DNA of 64,000 bases from Paracoccaceae bacterium. GTDB lineage: Bacteria > Pseudomonadota > Alphaproteobacteria > Rhodobacterales > Rhodobacteraceae. Location of the stretch: the NCBI GenBank assembly GCA_947476475.1, contig CANJQT010000007.1, positions 1 to 64,000 on the forward strand, given 5' to 3'. The notes under the pieces were generated by a model, which did no database searches, was not told where the DNA came from, and was given only the letters and a program-made list of their open reading frames with translations. This document shows positions 1-64,000 of the stretch, in pieces; the stretch's first letter is position 1, and each line of letters starts with the position of its first letter. Both the position numbers and the translations under genes were made by a program.

Positions 1-408
1 GAACAGGACGACCGCCGTGGTCAGCGACATCATGTAAAGCGCGCCCAGTGCTGACGAGATGATCGAAACGGCGGTGGTCATAGGGCCATGCAGCATGATT
101 GCCGAAGTAGAGCTTGGCGCACCATAAACAGCCCGCATGGTTCGTGCATACGTCATGTAAGGCAACACACCGGAAATGATGAAAAGCATGAAGTCGCCGT
201 GAAAGGCGGGATTCCGGAATCCCAGCAGCTTCATCGTCACATAGAGAGAGATGATGAAAAAGGCGGACATGAGGACGCTCATCATCAAGCCAAACAGCGC
301 ATTCGACTCGCTGCCCCGGGCAGAGCGGACCGTGGCATGAAAGGTCACTTCCGCCGTTTCAAAGGCGGCAACCAGAGCGGTGCGTCTTTTCTTTTCGACC
401 TGGAACAT
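1..408 (-). CDS. ABC-2 type polysaccharide export permease (KpsM-like), partial
   Basis: The minus strand is open from an ATG at 408 to the window edge, giving the first 136 residues; the C-terminus lies outside. The protein starts MFQVEKKRRTALVAAFETAE, then has hydrophobic segments at about residues 40-62 (LMMSVLMSAFFIISLYVTM), 75-90 and 110-136. This soluble N-terminal stretch followed by closely spaced membrane helices fits the ABC-2 permeases that export capsular polysaccharide across the inner membrane (KpsM/Wzm type). The placement next to cysQ, kdsB and glycosyltransferases supports this. It is transcribed divergently from cysQ across about 90 bases. The substrate cannot be told, and other ABC-2 permeases are possible. 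Confidence 0.72.
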   Translation of the reverse strand, partial: MFQVEKKRRTALVAAFETAEVTFHATVRSARGSESNALFGLMMSVLMSAFFIISLYVTMKLLGFRNPAFHGDFMLFIISGVLPYMTYARTMRAVYGAPSSTSAIMLHGPMTTAVSIISSALGALYMMSLTTAVVLF

Positions 409-500
409 GCGAGAAAAGAACCTGCGACGGGGATTGAGAACAGATTAGATACTGGATTTCTTGCCGTTTCTTTACCAACTCAGCATAAGGGCTGCGAGCA

Positions 501-1331
501 ATGCCAGCAACCGTGCAGGATACGAAAGGACCAAAAGTGGATTTTGACCGTTTAACCCTGGTGATGCGGCGGCTTGCACTCGAGGCGGGCGACAAGATTA
601 TGGAAGTCTATAATTCCCCGGATTTTGAAGTGCGCTCCAAATCGGATGCAAGCCCGGTCACGGCGGCTGACGACGCGGCGGATGCACTGATAGCTGAAGG
701 TCTGGCAGAGGCCTTTCCTGCGATGCCCATCGTGACCGAAGAACAAAGCGACGGCCACGGTCAGGTGGTTTCAACCTTTCTGATCGTCGACCCGCTGGAT
801 GGGACCAAGGAATTCGTCCAGCGGCGCGGCGACTTCACCGTCAACATCGCCTATGTCGAAAAGGGTGTTCCTCTGCGCGGTGTCGTCTATGCCCCCGCGA
901 AGGGGCGGCTTTTCTACACACTGGCTGATGGCCGTGCGGTCGAGGAAACCGGAGCCTTTGCCAAAGATGCGCCTGGGCCACAGAAACCGCTGTCCGTCTC
1001 GCTGCCGGACAACCGGGCGCTGATGGTGGTGGCGTCGAAATCACACCGCGATCAGGCGACCGATGACTACATCAGCCAGTATGCCGTGCGCGACATGACC
1101 AGTGCCGGGTCGTCACTGAAATTCTGTCTGGTGGCGGCGGGCGAAGCCGATCTTTACCCTCGCCTGGGCCGGACGATGGAATGGGACACGGCAGCGGGCG
1201 ACGCGGTTTTGCGCGGCGCGGGCGGAGAGATGGTGCGGTTCGAGGATCACGGCCCCTTCACCTATGGCAAGCCCGGTTTTGAAAATCCCTTCTTCATCGC
1301 CTATGCCCCCGGCGTGCTTCTGGTGAAATAA
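501..1331 (+). CDS. cysQ: 3'(2'),5'-bisphosphate nucleotidase CysQ
   Basis: This 276-residue member of the inositol monophosphatase superfamily hydrolyses PAP (3'-phosphoadenosine 5'-phosphate) to AMP, clearing the by-product of PAPS-dependent sulfate transfer or reduction. The lithium-sensitive phosphatase metal motifs are visible: TEEQ at residues 79-82, DPLDGTKEF at 97-105, and EWDTAAGDAVL towards the C-terminus. Length is typical of CysQ. Its stop overlaps the kdsB start by one base (TAATG), so the two are translationally coupled. A PAP phosphatase at the head of a polysaccharide cluster that ends in a sulfotransferase suggests it supports sulfation, although CysQ also serves assimilatory sulfate metabolism. 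IMPase is the alternative, but the DGTKEF form favours CysQ. Confidence 0.9.
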   Translation: MPATVQDTKGPKVDFDRLTLVMRRLALEAGDKIMEVYNSPDFEVRSKSDASPVTAADDAADALIAEGLAEAFPAMPIVTEEQSDGHGQVVSTFLIVDPLDGTKEFVQRRGDFTVNIAYVEKGVPLRGVVYAPAKGRLFYTLADGRAVEETGAFAKDAPGPQKPLSVSLPDNRALMVVASKSHRDQATDDYISQYAVRDMTSAGSSLKFCLVAAGEADLYPRLGRTMEWDTAAGDAVLRGAGGEMVRFEDHGPFTYGKPGFENPFFIAYAPGVLLVK

Positions 1332-2131
1332 TGTCCGTCTTGATAGTGATCCCAGCCCGCTACGCCTCAACCCGCTATCCGGGCAAACCTTTGGTCGAAC
1401 TGAAAGGCGCAGATGGTCAGGCCCGCACGCTGATCCGCCGCAGTTGGGAGGCGGCAAAGGCCGTCGCGGGCATCGACCGCGTCGTCGTCGCAACCGATGA
1501 CGACCGGATCCGAACCCACGCTGAAGCCTTCGGGGCAGACGTGGTGATGACGTCGCAAGCCTGCCAAAACGGCACTGAGCGTTGTGCCGAGGCACAGGCG
1601 GTTCTGGGCTGGGCTCATGACATCGTTGTCAACCTGCAAGGCGATGCGCCGTTGACCCCGGCCTGGTTCGTCGAGGAACTGGTCAAGGGCCTCAAGGCAC
1701 AGCCAGATGCCGAGGTGGCAACTCCGGTTCTGCGCTGCGATGGTGCTGCTTTGAACGGCTTTCTGGAGGACCGTCGCAATGGCCGTGTGGGCGGCACAAC
1801 CGCGGTGTTTGGGCATGACCGCAAGGCGCTCTACTTCTCGAAAGAGGTGATCCCCTTTACCCCGCGCACCTTTGCCGACGAAGAAAGCACCCCGGTCTTT
1901 CACCATGTTGGCGTTTATGCGTATCGCCCGGCAGCGCTGAAGGACTATGCCACCTGGCCAACCGGCCCGCTTGAGGCATTGGAAGGGTTGGAACAATTGC
2001 GCTTTCTGGAACGCGGTCGGTCGGTTCTGTGCGTCGAGGTCGAGGCGCGCGGCCGCCAGTTCTGGGAACTGAACAACCCGTCCGACGTCAGCCGGATCGA
2101 GGCGATGATGGCCAAGATGGGCATGCGCTGA
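1331..2131 (+). CDS. kdsB: 3-deoxy-manno-octulosonate cytidylyltransferase (CMP-Kdo synthetase)
   Basis: KdsB activates Kdo with CTP to CMP-Kdo, the donor for lipid A inner core and for Kdo-containing or Kdo-linked capsules. The 266-residue protein begins with the nucleotide-binding motif IPARYASTRYPGKPL (residues 6-20) and has VATDDDRI and NLQGDAPL, the metal- and sugar-binding segments of the family. Its ATG overlaps the cysQ stop, and the next glycosyltransferase starts 7 bases downstream, so cysQ-kdsB-GT2 form one unit. The Kdo pathway recurs in this window: an arabinose-5-phosphate isomerase lies at 15129-16097. Confidence 0.93.
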   Translation: MSVLIVIPARYASTRYPGKPLVELKGADGQARTLIRRSWEAAKAVAGIDRVVVATDDDRIRTHAEAFGADVVMTSQACQNGTERCAEAQAVLGWAHDIVVNLQGDAPLTPAWFVEELVKGLKAQPDAEVATPVLRCDGAALNGFLEDRRNGRVGGTTAVFGHDRKALYFSKEVIPFTPRTFADEESTPVFHHVGVYAYRPAALKDYATWPTGPLEALEGLEQLRFLERGRSVLCVEVEARGRQFWELNNPSDVSRIEAMMAKMGMR

Positions 2132-2138
2132 GGTTGGT

Positions 2139-3359
2139 ATGGCTGATGCCCCGTCCGTCAGCCTGATCATCGCATCGCGTCATAGGCCGGCGATGTTGGC
2201 GCGCTGTCTGACCGCTGTCGCGCAGTTGGATCATCCTGCGTTCGAAGTGGTGGTGGTAGCCGATCCAGTTGGGCTGGAAGTGGCGCGCGCTTGGCCGGTC
2301 AAGGCAGTGCCCTTCAATGAGCGCAATATCTCGGTTGCCCGCAATCTGGGGATTGCGGCGGCGGCGGGGGATGTAGTGGCATTCATCGATGACGACGCCG
2401 TCCCCGAACCTCTGTGGCTGGCGCATCTGACGCAACCCTTTGCTGACCCGCAAGTCGTGGCCTCAGGCGGCTTTGTGGTAGGCTGGAACGGCATTTCCTT
2501 TGAATGGAAAAGCGGAGCCGTTGACCGGCATTTGGCGTTGCACCGCCTCCCCGTGCCAGAAGATCGGGTCAGCTTGCACCGTCTCCAGCCGGGTATCGCT
2601 GTAGACATCAAGGGAGTGAACTGCGCCTATCGTCGCGCAATGCTGGTGGAAATGGGCGGGTTCGACCCGTTGCTTAGGTACTATCTCGACGAAACCGAAC
2701 TGAACCTGCGGCTGGCGCAGCGGCCTGGACTGACGGCAGTAGTGCCCATGGCACGGGTCCACCATCGGAAAGCCGCCAGTGACCAGCGCCGCGCAGACCG
2801 CGCGCCCGCCAGCCTCTATGACATTGGCTTCAGCAGTTCGGTTACTTTGCGCCGCCATGGTGCCGAACCCGCCGAACAGCAGGCAGCGCAAATGCAAATT
2901 GCGGCGAACGAACGCCAGAAGCTGTTGCGCATGATGGTTTCAGGGGTGATCGGGACAGACGATGTCGGGCGGTTGCTGTCCAGCCTTGATCTGGGGTTTG
3001 CCGCTGGTTTGGCGGTTTCCTTGCCGCCGCTTTCCTCCATCTCTGGACAGGCCGAAGGCTTCGTCGCCTTCCCGGCGGTTCGACGCGATCTGGTTCAGAT
3101 CAAAGGGTGGGTCTGGAGGGCGCAATCCTTGCGGGCAAAGGCGCGCGCCCTTGTTGCAGAGGGGCGAATAGTGCGGCTCTATCTGTTCAGCCCGACGGCC
3201 TTGTTTCACAAACACATTTTTAGCGATGGATACTGGTGCCAGCACGGCGGCCTGTTCGGAAAATCAGACCGCAGCGACGCGGTCTTCAGGCTTTGGTGGT
3301 TTGGAAAGCGCTTTGACAGAGAGTCTGCTCGCTTCCTGACCGGTTTCAGGGATTCCTGA
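2139..3359 (+). CDS. Glycosyltransferase family 2 protein
   Basis: The protein has 406 residues with a GT-A (family 2) domain in roughly the first 230. It starts with the characteristic strand SVSLIIASRHRP, has the acidic metal/nucleotide motif FIDDDAVPE near residue 87-95, a conserved GVNCAYRR segment, and YYLDETELNLRL near residue 183, the likely catalytic-base region. The C-terminal 150 residues are less conserved and lack membrane helices, so this is probably a cytoplasmic transferase that builds a polysaccharide or modifies a lipid-linked sugar. Donor and acceptor cannot be read from the sequence. It follows kdsB by 7 bases and is separated from galU by 174 bases. Confidence 0.85.
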   Translation: MADAPSVSLIIASRHRPAMLARCLTAVAQLDHPAFEVVVVADPVGLEVARAWPVKAVPFNERNISVARNLGIAAAAGDVVAFIDDDAVPEPLWLAHLTQPFADPQVVASGGFVVGWNGISFEWKSGAVDRHLALHRLPVPEDRVSLHRLQPGIAVDIKGVNCAYRRAMLVEMGGFDPLLRYYLDETELNLRLAQRPGLTAVVPMARVHHRKAASDQRRADRAPASLYDIGFSSSVTLRRHGAEPAEQQAAQMQIAANERQKLLRMMVSGVIGTDDVGRLLSSLDLGFAAGLAVSLPPLSSISGQAEGFVAFPAVRRDLVQIKGWVWRAQSLRAKARALVAEGRIVRLYLFSPTALFHKHIFSDGYWCQHGGLFGKSDRSDAVFRLWWFGKRFDRESARFLTGFRDS

Positions 3360-3533
3360 CTTTCTTGTTTCCATTCCCGCAACTAATATGGCGTGAAAGC
3401 GGTACTCTTGCGCAAATTTCCCCCTGAATCGGCGGCAATTTGCCCTATGATTGCCAAGGTCTTGTCTGACCTAGGGTCGCGGCATAAAACAAACTAAACG
3501 CCCTGCTGCGGGGCGAGAACACAAGGTGCATAG

Positions 3534-4427
3534 ATGACACGCAAGGTCACAAAGGCCATTTTTCCAGTGGCCGGACTGGGGACACGCTTCCTTCCCGCGA
3601 CGAAATCGATCCCGAAAGAGATCATGACCCTGGTTGACCGACCGCTGATTCAATATGCGATCGACGAGGCGCGCGCGGCAGGGATCGAGGAATTCATCTT
3701 TGTGACATCACGCGGCAAGGGTGCGCTGGAAGATTATTTCGACCACGCGCATGAACTGGAATCAAACCTGCGCAATGCGGGCAAGGATGAACTTCTGGCG
3801 GTCCTGCAAAGCACCAATATGGATTCGGGCGCCATCGCTTACATCCGTCAGCACAAGGCACTGGGCCTTGGCCATGCGGTCTGGTGTGCCGGTCGCCTGA
3901 TTGGCGAAGAGCCTTTCGCGGTGATCCTGCCAGATGACGTGATCGCTGCCGAAAAACCCTGCCTGCAGCAGATGGTTGAAGCCTATCAGGAAACCGGCGG
4001 CAACATGGTTGCGGCGATGGAAGTGCCGGCCGACAAAGCCTCGTCCTACGGGGTCCTGGACATCCGCGAGGACATGGGCGCGCTCGTGTCCGTGAAGGGG
4101 ATGGTTGAAAAGCCAAAGGCGAACGAAGCCCCGTCCAATCTGGCGGTCATTGGCCGCTATATCCTGTCGCCGAACGTTTTGCGCAACCTTGACCGCAAGC
4201 AGACCGGAGCCGGCGGCGAGATTCAACTGACCGACGCAATCGCGCAGGAAATCACCAATTCGAACGATGTCTATGGCTATCGGTTCCGCGGCCAGCGGTT
4301 TGACTGCGGTTCCAAAGCGGGCTTCTTGCAGGCGACCGTTGCCTTTGGCTTGGCGCGCCCCGAACTGCATGACGAATTCCTGCAGTTCCTTGTCGAAATG
4401 ACGCAAGTACGGAAGGCGGCCGAGTAG
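3534..4427 (+). CDS. galU: UTP-glucose-1-phosphate uridylyltransferase GalU
   Basis: GalU makes UDP-glucose from UTP and glucose-1-phosphate. The 297-residue protein has the pyrophosphorylase signature FPVAGLGTRFLPATKS near residues 11-26 with KEIMTLVDRPLIQYA after it, and later VEKP in the sugar-binding region. Length matches bacterial GalU. The start is supported by an AAGG stretch 8 bases upstream. galE follows after 5 bases, so the pair supplies UDP-glucose and UDP-galactose to the surrounding transferases. The 174-base gap upstream probably holds the promoter; it contains an AGGTC-N6-GACCT inverted repeat (3457-3472) of unknown meaning. Confidence 0.96.
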   Translation: MTRKVTKAIFPVAGLGTRFLPATKSIPKEIMTLVDRPLIQYAIDEARAAGIEEFIFVTSRGKGALEDYFDHAHELESNLRNAGKDELLAVLQSTNMDSGAIAYIRQHKALGLGHAVWCAGRLIGEEPFAVILPDDVIAAEKPCLQQMVEAYQETGGNMVAAMEVPADKASSYGVLDIREDMGALVSVKGMVEKPKANEAPSNLAVIGRYILSPNVLRNLDRKQTGAGGEIQLTDAIAQEITNSNDVYGYRFRGQRFDCGSKAGFLQATVAFGLARPELHDEFLQFLVEMTQVRKAAE

Positions 4428-4432
4428 GGCCG

Positions 4433-5419
4433 ATGCCAAAGACCGTTCTGGTCACTGGGGGGGCCGGATATATTGGCTCGCATGCCTGCAAGGCGTTGAA
4501 GGCGGCGGGGTATCTGCCCGTCACCTATGACAGTCTGGTGACGGGCTGGCAGGACGCGGTGAAATTCGGCCCCTTCGAACAGGGCGATCTGGCTGACCGC
4601 GCCCGGTTGGATGCGGTCTTTGCCCGTTGGAAACCGGATGCAGTGATGCACTTTGCCGCTTTGTCGCTTGTCGGCGATGCGATGCGCGATCCGGGCCTTT
4701 ACTGGCGCGCGAATGTGCTATCGTCGCTGACGCTGATCGAGGCGGCGGTGGCGGCGGGTTGTCTGGACTTCGTCTTTTCCTCTACCTGCGCCACCTATGG
4801 CGATCAGGACGGAGTGGTGCTGGATGAAAACACTAAACAGGAACCGATCAACGCCTACGGCAAGTCGAAACTCGCTATAGAACTGATGCTGGGTGACTTT
4901 GCGGCGGCGCATGGTCTGCGCCCGGTGATCTTCCGTTATTTCAACGTGGCAGGTGCCGACCCTGAAGGCGAGGTGGGCGAACATCACCGGCCGGAAACCC
5001 ATCTGATCCCGCTGATACTGGATGCGGTTGACGGAAAGCGCCCGGCACTGACTGTGTTCGGCAGCGATTACCCCACGCCGGATGGCACCTGCATCCGCGA
5101 TTACGTGCATGTGATGGATCTGGTAGATGCACATTTGCTGGGCCTGAATTGGCTGGAACAGGGAAAACCGCCGCGCACCTTCTGCCTGGGCACCGGGCAA
5201 GGTTTCTCGGTGCGGCAGGTGCTGGAACAGTCGCAGCGGATTACCAACCGCGATGTGCCGGTCACCTATGGCGCTCGGCGGGCAGGGGATGCCGTCAAGC
5301 TGGTCTGCGGGTCTGACCGGGCAGTGGCGGAACTTGGTTGGCGTCCCACCCGTTCCAGCATGCGCGACATGATTGCCGATGCCTGGCGCTGGCATCAGTC
5401 CGGCCGCTATGAGCGCTGA
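4433..5419 (+). CDS. galE: UDP-glucose 4-epimerase GalE
   Basis: This extended short-chain dehydrogenase/reductase interconverts UDP-glucose and UDP-galactose with tightly bound NAD. The 328-residue protein shows the Rossmann motif GGAGYIGS at residues 8-15, SSTCATYGD around residue 121-129 and the catalytic YGKSK (Tyr-x-x-x-Lys) near residue 142-146. FRYFNVAGAD follows in the substrate-binding part. It is 5 bases downstream of galU, and a reading frame for the next glycosyltransferase (ATG at 5409) overlaps its last 11 bases, pointing to one transcription unit. Confidence 0.95.
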   Translation: MPKTVLVTGGAGYIGSHACKALKAAGYLPVTYDSLVTGWQDAVKFGPFEQGDLADRARLDAVFARWKPDAVMHFAALSLVGDAMRDPGLYWRANVLSSLTLIEAAVAAGCLDFVFSSTCATYGDQDGVVLDENTKQEPINAYGKSKLAIELMLGDFAAAHGLRPVIFRYFNVAGADPEGEVGEHHRPETHLIPLILDAVDGKRPALTVFGSDYPTPDGTCIRDYVHVMDLVDAHLLGLNWLEQGKPPRTFCLGTGQGFSVRQVLEQSQRITNRDVPVTYGARRAGDAVKLVCGSDRAVAELGWRPTRSSMRDMIADAWRWHQSGRYER

Positions 5420-5436
5420 AAGGCGGACGGTCTTTC

Positions 5437-6624
5437 TTGACATCACCCGGTTGGTTGCCCAGGGCAGGATGCGCGCCCCTGACCGGGATTGACCGGGTCG
5501 AACGGGCCTATCTGCGCGAACTGGCGCTGCGGGGGCGGCCTTTTTTTCTGCTTGCCCGCACTGCCTTGGGCTGGCTGGCAATCCCCGGCACCCGCGCGCC
5601 ACAGATTCTGGCCTGGATAGATCAGGCGGAACCTTTACCTCATGCCACGCCGCTGGCGAAATTCCTGGCCCGGTCACGGCGTACACCGGCGCTGGAAGCC
5701 GCTCTGCGAAAGCTGTCCGTTGCACGCATCGGGCCACGCGGACTTTGCAGTTGGATTGGGCGAATAGCCCCTTCCGGCGCGATGTGGCTTTCGGTCGGGC
5801 ATGTGAACCTTGATGCCCGGACATTCGGGCAAATCCGGCGGGCGGGTTGCGCAAAGATCGCCGTGATGATCCACGACACGATCCCGCTGGATCATCCCGA
5901 ATGGTCGGGCCGGGGCGCGCCGGCCCGCTTTGCTACGGCGCTGCGGGCAACGTGTCAGTTCGCCGATCTGATCCTTTGCCCCTCGGCCGTCGCCGCCACC
6001 TGCGTGCGGCGGCATGGTTGGGTGCGCCAGCCGCTGCTGGTTGCCTCACTTGGTGTCGATCTGGCCGTCCCAGATGTCAGCCTTTTGCCTGCGGATCTGG
6101 ATCTTGCCCATCCCTATTTCGTGGCACTTGGCACCATCGAACCGCGCAAGAACCTCGATCTTCTGCTGAGTGTCTGGTCAGAGCTGACCGCCACCAGCAA
6201 GGAAACCACCATTCCGCACCTGCACCTGGTTGGCCAGCGTGGCTGGAATAATGACGCGCTGTTTCGCATGCTGGATAACGCGCCTTTCATGGGCCGGACG
6301 GTCTTTGAACATGGTGCATTGCCTGATCCGGCCGTGATGGCGCTTTTGCAGGGCGCGCGCGGCTTTCTGGCGCCAAGTCGGGCCGAAGGCTTCGGGATTC
6401 CGGTGGCCGAAGCCGCCTGTCTGGGTTTACCGATTCTTGCCACGGATCTTCCTGTGACCCGGGAAATCCTGGGCGACTATTCTACCTACCTTCCGCCGGA
6501 TGACTCCACCGCCTGGCGGCAAGCCATCCAGGCGCTGCCACCCCGAACGCAAGCCGCAGCGTCGGCGCAAATACGCTTTGACTGGACAGACCATTTCAAC
6601 CTGGTCTTTAGTAAAATCGAATAG
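5437..6624 (+). CDS. Glycosyltransferase family 4 protein, N-terminus apparently frameshifted
   Basis: The open frame (395 residues from a TTG) encodes a GT-B glycosyltransferase of family 4. FVALGTIEPRKNLDLLL lies in the middle, and the C-terminal donor-binding domain has FLAPSRAEGFGIPVAEAACLGLP. The start is suspect: this frame has no ATG or GTG upstream and its first 15 residues look unlike the family. In another frame, an ATG at 5409 overlapping the galE stop encodes MSAERRTVFLDITRLVA, as I recall the usual opening of these enzymes. Its continuation, RAGCAPLTGIDRVERAY, lies in the annotated frame. Dropping one base of the CCC at 5458-5460 joins them. I read this as a one-base frameshift, either a sequencing error or a recent mutation. 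The acceptor and donor sugars are unknown. Confidence 0.72.
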   Translation: MTSPGWLPRAGCAPLTGIDRVERAYLRELALRGRPFFLLARTALGWLAIPGTRAPQILAWIDQAEPLPHATPLAKFLARSRRTPALEAALRKLSVARIGPRGLCSWIGRIAPSGAMWLSVGHVNLDARTFGQIRRAGCAKIAVMIHDTIPLDHPEWSGRGAPARFATALRATCQFADLILCPSAVAATCVRRHGWVRQPLLVASLGVDLAVPDVSLLPADLDLAHPYFVALGTIEPRKNLDLLLSVWSELTATSKETTIPHLHLVGQRGWNNDALFRMLDNAPFMGRTVFEHGALPDPAVMALLQGARGFLAPSRAEGFGIPVAEAACLGLPILATDLPVTREILGDYSTYLPPDDSTAWRQAIQALPPRTQAAASAQIRFDWTDHFNLVFSKIE

Positions 6625-6659
6625 CGATTGACTGAACGCAGTTGCGCCGAAAGCCGGGG

Positions 6660-7676
6660 ATGAGCTTGAACCTTTGGGAACGATATAGGCTGCGCTTGCG
6701 TCGCCAGTATTTCTTGGCGCGCGCCATTCGCAAGGGACGAGAGCTGCAGATACGGGCTGACCGAACCAGCGCGATCCGCCCTGATGGCATTCTTCTATTT
6801 GCTACGGTTCGCAACGAACGACTGCGGCTGCCATACTTTCTGGATTACTATCGCAAGCTTGGCGTCGATCACTTCTTGATCATCGACAATGGATCGGACG
6901 ATGGAACGGGTGAATACTTGGCCCAACAGCGAGATGTGTCGGTATGGTATACGGCGCGCAGCTATCAGGCTTCGCGTTTCGGGGTCGATTGGCAAAATCG
7001 ACTCCTGCGCCGGTATGGGCACGCACACTGGACGCTTTCGGTCGATATAGACGAATTCTTCATCTACCCATTCTGCGACAGCCGCCCAATTCGTGCGCTT
7101 ACCGATTGGCTGGACGCTTATGGAATTCGTTCCTTTTCGTCCATGATGCTGGATATGTATCCGAATGGCGAAGTAGGTGCCCGGACCTACGCCGAAGGCC
7201 AGAATCCGTTCGAGATTGCATGCGGCTTCGATAGCGGCAACTACATGATTTCCCGCAATCCGCTCTACGGCAACTTGTGGATTCAGGGTGGTCCGCGCGC
7301 CCGGGCCTTTTTCGCCGACAGCCCTGAAGATGCGCCTGCGCTGAACAAGATCCCATTGGTGAAATGGCATCGCTCTTATGCGTTCGTTCACTCGACCCAT
7401 ATGCTTTTGCCGCGCAGCCTTAACCTTGTCTATGATACGCGCGGCGGTGAAATGGCATCCGGGTGCCTGCTTCATGCCAAGTTCCTTTCGACCTTCCCCG
7501 CGAAAGTCTCAGAAGAGATCGAACGCAGCCAGCATTTCGCCCGTGGCCGCGAATATCAGGCCTATGCCGCCGAAAACCCCGACCGGATCAATTTGTGGTG
7601 CAAGTGGAGCGAGACATACATCAACTGGCGCCAGCTCGAAATCCTTGGGCTGATGTCAAAGGGCAGTTGGGCATGA
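6660..7676 (+). CDS. Glycosyltransferase family 2-like protein (Glyco_tranf_2_4 type)
   Basis: The 338-residue protein resembles the GT2-like family with a compact GT-A fold (Pfam Glyco_tranf_2_4, by recollection). It carries ATVRNERLRLPYFLDYYRKLG and FLIIDNGSDDGT near the N-terminus, then SVDIDEFFIYP with the DxD-type metal motif near residue 128. There are no membrane helices. I chose the ATG at 6660 over the TTG at 6642 because family members tend to begin close to this point; neither has a strong ribosome-binding site. It lies 35 bases after the GT4 gene and 10 bases before the GT14 fusion, so it belongs to the polysaccharide operon. Its substrates are unknown. Confidence 0.82.
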   Translation: MSLNLWERYRLRLRRQYFLARAIRKGRELQIRADRTSAIRPDGILLFATVRNERLRLPYFLDYYRKLGVDHFLIIDNGSDDGTGEYLAQQRDVSVWYTARSYQASRFGVDWQNRLLRRYGHAHWTLSVDIDEFFIYPFCDSRPIRALTDWLDAYGIRSFSSMMLDMYPNGEVGARTYAEGQNPFEIACGFDSGNYMISRNPLYGNLWIQGGPRARAFFADSPEDAPALNKIPLVKWHRSYAFVHSTHMLLPRSLNLVYDTRGGEMASGCLLHAKFLSTFPAKVSEEIERSQHFARGREYQAYAAENPDRINLWCKWSETYINWRQLEILGLMSKGSWA

Positions 7677-7686
7677 GGGTCCGCGA

Positions 7687-9384
7687 ATGACGTTCGGTGT
7701 TGTGATGCTGTGCCACACGGCGTTCGACCGTGCGGCGGCTGTCGCGCGGTTTTGGGCCGAAGGCGGGTCGCCCGTGGTGATCCATGTGGACGCGCGCGCG
7801 GCCGGTGATGACGCCAAAACCTTCATTTCGTCATTCTCAGATCTAAAGAATGTCAGCTTCTCCAGACGTTTTCCCTGTGAATGGGGCAGTTTTGGGCTTG
7901 TGGCTGCAAGCCTGGCAGCCTCGGAACAACTGCTGGCTCACAATGCAGACGTCAGCCACGTTTATCTTACATCCGGGTCATGCCTGCCACTCAGGCCTCA
8001 TGCCGAACTGGCGGAATACCTTGAAAGCGAACCTGCAACCGACTTCATTGAAAGCGTTACCACTGACGATGTTCCTTGGATCGTCGACGGGCTTTCGATG
8101 GAGCGGTTCACCCTGCGGTTCCCCTTTTCCTGGCGAACCCAGCGCCGTTTGTTTGACGGCTACGTGAAACTTCAGCGCCGGTTGGGTGTGCGGCGGCGCA
8201 TACCCACTGGGCTTGCACCGCATCTGGGATCGCAATGGTGGTGTCTGACGCGCCGAACTCTGCTGTCGATTCTCCAAGACCCGCGCCGCGCCGAATTTGA
8301 CCGGTATTTCCGCAGGGTCTGGATCCCCGACGAAAGTTACTTCCAAACTCTCGCGCGGGCTTATTCAGTGCGTATCGAAAGTCGGTCGCTGACCCTTTCG
8401 AAGTTCGATATTCAGGGTCGCCCGCATATTTTCTATGACGATCATCTGCAACTGCTCCGCCGCTCTGATTGCTTCGTTGCGCGAAAGATCTGGCCCCATG
8501 CCAGCCGCCTGTATGAGGCGTTCCTCGACAAGAAAACCACGGTCCAAGAGCGTGCAGAACCGCAGCCTGGAAAGATAGACAGGCTGTTCGCGAAAGCAGT
8601 TGAACGGCGGATCTATGGCCGCCCCGGACTTTACATGCAAAGCCGTTTCCCGGTCCTTGACCATGAAAACGGCAAGACCTGCGCCCCCTATTCGGTTTTT
8701 CAGGGCTTTGCAGATCTGTTCGAAAACTTTGATGGCTGGATGGCCAAAACCATTGGAACGCGGGTCCACGGCAACCTGTTTGCCCCCGGACAGATTGCTT
8801 TCGCCGGGCGCGACCCAGAGTTTAACGGGGCGCTGTCTGACAGTGCCGCCCTGCGCGATTACAATCCGCGCGCGTTCTTGACCAACCTCATCTGGAACAC
8901 GCGCGGCGAACGGCAGTGTTTCCAGTTCAGCCCGCGCGATTTGCAGGTACTGAACCGCTTCATGGCGACCGATCCCAATGCACAGATTTCCGTGATCTCG
9001 GGCGGCTGGGCGATTCCGCTGTTCCGGTCGGCGCGGCCGTTTGCAGCACTTCGGGCAGAGGCGGCTCTTTTGCAAAGGACAGAGACGGATCATCTGGCGC
9101 TTTTGCGGTCGCCCTCCGTCAAGGCGCGGGTCCGGATCTGGACGCTGGCAGACTTCCTGGAAAACCCGATGGAGCACCTTCAGGCGATCATCGATGAAAT
9201 CAACCCTCGCGCGCCGCGTCGTGTCGCAGAGGTGCCGCGCATGGTTGATCTCAGGGGGTTTGGTCAGTTTCTGCAAAATCTGAAAAACCAGGGGATGCAG
9301 CCAACCTTGATGGGTGACTTCCCGGTCGACCACGACTGGCGTGCGGTCAGCGCGCCGCGTGATCGGCCCTATCTGGTGCGATAG
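7687..9384 (+). CDS. GT14 (core-2/I-branching type) glycosyltransferase with extra C-terminal domain
   Basis: The 565-residue protein has two parts. Residues 1 to about 280 match the beta-1,6-N-acetylglucosaminyltransferase family (GT14): FGVVMLCHTAFDRAA at the start, VVIHVDAR, a YLTSGSCLPLRP segment near residue 97-108, GSQWWCLTRR and the acidic WIPDESYFQT near residue 219. Residues from about 300 to the end form a separate domain (YMQSRFPVLDHENGKTCAPY onward) that I recognise only as an uncharacterised region attached to GT14 enzymes in Rhodobacteraceae (a DUF5928-like domain, by recollection). It has no membrane helix. The neighbouring sulfotransferase starts 11 bases downstream. The activity is inferred from family only. 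Confidence 0.82.
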   Translation: MTFGVVMLCHTAFDRAAAVARFWAEGGSPVVIHVDARAAGDDAKTFISSFSDLKNVSFSRRFPCEWGSFGLVAASLAASEQLLAHNADVSHVYLTSGSCLPLRPHAELAEYLESEPATDFIESVTTDDVPWIVDGLSMERFTLRFPFSWRTQRRLFDGYVKLQRRLGVRRRIPTGLAPHLGSQWWCLTRRTLLSILQDPRRAEFDRYFRRVWIPDESYFQTLARAYSVRIESRSLTLSKFDIQGRPHIFYDDHLQLLRRSDCFVARKIWPHASRLYEAFLDKKTTVQERAEPQPGKIDRLFAKAVERRIYGRPGLYMQSRFPVLDHENGKTCAPYSVFQGFADLFENFDGWMAKTIGTRVHGNLFAPGQIAFAGRDPEFNGALSDSAALRDYNPRAFLTNLIWNTRGERQCFQFSPRDLQVLNRFMATDPNAQISVISGGWAIPLFRSARPFAALRAEAALLQRTETDHLALLRSPSVKARVRIWTLADFLENPMEHLQAIIDEINPRAPRRVAEVPRMVDLRGFGQFLQNLKNQGMQPTLMGDFPVDHDWRAVSAPRDRPYLVR

Positions 9385-9395
9385 GGCAGGCTAGA

Positions 9396-10778
9396 ATGAC
9401 GAAATTCAGATCATTCGCAATTCTCGCAGCCATGCGTACCGGCTCGAACTTCCTAGAGGAAAGCCTGAACGCGGTGCCCGGCCTGACATCGCACGGCGAG
9501 GCATTCAACCCTTCCTTCATTGGCTTTCCCGGTCAGCCAGATCTGATGGGCGTGACGCGCGATGCGCGTGATGCGTGGCCAGCGCAGCTTCTGGATCGGA
9601 TCGCACGCGCGCCGGGGCTCAATGGATTTCGCTACTTTCCGGGGCATGATCCACGGGTCTTGCCGCAGCTACTGTCGGACCCACATTGCGCCAAGATCAT
9701 CCTGAACCGTAATCCGATCGAAAGTTACGTCAGCCTGCGGATCGCCCGCGAAACCGACCAGTGGCGCCTGACCGATGCGCGCGGCCGGAAGTCGGTGCGC
9801 ATTCGTTTTGACGCTCAGGATTTCAAAACCTACCTTGATGCGCTTCAGTGTTTTCAACAGGCGGTTCAGACCGGTCTGCAAGCTTCGGGCCAGACAGCTT
9901 TCTATCTGGACTACGAAGACCTGAACAACCGGGCCGTTCTGCAGGGGCTCTTGACCTATCTGGGGGTCACCTCTGGGGCCGTGCCCGCCGCGTCAGTCGT
10001 GCCACAAAACCCTGAACCGCTAAGCGAAAAAGTCTCTAACCTGGCTGAAATGTCGGCTGCGTTGCGTGACCTTGATCCGTTCGACCTATCGCGAATCCCC
10101 AACTTCGAACCGCGCCGTGGCCCGGCTGTGCCGGGCTTTGTGGCTGCGGCGGGGGCACCGCTGATGTTCATGCCGATCAAGGGCGGCCCGACAGGGCGGA
10201 TCGAAGATTGGCTTGCGTCCGTCGGATCGGGTGGGCTCTTGCGCGGCTTTACCCAAGTGACGTTGCGCGACTGGATGCGCCATCAAGTGATAACGCGCCG
10301 CTTTACGGTACTGCGCCATCCGATGTTACGCGCTTTCGCCGCCTTTGACGAATTCGTTCTGGGCGACGGGGATCCTGATTTGCGTAACCTGCTTGCCCGC
10401 AACTACAAGATCGGGGTGAAAGACCCCAGCGACCCGGGTGATCTGCACATTGGGTTTGCCGCCTTTCTGAAGTTCCTCAAGTCAAATCTGAATGGACAGA
10501 CTGCGGCGCGGATGGACGCAAGCTGGGCCAGTCAGACCGCAGTCGTGCAAGGGTTTCAACAGTTCGTGCCCTGCGATCTTCTGGTGCGCGAAGGGACATT
10601 GCTCGGCGGATTGGCGCATTTGTGCGCAGAACTTGGTCTGACCTGTCCGCCCCTTGCGGACGCCCCAGACCCCCGCGCCGCCCGGCTGGCCGCGATCTAC
10701 GACGAAGGCATGGAAAAACTGGCGCGTCAGGCCTACGCGCGCGATTATCTGAATTTCGGCTTCGCCAACTGGGCCTGA
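9396..10778 (+). CDS. Sulfotransferase family protein (NodH-like), two-domain
   Basis: The 460-residue protein starts with a PAPS-dependent sulfotransferase domain. Its 5'-phosphosulfate loop is AAMRTGSNFLEESL (residues 10-23), and a 3'-phosphate-binding segment ILNRNPIESYVSLRIA follows near residue 104-119, as in NodH-type carbohydrate sulfotransferases. From about residue 245 a second stretch resembles another sulfotransferase fold: LMFMPIKGGPTGRIEDWL takes the place of the first loop and FTVLRHPMLRAFAAFDEF that of the second, but the glycine/serine-rich loop is altered. This may be a degenerate duplicate. It is the last gene of the cluster and is convergent with ptsN, 17 bases away. Together with CysQ it suggests sulfation of the polysaccharide. 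The acceptor is unknown. Confidence 0.8.
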   Translation: MTKFRSFAILAAMRTGSNFLEESLNAVPGLTSHGEAFNPSFIGFPGQPDLMGVTRDARDAWPAQLLDRIARAPGLNGFRYFPGHDPRVLPQLLSDPHCAKIILNRNPIESYVSLRIARETDQWRLTDARGRKSVRIRFDAQDFKTYLDALQCFQQAVQTGLQASGQTAFYLDYEDLNNRAVLQGLLTYLGVTSGAVPAASVVPQNPEPLSEKVSNLAEMSAALRDLDPFDLSRIPNFEPRRGPAVPGFVAAAGAPLMFMPIKGGPTGRIEDWLASVGSGGLLRGFTQVTLRDWMRHQVITRRFTVLRHPMLRAFAAFDEFVLGDGDPDLRNLLARNYKIGVKDPSDPGDLHIGFAAFLKFLKSNLNGQTAARMDASWASQTAVVQGFQQFVPCDLLVREGTLLGGLAHLCAELGLTCPPLADAPDPRAARLAAIYDEGMEKLARQAYARDYLNFGFANWA

Positions 10779-10795
10779 CAAACGGAACCCGCGCG

Positions 10796-11260
10796 TCAGG
10801 CCGCCTGACTGGCCTGACTACCAGTCAGCACAGCATGCAGCGCCGCCGGATCGGTGTTTTGCCGAAGCTTGGCACGCGTTGCTTCGTCCCGCAGGGTGCG
10901 CGATACGACGGCCAGTGCCTTCAGATGTTCCACCCCGGAGTCTTTCGGCGCAAACAAGGCGAAGATCAGATCGACGGGCTGGCGATCAACCGCATCAAAA
11001 TCGAGTGGCTTTTCCAGCCGAATGAATATGCCCGCAACTTTGTCCAGCCCGTGCAAGCGGGCGTGAGGCAAGGCAACGCCATGCCCCACGCCTGTCGGAC
11101 CCAGTGTTTCCCGTTCCTGCAACGCATCAACCGTTGCCGCTGCCCCAAGTCCGTAGACCGCTTGGGCAATATCGCCCAAATCCTGAAACAGCCGCTTTTT
11201 GCTGGCGGTGCCTGCCATGACGCGCACGGCGTTTGGGCGAAGAAAGCTCGAAAGATCCAT
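10796..11260 (-). CDS. ptsN: PTS IIA-like nitrogen-regulatory protein PtsN
   Basis: PtsN (EIIA-Ntr) is the phosphate acceptor of the nitrogen phosphotransferase system and regulates potassium and nitrogen-linked processes. The 154-residue protein starts MDLSSFLRPNAVRVMAG. The phosphorylated histidine lies in the family motif GVGHGVALPHARL near residue 58-70. I place the start at 11260 because the longer frame (to 11341) would overlap hpf and adds an atypical N-terminus. It follows hpf by 37 bases in the rpoN operon, the usual place for ptsN. Confidence 0.93.
   Translation of the reverse strand: MDLSSFLRPNAVRVMAGTASKKRLFQDLGDIAQAVYGLGAAATVDALQERETLGPTGVGHGVALPHARLHGLDKVAGIFIRLEKPLDFDAVDRQPVDLIFALFAPKDSGVEHLKALAVVSRTLRDEATRAKLRQNTDPAALHAVLTGSQASQAA
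10805..10828. terminator. Hairpin at the convergent end of the sulfotransferase gene and ptsN
   Basis: CTGACTGG (10805-10812) pairs with CCAGTCAG (10821-10828) around an 8-base loop. It sits within the last codons of ptsN and just beyond the stop of the convergent sulfotransferase gene. There is no T-run on either side, so intrinsic termination is uncertain. Confidence 0.3.
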
Positions 11261-11297
11261 TCGTTCTTGTCCTGTTGCACCCAAGGACGTCGTTGCC

Positions 11298-11873
11298 TTA
11301 GGTGCGTCCGGCCGGGTCAATCCAGCCAATGTTCTTGTCATCCCGGCGGTAGACCACGTTTACGCCGCCGTTCTTTTCATTCCTGAAGATCAGAAACTGC
11401 GCATGAGCCAGTTCCATCTGCATGACCGCTTCGCCCACCGACAGCGACGGAATCTTGGTTTCCGTCTCGGCGATGATGATCGGTTGCAGGGTAGCTGTCT
11501 CGGCCTCGTCCACATTGTCGTCAGCGGCAAGCACATACATCGAGCCGTCGGCATATTCAACCGGACCACGGCGGTCGCGGTGGTGGTCGCGCAGGCGCCG
11601 CTTATACCGGCGCACCTGCTTGTCCATCTTCTCGCGCGCGGATTCGAATGCGGCGTAAACTTCGTGGGAATGGCCCTTCGCGGCCACGCTCAGACCGGTC
11701 GAAAGATGGACGCTGACCTCGCACAGATAGGCACTGGCATCGCGTGAAAAGAACACAGCGGCATCTGTCGGACGCTGGGCATATTTTTCGAAGGTCTGCC
11801 CCAGTTCGGTTTTCACATGGCTTTGCAGGGCTTCGCCCACGTCCAACTGTTTGCCGCTGATCTGGTAACGCAT
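11298..11873 (-). CDS. hpf: Ribosome hibernation-promoting factor, long form (HPF/RaiA)
   Basis: The 191-residue protein has the N-terminal S30AE/YfiA domain (MRYQISGKQLDVGEALQSHV onward, to about residue 100) and a C-terminal dimerisation domain with FLIFRNEKNGGVNVVYRRDD near the end. Long-form HPF dimerises 70S ribosomes into inactive 100S particles in stationary phase. Two ATGs are adjacent (11876 and 11873). An AGGAGG on the minus strand ends 2 bases before the first and 5 bases before the second, so I take 11873. It lies 80 bases downstream of rpoN and upstream of ptsN, the conserved alphaproteobacterial order. Confidence 0.94.
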   Translation of the reverse strand: MRYQISGKQLDVGEALQSHVKTELGQTFEKYAQRPTDAAVFFSRDASAYLCEVSVHLSTGLSVAAKGHSHEVYAAFESAREKMDKQVRRYKRRLRDHHRDRRGPVEYADGSMYVLAADDNVDEAETATLQPIIIAETETKIPSLSVGEAVMQMELAHAQFLIFRNEKNGGVNVVYRRDDKNIGWIDPAGRT

Positions 11874-11953
11874 CATGACCTCCTATGAGTGCGAGATCCT
11901 TTTCGCCGGGCGGAACTGCCCTGCGCTGGATGGGGGAATGTCTGTAAGTGAAT

Positions 11954-13237
11954 TCACCTGCCGCCGCCGCGCGACCCTATGCCATCGGAGGATGTCCGGC
12001 GTCGGCGTTTGGATGAAGACGGTACGCGCATGCATTTGCGATATTTGGCGACAGTTCGGCGGGCGATGTCAACGCCTTCCTTTTGAAGGTGGGCGCAGAT
12101 CGCCTCATCGGCAAGCGGGCTGGTGCAGTCCTCGGCTGCAATCAGCCTGCGGATACGCGCCATCACATCATAGGCAGAAACCGTGCCGCTGCTGGTGGGC
12201 AGCGCGCGCGAATAGAATTGGGATAAATCATAGGATTTGCCTTCAAACGTCAGGGCTTTGCCCATCAGCGCACGCGCGAGTGTAGAGACGTGAATCCCCA
12301 GTGCCTTGGCGGCTTCGGCGCGCGATTGCGGGCGCAGACTGGCGGCGTTTTCCAAGAAGAAGTCTGGTTGTGCTGCAACAATGTTACGCCCGATGCGCAA
12401 CAATGTCGTGGCTCGCGCAGCCAGCGCGTGCGTCAGAAGGGTCGCACGTTCCGCAAGGGCGCGCAGTTCGGGCGACTCAACAGAAGGGCGCGGCAGGTCC
12501 GATAGGGTAATCTGCGGCAAGGCCCCGCTGGTCGGCACCACATCAAGCATGCCGTCCTGATCCCGAACGACCGCAAGTTCGGGAAGGCACATGGCCGCAT
12601 TGTCTGGCTCTTCCACAACCGGTGTGGGTGTAAGGCTGCGCAGATCGTTGGCAATACGAGTAAGATCGGCGGCACTGCACCCCAGATAGGCCTCAAGCCG
12701 GTGCAGGCGGTTATCGGCGAATTTGTCCAGGTGCGCGACGATCGCGCCAGCATCTGTTGCCGAGTAGCCCTTGTCGATCAGTTGCAGCGCCAGGCATTCT
12801 TCCAGCGTGCGGGCGCCAACGCCGGTCGGTTCGCACGATTGCAGTGCCGTCAGGCCGCGTTCAAGACCTGCAAGCGACAGGTCATGATCCTGTGCAATCT
12901 CTTCAAGGGGCATGTCCAGATAGCCATCATTGCGCAGCTCGGTGACAAGGACCAGCGCACAGCGCCGTACGTCCGGGTCCAGTTTTTGCAGGTCGATCTG
13001 TCTGGCCAGATAAACCATCAGGCTGTCACGATCCGCCACAGTTTCGGTCGCATATGCAAAGGCGCCACCCGTCGAAGGCAGGCGCAGTTCAAGGTAGGGG
13101 TTTTCGCCCGCTTCCCGTGACAGTTCCTCAGCCAGCAGGTCGGTCGGCAGCCGTAACACGCCAAGCGACATACGCATCGCCGGTGTCAGCGCCAACGTCT
13201 GGCGCTGCCGAATATCAAGGCGTGGGCTTACCGCCAA
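11954..13237 (-). CDS. rpoN: RNA polymerase sigma-54 factor RpoN
   Basis: Sigma-54 directs RNA polymerase to -24/-12 promoters and depends on enhancer-binding ATPases. The 427-residue protein opens with the activator-interaction region (RQRQTLALTPAMRMSLGVLR, glutamine- and leucine-rich). A core-binding domain follows, and the RpoN box DIARRTVAKYRKCM lies near residue 391-404. At 427 residues it is shorter than the usual 470-500. The box reads YRK where YRE is the common form. It sits between lptB and hpf, the standard place. The stop is followed by 80 bases before hpf, enough for a separate hpf promoter. Confidence 0.94.
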   Translation of the reverse strand: MAVSPRLDIRQRQTLALTPAMRMSLGVLRLPTDLLAEELSREAGENPYLELRLPSTGGAFAYATETVADRDSLMVYLARQIDLQKLDPDVRRCALVLVTELRNDGYLDMPLEEIAQDHDLSLAGLERGLTALQSCEPTGVGARTLEECLALQLIDKGYSATDAGAIVAHLDKFADNRLHRLEAYLGCSAADLTRIANDLRSLTPTPVVEEPDNAAMCLPELAVVRDQDGMLDVVPTSGALPQITLSDLPRPSVESPELRALAERATLLTHALAARATTLLRIGRNIVAAQPDFFLENAASLRPQSRAEAAKALGIHVSTLARALMGKALTFEGKSYDLSQFYSRALPTSSGTVSAYDVMARIRRLIAAEDCTSPLADEAICAHLQKEGVDIARRTVAKYRKCMRVPSSSKRRRRTSSDGIGSRGGGR

Positions 13238-13255
13238 TCACCCACCCCCCCTGAA

Positions 13256-14017
13256 TCAGGAGATGCGGAAATTCTGGCCAAGATAGACCCGGCGCACGTT
13301 TTCATCCCGCACAACCTCATCCGCCGTGCCGCTCATCAGCACGGTTCCATCATGCAGGATATAGGCGCGGTCGACGATTTCCAACGTTTCGCGCACATTG
13401 TGATCGGTGATCAAAACACCAATGCCGCGTTCTTTCAGGTCATGGACCAGTGCGCGGATGTCACCTACGGAAATCGGGTCAACCCCTGCAAAAGGTTCGT
13501 CAAGCAGCAGGTATTTCGGGTTGGCGGCCAGGCAACGGGCAATTTCCACCCGCCGCCGCTCGCCGCCCGACAAGGCCAGTGCCGGCGCGCGGCGCAGATG
13601 TTCGACCGAAAAATCGGACAGAAGTTCCTCCAGCCGCTCGCGGCGTTTGTGGCGGTCGGCCTCGGTAATTTCAAGGACGGCTAGAATATTGTCTTCGACT
13701 GACAGGCCGCGAAAGATCGACACTTCCTGTGGCAGGTAGCCAATCCCAAGCCGGGCGCGGCGATACATGGGCAGGCTGGTCACGTCCTGCCCGTCGATTA
13801 TCACCTGTCCGCTGTCCGGCGTGATCAGGCCGGCGATATTGTAGAAGCAGGTGGTCTTGCCTGACCCGTTCGGGCCCAGCAGCGCCACAACTTCGCCCCG
13901 CGCCAGATCCATCGACACATCGCGGATCACCGGGCGGCGGCGATAGCTTTTGCGCAGATGCCGAACCTTCAGTCCGGCGCTGCCCTCGGAGACTGTCAGA
14001 ATAGCGGGCTGAGCCAT
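13256..14017 (-). CDS. lptB: LPS export ABC transporter ATP-binding protein LptB
   Basis: LptB is the ATPase of the LptB2FG complex that extracts lipopolysaccharide from the inner membrane and drives it to the outer membrane. The 253-residue protein has Walker A GPNGSGKTT near residue 49-57, the Q-loop region YLPQEVSIFRGLSVEDN, the signature LSGGERRRVEIARCLA and Walker B KYLLLDEPFAGVDP. It starts 2 bases after lptA stops and precedes rpoN by 18 bases. Confidence 0.96.
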   Translation of the reverse strand: MAQPAILTVSEGSAGLKVRHLRKSYRRRPVIRDVSMDLARGEVVALLGPNGSGKTTCFYNIAGLITPDSGQVIIDGQDVTSLPMYRRARLGIGYLPQEVSIFRGLSVEDNILAVLEITEADRHKRRERLEELLSDFSVEHLRRAPALALSGGERRRVEIARCLAANPKYLLLDEPFAGVDPISVGDIRALVHDLKERGIGVLITDHNVRETLEIVDRAYILHDGTVLMSGTADEVVRDENVRRVYLGQNFRIS

Positions 14018-14019
14018 GG

Positions 14020-14517
14020 TCAGTTCCCCGCTGGCTGCAAGACGGTCTTGACCCGGCCGCTCATTCGGCCGGTGCCGCTGTCCAGATCGACGGTCAGGGT
14101 GCCGCCGCTCATCACATTTCCGGCCTGGGTCAGCAGCACGTTGCCGGTCAGCACCAACGTATGGTCCTTAAGGGAATAGGCCGCTTCCGCGGCTTCGGCT
14201 GCCTCGGACGGGGTGGACATCAGCACATTGCCAGTGGCCACCATCTGGTCGATCTGCTGCTTTGCGCCTTGGGTATAGTCGACGCGCAGACTGTCAGAGG
14301 AAAGGCGCATGCCACCCTGCACCACCAGAACATGGCCGGTAAACACGGCCGTCGCATCCTTCTGGCTGGCCTCCAGCCGGTCGGCTGTGATTTCTACCGG
14401 CTCGGACGAAGCCGAACGCAGCCCTTCGAACGCCAGCACGGTCTCCTGCGCATTCGCACCGGCGATCGTCAGGCCGGCAATCACGGCCAGCAGCAGGGCT
14501 TTGATCGGCGAAAGCAT
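14020..14517 (-). CDS. lptA: LPS transport periplasmic protein LptA
   Basis: LptA forms the periplasmic bridge carrying LPS between LptC and LptD. The 165-residue protein starts with a signal peptide (MLSPIKALLLAVIAGLTIAG, predicted cleavage after ANA). The rest is the beta-jellyroll OstA-like domain, recognisable in EPVEITADRLEASQKDATAVF and the repeated short strands after it. Spacing to lptC is 8 bases and to lptB 2 bases. Confidence 0.92.
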   Translation of the reverse strand: MLSPIKALLLAVIAGLTIAGANAQETVLAFEGLRSASSEPVEITADRLEASQKDATAVFTGHVLVVQGGMRLSSDSLRVDYTQGAKQQIDQMVATGNVLMSTPSEAAEAAEAAYSLKDHTLVLTGNVLLTQAGNVMSGGTLTVDLDSGTGRMSGRVKTVLQPAGN

Positions 14518-14525
14518 CGGGATCC

Positions 14526-15125
14526 TCAGTTCTTGGGCTCGTATATCAGCCGCACACCGTTATTGAAAACCATCTGTTGATCATCCGATGGCCCGAAAAG
14601 CTTCATTCCGCCTGCCTCCAGTTGTCCGAAGGGACCGGTCCCCTGCACAGGCCCCTCCGAAGTGACTTCGGTCACGTCAAGGGAGGACACCATTTCCTGC
14701 GAATGCAGGTCGTATCCGCCCGATGTGGCGACAACCACATCTCCGGTCAAAGTCAGACTGTGCTGCGCCCCGCCGAAAGATCCGGACTTGGCCTGAATCG
14801 TTACACGATTGCCACTTTCGCTTTGGTAAACGGCGATCACATCTTCGGCCGTGACCGGATCACCCTCTGCCTTGCCGGGGCGCGCGGTCAGGGCGGCCAC
14901 CGTAACTGCGGCGCCATCTTCGGTGACGCCGGAAAATTCCGGTCTGGTCAGCCGCGGGTCATTGGCCAGCGCGTCGATGTCGACCTCGGCATAGGGCAGC
15001 GCGCCTTCGAAATCGATGCGGCGGGCAAAAAGAAACATCGTCGACAGGATCGCCAGCGCCAGAATGGGTAGCGCGATCTTCAGCCATAAGACAAGGCGCG
15101 AGTGGCGGGTCAGCGGGTTTGACAT
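14526..15125 (-). CDS. lptC: LPS export system protein LptC
   Basis: LptC anchors the Lpt bridge in the inner membrane and hands LPS to LptA. The 199-residue protein has one N-terminal membrane helix (LVLWLKIALPILALAILSTM, about residues 11-30) and a periplasmic LptC/YrbK beta-domain. Sequence conservation in this family is low, so the call rests on topology and position: kdsD is 3 bases upstream and lptA 8 bases downstream. Confidence 0.9.
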   Translation of the reverse strand: MSNPLTRHSRLVLWLKIALPILALAILSTMFLFARRIDFEGALPYAEVDIDALANDPRLTRPEFSGVTEDGAAVTVAALTARPGKAEGDPVTAEDVIAVYQSESGNRVTIQAKSGSFGGAQHSLTLTGDVVVATSGGYDLHSQEMVSSLDVTEVTSEGPVQGTGPFGQLEAGGMKLFGPSDDQQMVFNNGVRLIYEPKN

Positions 15126-15128
15126 GGC

Positions 15129-16097
15129 TCAGACGATACCCGCCCGCAGGCAGTCGTGGATATTGAGGATGCCTGCCGCGCGCCCTTCGCCGTCGGGATC
15201 GACGACGAACAGGCAGGTGATCGACCGGTCCTTCATAATCGCCACCGCTTTTTCGGCCACGGCCCCCGGTGCCACCGTGCGCGGCCCGCGGGTCATTACC
15301 TCGGCGGCCGTGTGGGACAAAAGCCCCTCCATATGCCGCCGCAGATCGCCGTCGGTAACAATGCCGACCAGCCGCCCCGCCGCATCGGTGACGCCCGCCA
15401 CGCCAAAGCCCTTGCGCGTCATCTCCAGCAGCACGTCGCCCATCGGCTGGCTTTCCGTCACCAGAGGGACCGCAGCACCCGCGTGCATCAGATCGGCGAC
15501 CTTTATCAGCTTCGCCCCCAACTTGCCGCCGGGGTGGAAGGTGCGGAAATGGTCAGGCGTGAAGCGGCGGTGCTCCATCAGCGCCACTGCCATCGCATCG
15601 CCCAAAGCCAATGTCATGGTGGTTGAGGTGGTGGGAACAATGCCGGTGCCGCAGGCCTCGGGTGCATTGGGCAGCAGGATCGCCACATCTGCCTGGGTCA
15701 ACAGGGTGGACCCGGGGCGACTGGCCACCCCGATCAGGGGAATGCTGAAGCGGCGGGTATGCGCGACGATATCCGCCAGTTCCGGCGTTTCCCCCGAATT
15801 CGACAGAACCAGCGCCACGTCGCCTTCGGTCACCATGCCCAGATCGCCATGACTGGCTTCGGCGGGATGAACGAACTGCGCGGGCGTGCCGGTCGAGGCG
15901 AAAGTGGCCGCGATCTTGCGGCCTACATGGCCAGACTTGCCCATGCCCGAGACAATGACCCGGCCCTTTGCCTGCAGGATGAGGTCGATCGCTGCCGCGA
16001 AGGAACCGTCCAGTGCTGCGGACAGGGCGCGAAGCCCGTCAACCTCGATCCCGATCACGCGGCGGGCGGTGGCAAGAAAGGTTTCGGATGTGGTCAT
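15129..16097 (-). CDS. kdsD: Arabinose-5-phosphate isomerase (KpsF/GutQ family, KdsD)
   Basis: KdsD isomerises ribulose-5-phosphate to arabinose-5-phosphate, the first committed step to Kdo. The 322-residue protein has an N-terminal SIS domain, with VSGMGKSGHVGRKIAATFAS near residue 49-68 and SNSGETPE as the sugar-phosphate loop, followed by two CBS domains in the last 120 residues (ending with DRSITCLFVVD and GILNIHDCLRAG). I use the ATG at 16097, one base after the rnd stop; the longer frame to 16211 would run through rnd. It is the first gene of the lpt-rpoN series and pairs with kdsB at 1331 in Kdo supply. Confidence 0.94.
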   Translation of the reverse strand: MTTSETFLATARRVIGIEVDGLRALSAALDGSFAAAIDLILQAKGRVIVSGMGKSGHVGRKIAATFASTGTPAQFVHPAEASHGDLGMVTEGDVALVLSNSGETPELADIVAHTRRFSIPLIGVASRPGSTLLTQADVAILLPNAPEACGTGIVPTTSTTMTLALGDAMAVALMEHRRFTPDHFRTFHPGGKLGAKLIKVADLMHAGAAVPLVTESQPMGDVLLEMTRKGFGVAGVTDAAGRLVGIVTDGDLRRHMEGLLSHTAAEVMTRGPRTVAPGAVAEKAVAIMKDRSITCLFVVDPDGEGRAAGILNIHDCLRAGIV

Positions 16098-16098
16098 G

Positions 16099-16713
16099 TC
16101 AGTGCGAGAAAATGTCAGCGGAATCGTCCCAGCCCAGCAGGTCAAGCGCCGCCCGAGTGGGCAGGAAATCATAACAGGCCTTCGCCAGCTCCGTGCGCCC
16201 TTCGCGGGCAAGCCGCTCGTCCAGTTCTGCCTTCAACCTGTGAAGATACAAGACATCGGATGCTGCATATTCCATCTGCGCGTCGGTCAGGGTGACAGAA
16301 CCCCAGTCCGACGTTTGCTGTTGCTTTGAAATATCAACACCCAGCAGTTCCTGTAGCAGGTATTTAAGCCCGTGCCTGTCGGTGAAAGTGCGCACCATCT
16401 TCGCTGCGATCTTGGTGCAATAGACGGGGGCGGTTGCAACGCCGAAGGCCTTTTTCATCACGGCTATGTCGAACCGGCCAAAATGGAAAAGCTTCAGCAC
16501 CTTGGGGTCGGTCAGCAGTTTTTCCAGATTGGGTGCACGCGTCTGGCCGCGTTCGATCTGCACCAGATGCGCATTGCCGTCGCCGGATGACAGCTGCACC
16601 AGACACAGCCGGTCGCGCCGCGGGTCCAACCCCATGGTTTCGGTGTCAATCGCCACGATAGGGCCAAGTGACAGCCCGTCGGGAAGATCGTTTTTGTGAA
16701 GCTGGATCGTCAT
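16099..16713 (-). CDS. rnd: Ribonuclease D (3'-5' exoribonuclease)
   Basis: RNase D trims 3' ends of tRNA precursors and other stable RNAs. The 204-residue protein contains the DnaQ-like DEDDy exonuclease core: IVAIDTETMGLD (acidic pair of Exo I, residues 19-30), FHFGRFDIAVMKKAFG (Exo II) and YAASDVLYLHRLKAEL with the Tyr-x-x-x-Asp of Exo III. It is the short alphaproteobacterial form without HRDC domains. It starts directly behind tRNA-Leu on the same strand, so tRNA and rnd are probably cotranscribed. Its ribosome-binding site GAGGGG lies within a hairpin (16717-16739). kdsD starts one base after its stop. Confidence 0.93.
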   Translation of the reverse strand: MTIQLHKNDLPDGLSLGPIVAIDTETMGLDPRRDRLCLVQLSSGDGNAHLVQIERGQTRAPNLEKLLTDPKVLKLFHFGRFDIAVMKKAFGVATAPVYCTKIAAKMVRTFTDRHGLKYLLQELLGVDISKQQQTSDWGSVTLTDAQMEYAASDVLYLHRLKAELDERLAREGRTELAKACYDFLPTRAALDLLGWDDSADIFSH

Positions 16714-16716
16714 GTT

Positions 16717-16739
16717 AACCCCTCATTGGCGGAGGGGTT
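16717..16739 (-). promoter_or_regulatory. Hairpin sequestering the rnd ribosome-binding site
   Basis: On the minus strand AACCCCTC pairs with GAGGGGTT (8 base pairs, 7-base loop). The 3' arm contains GAGGGG, the likely Shine-Dalgarno of rnd, 5 bases before the ATG at 16713. The 5' arm starts directly after the encoded CCA of tRNA-Leu. With no T-run behind it, it is more plausibly a translational control or tRNA-processing element than a terminator. Confidence 0.5.
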
Positions 16740-16824
16740 TGGTGCCCAGAAGAGGACTCGAACCTCCACGCCTTGCGGCACACGGACCTGAACCGTGCGC
16801 GTCTACCAATTCCGCCATCTGGGC
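16740..16824 (-). tRNA. tRNA-Leu (CAG anticodon)
   Basis: The minus strand folds as a class II tRNA of 85 bases, including an encoded CCA. The acceptor stem is GCCCAGA with TCTGGGC and the D-loop contains the AATTGGTAGA motif. The anticodon arm is CACGG-TTCAGGT-CCGTG, giving anticodon CAG. A long variable arm (TGCCGCAAGGCGT) is typical of leucine tRNA, and the T arm is GGAGG-TTCGAGT-CCTCT. It reads CUG codons, abundant in this high-GC sequence. rnd follows immediately on the same strand. Confidence 0.97.
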
Positions 16825-16842
16825 CGATGTCGTGAGGGGCGA

Positions 16843-16869
16843 TGTATAGGGGGTAAATCGGACTGTCAA
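16843..16869 (-). promoter_or_regulatory. Probable promoter of tRNA-Leu and rnd
   Basis: On the minus strand a perfect -35 hexamer TTGACA (16869-16864) precedes TATACA (16848-16843) with a short 15-base spacer, about 20 bases before the tRNA 5' end. The position suits a housekeeping sigma-70 promoter; the short spacer is the weak point. Confidence 0.5.
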
Positions 16870-16981
16870 CAGGGGCCGCCCGAAAAGAATGCAGGAAATT
16901 TCGCCCATTGCTTTGCGCCTTGTCCGGCAGGGGGCTTGGCGCTAATCAGGGGCAGACACGGAACATATGAAGGCAAGGCCA

Positions 16982-17971
16982 ATGTCGAAGCTTGTCACGA
17001 TCTATGGCGGTTCAGGGTTTGTCGGGCGGCAGATTGCCCGGCTGATGGCCAAGGAAGGCTGGCGCGTGCGCGTGGCCTGCCGCCGCCCGAACGAGGCTTT
17101 GTTTGTCAAACCTTACGGCGCTGTCGGGCAGGTGGAACCGGTCTTTTGCAACATTCGCGATGATGCATCGGTGGCTGCCGCGATGGCGGGGGCAGATGCG
17201 GTCGTCAATTGCGTGGGCACCTTCGACCGCGGCGGCAAGAACAATTTCGACTCGGTGCAGCATCTGGGTGCCGAACGGGTCGCCCGGATTGCTGCGGCGC
17301 ACGGCGTGAAGACATTGGTGCATCTGTCGGCGATTGGCGCGGATGCGGGGTCGCAAAGCCTTTATCAGCAGTCGAAGGCGGCGGGCGAGGCGGCGGTGCG
17401 CGCGGCCTTCCCTGGCGCGGTGATCCTGCGGCCTTCGGTGGTCTTCGGGCCAGGCGACGGGTTCTTCAACCGCTTTGCCGGGCAAAGCCGGTTGGGGCCG
17501 GTGCTGCCGATCACCGGTGGGGCGACGATGTTCCAGCCAGTCTATGTGGAAGATGTGGCCCGCGCCGCCGTCAAGGGCGTGCTGGGTCAGGCCGGTGCGG
17601 GCACCTATGAACTGGGTGGGCCGGATGCGGAAAGCCTGCGCGATCTGATGGCCCGGATGCTGGCGGTGGTGGGGCGCCGTCGGTTGGTGCTGAACCTGCC
17701 CTTCTGGGTGGCTGGCCTGATTGGCGGGATGCTTGATATCGGCTCGGCGCTGACGCTGGGGCTGGTTTCCAACCGCATCCTGACCCGTGACCAGGTGAGA
17801 AGCCTGCGTCATGACAATACTGTGGCCAAGGGCTCCAAAGGCCTTGCCGATCTGGGGATCGAACCCACGGCAATGGGGGCCGTTCTGCCCGATTATCTGT
17901 GGCGCTTCCGCCCCGACGGCCAGTTCACGGCGATCATGGCTTCGGCAAAGAACCTGCGCAAACAGGGCTGA
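16982..17971 (+). CDS. Complex I NDUFA9-family NAD(P)-binding protein
   Basis: The 329-residue protein is an atypical short-chain dehydrogenase/reductase of the NDUFA9 type. It starts [20 protein letters not shown] with a GGSGFVGR Rossmann loop, has [10 protein letters not shown] and HLSAIGAD, and ends with an NmrA-like C-terminal region. It lacks the full Tyr-x-x-x-Lys catalytic motif in typical context, reading YQQSKAAGE instead. Homologues are accessory or quinone-related proteins. I prefer the ATG at 16982 to the one 15 bases upstream because the Rossmann strand usually begins a few residues from the start. uppP follows 27 bases downstream. Confidence 0.86.
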
Positions 17972-17998
17972 TCTGGCCCGCACTTTCAGGAGCCAGAC

Positions 17999-18802
17999 AT
18001 GGCCGGAACGATTTTGGACGCCCTCATCCTTGGTGTGCTGGAGGGGCTGACAGAGTTCATTCCCGTCTCGTCTACCGGACATATCCTGCTGGCAGGGCAT
18101 TTCCTTGGCTTCGATAGCACCGGCAAGGTGTTCGAGGTAGTGATCCAGCTTGGCGCGATCCTTGCGGTGATGGGCGTCTATGCGGCGCGGCTTTGGCAGA
18201 TGGTGCGGGGGCTGGGCAGCGACCCGAAAGAGATGCGGTTCCTGACCTCGATCCTCGTGGCTTTCTTTCCGGCGGTTCTGGTGGGCGTTCTGGCCCATGA
18301 TTTCATCAAGGACGTGCTGTTCGAAAGCCCGCGGCTGATTGCGACCATGCTGATCCTTGGCGGGGTGATCCTGCTGGTGGTGGATCGGATGCCGTTGCAG
18401 GCGCGCCATCATGACACAGATCGGCTGCCCTTCCGCGTGGCCCTGGGGATCGGGCTGGTGCAGTGCCTGGCGATGATTCCGGGTGTGTCGCGGTCGGGTG
18501 CGACCATCGTGGGTGGGTTGTTGATGGGGGCCGACAAAAGGACGGCGGCGGAATTTTCGTTTTTCCTGTCGATGCCCACCATGTCGGCGGCCTTTGCCTA
18601 TGACCTGTTCAAGAACCGCCATGCGCTGGATGGTGCCGCCTTTGGCGAGATTGCCATCGGCTTCGCCGCAGCCTTTATCGCCGCGCTGATCGTGGTGCGG
18701 TGGGTGTTGGGCTACATTGGCCGCAACGGATTCGCCTTCTTCGGCTGGTGGCGAATCATTGTTGGAGTGGCGGTTTGGGCGGCGCTTTTGGCCGGGCTTT
18801 GA
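17999..18802 (+). CDS. uppP: Undecaprenyl-diphosphate phosphatase UppP (BacA)
   Basis: This integral membrane enzyme dephosphorylates undecaprenyl pyrophosphate to recycle the lipid carrier of peptidoglycan and surface polysaccharides; overproduction gives bacitracin resistance. The 267-residue protein shows both family motifs: [14 protein letters not shown] near residue 14-27 and [13 protein letters not shown] near residue 160-172. About eight hydrophobic segments are spread over its length. An AGGAG lies 7 bases upstream of the ATG. Confidence 0.96.
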
Positions 18803-18963
18803 TTATAGGTAATATATACTGCCATAAATTATGCACAAAAAAGCAACATAACGCCAACATAGCACGAAAAACCAGATTATATGTCAGCATAACTGACTTT
18901 TAATCACAAAGGGACCGCTTTAGCACTATCCCCGATAGAATTTTTCGGGGGAGTTCCGCGCCG
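18803..18963 (+). promoter_or_regulatory. gltD leader: repeated CAACATA words, palindrome, hairpin over the ribosome-binding site
   Basis: This AT-rich 161-base gap between uppP and gltD stands out from its GC-rich surroundings. CAACATA occurs at 18844 and 18855, exactly 11 bases apart, with the variant CAGCATA at 18885. GTCAG-N5-CTGAC (18883-18897) forms an inverted repeat over the third copy. Nearer the gene, CCCCGA (18930-18935) can pair with TCGGGG (18945-18950), covering part of the Shine-Dalgarno GGGGGAG (18947-18953). I read it as a regulated promoter and leader; the regulator is not known. Confidence 0.45.
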
Positions 18964-20403
18964 ATGGCCCAGAACCGCATGCTTCAGTTCGTCACGCGTG
19001 GCAAGGAAATGCCAGAAAAGCGCGCGGCCAGTCTGCGCAATCAGGATTTCGCTGAAATTTACCAGCAGTTCGCGGCCCAGAAGGCCGCCGAACAAGCGGG
19101 CCGTTGCAGCCAGTGCGGCGTGCCCTACTGCCAGACCCATTGCCCGCTGCACAACAATATCCCCGACTGGCTGCGCCTGACCGCCGAAGGCCGACTTCAG
19201 GAAGCCTATGAGTTGTCACAGGCCACCAACACTTTCCCGGAAATCTGTGGCCGCATCTGCCCACAGGACCGCCTGTGCGAAGGCAACTGCGTGATCGAAC
19301 AATCGGGCCACGGCACTGTCACCATTGGCGCGGTCGAAAAATACCTGACCGACACCGCCTGGGAACAGGGCTGGGTCAAACCCGTGGCCCCCAAGTCAGA
19401 GCGGGCCGAAAGCGTCGGCATCATCGGCGCGGGGCCGGGCGGACTTGCCGCAGCCGAGGCGTTGCGGCGCGCGGGGGTGCAGGTCACCGTCTATGACCGT
19501 TACGACCGGGCGGGCGGCCTGCTGACCTATGGCATCCCCGGCTTCAAGCTGGAAAAAGACGTAGTGATGCAACGGATTGCCCATCTGGAACAGGGTGGTG
19601 TGCAGTTTGTGCTGAATTGCAACGTGGGTGTCGATCTGTCGTTCGACGCGATCCGCGGCAAGCATGATGCGGTGCTGATAGCCACCGGCGTCTACAAGAC
19701 CCGCGATCTGGAAGGGCCGGGGGCCGGTCAGGCCGGGATCGTGCGGGCGATTGATTATCTGACGGCGTCCAACCGCAAGGGTTTTGGCGACGAGGTCCCG
19801 GAATATGACGCGGGCACCCTGAATGCGGCGGGCAAGCGGGTGGTGGTCATCGGCGGCGGCGATACGGCGATGGATTGCGTGCGCACCGCGATCCGGCAAG
19901 GGGCTGTGTCGGTCAAATGCCTTTATCGGCGCGACCGGGCCAATATGCCGGGCAGCCAGCGCGAAGTGCAGAATGCCGAGGAAGAAGGCGTGGAATTTGT
20001 CTGGCTTGCCGCGCCCAAGGGTTTTGCAGGCGGTGGCAAGGTCGAAGGCGTGCTGACCGAAAAGATGCGGCTGGGCGCGCCTGACGCCACTGGCCGCCAG
20101 TCGCCAGAGGTGATCGACGGTGCCGACTGGCTGGAACCGGCCGATCTGGTGATCAAGGCGCTGGGGTTTGAAGCCGAGGATCTGCCGAACCTGTGGGGGG
20201 TCGAGGCGCTGGCCGTGACCCGCTGGGGAACGATCAAGGCGGCATATGGAAGCCACGCGACCAGCCTGCCCGGCGTCTATGCGGTGGGCGATATCGTGCG
20301 CGGCGCCAGCCTTGTGGTATGGGCGATCCGCGATGGGCGCGAGGCGGCGGCCAGCATTCTGGACTATCTGGCGCAGGGCGCCGGACAGGTGGCGGCGGAG
20401 TGA
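18964..20403 (+). CDS. gltD: Glutamate synthase (NADPH) small subunit GltD
   Basis: GltD takes electrons from NADPH through FAD and Fe-S centres and passes them to GltB for glutamate formation from glutamine and 2-oxoglutarate. The 479-residue protein has the N-terminal cysteine-rich Fe-S region (CSQCGVPYCQTHCPL near residue 45-59, then CGRICPQDRLCEGNCV near residue 96-111). An FAD-binding GAGPGGLAAAEALRRAG follows near residue 156, and an NADPH-binding VIGGGDTAMDCVRTA near residue 297. Length is typical. Here gltD precedes gltB and the two are separated by two other genes. Confidence 0.96.
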   Translation: MAQNRMLQFVTRGKEMPEKRAASLRNQDFAEIYQQFAAQKAAEQAGRCSQCGVPYCQTHCPLHNNIPDWLRLTAEGRLQEAYELSQATNTFPEICGRICPQDRLCEGNCVIEQSGHGTVTIGAVEKYLTDTAWEQGWVKPVAPKSERAESVGIIGAGPGGLAAAEALRRAGVQVTVYDRYDRAGGLLTYGIPGFKLEKDVVMQRIAHLEQGGVQFVLNCNVGVDLSFDAIRGKHDAVLIATGVYKTRDLEGPGAGQAGIVRAIDYLTASNRKGFGDEVPEYDAGTLNAAGKRVVVIGGGDTAMDCVRTAIRQGAVSVKCLYRRDRANMPGSQREVQNAEEEGVEFVWLAAPKGFAGGGKVEGVLTEKMRLGAPDATGRQSPEVIDGADWLEPADLVIKALGFEAEDLPNLWGVEALAVTRWGTIKAAYGSHATSLPGVYAVGDIVRGASLVVWAIRDGREAAASILDYLAQGAGQVAAE

Positions 20404-20431
20404 TGCCGATGGGCGTTTCCGGGGTATGCGC

Positions 20432-20467
20432 AACGTATGGCAAACGTATGGCTTTCAGCCATACGTT
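20432..20467 (+). repeat. Three copies of AACGTATGGC able to form alternative hairpins
   Basis: AACGTATGGC occurs directly at 20432-20441 and 20443-20452 and inverted at 20458-20467. The second and third copies form a perfect 10-base-pair hairpin with a 5-base loop. The first could pair with the third instead. No T-run follows. It lies 28 bases after gltD and 66 bases before the next start. Confidence 0.6.
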
Positions 20468-20533
20468 GGACGGCAAGGCCCCTAGCCCATTCCGCGCGAT
20501 GGGTCAGTGAGTATGACGCAAAGGAAAGGTCCG

Positions 20534-21247
20534 ATGAGAAATGCCCTGCCGCTGTTCCTGCTGATGGCCAGCCCTGCCCTTGCCGCTGGCAAGTTCACTC
20601 CGCCACAAGGGTGTGAGGTCTTCATGACCGTGCAGCATTCAGACTGCCAGGTTTCGCAGCACTATACCTGCGAGGGCGAACCCAAGGGCGATCAATGGTC
20701 GGTCTATGAAGGGGCGGACGGGCCTTACTACATGTCGCGGATAGATAGCGAAACGCGCTGGATCGAAAGCCACGATCTGGTGACGCCAGAAAGCGACAAG
20801 CTGGGCACCGAGACGGACCCCGCCTCGTTCAGCGGGCTGCTGGAAAGCGGGCGCGATGATTTCGATTTCACCACCGAAAGCAGCAACGGCGAGGTGCGCC
20901 GCTATGTCGGCCATGACAAGCTGACCGGCCGCAAAATCACCATCGACGGGATCGAATTGGACCAGACCGAATTCGATCTGCAGACCTTTGCCGCGGACGG
21001 GTCGCTTTTGCACAGGCGCAGTGGCAATCAGATGATCAGTCGTGACTGGCGTTTGTTCTTTTCGGACACGGAACACTTTGAAAACGCCTTTGGCGACAAG
21101 GAAGACACGGTTTCGCGGCCGATGACGTTTGCCTTTCCGGGCGATGCGGGCTTCTTGTCGGCACGTCCGCAGTTCGGCTGTGACCAGATGATGACCGACG
21201 CGGGCGGGATCATCCCTGCCGCCTACCAGCCGGGGGCTGCGCCATGA
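20534..21247 (+). CDS. Exported protein of unknown function within the glutamate synthase locus
   Basis: I do not recognise this 237-residue protein. It begins with a clear signal peptide (MRNALPLFLLMASPALAAG, cleavage after ALAA), so it is periplasmic or exported. The mature part is acidic and hydrophilic, with cysteines early (CEVF, SDCQVSQHYTC) and one late (QFGCDQ) that could form disulfides. I use the ATG at 20534 because GGAAAGG stands 5 bases upstream; the frame opens at 20507. Its TGA overlaps the ATG of the next gene (ATGA), which in turn overlaps gltB, so three consecutive genes are coupled. Its role in ammonia assimilation, if any, is unknown. Confidence 0.75.
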   Translation: MRNALPLFLLMASPALAAGKFTPPQGCEVFMTVQHSDCQVSQHYTCEGEPKGDQWSVYEGADGPYYMSRIDSETRWIESHDLVTPESDKLGTETDPASFSGLLESGRDDFDFTTESSNGEVRRYVGHDKLTGRKITIDGIELDQTEFDLQTFAADGSLLHRRSGNQMISRDWRLFFSDTEHFENAFGDKEDTVSRPMTFAFPGDAGFLSARPQFGCDQMMTDAGGIIPAAYQPGAAP

Positions 21248-21665
21248 TCGAAGGGCATTGCCTGTGCGGTGCGGTCACGATCAGGGTGGCCGAACATGGT
21301 GGCTTTACCGGTGCCTGTCATTGCCGGATGTGCCAGCGCTGGTCAGGGGCGCTGTTTGTCAGCTTCAACGCGCCTGCTGCCGCAGTGACGGTGACGGGTG
21401 AGGTCGCGCGTTATCAGTCGTCAACGTTCGCCGAGCGGGGCTTTTGTCCGAAATGCGGATCGCATCTGTGGGTGCGCAATACCGACAGGGACGATGCGCC
21501 CTATGACCTGATACCCGGCTTGTTCGATGCCGCCCGCGACATTCCGCTGACAAGCGAGATCTATACTGACCGAGCGCTGCCCGGCCTTGCCCTTGCCGGC
21601 GACCACCGGCGCGCCACCCGCGCCGAATATGAAGCCAAAAATGCCCATATCGAAGGAGACGCCCC

Positions 21666-21669
<4 letters not shown>
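21244..21669 (+). CDS. GFA family protein (glutathione-dependent formaldehyde-activating enzyme-like)
   Basis: The 141-residue protein has the zinc-binding cysteine pattern of the GFA family: HCLCGAV near residue 5-11, ACHCRMCQRWSGA near residue 28-40 and FCPKCGSHLWV near residue 72-82. Family members bind zinc; the best studied was reported to bind glutathione, but most have no proven reaction. It overlaps its neighbours by 4 bases on each side (ATGA at both junctions), so its translation is coupled to the exported protein upstream and to gltB downstream. Confidence 0.88.
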
Positions 21670-26204
<4,535 letters not shown>

Positions 26205-26207
26205 CCG

Positions 26208-26717
26208 CTAGTCCAGCTCTGCCAGGCCTACGACATAATTCTTGCCGTAGGCTTGGGCGCATTTCGGACAGGTTGTATAAAAGAACCAGACGTCCTTCGC
26301 CTCGCGCCCTTTGGCACGGGCTGCAGCCAGCATCCGTGTGTGCCATTCCCGGACCTTGCGGTAAGGCCCTTCGAACACCCCGGTCAGAAAGTCGCCAGAG
26401 ACAAGCCGGGTTTCCTCGCCCGGGACCGGGCCGGTTACGGCAAACAGATGTTCGCCCGAGAAGGGGGACAAATCGCGCGACATGACCAGATACTGGTCCA
26501 TGGCAAAGGCGCCGGCATCCTCGATTGCCTCGCTGACGCGGCCAAACACGCCCGACATGTTCAGCGGGACATAGGCCAGCGAACGGGTCATCGCCCGCAC
26601 GAAGGGCTTGTCCGTGAAGTGCAGTTCCTGACCGTCCCAGCCTTCGGGGTTGAAGCGCGCGCAGCAGCCTGTGCTGTTGAAGGAGGAATCATAATGCGGC
26701 GTTTCATTGGTTTTCAT
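26208..26717 (-). CDS. Conserved protein of unknown function with paired cysteines
   Basis: The 169-residue protein (from ATG 26717) is cytoplasmic-looking, with no signal peptide or membrane helix. It has NSTGCCARFNPEGWDGQELHF near the N-terminus and YTTCPKCAQAYGKNYV near the C-terminus, so two cysteine pairs could bind metal or form redox-active thiols. The stretch GDFLTGVFEGPYRKVREWH resembles the strand pattern of GyrI-like small-molecule-binding folds, but weakly. I prefer 26717 because the longer frame to 26870 adds an unrelated hydrophobic and then basic stretch. It is convergent with gltB, the two stops almost touching. Confidence 0.7.
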   Translation of the reverse strand: MKTNETPHYDSSFNSTGCCARFNPEGWDGQELHFTDKPFVRAMTRSLAYVPLNMSGVFGRVSEAIEDAGAFAMDQYLVMSRDLSPFSGEHLFAVTGPVPGEETRLVSGDFLTGVFEGPYRKVREWHTRMLAAARAKGREAKDVWFFYTTCPKCAQAYGKNYVVGLAELD

Positions 26718-27299
26718 GTGAGGGGCCTTTCTTGACAGATAGACATGCCAGACTGCATGTCCCGGCGCGCGACCTTGCGCATTGATCCGCGGCAATCCAT
26801 GCCCGAGGACGCCGGTTTTGCGCCAAAGACCGCCCCATCCGCTGACCATCAGAAAACCGATGAACGCCACCGGGGACTTCGGCCAGATGCCAGCGCCAAT
26901 GCATCAACCCGACCACCGCAGAGTCACTCAAAAAAGGGTGCCAGGAACAGCCAAACGTCTTGCAGATACCGATCGCGGCCAATTGGCCGGCCAGCCAAGG
27001 CGGGTTTCATGGCGCCGTCTTGGCAACGGGGCGGATCTGGCGCAGAGGGTGCCGTCATCGGTGAAACCTGACCCGGTAAAAAGCGCACCCGAACCGCAGT
27101 CGCGCGGCAGAAATTCCAACCTGGGAACCACATCGACTGACGAAAAACAGGCAGCCGATGCCGACGGAAACAAGGGGATGCTGACCATCGGCAGGGCAGG
27201 ATCTGTTCTGGCTAAGATTCTTGGTAGAATTGCCGTGAAACCCGGCAAGAAGCATAGTAATGTGGCACCGCGCCCGTGCACCACAAGAGTTAGTAACCC
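26718..27299. other. 582-base stretch without a recognisable gene
   Basis: No frame here gives a protein I recognise. Minus-strand frames between about 26740 and 26985 contain a hydrophobic stretch (VAFIGFLMVSGWGGLWRKTG), interrupted upstream by a stop, which could be the remains of a small membrane-protein gene. Plus-strand frames are rich in proline and arginine and look like noise. Base composition is slightly less GC-rich towards 27200-27300, where the promoter of the Hint-domain gene would be expected. I see no long repeat or strong hairpin. Confidence 0.5.
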
Positions 27300-28214
27300 G
27301 TGCCAACGACCTATACGGATCAGTTTTACCTTATCGATCCCAGCGCGCCGCCCGCCGCAGGAACCGTCCTGACGGTTTATCGGTTCGATCTTGTGGATCA
27401 GAACAACAACAATCTGATCGGAAACGCGGCAAACGACAGCATTGATGGATCGGACATTTCGCGAACCTATCCGGGTGACACAGTCACGGTCACTGTCAAC
27501 GGTGTCACACGCACGATCACCGGAACCACATTCTATCTGGCTGACGGACGCAGGATTTTTACGCCCACCGACGGATCAAATCTGTATGAAGGGACTTTCG
27601 TCAGTTCAACCTTTGTCAGCACGCAGGGCAACCTTCCGGTCGGCAATCTTGGCCCGACCTGTTTTGCCATTGGAACCAGGATATCGACGATCGAGGGAGA
27701 GGTGCCCATCGAAGAACTGCGCCTTGGGGACCGGGTTCTGACGCTCGACAACGGTTATGAGCCGGTCCGCTGGATCGGCCGCCATGTGACAGACGCGACC
27801 GGCAGTTTTGCGCCCGTACAGTTTGCCAGCGGCGTCCTTGGCAACCACCAGGCGCTACTGGTGTCGCCGCAGCACCGGGTGCTGATGCAGGGCGCACGGA
27901 CCGAATTGCTGTTTGGCGAGACCGAGGTACTGATCGCGGCCATCCACATGGTGGGCAGGGCCGGGGTGACGCGGGTATATCAGCCCGAGGTCACCTACAT
28001 GCATTTGCTGTTTGATCGCCACGAGATCATCTTTGGCAACGGCGCGCCCAGTGAAAGTTTTCACCCCGGTGGGCTGATCCTGACCTGTGACCGTGCCCTG
28101 CGGGCCGAGATTGCCGCGATTTTCCCGGACTGTCCGGGCCTCAAGGCCGGGTGCAGGGTTGGTGCGGCGCGCCCGATGCTGAGCGGGCGCGAGGCATTGC
28201 TTCTGGCGGCCTGA
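27300..28214 (+). CDS. Hint-domain (hedgehog/intein-type) protein
   Basis: The 304-residue protein starts from a GTG (MPTTYTDQFYLIDPSAPP). Residues 1 to about 115 form a polar, beta-rich N-terminal part (EGTFVSSTFVSTQGNLPVG). From about residue 121 a Hint domain follows: CFAIGTRISTIEGEVPIEEL with the autoprocessing-type cysteine, then GDRVLTLDNGYEPVRWIGR, LLVSPQHRVLM and FHPGGLIL. These short Hint proteins are abundant in Rhodobacteraceae; some are thought to be secreted or surface-associated and to self-cleave, but the function is largely unknown. There is no conventional signal peptide. The gene follows a long gene-free stretch and is 50 bases from mtgA. Confidence 0.85.
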   Translation: MPTTYTDQFYLIDPSAPPAAGTVLTVYRFDLVDQNNNNLIGNAANDSIDGSDISRTYPGDTVTVTVNGVTRTITGTTFYLADGRRIFTPTDGSNLYEGTFVSSTFVSTQGNLPVGNLGPTCFAIGTRISTIEGEVPIEELRLGDRVLTLDNGYEPVRWIGRHVTDATGSFAPVQFASGVLGNHQALLVSPQHRVLMQGARTELLFGETEVLIAAIHMVGRAGVTRVYQPEVTYMHLLFDRHEIIFGNGAPSESFHPGGLILTCDRALRAEIAAIFPDCPGLKAGCRVGAARPMLSGREALLLAA

Positions 28215-28264
28215 GTCTGATCCGGCCTTGACCCCAAGGGGGGGGGCATGGCTAAGGTTCGCGC

Positions 28265-29026
28265 ATGACAGAGGCAGCAAAGAAACCACGCAAGAGCCGG
28301 GCAAGAAAACCTGGCCCCAAGGCACCGAAGGCCGTCGAACTGCCATCCTGGGGCAGTCTTCTGCAGGCGGTGCCATGGGCCTTGGGGCGCGTGCTTTTCT
28401 ACGGCACGGCGGGCTTTCTGGCGTTGGTGGTGATTTATGCTTTCCTCAATCCGCGCCTGACGCCCTATCTGATGGCCGAACGGCTGCGTCAGGGCGGGAT
28501 CGAACGCAACTGGACGGCCATCGGGGATATGGCCCCGGACGTGGCGCGATCCTTCGTGGCGGCCGAAGATGCCGACTTTTGCAACCATTGGGGCTTTGAC
28601 GTGAAAGCCATCCGCAAGGCCATGGATGAAGGCGCGGGGCGCGGCGCCTCGACGATTTCGCAGCAGGTGACCAAGAATGTGTTCCTGTGGCAGGGCCGCA
28701 GTTGGCCGCGCAAGGCCCTCGAAGGGCTGATGACCCCGGTGGTCGAACTGGTCTGGACCAAGCGGCGGATCCTTGAGGTTTACCTCAATGTCGCGGAAAC
28801 CGGGCCGGGCATCTTTGGCGTGGATGCGGCCGCCCGGCATTATTTCGGGGTGCCCGCGGCGGATCTGAGCCCCGATCAGGCCGCGCGCATCGCGGCCGTA
28901 CTGCCCGACCCCAAGGGGCGCAATCCCGCCAAGAATTCAGGCTACATCCGGCGACGGGCCGCGCAAATCCGCTCAGGCGCCGAAACGATCAAGGCCGACG
29001 GGCGCGCCGCCTGTTTCGAGGATTGA
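28265..29026 (+). CDS. mtgA: Monofunctional biosynthetic peptidoglycan transglycosylase MtgA
   Basis: MtgA polymerises lipid II into glycan strands at the periplasmic face of the inner membrane. The 253-residue protein has a basic N-terminus (KKPRKSRARKPGPKAPK), one membrane anchor (VLFYGTAGFLALVVIYAFL, about residues 43-61) and the GT51 domain. The domain shows the catalytic glutamate region VAAEDADFCNHWGFD, ASTISQQVTKNVFLW, and VYLNVAETGPGIFGVDAAAR. The lysine-rich tail before the anchor is slightly longer than usual. Confidence 0.94.
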   Translation: MTEAAKKPRKSRARKPGPKAPKAVELPSWGSLLQAVPWALGRVLFYGTAGFLALVVIYAFLNPRLTPYLMAERLRQGGIERNWTAIGDMAPDVARSFVAAEDADFCNHWGFDVKAIRKAMDEGAGRGASTISQQVTKNVFLWQGRSWPRKALEGLMTPVVELVWTKRRILEVYLNVAETGPGIFGVDAAARHYFGVPAADLSPDQAARIAAVLPDPKGRNPAKNSGYIRRRAAQIRSGAETIKADGRAACFED

Positions 29027-29078
29027 TCGCCCCGCCCCCCGGCGCTATCAGGGATGCTGAACTGCCGGAAAGCATCCC

Positions 29079-29744
29079 ATGACCCGCCTTTACCACGTTC
29101 CCCTGTCACCCTTTTGCCGCAAGGTCCGCCTGACGCTGGCGGAAAAGAAGATCGAGGTGGAGCTGGTCGAGGAACGGTATTGGGAACAGGGCGCAGAATT
29201 CCTGCGCCGCAATCCGGCGGGCAAGGTGCCGGTGCTGAGGATCGAGAACCGCACCCTGTCGGAAAGCCAGGCGATTTGCGAATACCTGGAAGACACGATC
29301 CCCGAACCGCGCCTGATGCCGCGCGACGCAGATGGCCGCTATGAGGTGCGCAGGCTTTGCGCCTGGTTTGATGACAAGTTCCATGGCGAAGTGACCTCGA
29401 AGCTGCTTTATGAACGGGTCAACAAGAAGATGATGGGGCAGGGCTATCCGGATTCGAAGAATGTGAAATCTGGTGCCAGCCGGATCAAATATCACCTCGA
29501 TTACCTCAGCTGGCTTCTGGACCAACGCCGCTGGCTGGCGGGCGATCAGATGACGCTGGCCGATCTGACCGCCGCCGCGCATCTGTCCTCGCTCGACTAT
29601 ATTTCGGATGTAGACTGGAACCGTTCGCAGACGCTGAAGGACTGGTATTCGAAGATCAAATCCCGCCCGTCCTTCCGGTCGATCCTTGCCGATCAGATTT
29701 CGGGCTTCCCGCCACCTCCGCATTACGCCGATCTTGATTTCTGA
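29079..29744 (+). CDS. Glutathione S-transferase family protein
   Basis: The 221-residue protein has an N-terminal thioredoxin-like domain: LYHVPLSPFCRKVRLTLAEK (residues 4-23) with a cysteine in SPFC at the position of the catalytic Ser/Cys of omega/beta-type GSTs, NPAGKVPVL with the cis-proline, and ESQAICEYLED that binds the glutathione gamma-glutamyl group. The helical C-terminal domain includes GDQMTLADLTAAAHLSSLDY. The substrate is unknown. A three-hairpin element lies downstream. Confidence 0.9.
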   Translation: MTRLYHVPLSPFCRKVRLTLAEKKIEVELVEERYWEQGAEFLRRNPAGKVPVLRIENRTLSESQAICEYLEDTIPEPRLMPRDADGRYEVRRLCAWFDDKFHGEVTSKLLYERVNKKMMGQGYPDSKNVKSGASRIKYHLDYLSWLLDQRRWLAGDQMTLADLTAAAHLSSLDYISDVDWNRSQTLKDWYSKIKSRPSFRSILADQISGFPPPPHYADLDF

Positions 29745-29773
29745 GGTGGGGGCGGTGGTTTGGCCCGAAGACG

Positions 29774-29885
29774 GGGGGCGCTGCCCCCGGACCCCCGGGA
29801 TATTTTCGGACAGAAAATGCAGATGACCCATTTTCTGTCCGAAAATATCCTCGGGAGAGCGCGAGAGGGCAGACAGCCCTCTCGC
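29774..29885. repeat. Three-hairpin intergenic element, probable bidirectional terminator
   Basis: Three perfect hairpins follow one another. GGGGGC-GCT-GCCCCC lies at 29774-29788. A 22-base-pair stem pairs 29798-29819 with 29829-29850 around a 9-base loop; its core reads GATATTTTCGGACAG, and CCCG/CGGG extends the base. GCGAGAGGGC-AGACA-GCCCTCTCGC lies at 29861-29885. Similar G/C-block plus GGATATTTT hairpins recur between genes in many Rhodobacteraceae genomes (from memory). It lies between the GST gene and the radC-like gene and probably ends the former's transcript. Confidence 0.75.
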
Positions 29886-29963
29886 CTGAATGCGGCGGGC
29901 GGGCTCTGTTCGACGAGGGCGCGCGTTAACCTTTCCTAAACCATGAGGCCGCAGGATCGGTGC

Positions 29964-30728
29964 ATGAGCCAACCCCCGCATGCCTTTCGGGAAGCCCCGC
30001 TTCCCCTGTTCGACCCCGACGAAGCGCCGGTGGCTGTGCTGCCGGACGGGCGGCTACCTTCCTACATCCGTGATCACCGCCAGCGGTTGCGCGAACGGTT
30101 CATGGCGGGTGGGGCGGCGGCCTTGCCGGACTACGAACTTTTGGAGCTGGTCCTGTTTCGCGCCATTCCGCGGCAGGATGTCAAACCGCTGGCGCGGCGG
30201 CTTCTGGATCTGTTCGGCGATTTCAGCGCGGTGATTTCGGCCCCGGTGGCGCAGCTGGAACAGGTGGCGGGTGTCGGCCCCGCCGTTGTGCAGGAACTGA
30301 AGATCGTCGAGGCTGCCGCCCACCGATTGGCGCGGTCAAAGGTGATGCACCGGCCGGTTCTGTCGTCCTGGGATCAGTTGCTGGACTATTGCCGGGCGGC
30401 GATGGGGCACCGGGCGACCGAACAGTTCCGCATCCTTTTTCTGGACCGCAAGAACCTGCTGATCGCCGATGAGGAACAGGCCAAAGGCACGGTCGATCAT
30501 GTGCCGGTCTATCCGCGCGAGGTGGTCAAGCGGGCGCTGGAGTTGAACGCAAGCGCGCTGATCCTGGTGCACAATCACCCGTCCGGCGATCCGACCCCGT
30601 CAGAGGCGGATATTCTGGTGACCAACCAGATCCTTGACGCGGCCAACACGATGGGAATTGTCCTGCATGACCATCTGGTGATTGGCCGCGCCGCAGTGCT
30701 GAGCTTTCGCAGTCAGGGCCTTATCTGA
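29964..30728 (+). CDS. radC: RadC family protein (JAB/MPN domain)
   Basis: The 254-residue protein has a helix-hairpin-helix-like N-terminal part (QLEQVAGVGPAVVQELKIVE near residue 99-118) and a C-terminal JAB1/MPN metalloprotease-like domain. The motifs are FRILFLDRKNLLIADEEQ and HNHPSGDPTPSEADI, the HxHPSGxxxPSxxD metal motif. RadC proteins were long annotated as DNA repair factors, but the function is unproven and a metal-dependent nuclease or peptidase is possible. The frame opens at 29943; I prefer 29964, preceded by AGGA. Confidence 0.92.
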   Translation: MSQPPHAFREAPLPLFDPDEAPVAVLPDGRLPSYIRDHRQRLRERFMAGGAAALPDYELLELVLFRAIPRQDVKPLARRLLDLFGDFSAVISAPVAQLEQVAGVGPAVVQELKIVEAAAHRLARSKVMHRPVLSSWDQLLDYCRAAMGHRATEQFRILFLDRKNLLIADEEQAKGTVDHVPVYPREVVKRALELNASALILVHNHPSGDPTPSEADILVTNQILDAANTMGIVLHDHLVIGRAAVLSFRSQGLI

Positions 30729-30730
30729 CC

Positions 30731-31450
30731 TTAAGGTGCGGGCGCGGGAAGGCTGTCGATAGCGATGTCGATCTGCTTTCCGGGCGCGGTGCAGGCGGGC
30801 ATGGCCAGGGTCAGGGCACCTGCTGCGAGCGTCCCGTCTGGCTGGAGGCGGAAGGTCATGGCCAGAAGATCGTGCCCGCAATTGGCAGCGTCCACCGCGG
30901 CAAGAAGCCGTGCCGGACTGGTTCCGGTGGCGACGGGCAGGGTCAGGAGTTCGGCCTGCGGGCCTGCGGTTGGATCCCCCAGAAGGGTCAGGAAACCGCC
31001 CGTCGCAAGATTGGGCTGACCGGGATCGGTGGAACTGATCGGCGGGCTGGTGCCGGGGCGCGCGGCGCGCAAGTGCAGGCCCGGCAGGCCAACTGGAACC
31101 AGCGCCAGACGCGCGACGTCGGCGAGATCGGCGACCGGGGCGCTGGCGGTCAGGCGGGTGCCATCTGTCAGCGTCATATCAACCTGGGCGGGGGTGGACA
31201 GCGCGGGCAGGGCCAGTGTCAGCTGGCCCTGATCATCGGTCAGCGCAGAAAAGCGCAGGCCGGAATGGACGATGGTGACACTGTCGAGCGGATGGCAGGG
31301 GGCGGTCAGGGTGACGGTGACCATCGCCGGGACCTGCGGCATCAGACGCAGTGCCGGATCGGCGCAGCTTTGCGCGGCACTGGCCGTCTGCGTCAGCGTG
31401 GTAAAGGCCGTCACGGCCAGAATCAGATGAAAGATGCGAGTCCGGATCAT
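30731..31450 (-). CDS. Secreted protein of unknown function
   Basis: The 239-residue protein begins with a signal peptide (MIRTRIFHLILAVTAFTTLT, cleavage near ASA) and is therefore periplasmic or secreted. The mature protein is alanine-, threonine- and proline-rich with short beta-strand repeats (VTVTLTAPCHPLDSVTIVHSG, DDQGQLTLALPALSTPAQVD) and four cysteines that may pair. The strand pattern suggests an immunoglobulin-like or beta-sandwich fold, but I do not recognise a family. GAGGG stands 5 bases before the ATG at 31450; a second ATG lies immediately upstream. It is convergent with the radC-like gene, 2 bases apart, and lies downstream of secA on the same strand. Confidence 0.75.
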   Translation of the reverse strand: MIRTRIFHLILAVTAFTTLTQTASAAQSCADPALRLMPQVPAMVTVTLTAPCHPLDSVTIVHSGLRFSALTDDQGQLTLALPALSTPAQVDMTLTDGTRLTASAPVADLADVARLALVPVGLPGLHLRAARPGTSPPISSTDPGQPNLATGGFLTLLGDPTAGPQAELLTLPVATGTSPARLLAAVDAANCGHDLLAMTFRLQPDGTLAAGALTLAMPACTAPGKQIDIAIDSLPAPAP

Positions 31451-31560
31451 CATGTCCCTCGGCGTTGCTCTGGCTGGTTTAGCGCAGGATCGTGCCGGGG
31501 TCATGGGCGAAAAACCGGGGCGTGATCGGGTCGCGCCCCGGCGGGTCATTCGTGAACCGT

Positions 31561-34296
31561 TCAGGCCAGTTTGCCATGGCAGTGTTTGAACTTTTCGCCT
31601 GATCCGCAGGGGCAGGCATCGTTGCGTGACGGATTGCCCCAGCTGGCGGCATCGTTCGCATCAAAGCCCGGCAGCGCATCTGCAGCGGCGGCGGTGGCCA
31701 GTTGCGGCGCGGGTGCCGGTTTGGGGGCAGGTGCCGGCGCCGGCGCCGCGGCGCCCTGTTGGGCTGCCGCCTGCTGGGCAAGGAACTGCTGCATCATCGC
31801 CTGCTGTTCTTCTTCGCTGATCGGACGAATCTGCGACAGCTTACGTGTTACTTCCACCCTGAGCCCGTCGAGCAGGTTTTCAAACAACTGGAAGGCTTCG
31901 GTCTTGTATTCCGACAGGGGATCGCGCTGGGCGTAGCCGCGGAAGCCCACGACCGAACGAAGATGTTCCAGCGTGACCAGATGTTCACGCCATTTGCCGT
32001 CAATGGTCTGCAAAAGGAACTGTTTTTCCACCTGGCGCATCGTATCGGCCCCAAAGGCCGCGACCTTTTCAGCGGCCAGCGCATCAGAGGCCTGATAGAT
32101 CCGTTCACGGATCGTGTCCTGATCGACGCCCTCTTCCGCAGCCCAGTCCTTGATCGGCAGATCAAGGTTCATCTGCTGGGTTACTGCCTCGTGCAGTCCG
32201 TTCGCATCCCATTGCTCGGGATAGGATTTCGGCGGCATAAAACTGTCAACCAGATCATCGGCCACCTGATGGCGCATGTCTTCGACGATGTCTTCGATAT
32301 CCAGCGAGGACATGATTTCCATCCGCTGGCCGAAGATCGCCTTGCGCTGATCGTTCATCACATCGTCGAACTTCAGCAATTGCTTGCGGATGTCGAAGTT
32401 GCGGCCTTCGACCTTGGCCTGGGCGCGTTCCAGCGACTTGTTCACCCAAGGATGGATGATCGCTTCGCCTTCTTTCATGCCCAGCGACGACAGCACCTTG
32501 TCCAGCCGGTCTGACCCGAAGATGCGCATCAGGTCATCTTCCAGCGACAGATAGAAGGAAGACCGCCCCGGGTCGCCCTGGCGGCCCGAGCGGCCGCGCA
32601 ACTGGTTGTCGATCCGGCGGCTTTCGTGGCGTTCAGAGGCAAGGACGTAAAGCCCGCCCGCCTCGATCACCTTTTGCTTTTCCTCGGCATGTTCGGCCTC
32701 GATCCGGGCGCGGATTTCGTCGGGATGGGCGTCGGGCTTGGCCGCCAGTTCCTCCATCACCTTCATCTCGACGTTGCCGCCAAGCTGAATGTCAGTGCCA
32801 CGACCGGCCATGTTGGTGGCAATGGTCACGGCCCCAAGGCGGCCGGCGTCAGCGACGATCTTGGCCTCTTGCTCGTGTTGGCGGGCGTTCAGGACGTTGT
32901 GGGGGATGCCTTCCTTTTTCAGCATCTCGGACAGCATTTCCGACTTTTCGATAGAGGTGGTGCCCACCAGGATCGGCTGGCCCTTTTCGTGGGCCTTTTT
33001 CACCCGCTTGATGACAGCTTCGTATTTTTCGCGGGCGGTGCGGTAGACCTGATCATGGTCATCCTTGCGCGCGACTGAGCGGTTCGTGGGCACTTCGACC
33101 ACGCCAAGCTTGTAGATTTCCATGAATTCTTCGGCTTCGGTGGTGGCGGTGCCGGTCATGCCGCCAAGCTTTTCGTAAAGCCGGAAATAGTTCTGGAACG
33201 TGACCGAGGCGAGGGTGACGTTTTCGGGCTGAACCTTGACGCCTTCCTTGGCTTCGATCGCCTGATGCAGGCCGTCCGACAGGCGGCGGCCCTTCATCAT
33301 GCGGCCGGTGAATTCGTCGATCAGGATCACCTCGTCGTCGCGCACGATATATTGCTGGTCGCGCTGGAACAGCTTGTGGGCGCGCAGGGCCTGGGTGACG
33401 TGATGGACGATGGTGGTTGATTCCGGGTCATAAAGCGTCTGGTCGGGCGGCAGGACGCCAACTTCTTGCAGGCGCTTTTCCAGAAACTCGTTGCCCTCTT
33501 CGGTGAAGGTGGCATTGCGGGTCTTTTCGTCAACCTTGTAATGTTCGGGCGACAGTTCGGGGATATATTTGTCGAGCGTCTTGTAAAGGTCCGACCGGTC
33601 CTGCGAGGGGCCAGAGATGATCAGAGGCGTGCGCGCCTCGTCGACCAGAATGCTGTCAACCTCGTCGACGATCGCAAAATAGTGGCCGCGCTGGGACATT
33701 TCCTCAAGCGAGGCTTTCATATTGTCGCGCAGATAGTCGAAGCCCAGTTCGTTGTTGGTCGCATAGGTGATGTCGGCCTTGTAGGCCGCGCGCTTTTCGG
33801 TGTCAGACTGGAAGGGGTAGACGACGCCAACCGTCATTCCCAGCTGGCGGTAAACCTTGCCCATCCATTCGGCGTCGCGCTTGGCCAGATAGTCGTTCAC
33901 GGTGACGACATGCACGCCCTTGCCGGTCAGCGCATTCAGGTAAGCCGGGAAGGTGGCGACAAGGGTCTTGCCCTCGCCGGTGCGCATTTCGGAAATATTG
34001 CCCTGATGCAGGAAAATGCCTCCCATCAACTGCACGTCAAAGGCGCGCAGGCCAAGGGCGCGGCGGGCGGCTTCGCGGCAGTTGGCGAAGGCTTCGGGCA
34101 GCACCTTGTCCAGGCTTTCGCCCGCAGCCACCCTCGCCTTCAGTTCGGCGGTCTTTTCGATCAGTCCCTCGTCGCTGAGGGCTTTGAACTGATCTTCCAG
34201 CGCATTGATCTTGTCGACCAGCGGGCGCGCGGATTTGATGACACGATCATTGTGCGTGCCAAAGACCTTCCGTGCGATTGTTCCTAGACCCAGCAT
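31561..34296 (-). CDS. secA: Preprotein translocase subunit SecA
   Basis: SecA is the ATPase motor that pushes unfolded preproteins through SecYEG. The 911-residue protein has Walker [18 protein letters not shown] near residue 104, the DEAD-box-like [33 protein letters not shown] in the second nucleotide-binding fold, [18 protein letters not shown], and the C-terminal zinc motif [16 protein letters not shown] that binds SecB and phospholipid. An alanine/proline-rich linker (about residues 855-880) precedes the zinc tail. I take the ATG at 34296, which has GGAG 6 bases upstream. The divergent neighbour encodes a periplasmic foldase. Confidence 0.97.
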
Positions 34297-34479
34297 TTTT
34301 TCTCCGCTCGGGTTGCGATGATCTGTTGCCGTCAACTCGGCCTTGCCGCCGACTTCGGCGCGCCCTAGATAGGCTGCAAAAGCGGGCAGAGGGGCCGATA
34401 AAGGCTTCTGGCGATGTAAGCGGCTGCCCGGGGATAGTCAACGCTGCAGGGATTTGCAGCCCGCTCAGGAGCATTTGCA

Positions 34480-35334
34480 ATGATGAAATCGGCCCATTTC
34501 CTTTCGGCCGCACTGGTCGCCCTCAGCCTTTCGGCCCCGGCGCGTGCCGAAGATCCTTCGGCGACCACGGTTGTGGCGGTGGTGAATGGGATCGAAATCA
34601 CCCTTGGCCACATGATCGCAGCGCGTGAAGCACTTCCAGAACAGTACAAGGCCCTTCCTGATGACGTGCTGTTCAATGGTGTTCTCGAACAATTGATCCA
34701 GCAAACGGCACTGGCGGCGGCGGGCGACGCAGAAAAGACCAACGGCGACGTGCTGACGCTGGAAAACCAGAAGCGCAGCTATCTGTCGGCGGTGGTGCTG
34801 GACAAGGTCGCGGCCGCAGCGGTGAGCGACGAGGCGCTGAAAAAGCTTTACGACGAAAAATACGCCAAGGCGGAGCCGTCCAAGGAATATCACGCCGCCC
34901 ATATCCTGGTGGCGACCGAGGATGAGGCCAAGGCCATCAAGGCCGATCTGGACAAGGGCGGCGATTTTGCCGCCATCGCCACCGAAAAATCGACTGACAG
35001 GGGATCTGCGGCCAATGGCGGCGATCTGGGCTGGTTCGGGCTGGGCATGATGGTCAAGCCGTTCGAGGATGCAGTTGTGGCAGCAGAGGCCGGCAAGATC
35101 GTCGGTCCGGTTCAGACCGATTTCGGCTGGCACCTGATCCGTCTGGATGAAGTGCGCACCGCCGCCGCCCCGAAGTTTGAGGATGTGCAGGAAGAGCTGA
35201 CCGGCGACTTGCGCCAGAAGGCGGTCGAGGCCAAGGTCAAGGAATTGACCGATGCCGCCAAGGTCGAGAAAAAGTCCGAGGGGATTGACCCGGCGCTTCT
35301 TAAGAATGTCATCCTGATCCAGGATAATAACTGA
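34480..35334 (+). CDS. Peptidylprolyl isomerase, parvulin type (PrsA/SurA-like)
   Basis: The 284-residue protein has a signal peptide (MMKSAHFLSAALVALSLSAP, cleavage after ARA) and acts in the periplasm. Residues about 25-130 form a SurA-N-like helical chaperone part. A PpiC rotamase domain covers about residues 135-230 (YHAAHILVATEDEAK, GGDFAAIATEKSTD, NGGDLGWFGLGMMVKPFE, VQTDFGWHLIRLDEV). It should help fold secreted proteins. It is transcribed divergently from secA across 183 bases, and argJ follows 22 bases downstream. Confidence 0.92.
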   Translation: MMKSAHFLSAALVALSLSAPARAEDPSATTVVAVVNGIEITLGHMIAAREALPEQYKALPDDVLFNGVLEQLIQQTALAAAGDAEKTNGDVLTLENQKRSYLSAVVLDKVAAAAVSDEALKKLYDEKYAKAEPSKEYHAAHILVATEDEAKAIKADLDKGGDFAAIATEKSTDRGSAANGGDLGWFGLGMMVKPFEDAVVAAEAGKIVGPVQTDFGWHLIRLDEVRTAAAPKFEDVQEELTGDLRQKAVEAKVKELTDAAKVEKKSEGIDPALLKNVILIQDNN

Positions 35335-35356
35335 AACTGAAACCGGGGGGACGGGT

Positions 35357-36703
35357 ATGGCGAAGGGTGGCAAGGACTGGAAAGCCAGAGCGGAAAAGCT
35401 GAAGCAGAAGGTTGAGAAGCTGAAGGCGCTACTCGCCGCCGCCCCGGCCCCGACCCCGGTCAAAACCAAGGCGCAAAAGCCCGTCTCGCCGCTTGCGCCT
35501 GCCCGGTTCCCGGTGCTTCCGGCCATTGCCGGGGCTGAATTTTCCGCCGTCGGGACGGGGATCAAGTATCAGAACCGCAAGGATGTGATGCTGGTGCGCC
35601 TTGCCCCCGGCACGGCGATGGCCGGGGCGTTTACCCGGTCATCGACCCGTTCGGGCTGCGTGCGCGATTGCCAGGCCAAGCTTGCGCTGAAGGCCGGTGC
35701 CGAGGGCGCTGCGATCATCGTCAATTCCGGAAACTCCAACGCCTTCACCGGGCGGGTCGGGGAAGAGGCGGTGGCGGCAGTGACAGGCGCAGTTGCGGCG
35801 GCGCTGGGCATGCCTTCGACGCGTGTCTTTTCGTCCTCGACCGGGGTGATCGGCGAGCCGCTGCCCTATGAAAAGATCACTGCCAAGGTTCCCGATCTGG
35901 TGGCGGGCCTTGATGGCGACGCCATCGAAATGGCCGCCCATGCAATCATGACCACCGACACCTTTCCCAAGGGCGCTGCGGCCACCCTGCAGGGCGAGGG
36001 CGGGCCGATCCACATTGCCGGTATCGCCAAGGGTTCGGGGATGATCGCGCCGGATATGGCGACGATGTTGGTCTACATTTTCACCGACGCGAAGATTTCC
36101 GCGAAGGTGCTGCAAAAGCTGGTGTCGCGCCATGTCGAAGCGACGTTCAATTCGATTACCGTCGACAGCGACACATCGACCTCTGACACGCTTCTGGTTG
36201 CGGCCACCGGGCAAAGCCCGGCCGCCGAAGTGAAGGGCGATGTGGCCAAGGCGTTCGAGACGGCGCTGAAGGGCGTGATGATGAACCTGGCCCATCAGGT
36301 GATCCGCGACGGCGAAGGCGCCACCAAGTTCGTCGAAGTGCGGGTGACCGGGGCGGTTTCGGACGCGGACGCGCATCGCGTGGCCCTGTCGATCGCCAAT
36401 TCGCCGCTGGTCAAGACGGCGATTGCCGGTGAAGACCCGAACTGGGGCCGGATCGTCGCCGCCATCGGCAAATCCGGGGCCGAGGCCGACCGCGACCGCC
36501 TGAGCATCCGCTTCGGTGACATTCTTGTGGCCGAAAAAGGGTGGCGCAACCCCGACTACCGCGAAGAAGACGGCGCCGCCTATATGCGTCAGCCCGAACT
36601 GGTGATCCATGTCGACATGGGGCTGGGGCGCGCGAAGCGGTCTGTCTGGACCTGCGATCTGACCAGCCGCTATATCGAGATCAACGCGGACTACCGTTCG
36701 TGA
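35357..36703 (+). CDS. argJ: Bifunctional glutamate N-acetyltransferase/amino-acid acetyltransferase ArgJ, with N-terminal extension
   Basis: ArgJ transfers acetyl from N-acetylornithine to glutamate and can also use acetyl-CoA, driving cyclic arginine synthesis. The protein self-cleaves before a conserved threonine in KGSGMIAPDMATML, yielding alpha and beta chains. The last residues (YIEINADYRS) match the family end. At 448 residues it is about 40 longer than usual: residues 1-45 are a lysine/alanine-rich helix (KDWKARAEKLKQKVEKLKAL) and a proline-rich linker before the normal SPLAPARFPVLPAIAG start. No alternative start codon lies between, so the extension appears real. The mutT-like gene overlaps its stop. 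Confidence 0.95.
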   Translation: MAKGGKDWKARAEKLKQKVEKLKALLAAAPAPTPVKTKAQKPVSPLAPARFPVLPAIAGAEFSAVGTGIKYQNRKDVMLVRLAPGTAMAGAFTRSSTRSGCVRDCQAKLALKAGAEGAAIIVNSGNSNAFTGRVGEEAVAAVTGAVAAALGMPSTRVFSSSTGVIGEPLPYEKITAKVPDLVAGLDGDAIEMAAHAIMTTDTFPKGAAATLQGEGGPIHIAGIAKGSGMIAPDMATMLVYIFTDAKISAKVLQKLVSRHVEATFNSITVDSDTSTSDTLLVAATGQSPAAEVKGDVAKAFETALKGVMMNLAHQVIRDGEGATKFVEVRVTGAVSDADAHRVALSIANSPLVKTAIAGEDPNWGRIVAAIGKSGAEADRDRLSIRFGDILVAEKGWRNPDYREEDGAAYMRQPELVIHVDMGLGRAKRSVWTCDLTSRYIEINADYRS

Positions 36704-37098
36704 AGGTTCTGCTGGTTGCGGCGGTTGCCCTGATCGACGCGGACGGGCGCGTGCTGCTGGCGCAGCGGCCGGAAGGCAAATCGCTGGCGGGTCTGTGGGA
36801 ATTTCCCGGCGGCAAGGCCGAGCCCGGCGAGACGCCTGAAGCGGCGCTGATCCGCGAGCTGAAGGAAGAGCTGGCAATTGATACCTGGGCCAGCTGTCTG
36901 GCACCGCTGACCTTCGCCAGTCATTCCTACGAGGATTTCCACCTTCTGATGCCGCTTTTTGCCTGCCGCCGCTGGCAGGGAACGCCGCACCCGCAAGAGG
37001 GACAAAAACTTGCCTGGGTGCGGGCGCGCGACCTGAAGGACTATCCGATGCCGCCCGCCGATCTGCCGTTGATACCGATCCTGCGCGACTGGCTTTAG
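36700..37098 (+). CDS. mutT: MutT-type NUDIX hydrolase ((deoxy)nucleoside triphosphate pyrophosphohydrolase)
   Basis: MutT hydrolyses 8-oxo-dGTP and so prevents A:T to C:G transversions. The 132-residue protein starts at a GTG overlapping the argJ stop (GTGA). After VLLVAAVALIDADGRVLLAQ it has the NUDIX box GGKAEPGETPEAALIRELKEEL (residues about 35-56). The segment LLAQRPEGKSLAGLWEFPGGK is typical of MutT rather than of other NUDIX subfamilies. An argJ-mutT pair is common in Rhodobacterales. Confidence 0.92.
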   Translation: MKVLLVAAVALIDADGRVLLAQRPEGKSLAGLWEFPGGKAEPGETPEAALIRELKEELAIDTWASCLAPLTFASHSYEDFHLLMPLFACRRWQGTPHPQEGQKLAWVRARDLKDYPMPPADLPLIPILRDWL

Positions 37099-37286
37099 GC
37101 CCGCTAGGGCGGCCTTAGATCGCCGGTTTATGCCAAAAGCAACCCTATGCAGAGATTAGTGACAGTCTGGCGACATTTATTGTTTCCATAGCTGACTAAT
37201 TGTGCAAATTTTCATTCAGCCCGGTAAGGGCAATTAAACCCGACTGGGTAAGACTTGGTCTGCCCACAAAAAAAGGGAACACGGGG

Positions 37287-37424
37287 ATGTTGCGGACAAT
37301 TACTCTCGGCAGTTGTGTGCAGGTGCAAGGGACGTTCGAACGCGATTCGGCCAATGGCAAGATCATTGTCCGGGTCGGCGATCAGGTCTTTGAAGGGTAT
37401 CCTATCCAGAAAAAAGCCGCCTGA
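37287..37424 (+). CDS. Small conserved protein (45 residues) of unknown function
   Basis: The short gene encodes MLRTITLGSCVQVQGTFERD and continues to QVFEGYPIQKKAA. The strand-rich pattern resembles a tiny beta-barrel or OB/S1-like fragment. I recall close homologues in other Rhodobacteraceae, sometimes labelled as a translation initiation factor, probably only because infB is adjacent. I place the start at the ATG 37287, preceded by AAAGGGAACACGGGG; the frame opens earlier at 37200 with non-conserved sequence. An AT-rich promoter-like stretch of 188 bases lies upstream. It is convergent with infB, and strong hairpins lie between. Confidence 0.7.
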   Translation: MLRTITLGSCVQVQGTFERDSANGKIIVRVGDQVFEGYPIQKKAA

Positions 37425-37435
37425 AAAAAGGCGGC
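37416..37435 (+). terminator. Hairpin overlapping the stop of the 45-residue protein gene
   Basis: GCCGCC (37416-37421) pairs with GGCGGC (37430-37435) across an A-rich 8-base loop that contains the stop codon. No T-run follows, so it may protect the 3' end or act with the stronger terminator just beyond. Confidence 0.4.
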
Positions 37436-37448
37436 CCTGTGCGGCAAT

Positions 37449-37478
37449 AAAAAAAGGGGGCGCTTGCGCCCCCTTTTT
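37449..37478. terminator. Bidirectional intrinsic terminator between the small gene and infB
   Basis: GGGGGCGC (37456-37463) pairs with GCGCCCCC (37466-37473) around a 2-base loop. A run of seven A stands on the left and five T on the right, so both convergent transcripts meet a stem followed by a U-run. infB ends at 37482. Confidence 0.88.
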
Positions 37479-37481
37479 CCA

Positions 37482-40019
37482 TCAGGCGAGCGTCCGCTCG
37501 ATCTCTTCGCGCTCAAAGATCTCGATGACGTCATTCGGGCGCACATCATCATAGTTTTCAAAGGCCATGCCGCATTCCTGACCGGACTGCACTTCCTTGA
37601 CCTCGTCCTTGAATCTCTTGAGAGTTTTCAATGTTCCCTCGTGGACCACGACGTTGTCGCGCAGCAGGCGCACACCAGCCGACCGGCGGGCAATACCTTC
37701 GGTCACCAGACAGCCCGCGACCTTGCCCACGTTCGACACCTTGAAGACTTCAAGGACTTTGGCGTAGCCGATGAAGGTTTCGCGCACTTCGGCTTTCAGC
37801 AGGCCAGACGCGGCGGCTTTGATATCGTCAACCAGATCGTAGATAATCGAGTAATAGCGGATCTCGACGCCCTTCTGGTTGGCTGACGCGCGCGCCGAAG
37901 CATTGGCGCGGACGTTGAAGCCGATGACCGGAGCTTTTGAGGCTTCGGCAAGGCTGATATCCGATTCCGTGATGGCGCCGACACCGTAATGCAGCACGCG
38001 GACGCGCACTTCGTCGTTGCCGATTTTTTCCATAGCTTGAACAATCGCCTCGGCAGAACCCTGCACGTCGGCTTTCACCACGATCGGCAGTTCGGCCACG
38101 CTCTTGTCGGCCTTGGCCTTGGCCATCAGCTGTTCCATCGTGGTCGCGGCACCGGCTGCGGCGCGCTTGTCCTTCGCGGCTTTCTCGCGGTAGGTGGCGA
38201 TCTCGCGGGCCTGGGCTTCGGTTTCGACCACGTTCAGCACGTCACCGGCTTCGGGCGTGCCGTTCAGGCCCAGAACCTCGACCGGAACCGAGGGACCAGC
38301 CTCTGCAATGCGCTCGCCCTTGTCGTTGATCAGGGCGCGGACCTTGCCCCACTGTTCGCCGACCACGAAGATGTCACCCTGACGCAGGGTGCCGTTCTGG
38401 ACCAGAACCGTGGCAACCGGGCCGCGGCCCACATCAAGTTTGGCTTCGATCACAGCGCCAGAGGCGGCGCGGGTCGGATTGGCGCGCAGTTCAAGGATTT
38501 CGGCCTGAAGCGCGATGTTTTCCAGAAGCTTGTCGATCCCCTGGCCAGTCTTGGCCGAGACTTCCACATCCAGAACGTCACCGGACATGGCTTCGACGAC
38601 CACTTCGTGCTGCAGAAGATCGGTGCGGACCTTTTGCGGATTGGCGTCATACTTGTCGACCTTGTTGATCGCCACGATCATCGGCACCTTTGCCGCTTTC
38701 GCATGGGCAATCGCTTCGATCGTTTGCGGCATCACGGCATCATCCGCCGCAACCACCAGAACCACAATGTCAGTCACATGCGCGCCACGGGCCCGCATCG
38801 AGGTGAAGGCAGCGTGGCCGGGGGTGTCAAGGAAGGTCAGAACCGAACCGTTGTCGGTTGTCACCTGATAGGCCCCGATATGCTGGGTAATGCCACCGGC
38901 TTCGCCCGACACAACAGAGGTCTTGCGGATCGCATCCAGAAGCGAGGTCTTGCCGTGGTCGACGTGGCCCATGATCGTGACGATCGGCGGGCGCGGCACC
39001 AGATCTTCGTCGCGGTCCTGAACCGAGTCGATCACCTGTTCCACGTCGGCATCCGACACGCGCACGGCCTTGTGGCCGAATTCTTCGATCACCAGTTCGG
39101 CGGTGTCGGCGTCGATGGCCTGGTTCATCGTGACCATCATGCCCATCTTCATCAGCGACTTGACCACATCGGCGGCGCGTTCGGCCATCCGGTTTGCAAG
39201 TTCGGATACGACGATGGTTTCGGGCAGCTGCACGTCGCGCACCTGCTTTTCAGGCTTCTGGCTGAAGCCCATCGCCTTCTGACGGGCTTTTTCCTGCTTG
39301 CGCTTCATTGCGGCCATCGACCGCTGGCGGCCACCTTCGCCGTTCAGCGCATCGTTCAGCGAAAGTTTGCCGGTGCGGCGGCTGTCGTCGACCTTGGCCT
39401 TGCCGGTGCGATCATTCGCCGGGCTGCGGTCGTCGCGTTCGCGGTCGGTCTTGCGCGGGCCGACAGCGGCGACGCCCTTGGTTTCCGCACGCGCGGCGGC
39501 AGCTTCGGCTGCGGCCGGATCAATCGGTGCCGCAGGCGCGGCTTTCGAAAGCGGCTTGGTGCGCAGCACGTCTTGCTTGCGGGCCTCGCGGGTTTCGGTG
39601 TCGCGCGCCTTCTTGGCCTCTTCTTCGGCCTTCAGGCGCAACGCTTCCTGATGCTCACGCTCTTCGCGTTCCTTCGCCTCGATCTCGGCGCGGCGGCGGT
39701 CGCGTTCTTCTTCGCGGGCCTTGTCTTCGATGATCCGGCGGGCCGCATCTTCGACTTCACGAATCTTGGCGGCCTGAAGCGCCTTCAGACGGCGTTCCAT
39801 TTCCGCATCGGAAATCCCGGCGGGGCGCTTGGACGGATCGCCCAAGGCAGGGTTGGTGCTGCCGCCCGCTGCCGGGGCGCCCGGCTTCGGCACGACAACG
39901 CGTTTGCGTTTCGTCTCAACAATAACCGCCTTGGTGCGCCCATGGCTGAAGCTCTGCTTCACCTGTCCGGGGCGTCCGCCGCCGAGGCCGAGGGGTTTTT
40001 TGCCATCCGTATCGCTCAT
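37482..40019 (-). CDS. infB: Translation initiation factor IF-2
   Basis: IF-2 delivers initiator tRNA to the ribosome and hydrolyses GTP on subunit joining. The 845-residue protein starts [20 protein letters not shown], has a long charged, helical N-terminal region rich in E, R and K (about residues 80-260), and a G domain with [30 protein letters not shown] and [10 protein letters not shown]. The C-terminal IF2-C domains follow. The start at 40019 overlaps the ylxR-like stop in an ATGA; the longer frame upstream is an overlap artefact. It is the last gene of rimP-nusA-ylxR-infB. Confidence 0.97.
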
Positions 40020-40645
40020 GCCGGTCTCAGATCTTTCCCGGCGGATTGTCCGCCGTCCGCTTGCCGCAAGCCATTCAACTTTGCGGCCTCCTCTACAACA
40101 CGCTTCGTGAGTCCGCCAGCGGCAAGCGCCGCATGAACCACAGAATCGCGTCCAAATGCCATTCCCAGCTCGTTTGCCGTAAGACAACCGAACCAGCGCC
40201 CGCCCTCGGGCGTCCAGAGTTTACCCTTGCCGCGCTCGGATCCGTCCGATGCCTGCAGCAGAACCTTGGCACGCCCGTCGGACAGCCAGTCCTTCACTTT
40301 TTCATATCCGCAGACGGCATAGCCCGCCTTGCGGTCCAGCGAAATCAGTTCAACCACGCGCTTGGCCAGTCCGGCTTCCACCAGATCGACCAGCCCCGGC
40401 GGCACGGTCGCGGGCGCTTTTGCGGCGCGCGCGAACAGGCCCTTGGTGGCCGCCTTTTCGATGGCGGCCCGGTCAGCCGTCACCCAGATGCCCCGACCGG
40501 GCAACTTGGCCGCCAGATCGGGGAAGACCACGCCATCAGGCGACAGGACAAAGCGGATGAGGCCAGCCTTCGGCTGCACCTCGCCCGTTACGACGCAGCG
40601 CCGTTCCGGGTCTTCCTGCATCTTGTCCGCACCGCCGCGTGTCAT
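40016..40645 (-). CDS. YlxR-family RNA-binding protein (DUF448) with L7Ae-like domain
   Basis: The 209-residue protein has an N-terminal YlxR domain ([20 protein letters not shown] near residue 14-33, then [18 protein letters not shown]) and a C-terminal L7Ae/L30e-like RNA-binding part around residue 85-180 ([20 protein letters not shown]). YlxR proteins bind RNA; a role with RNase P or in transcription has been proposed in Bacillus. The start overlaps the nusA stop by one base and its stop overlaps infB by four, fixing it firmly in the operon. Confidence 0.92.
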
Positions 40646-42249
40646 CAGGCATCAGCCTCTTCGTCTTCGGCCTCTGCCTCGGTCTCCAGTTCTGCCGGAT
40701 CGACCCAGCCCAGCTGAATCCGCGCCGTCATCACCAGATGCTGGGCTTCTTCAAGGCTCATTTCGAACTTCTCAAGCAGACCTTCGTCCTTGACACGTTC
40801 GCCGTTCACCGTGGTCCAGCCGCCGGCCAGTTCCCAGTCGGCGCAGGTGGCGAAGTCTTCCAGCGTTTTCACGCCGTCTTTGGCCAGGGCTTCCAGCATC
40901 TGCGGGGTAAGCCCATCGAAGTTCACCAGGCTGTCTTCGACACCCAGTGCACGGGCGGCGTCAAGGGCGGCCTTGTTCTGCGCTTCCAGATATTCGCGGG
41001 CGCGGGTCTGAAGTTCGGCCGCAGTGCTGTCATCGACGCCTTCGATGGTCAGAAGTTCGTCCTGATCCACATAGGCGACTTCTTCCAGATTGGCGAAGCC
41101 TTCGGACACCAGAAGCTGGGCGAAGAATTCGTCCAGATCCAGTGCTTCCATGAACAGCTTGGTGCGTTCGGCGAATTCGGCCTGACGGCGCTCGCTTTCA
41201 TCGGCTTCGGTCATGATGTCGATATCAAGGCCGGTCAGCTGGCTGGCAAGGCGCACGTTCTGGCCACGGCGACCGATGGCCAGCGACAGCTGCCCATCCG
41301 GCACCACGACTTCGATGCGGTTGTTTTCTTCGTCGATAACCACCTTCGACACTTCGGCAGGCTGAAGCGCGTTCACCAGGAAGGTGGCCGGGTCTTCGTT
41401 CCACGGAATGATGTCGATCTTTTCGCCCTGAAGCTCGTTCACAACCGCCTGAACGCGGCTGCCGCGCATGCCGACGCAGGCACCGACCGGGTCGATGGAG
41501 CTGTCATAGGAAATGACGCCGATCTTGGCGCGCGAACCGGGGTCGCGGGCCACGGCCTTGATCACGATGATGCCGTCATAGATTTCCGGCACTTCCATCT
41601 TGAACAGTTCGGCCATGAACTGCGGATCGGTGCGCGACAGGAAGACCTGCGGCCCACGCGCTTCGCGGCGCACGTCCTTGATATAGGCGCGGATCCGGTC
41701 GTTCGGGCGATAGCTTTCGCGGCCGATCTTTTCGGTGCGGCGCAGGATGGCTTCGCCACGGCCGATATCGACGATGATGTTGCCGTATTCCTCGCGCTTG
41801 ACGACGCCGTTGATGATCGTGCCCTTGCGGTCCTTGAATTCCTCGAACTGGCGGTCGCGTTCAGCTTCGCGGACCTTCTGCAGAATCACCTGCTTGGCCG
41901 ACTGGGCGGCGATGCGGCCCAGTTCCACCGGGGGAACCTCGTCCACGATCACGTCGCCGACCGAAGGCGCATCCAGGAACTGCTTGGCCTGCGCCACTGT
42001 CAGCTGCGCCTGGTAATTCTCGACCGCGTCATCTTCAACAACCGTGCGCACACGGGTGAAGGTGGCGCGACCGGTCTTGCGGTCGATCGCCACGCGGATA
42101 TCCATTTCCGAGCCATAGCGCGACTTCGCTGCGCGAGCGAGGCTCTCCTCCATCGCCTGGATCACCAGATCCGGGTCGATCATCTTTTCGCGCGCAACCG
42201 CCTCGGCGGTCTGCAAAAGCTCAAGCTGGTTGGCTGAAGTAATCGCCAT
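40645..42249 (-). CDS. nusA: Transcription termination/antitermination protein NusA
   Basis: NusA binds RNA polymerase and modulates pausing, termination and antitermination. The 534-residue protein has the N-terminal polymerase-binding domain ([20 protein letters not shown]), an S1 domain near residue 135-200, two KH domains ([38 protein letters not shown]) and C-terminal helix-hairpin-helix/acidic repeats ([20 protein letters not shown]). It ends in a glutamate/aspartate-rich tail. rimP lies one base upstream and ylxR overlaps the stop. Confidence 0.97.
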
Positions 42250-42250
42250 C

Positions 42251-42820
42251 TTACTCCTCCTCGGAAGTATCTTCTACGATGTCGTCAAACGCGGCTTCGT
42301 CGATGGCCTGAGTGGCCTTCTTCTGCCGCAGCATTTCAGTGATCAGTTCGTCGGTCAGGATCAGTTTCGCGTCGGCAAGCCAGTCGAATTTCAGGCCAAT
42401 GGTGCCTTCTTCGATTTCGATCAGAACCTCGTCGCCCTCTACGCCGCGCAAGAAGCCCTTGAAGCGCTTGCGCCCCTCGATCATCTCGCTGGTTTCGATC
42501 CGCACTTCGTAATCCGCCCAATGTTCGAAATCCTTGAGGCGGGTCAGGGGCCGGTCGATGCCGGGGCTGGACACTTCCAGATGATAGGCGTCGCCGATCG
42601 GGTCCTCGACATCGAGAACCGCGGAAACGGCGGTAGAGATCTTGCCGCAGTCGTCCACGTCGATGCCGCCTTCTGGGCGGTCGGCCATGATCTGCAACGT
42701 CTTGGTAAGTCCGCCCATCAGCCGGATTCGCACCAGTTCGAACCCCAGCCCTTCGATGGCAGGGGTGACAATTTCGGCAAGGCGACGGTCGATGGCGGTT
42801 TTGGCGATTAGATCAGTCAT
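42251..42820 (-). CDS. rimP: Ribosome maturation factor RimP
   Basis: RimP assists maturation of the 30S subunit. The 189-residue protein (ATG 42820) has the N-terminal RimP domain ([20 protein letters not shown]-type strand, here [18 protein letters not shown]) and [19 protein letters not shown], the most conserved family segment. A C-terminal SH3-like domain follows. The longer frame to 42946 runs through an intrinsic terminator and is not credible. It is the first gene of the nusA-infB operon. Confidence 0.95.
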
Positions 42821-42841
42821 GGTCAGGCTTGGTCCAAAAAC

Positions 42842-42864
42842 AAAAAGCGGGCCAGAGGGCCCGC
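42842..42864 (-). terminator. Intrinsic terminator or attenuator just upstream of rimP
   Basis: On the minus strand GCGGGCC pairs with GGCCCGC (42847-42853 with 42858-42864, 4-base loop), followed directly by TTTTTG. It ends only 22 bases before the rimP ATG. It would stop read-through from the TspO gene, or attenuate the rimP-nusA-infB transcript if the promoter lies further upstream. Confidence 0.75.
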
Positions 42865-42985
42865 CGAACTTTCCGGTGGGCTGCGAGTTTGGACCCCGCA
42901 GCGCCTCTGTTGAGGGGGATATAGGGGAAAGGGGGCGGGGATGCAAGGATTGGATTCTGGCGACCGAAGACCCGGCCCGCTTGGA

Positions 42986-43435
42986 TCAGGGGTTGAACCT
43001 CCAGATCCACAAGTTCAGCGAAGCAGCGATGGTCAGCCACGCCAGATAGGGTGCAATCAGCGCCCCCGCCAGACGGTCAAGCCGCCAGAAGGCCACAAGC
43101 ATAAACGCCACGGCCAGCCAAAGGCCGCAGATAATCGCCAGCCCCGCGCCCACGCGATGCGCCCCGAAGAACACCGGCGTCCAAAGCGTGTTGAGCGCGA
43201 TCTGCAAGGCAAAGAGCGCCAGTGCGATACCGGCACCCGGCAGGTTCGCCACCCGTGCCGCGGCAATCGCCATCAGCACATAAAGCGTTGTCCAGACCAC
43301 CGGAAAGACCCACCCGGGCGGCGTCCATGGCGCCCGGTTAAGGCTTGCGTACCAGTCCGAAGGGCTGAACAGACTGCCCGTTGCTGCCGCCACAGTGACC
43401 GAAGCCAGAAAAATGACCAGTACGCGCCAGTCCAT
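42986..43435 (-). CDS. tspO: TspO/MBR family protein (tryptophan-rich sensory protein)
   Basis: TspO is a five-helix membrane protein related to the mitochondrial translocator; in Rhodobacter it binds porphyrins and affects oxygen-dependent pigment gene control. The 149-residue protein has five hydrophobic segments and the family's aromatic motifs: WYASLNRAPWTPPGWVFPVVW near residue 28-48, LNTLWTPVFFG near residue 81-91 and LNLWIWRFNP at the end. It lies 3 bases after the cupin gene's stop and upstream of the rimP terminator. Confidence 0.94.
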   Translation of the reverse strand: MDWRVLVIFLASVTVAAATGSLFSPSDWYASLNRAPWTPPGWVFPVVWTTLYVLMAIAAARVANLPGAGIALALFALQIALNTLWTPVFFGAHRVGAGLAIICGLWLAVAFMLVAFWRLDRLAGALIAPYLAWLTIAASLNLWIWRFNP

Positions 43436-43438
43436 CCT

Positions 43439-43792
43439 TTATCCTTCCACCGCTACGTAAACCTTGCGCACATGTTCGATCACCCGCCATTCGCCCTTCC
43501 AGCCCAAAGGCAGGTTGAACGCGTCACCGGGGCCAAACCGTTGCACCCTGCCATCGGCGTGGGTCAGTTCCACCAGCCCTTTCAGGAAATGGCAGAATTC
43601 CGACGAAGCGCTGCGGTCGGCCATGAACCGGCCGGGCGTGCATTCCCAAAGGCCGATGTCCACCTTGCCGTCGGGCGAGGTAAACAGCGACAGAGCTGCC
43701 TCTTTCTGGTTCCCCTCGATCGAGGTAGGCTTGGGCTTCAGCGGGCCAAGGTCGGTATCGGCAAGATGCAGAAAGGCGGACAGGTCGATCAT
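43439..43792 (-). CDS. Cupin-domain protein
   Basis: The 117-residue protein is a small single-domain cupin of the DUF861 type (GLWECTPGRFMADRSASSEF, FCHFLKGLVELTHADGRVQ, FGPGDAFNLPLGWKGEWRV). The tryptophan-rich second motif is typical of (S)-ureidoglycine- or ethanolamine-related cupins, but the reaction is unknown. I use the ATG at 43792; the frame to 43819 overlaps the next gene. It lies between a serine hydrolase and tspO on the minus strand. Confidence 0.85.
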   Translation of the reverse strand: MIDLSAFLHLADTDLGPLKPKPTSIEGNQKEAALSLFTSPDGKVDIGLWECTPGRFMADRSASSEFCHFLKGLVELTHADGRVQRFGPGDAFNLPLGWKGEWRVIEHVRKVYVAVEG

Positions 43793-43815
43793 GGCTTCTC
43801 TCTTGTTAAAAGGGG

Positions 43816-45036
43816 TCAAACGGCAAATGTCGCTTCAACGGCGCGCAGGCCCGCCATCGTCTGGTGGTAAAGATCCTCGCAGGTGAAGTCGGGCCAGGTT
43901 GACAGCTTCACCACCATCATACCGGTATCGGGGGCCACCATCACCATCTGGCCAAAGATCCCAAAGCAGTAATGACGGCCAAGGGTGCTGTCTTCCACCC
44001 AGAACTGGTTGCGATAGGTGCCGTTCGGCCAAGCCTTGTAATTATCTTCATCATAAAGCCCATGCGTGCCGTGCCGAATATCCTGGCACCAGGCGGCGGG
44101 CATGACCTGCCGCCCCTCGACCCGCCCCTCGTTCAGCAGCATCAGGCCAAAGCGCGCCATATCGCGCAGGCTGGCGCAGATGCCGCCGCAGGCCAGCCCA
44201 TAACCGGACCGGTCCACGGTCATGTCCGCATCCTCTGCCGCGCCCATCGGTTGCCAGATCCGTTCGGAAATGATTTGCGGCAGGCGCTTGCCCGTCACCC
44301 GTTCCATCGCATGGCCCAGAACGTCAGTCTCGATCGACCGATAGTTGAAGCGCGCACCATGGTCGGCCTCGGCCACCTTCATCTGCAGGATCTGTTCCCA
44401 CATGCAGGTCGGCCAGTTCGACACATCCATACCTTCGGGCGCCGGTTTCCAGCCGGAGGCATAATCCATCTTGCCCACATCGCTGTCGCGCACCGCGTAG
44501 TCTTCGACGAAGCGCACGCCCGAGGTCATGTCGAACACCTGTTGCAGCGTCGCCCCGTTCCAGGCTGTCGCGGCCAGTTCCGGCAGATAGGCGGTGATCG
44601 GGCGAGCGGGGTCCAGAAGCCCCTCGGCGATCAGGCAGCCAGCTGCGGCGGCGGTGATGGATTTCGACACCGATTGCAGCAGGTGCGGGCTGCGTTCGTC
44701 CATGCCATTGTGGTAACTTTCATGCAGAACACGGCCATTCTTCCACACATAGATCGCGTCGGTATAGGTGTCGTCCAGCATCTGGGCGAAACTGGTCATC
44801 TGCCCGTCAACGCCCTTGTAGGTGAAATCGTTCAGCGCAGCTGTGCCTGTCGAAAGCGCCGAAGGCTGCGCGGCCCGCCGGATCGGCGTGGTGGGCACCA
44901 TTTCGCGCACATGCTGAAACGCCCAGCGGTTCCAAGGCGCGCGGTCCCAGTCGATCAGCGGCGGTCGCATGTCGCGCGGTGGCGGAGAGCCGACCATGAT
45001 TGGCGGAACCGGACCGGAGTTCTTGTAGCTTTGCAT
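43816..45036 (-). CDS. Serine hydrolase, class C beta-lactamase family
   Basis: The 406-residue protein has the beta-lactamase/penicillin-binding fold. The nucleophile lies in LLQSVSKSITAAAAG (Ser-x-x-Lys near residue 125-128) and the second motif in FNYRSIETDVLGHAM (Tyr-x-Ser). There is no signal peptide, so it is probably a cytoplasmic esterase or amide hydrolase such as 6-aminohexanoate-dimer hydrolase-like enzymes rather than a secreted lactamase. The ATG at 45036 has AAGGGA 7 bases upstream. It heads a short run with the cupin and tspO. Confidence 0.87.
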   Translation of the reverse strand: MQSYKNSGPVPPIMVGSPPPRDMRPPLIDWDRAPWNRWAFQHVREMVPTTPIRRAAQPSALSTGTAALNDFTYKGVDGQMTSFAQMLDDTYTDAIYVWKNGRVLHESYHNGMDERSPHLLQSVSKSITAAAAGCLIAEGLLDPARPITAYLPELAATAWNGATLQQVFDMTSGVRFVEDYAVRDSDVGKMDYASGWKPAPEGMDVSNWPTCMWEQILQMKVAEADHGARFNYRSIETDVLGHAMERVTGKRLPQIISERIWQPMGAAEDADMTVDRSGYGLACGGICASLRDMARFGLMLLNEGRVEGRQVMPAAWCQDIRHGTHGLYDEDNYKAWPNGTYRNQFWVEDSTLGRHYCFGIFGQMVMVAPDTGMMVVKLSTWPDFTCEDLYHQTMAGLRAVEATFAV

Positions 45037-45117
45037 CAGGCATCCCTTCATCGGCGCAATGGAATTGCGCACCCTTCCTTTTTCTGCGCGCCCCGCCCGG
45101 TCAAGCCGGGTTGCGGA

Positions 45118-46086
45118 TCAGCCGCGCAAACGGTCCATTGCCCGCACCAGTTCGGCGGTGATCCCCACTTCCGACAGCGCGTGCCCCGCGCCCGGGACCA
45201 TCCGCAGGTCGGCCCGCTTCCAGCCCTGCGCCAGCAGCCACGCTGATTGCGGCGGGCAAATCATGTCATAACGGCCCTGCACGATCACCGCGGGAACATG
45301 CTCGATCCGCCCACGGTCGCGCAGGATCTGGCCGTCCTCCTCCAGAAACCCCTTGTTCAGGAAATAGTGGTTTTCCAGCCGGGCGAAGGCGCGGGCATAT
45401 TCGGGGGCCGCGTCCCCCACCATCCCGTCATTCTCGATCGAGGCCAGCGCATTTTCCCACCCCGCCCAGGCGCGGGCAAAGCGGGTCTCGGTGATGTAGT
45501 CGCCCGAAAACAGCCGACGGTGATAGGCGGCGATCATGTCGTGGCGCTCCGCTTCGGGGATGATCCCGGCGAAAGATTGCCAAAGGTCGGGCCAGAAGGC
45601 CGCGGCACCGCCGCCATAAAACCAGTCCAGTTCGCGCTGCATCATCAGGAAGACCCCGCGCAGGATCAGATGGCGAACCCGGTCCGGATGCGCTTCGGCA
45701 TAAAGCAGCGCAAGGGTCGCCCCCCAGCTGCCGCCAAACACCGTCCAGCTGTCGATCTCCAGCGCACTGCGGATCGCCTCGATATCGGCAATCAGATCCC
45801 AGGTCGTGTTCGCCTCGACCGTGGCATGGGGGCGCGACCGGCCGCAGCCGCGCTGATCGAACAGCACGATCCGGTAATGGGCGGGGTCGAAATAGCGCCG
45901 CATCGCCGGCGAACAACCGCCCCCCGGCCCGCCATGCAGCACGACGACGGGCTGGCCCTGCGGGTGCCCGGATTGTTCGACATAAATGCGGTGGCCGCCC
46001 GGCACATCCATCTGCCGCTGATCGAATGGTTCGATCGGCGGATAAAGGTGGCTGCCTGCGCGCTTTTGCCCTGCGATACGGTCCAT
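45118..46086 (-). CDS. pip: Prolyl aminopeptidase (proline iminopeptidase)
   Basis: This alpha/beta hydrolase (family S33) removes N-terminal proline from peptides. The 322-residue protein has the oxyanion segment VVVLHGGPGGGCSPAM, the nucleophile elbow FGGSWGATLALLYAEAHPD (Gly-x-Ser-x-Gly), LRGVFLMMQRELDWFYGGGA typical of Pip, and a late GAGHAL histidine. The start at 46086 is chosen because upstream sequence in the longer frame is shared with the divergent ubiG promoter. ubiG starts 45 bases away on the other strand. Confidence 0.94.
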   Translation of the reverse strand: MDRIAGQKRAGSHLYPPIEPFDQRQMDVPGGHRIYVEQSGHPQGQPVVVLHGGPGGGCSPAMRRYFDPAHYRIVLFDQRGCGRSRPHATVEANTTWDLIADIEAIRSALEIDSWTVFGGSWGATLALLYAEAHPDRVRHLILRGVFLMMQRELDWFYGGGAAAFWPDLWQSFAGIIPEAERHDMIAAYHRRLFSGDYITETRFARAWAGWENALASIENDGMVGDAAPEYARAFARLENHYFLNKGFLEEDGQILRDRGRIEHVPAVIVQGRYDMICPPQSAWLLAQGWKRADLRMVPGAGHALSEVGITAELVRAMDRLRG

Positions 46087-46131
46087 CAATCTACTATATA
46101 AGCCTTTCAAGGCCCCCGCCACCCGGAGAGA

Positions 46132-46872
46132 ATGCAGATGCTGAATACGGTAAACCCCGCCGAGGTCGCGAAATTCGAGGCAATGGCAGCCGAATGGTGG
46201 GACGCGGGCGGCAAGTTCAAGCCGTTGCACATGATGAATCCGGTCCGGCTGGACTACATCACCCGCCAGATCGCCGCCGAATTCGGGCGCGACCTGTCAA
46301 CCCCCCAGCCCTTCGCCGGCCTGCGCCTGCTGGACATCGGCTGTGGCGGCGGATTGCTGTCTGAACCGATGGCGCGGCTGGGTGCCATCGTGGTGGGCGC
46401 GGATGCGGCAGCCGGCAATATCCCTGTGGCCGCCCTGCATGCCGAACAGTCCGGCCTTGCCATCGATTACCGTCACACGACGGCCGAAGCCCTATCTGCA
46501 GCGGGTGAGGCCTTCGACGTGGTTCTGGCGATGGAGATCGTCGAACATGTCGCCGACCCGCAGGGCTTTGTCACCACTTGCCACGACTTGCTCAAACCCG
46601 GCGGGCTGATGATCATGTCGACCCTGAACCGCACCACCAAAAGCTTTCTTGCCGCGATCATCGGCGCGGAATGGATCATGCGCTGGCTGCCAAAGGGCAC
46701 CCATGACTGGGCAAAATTTATTCAGCCCGAAGAACTGAAAGCCCTGATCCGGCGCGCCGGCCTTGATCCGGTCGATGCCAAGGGCTTCACCTTCAATTTG
46801 GTCGGCTGGCAATGGTCGGTCTCGGACCGGGATCTGTCGGTCAATTATGTGACGGCCAGCCTGCGACGCTGA
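46132..46872 (+). CDS. ubiG: Ubiquinone biosynthesis O-methyltransferase UbiG
   Basis: UbiG carries out both O-methylations of ubiquinone synthesis with S-adenosylmethionine. The 246-residue protein has the family N-terminus ([20 protein letters not shown] with [16 protein letters not shown]), the SAM-binding [20 protein letters not shown] near residue 65-84, and [16 protein letters not shown] lies just upstream; a second ATG 6 bases in is an equally possible start. It is divergent from pip. Confidence 0.96.
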
Positions 46873-46890
46873 GGCGGTGCCCCCCGCGTT

Positions 46891-47334
46891 TCATTCCCCG
46901 CCAAGCCGCTGCCGCAGGTCGCGCAGAACCGGCAGCGCCGCTTTCACCCTGTCCGCCCCCACCGCGCGCACCACATCGCCTATCACCGGGGCAACGGCAG
47001 CCAACGCCGCATCGCGCGCCGACCGGCCCGAGGGGCTGATCGACACGAATTTGCGCCGCGCATCGTCCCAGTCGGGGCGGATATGCACATGGCCCGCCCA
47101 TTCGAGCTTGGACAGGGTATTGGTCATTGCCCCCCGGGTGACGTGAAAGGCATCGGCAAGCTGCGCCGGCGTGCGTTCATCGTTCAGATGCGCAAGGTGG
47201 TTCAGCACCGAAAAATGCGACAGTTCCATCCCCTTGGGCAACACCCGCGCGATCACGTTGCGCGCCAGTTGGTCCGCGGTGAACACCTCGGAAAAAAGCG
47301 CGATTGCCAGGGCGTCGATATGGTCGCTCATCAC
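46891..47334 (-). CDS. MarR family transcriptional regulator
   Basis: The 147-residue protein is a winged-helix regulator of the MarR type. It has helical dimerisation segments at both ends, the recognition region AQLADAFHVTRGAMTNTLSKLEWAGHV near residue 57-83, and the wing IRPDWDDARRKFVSISPSG. The N-terminus overlaps the end of the nitrilase-like gene (4 bases), so it is probably coexpressed with it. The ligand is unknown; a neighbour is a likely target. Confidence 0.92.
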   Translation of the reverse strand: MMSDHIDALAIALFSEVFTADQLARNVIARVLPKGMELSHFSVLNHLAHLNDERTPAQLADAFHVTRGAMTNTLSKLEWAGHVHIRPDWDDARRKFVSISPSGRSARDAALAAVAPVIGDVVRAVGADRVKAALPVLRDLRQRLGGE

Positions 47335-48161
47335 GGCCCCTCGAATGGGCGGTCGTGGGTCAGGCTTGGCACACGGGCGCGCGCCTTGCGGACGGCATCA
47401 AGGTCCAGATCAACCAGTGTCACCCCCGGATCACTGCCGCCATCGGCCAGCACTTCGCCCCACGGCGCCACGGCCAGCGAATGGCCGTGGGTGCGGCGCG
47501 GGCGGCCATTGTGGCTGGCGTGGCTGCCGCATTGCGCCGGGGCCAGAACGAAACAGCCGTTTTCAATAGCCCGCGCGCGCAACAGGCTCTCCCAATGCGC
47601 CGCCCCTGTGGTGTCGTTGAAGGCGGCGGGCACGGTCAGGATTGTCGCCCCCGCCTGCGCCAGCCGCCGGTAAAGCTGCGGGAAGCGCACGTCATAGCAC
47701 ACGCTCAGGCCGATCGCGCCGAACGGCGTCTGGGCCAGCACCGCGCGGTCACCGGGCCGGTAGCCCGACGATTCGCGATATTGCTCGGTTTCTGACACGT
47801 TCACGTCGAACATATGGATCTTGTCATAGCGGGCAGCAATCCCGCCATCGGGGCCGATCAGGAAAGACCGGTTGGCAAAGCGCCCGTCCGCATCCCCGGT
47901 CAGCAGCCCCAGCGAGCCGATCAAAAGCCAGATCCCCAGCCGCGCTGCTTCGGCCCGCAGGGCGGCCAGGGTCGGATCATCGCTTTCATGGCGCAAAACG
48001 GCGTGCTGATGGACGCGGTCGGACGACAGGCAATTCGTCACCTCCGGCGTCAGGATAAATCCTGCCCCGCCGGCATGGGCCTTGCGGATCAGATCCAGCG
48101 TCACCGGCAGGTTCGCTGCCGGATCGTCACTGACAGAAAGCTGGATAAGGCCCGCGCGCAT
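47331..48161 (-). CDS. Carbon-nitrogen hydrolase family protein (Nit2-like amidase)
   Basis: The 276-residue protein belongs to the nitrilase superfamily. The Glu-Lys-Cys triad is visible: GFILTPEVTNCLSSD (Glu near residue 40), RYDKIHMFDVNV (Lys near residue 110) and GLSVCYDVRFPQLYRRLA (Cys near residue 144). Sequence and length fit the Nit1/Nit2 branch, omega-amidase or deaminated-glutathione amidase, more than true nitrilases. It lies 3 bases after the glutaredoxin gene, which would fit a glutathione-repair role, though that is only an inference. Confidence 0.92.
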   Translation of the reverse strand: MRAGLIQLSVSDDPAANLPVTLDLIRKAHAGGAGFILTPEVTNCLSSDRVHQHAVLRHESDDPTLAALRAEAARLGIWLLIGSLGLLTGDADGRFANRSFLIGPDGGIAARYDKIHMFDVNVSETEQYRESSGYRPGDRAVLAQTPFGAIGLSVCYDVRFPQLYRRLAQAGATILTVPAAFNDTTGAAHWESLLRARAIENGCFVLAPAQCGSHASHNGRPRRTHGHSLAVAPWGEVLADGGSDPGVTLVDLDLDAVRKARARVPSLTHDRPFEGP

Positions 48162-48164
48162 CCG

Positions 48165-48422
48165 TCACGCCGCCAAAAGCGGGTCTAGCCTGCCAGCATG
48201 ATCCAGTGCGTAAATCTTATCGCAGTCGCCGACATGCTGGCCGTTGACGAAGATCTGCGGCACGGTGCGGCTGCCCCCGGCGCGCTGGGTCATCGCCTGA
48301 CGCAGGGCGGGGTCGCGCGAGACGTCGATTTCTTCATAGCTTACACCCTTCGTCGCCAGAAGCTGCTTGGCAGCCCGGCAATAGGGGCAGGTAGGTGTGG
48401 TGTAGATTTCAACGCGGCGCAT
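48165..48422 (-). CDS. grxC: Glutaredoxin 3 (GrxC)
   Basis: This 85-residue dithiol glutaredoxin reduces disulfides and mixed disulfides with glutathione. It starts MRRVEIYTTPTCPYCRAAKQ with the active site CPYC at residues 12-15; TVPQIFVNGQHVGDCDKIYA contains the cis-proline TVP and glutathione-binding residues. It stands between comF and the nitrilase-like gene on the same strand. Confidence 0.95.
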   Translation of the reverse strand: MRRVEIYTTPTCPYCRAAKQLLATKGVSYEEIDVSRDPALRQAMTQRAGGSRTVPQIFVNGQHVGDCDKIYALDHAGRLDPLLAA

Positions 48423-48457
48423 GATGTCCTTCCTGAAGTCTTGATGACTATAGGGAT

Positions 48458-49183
48458 TTAGGCATCCTTCGCAACGCGTGCCAGAGCCAGAACGGAAACC
48501 TGTGTTGCGCCTGCCGCATGGCAGGCATCGGCGGCGGCGGCAAAAGTGGCGCCCGAGGTCATCACATCATCGACCAGCAGAACATGCCGCCCGACCATCT
48601 TGCCTCTGCGGCGCGGATGGACGCGAAACGCGTCCTCCAGATTGGCAAAGCGCTGATCGCGGCTTTTGCCTTCCTGGCTTTCGGTCTGACGCGGGCGCAC
48701 AAGAAGATCTGGGCAATGATCGATCCCGGTGATTTTCGCCAGCGAACGGCCAAGCAAGGCCGACTGGTTGTAGCGGCGGCGCAAAAGGCGGGTCCAGTGC
48801 AAGGGGATCGGGGCAGCGATCATACCGTTGGTCATGATCGGGCGGACGGCGCGGGCCAGCCAGCCCGCCATCGGGCGGATCAGGTCCAGCCGGTCGGCAT
48901 GTTTCAGCGACAGCACCAAATCGCGCCCCTTGTCGCGGTAAAGACAGACGGCGCGGCCCCGGTCCCACGGGCGGGCGATCGTCAGGCAATCATCGCAATA
49001 TTCCGGCCGCCCCTCGTCTTCGCCAGGCAGGGGGGTGCCGCATTTGTCGCATACCAGCCCGGCGATGAAGGACATGTCACGCCAGCAATCGGGGCACAGG
49101 CCGAAGTCTGACGCGACCTGCCCGCCACAGCCCACGCAGGTTGGCGGAAAAAGAAGATGCAGCGCGCTTTCTATTCCCATCAT
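48458..49183 (-). CDS. comF: ComF family protein (double zinc ribbon, phosphoribosyltransferase-like)
   Basis: The 241-residue protein has two zinc-ribbon cysteine clusters near the N-terminus (CVGCGGQV...CPDCW and CDKCGTPL...YCDDC) and a type I phosphoribosyltransferase fold with the PRPP loop HVLLVDDVMTSGATF near residue 205. ComF is linked to DNA uptake; in most bacteria its reaction is unknown. It is divergent from the methyltransferase-like gene at 49206 with only 22 bases between the starts, so the promoters overlap. Confidence 0.92.
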   Translation of the reverse strand: MMGIESALHLLFPPTCVGCGGQVASDFGLCPDCWRDMSFIAGLVCDKCGTPLPGEDEGRPEYCDDCLTIARPWDRGRAVCLYRDKGRDLVLSLKHADRLDLIRPMAGWLARAVRPIMTNGMIAAPIPLHWTRLLRRRYNQSALLGRSLAKITGIDHCPDLLVRPRQTESQEGKSRDQRFANLEDAFRVHPRRRGKMVGRHVLLVDDVMTSGATFAAAADACHAAGATQVSVLALARVAKDA

Positions 49184-49205
49184 CCGCCCCTAAATTCCGT
49201 CCACC

Positions 49206-50030
49206 ATGCAAGAACCGCCCAAACTGACGGACCGCCGCACCCTTGACCTCAACCGCGCCCGTGCGCGGCGGATCGGCCTTGCGCCTTTCCTGCACGAAGA
49301 AGCGATTGCCGAAATTCAGGAAAGACTGGCTCTGGTTAACAGAAGGTTTACAAAACCCGCTGTCGTCACGGCTTTTCCGGAAATCTGGGCCAGCGCCCTG
49401 CCCGGCGCGCGGATCGTGCCCGATGATGACGTGCTGGCGCTGGAACCGCAGGCGCATGATCTAGTGATTCATGCTATGGGCCTGCACTGGGCCAATGACC
49501 CGGTGGGCCAAATCATTCAGTGCGCCCGCGCCCTGCAACCGGACGGGTTGTTTCTGGCGGCATTGCCCGGGGGGCGCAGCCTTCAGGAACTGCGCGCCAG
49601 CCTTGCCGAGGCGGAAAGCAGGCTGACCGGCGGACTTTCCCCCCGCGTGCTGCCGATGGCAGAGATCCGCGATCTGGGCGGACTTCTGGGCCGCGCGGGC
49701 CTTGCGCTGCCGGTGGCGGATTCGCTGATGCTGAATGCCAGCTACCGCGACCTTGCCCATCTGGCCCATGACCTGCGCGCCATGGGTGAAAGCAATGCCT
49801 TGGCCGCCCGCAGCCGCCGCCCCGCGCAGCGCGATCTGTTCACGCTTGCCGCCCGCATCTATGCGGAAAGCTACCCTGCGGGCGACGGCCGGATCAGCGC
49901 CAGCTATGAGCTGATCTTCCTGACCGGCTGGACCCCGCACCCCAGCCAGCAAAAACCCCTGCGCCCCGGATCCGCACTGACGCGGCTGGCCGATGCGCTG
50001 AAGGCCGACCAGACGGAACCGGGCAATTGA
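49206..50030 (+). CDS. Methyltransferase-like protein (BioC/NDUFAF5 type), SAM motif degenerate
   Basis: The 274-residue protein aligns by eye with SAM-dependent methyltransferases of the BioC/NDUFAF5 type. It begins with a conserved RRTLDLNRARARRIG-like segment and has DLVIHAMGLHWANDPVG and ARALQPDGLFLAALPGG, the post-motif regions. The glycine-rich motif I (usually DLGCGTG) is replaced by VVTAFPEIWASALPG, so SAM binding may be weakened or altered. NDUFAF5-like proteins hydroxylate or methylate a complex I subunit; the role here is unproven. hemH starts 52 bases downstream. Confidence 0.8.
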   Translation: MQEPPKLTDRRTLDLNRARARRIGLAPFLHEEAIAEIQERLALVNRRFTKPAVVTAFPEIWASALPGARIVPDDDVLALEPQAHDLVIHAMGLHWANDPVGQIIQCARALQPDGLFLAALPGGRSLQELRASLAEAESRLTGGLSPRVLPMAEIRDLGGLLGRAGLALPVADSLMLNASYRDLAHLAHDLRAMGESNALAARSRRPAQRDLFTLAARIYAESYPAGDGRISASYELIFLTGWTPHPSQQKPLRPGSALTRLADALKADQTEPGN

Positions 50031-50082
50031 CCCCGCAACAGAAACCGCGCATGTCGCCCGCGACAGCTTTCAGGATCCGATC

Positions 50083-51132
50083 ATGACCAATGAGTTCCGC
50101 GCCTTGCCCCACGCCCCGGCGGATCACCCGGCGGTCAGGCAACCGAAAATCGGCATCCTGTTCGCCAATCTTGGCACGCCGGACGGCTACAGTTATTGGC
50201 CGATGCGCCGCTATCTGTCGGAATTCCTGTCGGACAAGCGGGTGATCGACTACCCCGCCTGGAAATGGCAGCCGATCCTGCAACTGATCATCCTGACCAA
50301 GCGCCCCAAGGCCAAGGGCCGCGATTACCAGTCGATCTGGAACCATGAGCGCAACGAAAGCCCGATGCTGACGATCACCCGCCAGCAGACCGAAAAGCTG
50401 CGTGCGGCGGCGGTGGCCGAATGGGGCGACCGGGTCATGGTTGATTTCTGCATGCGCTACGGCAATCCCTCGACCGAAAGCGTGGTGCAAAAGATGGTGG
50501 CCGAGGGGTGCGAAAAGATCCTGTTCTTCCCGCTTTACCCCCAATATGCGGGTGCCACCGTTGCCACCGCCAACGACCAGTTCTTCCGCGCCCTGATGAA
50601 GGAAAAGCGCCAGCCCGCTGCGCGCACCGTAGCCGAATATTTCGATCATCCGCTTTACATCGATGCGCTGGCGGGTTCGGTGACGCGTGCCTATGCGGCA
50701 CTGGATCACCGGCCAGATGTTCTGGTCGCGTCTTACCACGGCATGCCAAAACGCTATCTGATGGAAGGCGACCCCTACCATTGCCAGTGCCAGAAAACCA
50801 CGCGCCTGCTGCGCGAACGGTTGGGCTGGGACAAGGCCGCAATCGACACCACCTTCCAGTCGGTCTTTGGCCCGGAAGAATGGCTAAAGCCCTATACGGT
50901 GAAACATGTGGCCGAACTGGCCCGCGCCGGAAAGAAGAAGATCGCGGTGATTTCTCCGGCCTTTGCCGCCGACTGTATCGAGACGCTGGAAGAAATTCAG
51001 GGCGAGATCCGCGAGGAGTTCATGCATGCCGGGGGCGAAAGCTTCACCTATATTCCGTGCCTGAATGACGAAGACGCCCATATCGCCGCCCTGACCGCGG
51101 TTGTGCGGCAGAATCTGGCGGGCTGGGTCTGA
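50083..51132 (+). CDS. hemH: Ferrochelatase HemH
   Basis: HemH inserts ferrous iron into protoporphyrin IX, the last step of protoheme synthesis. The 349-residue protein shows KIGILFANLGTPDGYSYW at the start, SYHGMPKRYLMEGDPY with the catalytic histidine near residue 220, and AFAADCIETLEEIQGE with the conserved Glu near residue 305. Length is typical of alphaproteobacterial ferrochelatase. A strong terminator follows 25 bases after the stop. Confidence 0.97.
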   Translation: MTNEFRALPHAPADHPAVRQPKIGILFANLGTPDGYSYWPMRRYLSEFLSDKRVIDYPAWKWQPILQLIILTKRPKAKGRDYQSIWNHERNESPMLTITRQQTEKLRAAAVAEWGDRVMVDFCMRYGNPSTESVVQKMVAEGCEKILFFPLYPQYAGATVATANDQFFRALMKEKRQPAARTVAEYFDHPLYIDALAGSVTRAYAALDHRPDVLVASYHGMPKRYLMEGDPYHCQCQKTTRLLRERLGWDKAAIDTTFQSVFGPEEWLKPYTVKHVAELARAGKKKIAVISPAFAADCIETLEEIQGEIREEFMHAGGESFTYIPCLNDEDAHIAALTAVVRQNLAGWV

Positions 51133-51156
51133 CAGCTGGTCAGGCGCAGACAAAGA

Positions 51157-51184
51157 AAAAGGCGACGGAAAACCGTCGCCTTTT
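51157..51184. terminator. Bidirectional terminator between hemH and the 59-residue peptide gene
   Basis: AAAAGGCGACGG pairs with CCGTCGCCTTTT (51157-51168 with 51173-51184, AAAA loop), a perfect 12-base-pair stem with an A-run on one side and a T-run on the other. It ends hemH and the convergent small gene. Confidence 0.92.
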
Positions 51185-51205
51185 CTTCTGATTGCTCAGA
51201 AAATA

Positions 51206-51385
51206 TTAGTTGCTGGCAGCGGCCGCAACGAGCAGCAGAACCAGCAGCGGAACGACGATGCCGCCAGCCGACGACGAAGCCTTCGCTTCAACAACTTCCG
51301 GCTCGGTCACAGCTTCGCCCACGCCGCCAGCGAAAGCGGTGGTTGCGGAAAGCGTCAGAGCGGTAGCAAGCGCGATTTTCTTCAT
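51206..51385 (-). CDS. Small exported/membrane peptide, paralogue 1 (59 residues)
   Basis: The gene encodes a signal peptide (MKKIALATALTLSATTAFAG), a short acidic linker (EPEVVEAKASSSAGG) and a C-terminal hydrophobic segment (IVVPLLVLLLVAAAASN). This looks like a small periplasmic-face membrane peptide. I do not know its function. A second copy with almost the same sequence lies at 51745-51924. GGAG stands 9 bases before the ATG, in a leader shared with the second copy. The terminator at 51157-51184 follows. Confidence 0.72.
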   Translation of the reverse strand: MKKIALATALTLSATTAFAGGVGEAVTEPEVVEAKASSSAGGIVVPLLVLLLVAAAASN

Positions 51386-51744
51386 TTGTATGTCTCCATC
51401 CGCGCCCCAGCAAATGAATCAAGTGAGGATAACTGGGGCAAATTATCGTTACCTCGTGCTGTCGAGTAGCCCGAAGGGTGGGATATATGCAACAGCCCTT
51501 GTGCATCAAAAGCAAAGGTTTCGGGTATTTCGTCAAATAAGCAACACTTCGGCGCATGCCGGATGAGACTGGCGCGCGCTGTCTGGTCGCAATCAGAATT
51601 CTTGTGGCAAACCAAAAATATCCCGACAAAAGGCCGGGCTAACCGTTCAACATCGGCCGTTGGCAGCGGCACGGCGGCTTGGGGTGCATCGGGGTCAAAG
51701 CAGGCCCCGATGCGGTATTTAGCAGGCCCTTGGGCCAGTGTCGC
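51386..51744. other. Spacer between the two 59-residue peptide genes (359 bases)
   Basis: I see no gene in this stretch. Next to the first gene it holds the leader with the same TGTATGTCTCCATCCGCGCC sequence that precedes the second copy. At 51686-51713 GCATCGGGG pairs with CCCCGATGC (10-base loop), a hairpin just downstream of the second copy that may end its transcript. The remainder is unremarkable and less GC-rich than the coding parts. Confidence 0.6.
51686..51713 (-). terminator. Hairpin downstream of the second 59-residue peptide gene
   Basis: A 9-base-pair stem (51686-51694 with 51705-51713) lies 31 bases beyond the stop on the minus strand. It lacks a strong T-run, so it may be a weak or factor-aided terminator or a 3'-end stabiliser. 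Confidence 0.4.
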
Positions 51745-51924
51745 TTAGTTGCTGGCAGCAGCCGCAACCAGCAGCAGAACCAGCAGCGGAACGACGATGC
51801 CGCCAGCCGACGACGACGCTTCAGTGGCGACCGGTTCCGGTTCCATGACCGGTTCAGCAATGCCGCCGGCGAAAGCCGAGGTGGCAGCGAGCGTCAGTGC
51901 AGTTGCAAGCGCAAACTTCTTCAT
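51745..51924 (-). CDS. Small exported/membrane peptide, paralogue 2 (59 residues)
   Basis: The product is MKKFALATALTLAATSAFAG, an acidic linker (EPVMEPEPVATEASSSAGG) and the same hydrophobic tail as paralogue 1 (IVVPLLVLLLVAAAASN). Signal peptide and tail are nearly identical between copies while the linker has drifted, which suggests that the two ends are constrained. I use the ATG at 51924; the longer frame to 51954 crosses the ribosome-binding site GGAG. The two genes point the same way. Confidence 0.72.
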   Translation of the reverse strand: MKKFALATALTLAATSAFAGGIAEPVMEPEPVATEASSSAGGIVVPLLVLLLVAAAASN

Positions 51925-52064
51925 CTGTATGTCTCCATCCGCGCCCCGTTTCAAAATGAATGGGATGGCCGGGGCTGCCTCCGTCCCTTAGCATACAAGG
52001 TGCGGTGGACTGGCATTTTTTTCCAGCATTTTTTTCGCCCACCGCAACCGCAGGCACCAGTCTG

Positions 52065-52682
52065 TCAAATCAGCAACACCTGGGTCCCGACCTTGGCCAT
52101 TTCGAACAGTTCGGTGATATGTTCATTATAAAGGCCCACGCAGCCGTTCGACGACCGCCGCCCGATCTTGCGGGTATCATGGGTGCCGTGGATGCGATAG
52201 AACTGCCAGCCCAGGTAAAGCGCGCGCACCCCAAGCGGGTTTGCCGGGTCGCCGCCGGGAATGAACTCGGGCCATTCGGGATAGCGTGCGCGCATCGCTG
52301 GCGTCGGGCGCCATGGCGGATTCACCACCTTGTCCACCACTTCAGTGCGCCCGCGGCGAACCAGATCTTCGGTCAGCGCGACAGAGCAGGGATAAAGCCG
52401 GTAGGTCACCTGATCTTCGTTCCAGTAATGCAGCGCGCGCGAGGTGATATCCACCAGGATGGCACCCTTCCGGAGGTCGGGGAAATAGGGCTGCCATTCC
52501 AGCGAACGGAAGCTGGACATGTTGCGGCGCAGATTGTGGCTGAGGTCGTTTTCGACCTCGGTGCTGTTGGCATCCATCGTGGACTGGGCGAAAGCCGGGG
52601 CGGCAAGGGCCGCTGTGGCGAAAGCTGCGGCACCGCCCAGAAGGGACCGGCGGCTTACTTTGCGCGCGTCTTGTGAACTCAT
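52065..52682 (-). CDS. L,D-transpeptidase (YkuD family) with Tat-type signal
   Basis: The 205-residue protein starts MSSQDARKVSRRSLLGGAAA, a twin-arginine-like signal (SRRSLLGG) followed by a hydrophobic stretch and AFA cleavage site, so it is probably exported folded by the Tat pathway. The YkuD domain has the catalytic motif IHGTHDTRKIGRRSSNGCVG with Cys near residue 182 and a His in HGT. L,D-transpeptidases make 3-3 cross-links or attach proteins to peptidoglycan. The start at 52682 is preferred to the frame at 52748. It is divergent from the CAP-domain lipoprotein gene. Confidence 0.92.
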   Translation of the reverse strand: MSSQDARKVSRRSLLGGAAAFATAALAAPAFAQSTMDANSTEVENDLSHNLRRNMSSFRSLEWQPYFPDLRKGAILVDITSRALHYWNEDQVTYRLYPCSVALTEDLVRRGRTEVVDKVVNPPWRPTPAMRARYPEWPEFIPGGDPANPLGVRALYLGWQFYRIHGTHDTRKIGRRSSNGCVGLYNEHITELFEMAKVGTQVLLI

Positions 52683-52881
52683 TGCCTCATGACTCCGTTT
52701 TGCGGTTAGGGTCCGCACCAGGTCTGATCGCCTGCTTGAAGGACCCATCCTATCTGCTGTCGGGGCGCGCGCGCATGCAAATCAAACCTGCGCGACCTTC
52801 CGCGGCCCGATAATTTGGCGTTTGAACACTGTTTGACGAAACTGTAAAGCACAGCGTGATGAAAATGAGGGCTTCTTGCCG

Positions 52882-53391
52882 ATGATGAAATTTGCCGGAG
52901 CGGTCCTGGCCACCGCACTTCTTCTTTCCGCCTGCGTCACGGCGCCGCCGCAACTTGGCCCGGACGGCAAACCGCTGCCCGAAGCCTATATCATCGGGCC
53001 GGGCGATGTCAGCCGCGTGACCTATTCGATGGTGGATTCGATCAATGCGCTGCGGACGGCCAAGGGGCTTGTGCCCTTGCAACTGGATGCGCAACTGACC
53101 GCCGCCGCCGCCACCCATTCGCGCGATATGGCCGTGCAGAACCGCCCCTGGCATTTTGGGTCCGACGGTTCTTCGCCGCTTCTGCGGGTGCAGCGCACCG
53201 GCTATGCCGGCAAGATGATGGGCGAGAATATTTCGGAAACCTACGAGAACGAGCTTGAAACCCTGACCGCCTGGATGTCGGTCCCCGATACCCGCGCCGT
53301 GGTTCTGGACCCCAAAGCGGTGAGCATGGGCTTTTCCTGGTATCAGGAACCTTCGGGCAAGATCTGGTGGACGCTGGTCACTGGAAGCTGA
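52882..53391 (+). CDS. CAP (SCP/PR-1) domain lipoprotein
   Basis: The 169-residue protein has a lipoprotein signal (MMKFAGAVLATALLLSACVT, lipobox LSAC). A CAP domain follows: INALRTAKGLVPLQLDAQLT, AAATHSRDMAVQNRPWHFG with the conserved histidine, and MGENISETYENELETLTAWM. CAP proteins of bacteria are envelope-associated and mostly uncharacterised. The gene lies between two L,D-transpeptidase genes, and a terminator follows its stop. Confidence 0.88.
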   Translation: MMKFAGAVLATALLLSACVTAPPQLGPDGKPLPEAYIIGPGDVSRVTYSMVDSINALRTAKGLVPLQLDAQLTAAAATHSRDMAVQNRPWHFGSDGSSPLLRVQRTGYAGKMMGENISETYENELETLTAWMSVPDTRAVVLDPKAVSMGFSWYQEPSGKIWWTLVTGS

Positions 53392-53417
53392 TCGCAACAA
53401 GCCATTGTCAGACAAGA

Positions 53418-53445
53418 AAAAAGGCGGCCGGACGGCCGCCTTTTT
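53418..53445. terminator. Bidirectional terminator between the CAP and L,D-transpeptidase genes
   Basis: AAAAAGGCGGCC pairs with GGCCGCCTTTTT (53418-53429 with 53434-53445, 4-base loop). The stem has an A-run on the left and a T-run on the right, ending the convergent genes. Confidence 0.92.
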
Positions 53446-53464
53446 CATAACCTTGGCGCCAGGA

Positions 53465-53959
53465 TCATGGCTTGATGAAGATCGGCGTGCCGACCTTGAC
53501 CATCGAATAGACTTCCTCGATCTCGCTGTTGGTCACGGCGATGCAGCCGGCGGTCCAGTCGGTGCCCTTGGCCTTCTTGCGCGGGGCCTGTCCGTGAACG
53601 AAGATGTCGCCCCCCGGCTGTTTGCCCAGCGCCTTTGCGTCGGCGCGGTCCTTTTCGTTAGGATAGGAAATACCCAGCGACAGGTAAAAGGCGCTTCGCG
53701 GGTTACGACGGTTGATGAAATAGGTGCCTTCCGGCGTCTTGCCGTCGCCCTCGATCTGCTTGTCGCCCACCGGATTGCCGCCAAGCGCGATCTGATAGTT
53801 TTCAAGCACCTCATTGCCGTGCAGCAGATACATCTGCCGGTCGGCCTTGTGGACGACGATAGCCGTCACTTCCGGCCCGTCATATGTCCGGAATTTCGAC
53901 TCGCCGCAGGCCGCCAGCACCAGTGGGGCACCCAAAAGCAAGATACCAAGATATTTCAT
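53465..53959 (-). CDS. L,D-transpeptidase family lipoprotein
   Basis: The 164-residue protein starts with a lipoprotein signal (MKYLGILLLGAPLVLAACGE, lipobox LAAC). A YkuD domain follows with YLLHGNEVLENYQIALGG, IFVHGQAPRKKAKGTDW and the catalytic cysteine in DWTAGCIAVTNSEIEEVY. It shares the fold but little sequence with the first L,D-transpeptidase at 52065, so the two are not a recent duplication. I use the ATG at 53959; the upstream frame overlaps the rRNA methyltransferase region. Confidence 0.92.
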   Translation of the reverse strand: MKYLGILLLGAPLVLAACGESKFRTYDGPEVTAIVVHKADRQMYLLHGNEVLENYQIALGGNPVGDKQIEGDGKTPEGTYFINRRNPRSAFYLSLGISYPNEKDRADAKALGKQPGGDIFVHGQAPRKKAKGTDWTAGCIAVTNSEIEEVYSMVKVGTPIFIKP

Positions 53960-54044
53960 GATCGGCCCGTCTGCCCCTTTTTCTTCGCCTCTTACACCCC
54001 GGGCCTGACCAGCGGAAGTGGGCCTTTCACAGCTTTTCGTGATG

Positions 54045-55274
54045 CTAGCCGCGCGACAGCCGCGCCGCCAATTCAACATGTGGCGACCAGCGGAACTGGT
54101 CAACCACCTGCACCCAGTCCAGCCGGAACCCGGCGGCCGTCAATATCCGCGCATCGCGGGCGAATGTCACCGGATTGCACGACACATAGGCGATGACCTT
54201 CACTTTCGATTGCGCAAGCTCGCGCACCTGCGCTTCGGCCCCGGCGCGCGGCGGATCCAGCACCACCGCGTCATGGCGGTTCAATTCGTCAGGCAGCAAG
54301 GGGCGGCGGAACAGATCGCGGGTTTCGGTCGTGACCCGGTGCAGGCCTTGCGCCTTGCGAAAGCCTGCTTCAAGCGCGACTAGCATCGGCTTTTCCGATT
54401 CCGCCGCATGGACCTCGGCCTGTTCGGCCAAAGGCAGGCTGAAGGTGCCCGCCCCGGAAAACAGATCGGCAATGCGCCGCGCCTTGCCCACCGTTTCGCG
54501 CACGGCGGCCAGCAGTGCGGCCTCGCCGGCCTTCGTCGCTTGCAAGAACGCCCCGGCCGGCGGCGCGACCAGCGCCTTGCCGAACCTCTGCAGGGGCGGG
54601 CGACGGGTGGCGACCGGCTCGCCCTCCCAGGTGATGCGCGCCAGATCGGCACTTTCGGCCAGCGCCGCCAACTTCTGGAACAACTCGGCGTCCATCGGCT
54701 TGCCGCCCATGACCGCCAGATCAACGCCGCTTTCGCTTTCGGTGACGGTCAGCGCCAGTTCGCCCTTGCGGGAATTCCCGGCCTCGGTCACCGCATGCAG
54801 GGTGGGCAGCGCCGCCAGCAGTTGCGGCGCCAGCAATGCGCAATCCTTCAGATCGACCAATGTGCCCGAAGCACGGCCATGAAATCCGACGATCGTGCCC
54901 TTCTTTGTCCGTCGCCCAGAAAGCGTCGCCCGCCGCCGCGACCGTCCGGGCGAGGTTTGAATGGCGCGCATCGGCGCCTCAAGCCCCTGTGCGGCCAGCG
55001 CCGAGGCCACGACCTGAACTTTCCAGCCCGCGACAAACGCATCGGTCGCATGCTGCAGCGCGCAGCCTCCGCAGGCGGCATAGTGCGGGCAGGGCGCGCG
55101 GCGGCGGTCTGGCGATGGGGTGACGACCTTGGGCGCGTCCATCCGGCCCGCCACAACCTCGCCTTCGACCACTTCGCCCGGCAGGGCGCGCGGCACGAAC
55201 ACCGGTCCGCCCATCACATCATCCGCGCCGATCCCGTCGCCATGATGGCCCAGCCGTTCGATTGTCAGCCTCAC
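54045..55274 (-). CDS. Class I SAM-dependent RNA methyltransferase (RlmD/TrmA family)
   Basis: The 409-residue protein belongs to the RNA m5U methyltransferase family. It has an N-terminal TRAM-like part (RLTIERLGHHGDGIGADDVM), a cysteine cluster CPHYAACGGCALQHA that would hold an iron-sulfur centre, the SAM-binding IADLFSGAGTFSLPLAEQ and the catalytic region AVVLDPPRAGAEAQ with AYVSCNPVTFARD containing the nucleophile cysteine. The target could be 23S rRNA m5U1939 or tRNA. It starts with a GTG and overlaps the end of the ABC exporter gene. Confidence 0.92.
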   Translation of the reverse strand: MRLTIERLGHHGDGIGADDVMGGPVFVPRALPGEVVEGEVVAGRMDAPKVVTPSPDRRRAPCPHYAACGGCALQHATDAFVAGWKVQVVASALAAQGLEAPMRAIQTSPGRSRRRATLSGRRTKKGTIVGFHGRASGTLVDLKDCALLAPQLLAALPTLHAVTEAGNSRKGELALTVTESESGVDLAVMGGKPMDAELFQKLAALAESADLARITWEGEPVATRRPPLQRFGKALVAPPAGAFLQATKAGEAALLAAVRETVGKARRIADLFSGAGTFSLPLAEQAEVHAAESEKPMLVALEAGFRKAQGLHRVTTETRDLFRRPLLPDELNRHDAVVLDPPRAGAEAQVRELAQSKVKVIAYVSCNPVTFARDARILTAAGFRLDWVQVVDQFRWSPHVELAARLSRG

Positions 55275-57127
55275 TCTGCCGCCTCTTCCTCGGTTCCGAT
55301 GAAGCCCCCCGATTGACGGTTCCAGTAGCGCGCGTAAAGCCCGTTTTTCGCCAGAAGCTGGGCGTGGGTGCCATCTTCGACGATATGGCCCTGATCCATT
55401 ACCAAAATCCGGTCCATTTCGGCGATGGTTGACAGGCGGTGGGCAATGGCCAGCACCGTCTTGCCCTGCATGATCCGCCGCAGCGCCCCCTGAATCGCCG
55501 CCTCCACCTCGCTGTCCAGCGCCGAAGTGGCCTCGTCCAGCACCAGAACCGGCGCGTCCTTCAGGAAGGCGCGCGCCAAGGCGATCCGCTGCCGCTGCCC
55601 GCCCGAAAGCTTCACCCCGCGCTCGCCCAGATAGGCCTCATAGCCGGTGCGGCCATTGGCATCGCGCAGGCCAAGGATGAACTCATGCGCCTCGGCGGCG
55701 CGGGCGGCGGCGATCATTTCCGCCTCGGTCGCTTCAGGGCGGCCATAAAGGATGTTTTCCCGCGCGGTGCGGTTGAACATCGCGGTTTCCTGCGTGACCA
55801 TGCCGATCTGGCGGCGGAGGCTTTCTTGCGTCACCGTCCGCACATCGGTTCCGTCGATCAGCACCCGCCCCTTTTCGGTGTCGTAAAGCCGCAAAAGCAG
55901 CGCCACCAGCGTTGATTTACCGGCACCCGAGGCCCCGACCACCCCGATCTTTTCGCCCGGGCGGATATGCAGGTTCACCTCGGCAATGCCGCCGCGCCCG
56001 TCGGCAGTGGTGCGCCCATAGGCGAAGCTGACGCCCTCCATCCGCACATCACCCTTCACCCGGCCCAACTCGGCCGCATTCGGCGCGTCGCTAAGCGTAT
56101 AGGCGGGCGACAGGGTGCGGATCCCGTCCTCTACCTCGCCCAGATTGCCGAAGATCGACATGAGGCTGAAACTGACCCAGCCGGTCATCTGCGCCAGCCG
56201 GAAGGAAATCGCCCCGGCGGCGGCAATATCGCCCGCGCTGGCGGTGCCGTGGGACCAAAGCCAGACGGTGCCGCCGACCAGCATCACCGGCAACACCCCT
56301 GCCAAAGCCATCAGCGTCAGCCGGAACCACGAAGAGATGACCCCATAGGAAATCGCCCGTTCGCGGAACGTCTCCATCGCCTCCAGCGCCACGCGGTCCT
56401 CGTGGCGCGCATGGGCGAACAGCTTGACGGTTTTCATGTTGGTAACCGTATCGACGATCTGCCCGGTGACATTGGCCCGCGCACCCGCCCGCGCCGCACT
56501 GGCCTTGCGGATACGCGAAAGGAACCCCTTGATCAGTCCGACATAGGCCGCCACCCAGATCAGCAGCAACACCGACACCCAGCCGTCAATCGCCAGCAGC
56601 AGGATCACCGACCCAACCACAGATGCTGCGGCAAACGCCATGGTTTCGATCGCACCCGCCACCACATCGGTGGCCGCCCGCGCGGTCTGCATCTGCTTTT
56701 GCGCGATCCGCCCGGCGAAATCATTGTCAAAGAAGGTCACCGCCTGCCCGATCGTCCAGCGGTGCAGCCGCGACAGGATCAGCGGAAACAGGCCCGGTTC
56801 GATGATAATGCTTTGCGCAGCGGTCGAAAGGCCGAAGATCAGCGGGCGGGCCAGCAGGTAAAAGGCCAGAAAACCCGCGAACAGCAGCCAGTGATCGTGC
56901 CAGACCGTCGCGGGCGTCGCAGTGTTGGCCGCATCAATCACCCGCCCCAGAATCGTCGCCGACACCGCTTCCAGCGATCCAGCCGCCGCAGACCACAGCG
57001 TGGCCCACAACACCCCGGCCCAAGCCCCGCGCAAGGCCCAGCCCAGAAAGGGCCAGGTATGCCCCGGCGGCGGCCCGTCGGCGGGCAGAAAGGGCGGAAT
57101 GGCCGGGCCTATCGCCATGCGGAACAC
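55271..57127 (-). CDS. ABC exporter with fused permease and ATPase
   Basis: The 618-residue half-transporter has an N-terminal membrane domain with about six helices (residues about 40-330) and a C-terminal ATPase: GVVGASGAGKSTLVALLLRL (Walker A), signature LSGGQRQRIALARAF and Walker B VLVLDEATSALD. It probably acts as a homodimer exporting lipids, peptides or drugs; the substrate is not evident. The stop overlaps the RNA methyltransferase start by 4 bases. Confidence 0.92.
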   Translation of the reverse strand: MFRMAIGPAIPPFLPADGPPPGHTWPFLGWALRGAWAGVLWATLWSAAAGSLEAVSATILGRVIDAANTATPATVWHDHWLLFAGFLAFYLLARPLIFGLSTAAQSIIIEPGLFPLILSRLHRWTIGQAVTFFDNDFAGRIAQKQMQTARAATDVVAGAIETMAFAAASVVGSVILLLAIDGWVSVLLLIWVAAYVGLIKGFLSRIRKASAARAGARANVTGQIVDTVTNMKTVKLFAHARHEDRVALEAMETFRERAISYGVISSWFRLTLMALAGVLPVMLVGGTVWLWSHGTASAGDIAAAGAISFRLAQMTGWVSFSLMSIFGNLGEVEDGIRTLSPAYTLSDAPNAAELGRVKGDVRMEGVSFAYGRTTADGRGGIAEVNLHIRPGEKIGVVGASGAGKSTLVALLLRLYDTEKGRVLIDGTDVRTVTQESLRRQIGMVTQETAMFNRTARENILYGRPEATEAEMIAAARAAEAHEFILGLRDANGRTGYEAYLGERGVKLSGGQRQRIALARAFLKDAPVLVLDEATSALDSEVEAAIQGALRRIMQGKTVLAIAHRLSTIAEMDRILVMDQGHIVEDGTHAQLLAKNGLYARYWNRQSGGFIGTEEEAAE

Positions 57128-57267
57128 CCCCGCAATGGCCGCCGGGCAGAATGGTTGCTATTCGCGTCGCCGCAAAATGGGTTGGCTGGGTTCGTCAAGA
57201 ACCGGAACATCTGGACTGCCTTTCAGAACGGCCCTCAGCATAGACCGCTTTGGCGGATAGGGAAATG

Positions 57268-57870
57268 TCAGTGCCAAAGCATCTGGATGGTGGACAGCAC
57301 AATCAGCGCCGCCATCGTCACGTTAAAAATGCGGCGGCGGGCCTCGGTGGTCAACCAACGGGAAATCACTTGCCCAAGGCCAACCCATGTGGCGGATGAC
57401 ATCAGTCCGATCAGGGTGAAAACCGCAGCCACGATCAGCGCCGTATGCAGGGGGCTGGCCGGATCAATGAACAGCGATGTGGCGGCAATTGCCATCGACC
57501 AACCCTTGGGGTTGATCCACTGAAAGGCGCTGGCACCGATGAAAGTCATCGGCCGCGCATCGGCCGATTTCGTCTCTGTTCCGCCTGAAAACGCCACTTT
57601 ATAGGCGATCCAAAGCAAAAGCACCGCACCACCCCAGCGCAGGCCTTCGCGCAGCAGCACTGAACTTTGGAACAACTGCCCCAGCAACAGGCCAACGATC
57701 AGCACCATCGCCGGAAAGCCGATCGCCACGCCCAAGGCGTGCGGGATCGTGCGGCGAAAGCCGAAATGTGCGCCCGATGTCGCCAGCATGGCATTGTTGG
57801 GGCCGGGGGTGAACAGGGTGGCAATCGCCAGTCCGATCAGGGCCAGCAGGGTCTGCGAAGTCATGGTCAT
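57268..57870 (-). CDS. LysE family translocator
   Basis: The 200-residue protein has about six hydrophobic segments and the LysE/RhtB signature near the start (LIGLAIATLFTPGPNNAMLA, residues 11-30). Members export amino acids such as lysine, homoserine or threonine; the substrate cannot be told here. It lies between the CCA-adding enzyme gene and the ABC exporter on the minus strand. Confidence 0.92.
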   Translation of the reverse strand: MTMTSQTLLALIGLAIATLFTPGPNNAMLATSGAHFGFRRTIPHALGVAIGFPAMVLIVGLLLGQLFQSSVLLREGLRWGGAVLLLWIAYKVAFSGGTETKSADARPMTFIGASAFQWINPKGWSMAIAATSLFIDPASPLHTALIVAAVFTLIGLMSSATWVGLGQVISRWLTTEARRRIFNVTMAALIVLSTIQMLWH

Positions 57871-57915
57871 GGGTCCTTTCAGGCTGAAAGACTATTCCGG
57901 CAGGCGCGGTCAGGT

Positions 57916-59055
57916 TCAAGCCAGCAATTGTGCCCGTGACAATTCAAATCCCGAAGCGATCCACCGCGCCTCCAGCTCTTTCAGGCGCGCGCCAAGTGCG
58001 GCCCCCGTCAGCCCCGGCAGATCGGCGGCACGCACCGGAAAGACCGCCGCCGCGCCCTTTGCCGCTTCTGCCTGCCAGCCTTTCGGCGGCGGGCTTTCCA
58101 GCACCGCCGCGCGCAACAGGATCACATCGCGCACAAAGTCCACCCCGTGGCGAAACGCCAGTTCGCCGGGGCCGCTCTGGTTGCCAATTGCCTCGCGCAG
58201 CAATGCCAGCCGCCGCGCCTCGTTGCGTGACAGGCGCAGGGCCTGCGCCGCATCTTCGCCACCCAGCGCGGCCAGACGGCGCAGCCAGTCTGCGGGCGTG
58301 TTCCCTTCCAGATGCACCAGCGGCGCCAGCGCCCGCGCGTCTGCGCCGGCCAACGCACGGGCCAGAACCCCCGTCGCCTGCATCGCGGCGATAGACGGCG
58401 CCGGGTCGCGCGCCCCCAGCAGCTTGCGCATCTCGTGGCCGACGCGTTCGCGCGAAAGCGACTCTATTCCAGCCGAATGGGCGGCACAGGCGGCCAGACC
58501 ATCGGCGTCCAGCCCAAGCGACATGTCGCCATAAATCGCATGAAAGCGGAAGAAACGCAGGATGCGCAGGTAATCCTCGCGGATACGGTCCTCGGGGCGC
58601 CCGACAAAGCGCACACGCCGCGCCATCAGGTCCGGCAGGCCGCCCAGCGGGTCAACCACCCCCCCCGCCCCGTCGGCATAAAGCGCATTCATGGTGAAAT
58701 CGCGCCGCGCCGCATCCTCCTCGATCCGGGTGGAAAAGGCGACAACCGCGCGGCGGCCATCGGTTTCGACATCACGGCGAAAGGTGGTGACCTCGTGCGG
58801 AATGCCGCCGGCCACCAGCGTCACCGTACCATGGTCGATCCCCGTCGGCACCACCTTCAGTCCGGCCGCCCGCGCCAGTTCGCTGACCCGCTGCGGAATG
58901 GCATCGGTGGAAATATCCAGATCGGTGACCGGAAGGCCCAGCAGCGCATTCCTGACGCAGCCGCCGACCAGATAGGCGCGGTGGCCCGCCCCGGTCAGGC
59001 AGGCCAGCACCTGTTGCAGCCCGGGGGCCCTGATCCAGTCGCCGTCGATCTTCAT
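57916..59055 (-). CDS. cca: CCA tRNA nucleotidyltransferase
   Basis: This enzyme adds or repairs the CCA end of tRNA without a template. The 379-residue protein has the class II nucleotidyltransferase head: YLVGGCVRNALLGLPVTDLD near residue 28-47 with the metal-binding Asp residues, RRDFTMNALYADGAGGVVDP, and EDYLRILRFFRFHAIYGD. The start at 59055 overlaps the NUDIX stop (ATGA); the longer frame is spurious. The one tRNA in this window already encodes CCA, so the role here is probably repair, unless other tRNA genes lack it. Confidence 0.94.
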   Translation of the reverse strand: MKIDGDWIRAPGLQQVLACLTGAGHRAYLVGGCVRNALLGLPVTDLDISTDAIPQRVSELARAAGLKVVPTGIDHGTVTLVAGGIPHEVTTFRRDVETDGRRAVVAFSTRIEEDAARRDFTMNALYADGAGGVVDPLGGLPDLMARRVRFVGRPEDRIREDYLRILRFFRFHAIYGDMSLGLDADGLAACAAHSAGIESLSRERVGHEMRKLLGARDPAPSIAAMQATGVLARALAGADARALAPLVHLEGNTPADWLRRLAALGGEDAAQALRLSRNEARRLALLREAIGNQSGPGELAFRHGVDFVRDVILLRAAVLESPPPKGWQAEAAKGAAAVFPVRAADLPGLTGAALGARLKELEARWIASGFELSRAQLLA

Positions 59056-59654
59056 TCCACCATCCGGTCCGCCAGCGCCCGCAGCATACGCGCGGTTGCG
59101 CCCCAGATGTAATAGGGGCCGTAGGGTACTGTGTAATAGTGGCGGCGCACCCCGCGCCACAGGCGGCTTTCCACGCGGAAATGCGCGGGATTGGCGACAT
59201 GTGCGAAGGGCACCGCAAAAACCTCTTCCACCTCGTCCTCTTGCCGGGTCGCGGTAAAAAGCGGGTCTATTAAAGCCAAAACGGGGGTAACGCTGAAACT
59301 TGTGACGGTTTCATGCGCCTGCATCACTCCCAGAATTTCGGCCTGCCCCGCCGCCAGCCCGATTTCTTCCCGCGCCTCGCGCAGGGCGGCCTCGACCGGC
59401 CCGGCGTCCGTCTCGTCCTGCTTGCCGCCCGGAAAGGCGATCTGGCCCGGATGGTGCTTCAGATGCGATGCGCGCTTGGTCAGGATCAGCCGAAGCCCGT
59501 CGGCCCCCGGCTGAAGGCCGATCAGCACCGACGCGGGGCGCAGAACCCGGCCTTCGGGCAGGATCGTGCCGGGATTGAGGTCATAGTCAGACGTATCGCG
59601 ACCCTTGCGGGCCAACGCGGCCTTCAGGGCAATAAGCGCGTCAGGCGCTGGCAC
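59052..59654 (-). CDS. CoA-pyrophosphatase-like NUDIX hydrolase
   Basis: The 200-residue protein has the NUDIX box GGKQDETDAGPVEAALREAREEIG near residue 77-100, preceded by RASHLKHHPGQIAFPGGK, which marks the CoA diphosphatase (YeaB/NudL) branch. It likely hydrolyses CoA or a related dinucleotide. I place the start at the GTG 59654, which overlaps the hslO stop; the longer frame to 59747 lies inside hslO. Its stop overlaps cca. Confidence 0.88.
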   Translation of the reverse strand: MPAPDALIALKAALARKGRDTSDYDLNPGTILPEGRVLRPASVLIGLQPGADGLRLILTKRASHLKHHPGQIAFPGGKQDETDAGPVEAALREAREEIGLAAGQAEILGVMQAHETVTSFSVTPVLALIDPLFTATRQEDEVEEVFAVPFAHVANPAHFRVESRLWRGVRRHYYTVPYGPYYIWGATARMLRALADRMVE

Positions 59655-60642
59655 CCTCTTCCCCCCTGGCCTCGAACCCCAGCGTCGCGGGGTCGAATTC
59701 GTAATGCGCGCCGCAGAACTGGCAATCGGCGGTAACGATGCCCGCATCGGTGGTCATCGTGGCGATGTCCTTGGCCGAATAGATCGACAGGCTCTGGCGG
59801 ACCTTGTCGGACGAACAGGTGCAACCAAAGCGCACCGGCTGCGGATCGTAAACCCGCGGGCCTTCCTCGTGGAACAGTCGCACCAGAAGGTCGGTGGGCT
59901 GCACCGTCGGCCCGATCAGCTCAAGCTCCTCGACGGTATCAAGCAGGATGTTGGCGCGGGCCCAGTTTTCGCCCTCGCTGCCGTCCAGAATATCGGCATG
60001 GGTCAGCAACCCGCCTTCGCCGCTGCCGCCGTCCTGCGCCACAAAAGGCGAGGCTTTGGGCATATGCTGCAACATCACGCCCCCCGCCCGCCAGCGTTCG
60101 GCCTGCCCCTTCATCTGCGACAACCCGTAAGACAGCTGGAAGCGGGTCGGCAACTGTTCGGACTGGGCAAAATACGTCTCTGCACAGGCGGAAAGTGACC
60201 CTCCGGACAGCGGTGTGATGCCCTGATAGGGCACCGTCCCTTCGCCCTGATCCAACAGAATCGCAAAGTAGCCCTGACCGATCAGGTCAAAGGGCTTGTC
60301 CGCCCCGTCGATCCGTTCCGCGTCATAAGCAGCCCAGGCGCGGATCTGCGCCGGCGCATCTTCCGACGCGGGCGCGAAATAGTCGGTGGCTATGATCCGC
60401 ACCGGACCGTTTCCGCGGATCTGCAACGACAGTTTCCAACGCAGCTTCACCGTCTGGCCGATCAGCGCGGTCAGCAGCGCCGCCTCGGCCACCAAAGCCT
60501 CGACCGAAGCCGGATAGGAATGCTGGCTCAGGATCCTGTCCAGCGTCCCGTCCAGCCGCGCCACGCGGCCACGGATGTCGGACAGGTCAAGCTGGAACGG
60601 CAGGACGGTATCGTCCCAGGCAATTTCGTGGGTGGTGGTCAT
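59641..60642 (-). CDS. hslO: Redox-regulated chaperone Hsp33
   Basis: Hsp33 is a holdase activated by oxidation. The 333-residue protein has the C-terminal zinc-binding cysteines FGCTCSSDKVRQSL (Cys-x-Cys) and ADCQFCGAHYEFDP (Cys-x-x-Cys) that release zinc and form disulfides on stress. The N-terminal part (LPFQLDLSDIRGRVARLDGT) is the substrate-binding domain. It is the first gene of an overlapping minus-strand run hslO-NUDIX-cca and is divergent from a second NUDIX gene. Confidence 0.94.
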   Translation of the reverse strand: MTTTHEIAWDDTVLPFQLDLSDIRGRVARLDGTLDRILSQHSYPASVEALVAEAALLTALIGQTVKLRWKLSLQIRGNGPVRIIATDYFAPASEDAPAQIRAWAAYDAERIDGADKPFDLIGQGYFAILLDQGEGTVPYQGITPLSGGSLSACAETYFAQSEQLPTRFQLSYGLSQMKGQAERWRAGGVMLQHMPKASPFVAQDGGSGEGGLLTHADILDGSEGENWARANILLDTVEELELIGPTVQPTDLLVRLFHEEGPRVYDPQPVRFGCTCSSDKVRQSLSIYSAKDIATMTTDAGIVTADCQFCGAHYEFDPATLGFEARGEEGASA

Positions 60643-60724
60643 GGGGTTTCCTTAAGGCGCGGCGCTTGGCATACCTTTTCGGGGCGGATTGGGCAACCGC
60701 CAGGCACAGAAGGGGCAGGCGGGC

Positions 60725-61168
60725 ATGATCAGGCGGTTTGGCGAACCTTTGGTGACGGGGCAGAAATACCGGATCAGACCGGGGGCTTACGCGGTTCTGC
60801 GTCTGGGTGGCGATGTGCTGCTGACCTATCAGGAAGACCCTGAACCGGAATTCCAACTGCCCGGCGGCGGCATCGACGCGGGCGAATCGCCGATCCGCGC
60901 GCTTCACCGCGAGGTTTATGAAGAAACCGGCTGGTCGATCAGCGCCCCGCGCCGCCTTGGCGCCTTCCGCCGCTTTGTCTACATGCCCGAATATGACCGG
61001 TGGGCCGAAAAGGTCTGCCAGATTTACGAGGCGCGCCCGGTTCGCCGCCTTGGCCCGCCCAGGGAACCCGGTCACAGCGCGGTCTGGACCAGCCTTGGTC
61101 AGGCTGCCCGGCTGGTCGGAAACCCCGGCGACCGGCATTTTTTGCAGCAAATCCTGCGGGCGGGCTGA
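60725..61168 (+). CDS. NUDIX hydrolase
   Basis: The 147-residue protein has the NUDIX box GGGIDAGESPIRALHREVYEET near residue 46-67 in a compact single domain (YAVLRLGGDVLLTYQEDPEP before it). The substrate is unknown; length and box fit small nucleotide or nucleotide-sugar hydrolases. I use the ATG at 60725 rather than the frame at 60689. The dapC-like gene follows about 120 bases downstream. Confidence 0.88.
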   Translation: MIRRFGEPLVTGQKYRIRPGAYAVLRLGGDVLLTYQEDPEPEFQLPGGGIDAGESPIRALHREVYEETGWSISAPRRLGAFRRFVYMPEYDRWAEKVCQIYEARPVRRLGPPREPGHSAVWTSLGQAARLVGNPGDRHFLQQILRAG

Positions 61169-61286
61169 AAAGCCACATTCCGCCCGCTCAAACGCCCGGA
61201 AAGCATCGCTTTTTCTGGACCCGCGCGCGCCCATTGGGTAGAGTTCATCCAAACGGGGCGCAATGACCCCGGTGATTGAGGCAGCA

Positions 61287-62477
61287 ATGGCGTTTCCCGA
61301 GCGGTTTTCGAACCTGCCAGAATACGCATTTCCGCGTTTGCGGAAACTGATCGACTCTTACCCGCCCGGGGGCGATCCCGTTGCCATGACCATTGGCGAG
61401 CCGCGCCACGCCATGCCCGCCTTTCTGGCCGAAGTGCTGAACGCCCATCTTCACGAATTCGCGCTTTACCCGCCGAACGAAGGCGCGCCGGAATTGCTGG
61501 AAGCCATGTCGGCATGGCTGAAGCGGCGTTATGGCGCTGACCTGGGGCCAGACCGGATCATGGCGCTGAACGGCACCCGCGAAGGGCTGTTCGATGCCTG
61601 TCTGGCGCTGTGCCCGGAACAGAAGGGCGGCAAGCGGCCAGTGGTGCTGATGCCCAACCCCTTCTATCAGCCCTATGCGGCGGCGGCCATGTCGGTGGGC
61701 GCGGAGGCCATCTTTGTGCCCGCCACCGCGGCCACGGGTTTTCTGCCCGATTATGAAAGCCTGCCCGCGTCGGTGCTGGACAGGGTCGCGCTGGCCTATC
61801 TGTGTTCGCCGGCCAACCCGCAAGGCGCGGTGGCACCGCGCGATTATCTGGAACGCCTGCTGGCCTTGGCCGAACGTCACGGCTTCACCCTGCTGTCGGA
61901 CGAATGCTATTCGGAAATCTGGCGCACCGCGCCGCCGGTTGGCGCGTTGGACGTGGCCACCCGCATGGGGGCAGACCCCGAACGGGTAGCGGTGTTTCAT
62001 TCGTTGTCCAAACGCTCAAACCTGCCCGGCCTGCGGTCGGGCTTTGTCGCCGGTGGGCCGGAAGCGATCCGCCGTTTTCGCCAGTTACGCGCCTATGGCG
62101 GCGCACCCCTGCCGCTGCCGATCCAGCGCGTCAGCACCCGCGCATGGCAAGACGAGGCGCATGTCGATGAAAACCGCGCGCTTTATCAGGAAAAATTCCG
62201 CATTGCCGATCAGGTTTTTGCCGGCGTGCAATCCTACCGGGGTCCTGAAGGGGGCTTTTTCCTTTGGCTGCCGGTTCCCGATCAGATCGGCGACGGCGAA
62301 GCCGCAGCCCTGAAGCTGTGGCGCGAAACCGGCGTGCGGGTTCTGCCCGGCGCCTACCTTGCGCGCGACGTTGACGGTCACAACCCCGGCAGGGAATTCA
62401 TTCGCGTGGCGATGGTCGCGCCAAAAGAAGACATGCAGCGCGCGCTGATCCGCTTGCGCGACTGCATCTATGTGTAG
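61287..62477 (+). CDS. Class I/II aminotransferase (probable succinyldiaminopimelate transaminase DapC)
   Basis: The 396-residue PLP-dependent aminotransferase starts MAFPERFSNLPEYAFPRLRK, close to DapC proteins. It has TIGEPRHAMPAFLAEVLNAH, the PLP-binding NPFYQPYAAAAMSVGA and SPANPQGAVAPRDY, and the Schiff-base lysine in HSLSKRSNLPGLRSGF near residue 249. DapC makes succinyl-diaminopimelate for lysine and peptidoglycan. Another ATG lies 24 bases upstream (61263) with GGGG before it. ftsK follows 11 bases downstream. Confidence 0.85.
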   Translation: MAFPERFSNLPEYAFPRLRKLIDSYPPGGDPVAMTIGEPRHAMPAFLAEVLNAHLHEFALYPPNEGAPELLEAMSAWLKRRYGADLGPDRIMALNGTREGLFDACLALCPEQKGGKRPVVLMPNPFYQPYAAAAMSVGAEAIFVPATAATGFLPDYESLPASVLDRVALAYLCSPANPQGAVAPRDYLERLLALAERHGFTLLSDECYSEIWRTAPPVGALDVATRMGADPERVAVFHSLSKRSNLPGLRSGFVAGGPEAIRRFRQLRAYGGAPLPLPIQRVSTRAWQDEAHVDENRALYQEKFRIADQVFAGVQSYRGPEGGFFLWLPVPDQIGDGEAAALKLWRETGVRVLPGAYLARDVDGHNPGREFIRVAMVAPKEDMQRALIRLRDCIYV

Positions 62478-62488
62478 GGACGGGTAAG

Positions 62489-64000
62489 ATGGCGTCATAT
62501 CAGGCAAGACGGCGGGATCCATTGGTGGACCAGAAGATGCAGGCAGCCATCGAACGGCGCGGGAAAGAGCTTTTGGGCGGCTTTCTTCTGGTGCTGGGCG
62601 CGGTTGTCGGTCTGATACTGGTCAGCTATTCACCCGACGACCCAAGCTGGTTCAGCGCCTCGGACCAGCCGGTGCAAAACCTGCTGGGGCATATGGGCGC
62701 GGCCGTGGCCGCCCCGCTTTACGTCATTGCCGGACGCGGTGGCTGGGCTGTGCCGATGATCCTGATCGCATGGGGTGTGCGGATGATCACCCATGTGGGC
62801 GAAGACCGCGCCCTGGGCCGGTCCATCTTTGCGCCCATCGCGGTGGCGATGGTGTCGGTGGCCGCGGCCGCCTATGAACCCGGCGAAAGCTGGACCCAGG
62901 TCTTCGGCTTTGGCGGCATGTTCGGCGACACGGTGTTTGGCTCGCTTCTGGGCGTGGTTCCGGCCAGCGGCAGCGTCAGCTTCGCCATGACCGGCTTGAT
63001 GCTTTCGCTTCTGGCCGTCGGCATGATGCTGTTCGTTCTGGGCTTTGACCGGCTGGAACTGGCCCATATCGGCAGACGTGCGCTGTATTGGTCGATCATC
63101 CTCTATGACCGGCTGGTGCGGATGCTGGGCACCGGCGTTCTGATGTCGGCGCGCACCGCGCAAAATCTGCATGAAATGCACCGTGCCCACCGCGCCGCGC
63201 GGGCCGAACAACGGGCGCAAGCCGCAGCACGCTATGCCCCGTCGGGGGCGGATGGAACGATTGCGCGTGCGCCTACGCAGGGCAAGTCCGCCAGCCTGAG
63301 GGCAGAGCCGCGCTTTGCCACCGACCAGGCCGTGATGACCGGGGCGGACGATGGCCGCGCCGATCAGGGCTTTGGTCAGGCCGACGCATACGGCGGGCAG
63401 GGCAAACCGGGTCTTGCCACCCGCGCGCCCGGCATCTTCCGTCGCCTGCTGGTGCCCGAACCCGAAACCCACCTGGAACCCGAACTGATCGAACGCGCGC
63501 CCGCGCAGTCGGTCTGGACAACCGAAGCCCCAACCCCGGACCGCATCCGCAGCCGCATCGCCGACGCGGTCAAGCGCAATGCCCAAGGCACCGAAACCGT
63601 GCTCCTCGACCGGATCGAACCGCCGCTGGTGCGCGCGCCCGCGCCCGCATTGGCCAGCGCATTGTCGGCGCCCATGGCCTATGTCGAACAACCACTCGGC
63701 CCTGAACCCCTTGCCCATGGCGCGCCCGCCCACCGCGCGGCAGAACCGCAATGGGATGACACCCCCGAAGTGGACTGGGACCGCAACGCCTTCGCCGATC
63801 TTGATGACGATGCCGACGATCTAGCCTATGCCCCGCCGCCGCCTCGCCTTGCCCAGCCGAACGGCTTTGTCGCCGAGGGAAAACGCGCCGTGGTTCAGCA
63901 TGCCACCCGTAAACCCGCCGCTCCGTCGCGCAAGGCCGAGGCCGAAAAGCAACCGCGCCTGCGCTTTGACGCGCCCGACGAACCCGCCTATGAACTGCCG
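62489..64000 (+). CDS. ftsK: DNA translocase FtsK, N-terminal part
   Basis: The frame from the ATG at 62489 stays open to the window end (504 codons); the motor domain lies outside. It starts MASYQARRRDPLVDQKMQAA and has four membrane segments within the first 190 residues (for example GGFLLVLGAVVGLILVSYSP and LMLSLLAVGMMLFVLGF), as in FtsK. A long charged, proline- and alanine-rich linker follows (residues about 200-504). FtsK couples chromosome dimer resolution and segregation to division. The call rests on the membrane-plus-linker layout, the SYSPDDPSW-type segment near residue 48 and position. Confidence 0.9.
   Translation, partial: MASYQARRRDPLVDQKMQAAIERRGKELLGGFLLVLGAVVGLILVSYSPDDPSWFSASDQPVQNLLGHMGAAVAAPLYVIAGRGGWAVPMILIAWGVRMITHVGEDRALGRSIFAPIAVAMVSVAAAAYEPGESWTQVFGFGGMFGDTVFGSLLGVVPASGSVSFAMTGLMLSLLAVGMMLFVLGFDRLELAHIGRRALYWSIILYDRLVRMLGTGVLMSARTAQNLHEMHRAHRAARAEQRAQAAARYAPSGADGTIARAPTQGKSASLRAEPRFATDQAVMTGADDGRADQGFGQADAYGGQGKPGLATRAPGIFRRLLVPEPETHLEPELIERAPAQSVWTTEAPTPDRIRSRIADAVKRNAQGTETVLLDRIEPPLVRAPAPALASALSAPMAYVEQPLGPEPLAHGAPAHRAAEPQWDDTPEVDWDRNAFADLDDDADDLAYAPPPPRLAQPNGFVAEGKRAVVQHATRKPAAPSRKAEAEKQPRLRFDAPDEPAYELP

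Follow-up and report, generated by a model that had tools for sequence, protein, structure and literature searches.

Introduction

It is established that L,D-transpeptidases (LDTs) of Coxiella, Legionella, Brucella and Agrobacterium tether envelope proteins by an N-terminal Gly or Ala. Published LDT-tethered N-termini are GGPDYVPAPSY in BbpA, GGIEVPH in Cbu1814 and GTVGEAQQDGK in Lpg2942 (PMC11841132). Outer membrane (OM) barrels are linked by N-terminal Ala or Gly, and OutB, an inner membrane (IM) protein, is also LDT-tethered (PMC12274547).

A module with an LDT is known in R. sphaeroides. DalA (RSP_1200) is an OM divisome lipoprotein that co-precipitates the LDT RSP_1199, and mutants in RSP_1199 and DalA have phenotypes in common (PMC10470522). 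RSP_1200 is annotated with SCP/PR1 domains (PMC9275681), and the R. sphaeroides hemH gene is RSP_1197 (PMC3413700). The DalA authors leave open covalent links between OM and peptidoglycan like those of Brucella in this lineage. The SAM/SAH riboswitch RF01727 is a Rhodobacterales-specific leader RNA (PMC2864571).

Here we describe two small genes of a Paracoccaceae bacterium that lie at the corresponding locus. They were found in a 64,000-nucleotide stretch of contig CANJQT010000007.1, referred to below as the window.

Results

Twin peptide genes next to an LDT gene

Copy A lies on the minus strand at 51206-51385 (51209-51385 without the stop codon) and copy B, on the same strand, at 51745-51924 (51748-51924 without the stop codon). 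Each encodes 59 amino acids. The copy A protein consists of the signal peptide MKKIALATALTLSATTAFA and the mature sequence GGVGEAVTEPEVVEAKASSSAGGIVVPLLVLLLVAAAASN, and the copy B protein of MKKFALATALTLAATSAFA and GGIAEPVMEPEPVATEASSSAGGIVVPLLVLLLVAAAASN, respectively. The two proteins are 81% identical. Their coding DNA is identical at 144/180 positions, very unevenly spread, with 47/60 in the signal peptide codons, 27/48 in the linker and 70/72 in the tail and stop codon. Immediately ahead of the ATG, the leaders agree at 21/22 bases, or at 22/24 when two further bases are counted. This likeness is far beyond chance. The preliminary description of twin 59-residue open reading frames with a common signal peptide, hydrophobic tail and ribosome-binding leader is borne out by the segment identities and by the 21/22 leader bases.

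Downstream of copy A and convergent with the peptide genes is the ferrochelatase gene hemH (50083..51132, plus strand, E 5.3e-107; RSP_1197 in R. sphaeroides). The gap between hemH and copy A contains a bidirectional terminator-like hairpin recognized by pattern match (51156..51185), and the spacer between the two copies has a terminator-like site, a weak pattern match (51622..51638, minus strand). Directly upstream of copy B is LDT1, a YkuD L,D-transpeptidase (52065..52748, minus strand, E 7.7e-22) and the counterpart of RSP_1199 by synteny. Next are a CAP-domain lipoprotein gene (52876..53391, plus strand, E 5.8e-19), whose position and domain suggest that it is the DalA (RSP_1200) counterpart, and LDT2, a second YkuD L,D-transpeptidase (53465..54103, minus strand, E 1.6e-22) that corresponds to RSP_1201 by synteny. 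The next genes had been described as transpeptidases, which holds for LDT1; LDT2 is set behind the lipoprotein gene. From tag order, RSP_1198 would be the peptide gene in R. sphaeroides. It is mentioned neither in the DalA paper (PMC10470522) nor elsewhere in the literature searched. The signal of LDT1 (at 52680-52748) and of LDTs in related loci is twin-arginine-like (SRRSLLGG...), which suggests that the enzyme may be exported by a different route from the peptide.

The order LDT, peptide gene, hemH is the same in other genera. An LDT gene is upstream and co-directional in 108/119 peptide loci, hemH is convergent downstream in 99/119, and 92/119 have both arrangements. A YkuD motif was detected upstream of the peptide gene in 106/118 loci, and about 10% of loci are missing an adjacent LDT. 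Since the LDT is still present in 16/20 loci without adjacent hemH, the peptide gene is tied to the LDT rather than to hemH. The median distance from the LDT stop codon to the peptide ATG is 148 nt, just enough room for a promoter and leader. Comparison of these loci shows a peptide gene that is, judging from gene order, genetically tied to LDT and DalA, with a putative dedicated structured leader in most genera.

A peptide family of the Rhodobacteraceae

The family was searched with a profile built from 15 members, including as rows both window copies, which match it at E 9.3e-30 and 9.5e-30. By profile and by their LDT/peptide/hemH locus, the window copies fit the family definition of a signal peptide, AxA↓G, an acidic linker, SSS and a helix, encoded behind an LDT gene. 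Of 298 genomes sampled from the window's family, 253 contain the peptide, as do 187/198 genomes of a sample drawn from the order, whose genomes all belong to the window's family. In a class sample 4/144 genomes match, 3 of them from the window's family; the one match from outside it, L167, looks like a chance open reading frame. On this evidence the peptide family is essentially absent from the rest of the class. Named carriers include Fuscibacter, Pseudorhodobacter, Pseudotabrizicola and an Amylibacter MAG, which places the peptide family in the Rhodobacteraceae. A coding frame limited to a single strain would have told against the preliminary description; the frame is clearly conserved further, in 4/4 congeners as well as in the 253/298 family genomes.

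Searches of the libraries returned little. The window peptides have no Pfam match at E≤1 and no NCBIfam match, 42 aligned family members gave only scattered sub-threshold matches to Pfam and NCBIfam, and the PDB holds no sequence match or fold match for the peptide. A mobile or phage origin was discarded, there being no plasmid or phage matches. The peptide family appears to be without a name, a domain model or a described RNA leader in the libraries searched.

Copy number is one or two in the bulk of genomes and reaches at most 13. Genomes with 7 to 13 copies have them mostly at other loci. The tandem pair is found in 4/4 congeneric genomes examined (five with the window's own). With a single copy in the majority of family genomes and a range of 1 to 13, the earlier proposal that the pair is a functional unit is not supported. 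Fuscibacter oryzae has six tandem copies between LDT and hemH (L006:2708-4198), of which the later ones end in short variable C-terminal tails (SSGGNDSIPQ and similar). Arrays of paralogues recur at conserved places other than hemH and away from any LDT gene, beside yjbH, lon and an SDR/patatin/Indigoidine_A-type group (L077, L201, L202; L204, L206, L211, L213; L200, L203, L207, L212).

The paralogues beside yjbH (PF06082) raise the question of whether the peptides are general membrane or surface polysaccharide peptides of the YjbE/GfcA type, concerned with exopolysaccharide export, with the LDT neighborhood incidental. E. coli YjbE and GfcA are likewise small secreted proteins with the same layout of signal peptide, linker, hydrophobic segment and polar tail. 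This explanation is nevertheless very unlikely. The YjbE model PF11106 scored over its cut-off in 0/7 genomes, and hhalign profile comparison aligned residues 1-20 only (probability 9.5 and 2.4), which leaves no detectable homology past the signal peptide. Furthermore, coordinates suggest that the yjbH-side paralogues are convergent with yjbH and not first in its operon.

In four genomes, five paralogues at loci away from hemH extend past the hydrophobic helix into a C-terminal Peptidase_S74 domain that bears the SDxRLK motif (L204:3029-3454, L206:3235 and 3684, L208:3428, L210:2893 (minus); one genome has two). Four of the five were searched in Pfam, one falling just under the curated cut-off, and the fifth was called from its sequence only. 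The domain is not present in the window copies. Peptidase_S74 is an intramolecular chaperone domain; in MYRF it forms homotrimers and is self-cleaving (PMC8326128, PMC6972908). By analogy, this rare variant hints that the peptides may oligomerize. A different small protein, encoded by a 150-codon open frame on the minus strand of L221, has a signal peptide, hydrophobic segment, Thr-rich tail and S74 domain; it is reminiscent of YjbE/GfcA plus an S74 domain.

Duplication and probable gene conversion

Ten genes from five genomes of the genus were compared. Tail identity is 0.90 within a genome versus 0.82 between orthologues, and leader identity is 0.65 within a genome versus 0.80 between orthologues. 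Upstream and leader DNA group by gene position and tails group by genome. Position-specific promoters together with homogenized tails fit an older duplication whose tails have been homogenized by gene conversion, plus constraint. Conservation of both ends had been taken to point to a functional pair; near-identical tails alone, however, are no proof of selection at both ends, and tails that are alike within a genome fit gene conversion plus constraint. Judged by sequence, copy A is the one with the putative family-type promoter and leader start, and copy B, which adjoins the LDT gene, is probably an inserted local duplicate. The window genes are a lineage-local duplication of what is predicted to be a small envelope protein found throughout the Rhodobacteraceae.

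There is close to an even prospect that the window pair is a redundant duplication without separate roles, its likeness at both ends due to shared descent and gene conversion only. The 70/72 identity of the tails and their greater identity within a genome than between orthologues (0.90 versus 0.82) are what this explanation predicts. On the other hand, the pair is kept in all five genus genomes with position-specific upstream DNA, and divergence between the copies amounts to dN 0.12 and dS 0.65, so the pair is neither very recent nor obviously decaying. Redundancy of the pair would not conflict with the best explanation for the whole family, given below.

Anatomy of the peptide

An AxA↓G signal peptidase site is found in 188/188 distinct peptides, 186 by regular expression and 2 by inspection. 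The mature +1 residue is Gly in every member and the +2 residue is G, N, S, A, T or Q. As a rough contrast, the +1 residue of the neighboring LDT's signal peptide is varied and mostly Q. In the mature peptide of about 41 residues, a strongly hydrophobic helix follows a stretch whose net negative charge averages 3.4. The AlphaFold model has helices at 2-17 and 40-57, an unstructured linker between them and no strand. In the family alignment the linker sequence is variable, and the helix and Ser-rich hinge are kept. The comparison shows a predicted exportable precursor composed of an AxA↓Gly site, acidic linker, Ser-rich hinge and C-terminal hydrophobic helix. We infer that the signal peptide is cleaved at AxA↓G, which would leave Gly as mature residue 1. 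A cleaved signal peptide and a C-terminal stop-transfer helix suggest an IM, N-out topology for the mature peptide. The window copies contain no Cys and end in ...AAAASN with no K or R after the helix. A PEP-CTERM/VPLPA-CTERM type sorting signal was rejected, as the window copies have no basic cluster after the helix and no NCBIfam match.

Median dN/dS is 0.23 over 587 pairs of 59-residue members, indicating that the peptide frames are under purifying selection. The suggestion that the peptides are real and linked to a cell wall transpeptidase is upheld by this ratio and by the LDT neighborhood. Codon usage differs between peptide genes (141 cases) and hemH, with Ala GCT at 39% vs 5% and Val GTT at 46% vs 13%. 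A codon adaptation index based on L2 is 0.67 for the peptide genes vs 0.58-0.64; since it is only modestly raised, codon bias does not establish high abundance. The ribosomal L2 model had one match in each of ten relatives and none in the window's own assembly (G000), probably reflecting a gap in this 192-contig draft.

Small single-helix membrane proteins commonly serve as subunit modulators. The peptide might therefore be a small regulatory subunit, unattached to peptidoglycan, that binds the LDT/DalA complex and places or damps the transpeptidase. The LDT linkage supports such a subunit as much as it supports a tethered substrate, and a linker that varies while helix and hinge are kept would suit it. 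A subunit leaves unexplained why Gly is at +1 in every member while +2 varies, and the expanded arrays are far from any LDT gene. We consider a purely regulatory subunit doubtful, if still a serious contender.

Putative promoter and leader RNA

The predicted 5' leader of copy A (51386..51457, minus strand) runs from the putative start ACGAGG (51457-51452) to the base before the ATG. A -35-like element, TTGCAT (51487..51492, minus strand), lies 35 nt upstream of ACGAGG; it agrees with the family consensus and was not picked up by a generic sigma-70 scan. On the same strand are a hairpin at 51404..51439, with arms GCCCCAG (51439-51433) and CTGGGGC (51410-51404), and the Shine-Dalgarno (SD) sequence GGAG at 51394..51397. 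The copy B leader, also on the minus strand, has a hairpin at 51943..51975, with arms GCCCCG (51975-51970) and CGGGGC (51948-51943), and GGAG at 51933..51936. Among 80 family members an invariant A is followed by CGAGG or a near form and almost always preceded by a pyrimidine, and in 69/80 this A is 35-36 nt after TTGC[AG]. This spacing suggests that transcription starts at the ACGAGG site.

In other genera the leader forms a hairpin just ahead of the ribosome site, with changes on both sides at 11/11 pairs in 24 leaders. Covariation in these 24 leaders is 0.692 versus 0.325 when shuffled; 0/500 shuffles were as high and slid registers reached at most 0.26. For 80 model-aligned leaders the values are 0.645 versus 0.210, in an alignment that leans towards the model. 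The window's genus and one other genus (L027) have a shorter hairpin in the same place, with 94.8% of cells paired and compensatory changes at two pairs among 11 distinct leaders. The family leader model R1 has one match per genome in 68/150 genomes and none elsewhere in the genome, and these matches are at the peptide gene wherever the two match lists were compared. With exactly one in each matching genome, the leader is not a regulon-wide element. The window leaders are not among the 80 R1 matches, and they fold no better than shuffled sequence. They keep the family layout of ACGAGG, hairpin and SD, with covariation within their own genus type only. By layout rather than model score, they are a diverged version of the putative family leader.

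A known riboswitch or Rfam leader was rejected, as no model, including RF01727, matched at gathering score or E≤1; weak Rfam matches in the window are nearly all at the hemH terminator. A universal pseudoknot between a CCUC loop and the GGAGG of the SD was also dismissed because only part of the family has the loop motif. RNAalifold predicts that a nearly invariant CUUGGG sequesters the SD; because these columns hardly vary, sequestration is beyond the reach of covariation. The leader RNA is a strongly covarying, single-gene element that is undescribed in the libraries searched.

Since the hairpin covaries very strongly and the 5' end is invariant, the main conserved element could be the RNA, with the peptide secondary and either the structured leader or a small RNA processed from the leader acting in trans. 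This is highly improbable. The frame itself is under purifying selection (dN/dS 0.23), and the protein, though not the leader, is retained in tandem and distant paralogues, as in G126 with seven copies and one leader match.

Discussion

We tentatively favor, at somewhat less than an even chance, an IM, periplasm-facing small protein that works with the LDT and DalA, either as a substrate tethered via Gly or as a small subunit. After export, signal peptidase I would cleave the precursor at AxA↓Gly and give a mature peptide of about 40 residues. The C-terminal helix would hold it in the IM, with the N-terminal Gly and acidic stretch in the periplasm facing peptidoglycan. The peptide may then be an LDT substrate, its Gly joined to meso-diaminopimelate, making it an IM counterpart of Braun's lipoprotein. 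Alternatively, it may be a small subunit that places or tunes the LDT. The probable role of the leader hairpin, ahead of the ribosome site, is control of mRNA stability or translation for the peptide gene alone. The two window copies may yield more product or slightly different linkers, with gene conversion keeping the tails alike. An envelope stress role had been suggested, and no result obtained points specifically that way.

Within the favored LDT/DalA role, covalent tethering would be the boldest form and the non-covalent subunit its main rival. The fullest version, in which a dedicated LDT of the DalA divisome module staples the peptide to peptidoglycan via the N-terminal Gly, leader and copy number set the dose, and the S74 fusions of some lineages point to trimers, is unlikely. 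If true, it would make the peptide a mirror image of Braun's lipoprotein. The published analysis of R. sphaeroides peptidoglycan reported only a Tri-Lys-Arg remnant, which family peptides cannot supply and which counts against tethering. The LDT/DalA role in general is weakened by the paralogue arrays, which sit next to lon, yjbH and other genes at a distance from any LDT, and by the roughly 10% of loci where no LDT adjoins.

The Rhodobacteraceae include model phototrophs and abundant marine bacteria. The peptide is present in about 85-95% of sampled genomes, at the locus of a characterized divisome lipoprotein and its LDT. This opens to testing an envelope component that had been overlooked across an entire bacterial family. 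As an LDT substrate, it would add an IM tether to the envelope architecture.

How the locus compares with known systems differs by component. Like the SAM/SAH riboswitch RF01727, the peptide leader is a short hairpin confined to the same order (PMC2864571); unlike it, the leader has no Rfam match and precedes one gene, which is not metK. The DalA/RSP_1199 module of R. sphaeroides is the same locus, with hemH RSP_1197, LDT RSP_1199, DalA RSP_1200 and LDT RSP_1201, although the DalA paper's account omits the peptide gene that lies between hemH and the LDT. The peptide resembles Braun's lipoprotein Lpp as a very small envelope protein that could join membrane to peptidoglycan. However, it has a C-terminal anchor, probably in the IM, and the window copies lack the lipobox Cys and C-terminal Lys that define Lpp, so that membership was rejected.

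With LDT-tethered envelope proteins, namely Coxiella BbpA/BbpB, Legionella MOMPs, Brucella OMPs and Dickeya OutB, the peptide shares a mature Gly after AxA followed by acidic and proline-rich residues (PMC11841132, PMC12274547, PMC10787603). Among these, the Brucella OMPs have an Ala-Asp motif and OutB is linked at a C-terminal Lpp box. The known N-terminally linked proteins are OM beta-barrels, whereas the peptide has 59 residues, two predicted helices and no barrel, a difference that weighs against tethering. The predicted mature residue 1, which in N-terminal substrates is Gly or Ala, is Gly in 188/188 peptides, and an LDT gene adjoins. The mature starts GGMAEPVMEP and GNLAEPVVEAP resemble the published tethered N-termini, and OutB provides an IM precedent. 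These two likenesses are why, among the explanations considered, the LDT/DalA-coupled role is rated most likely.
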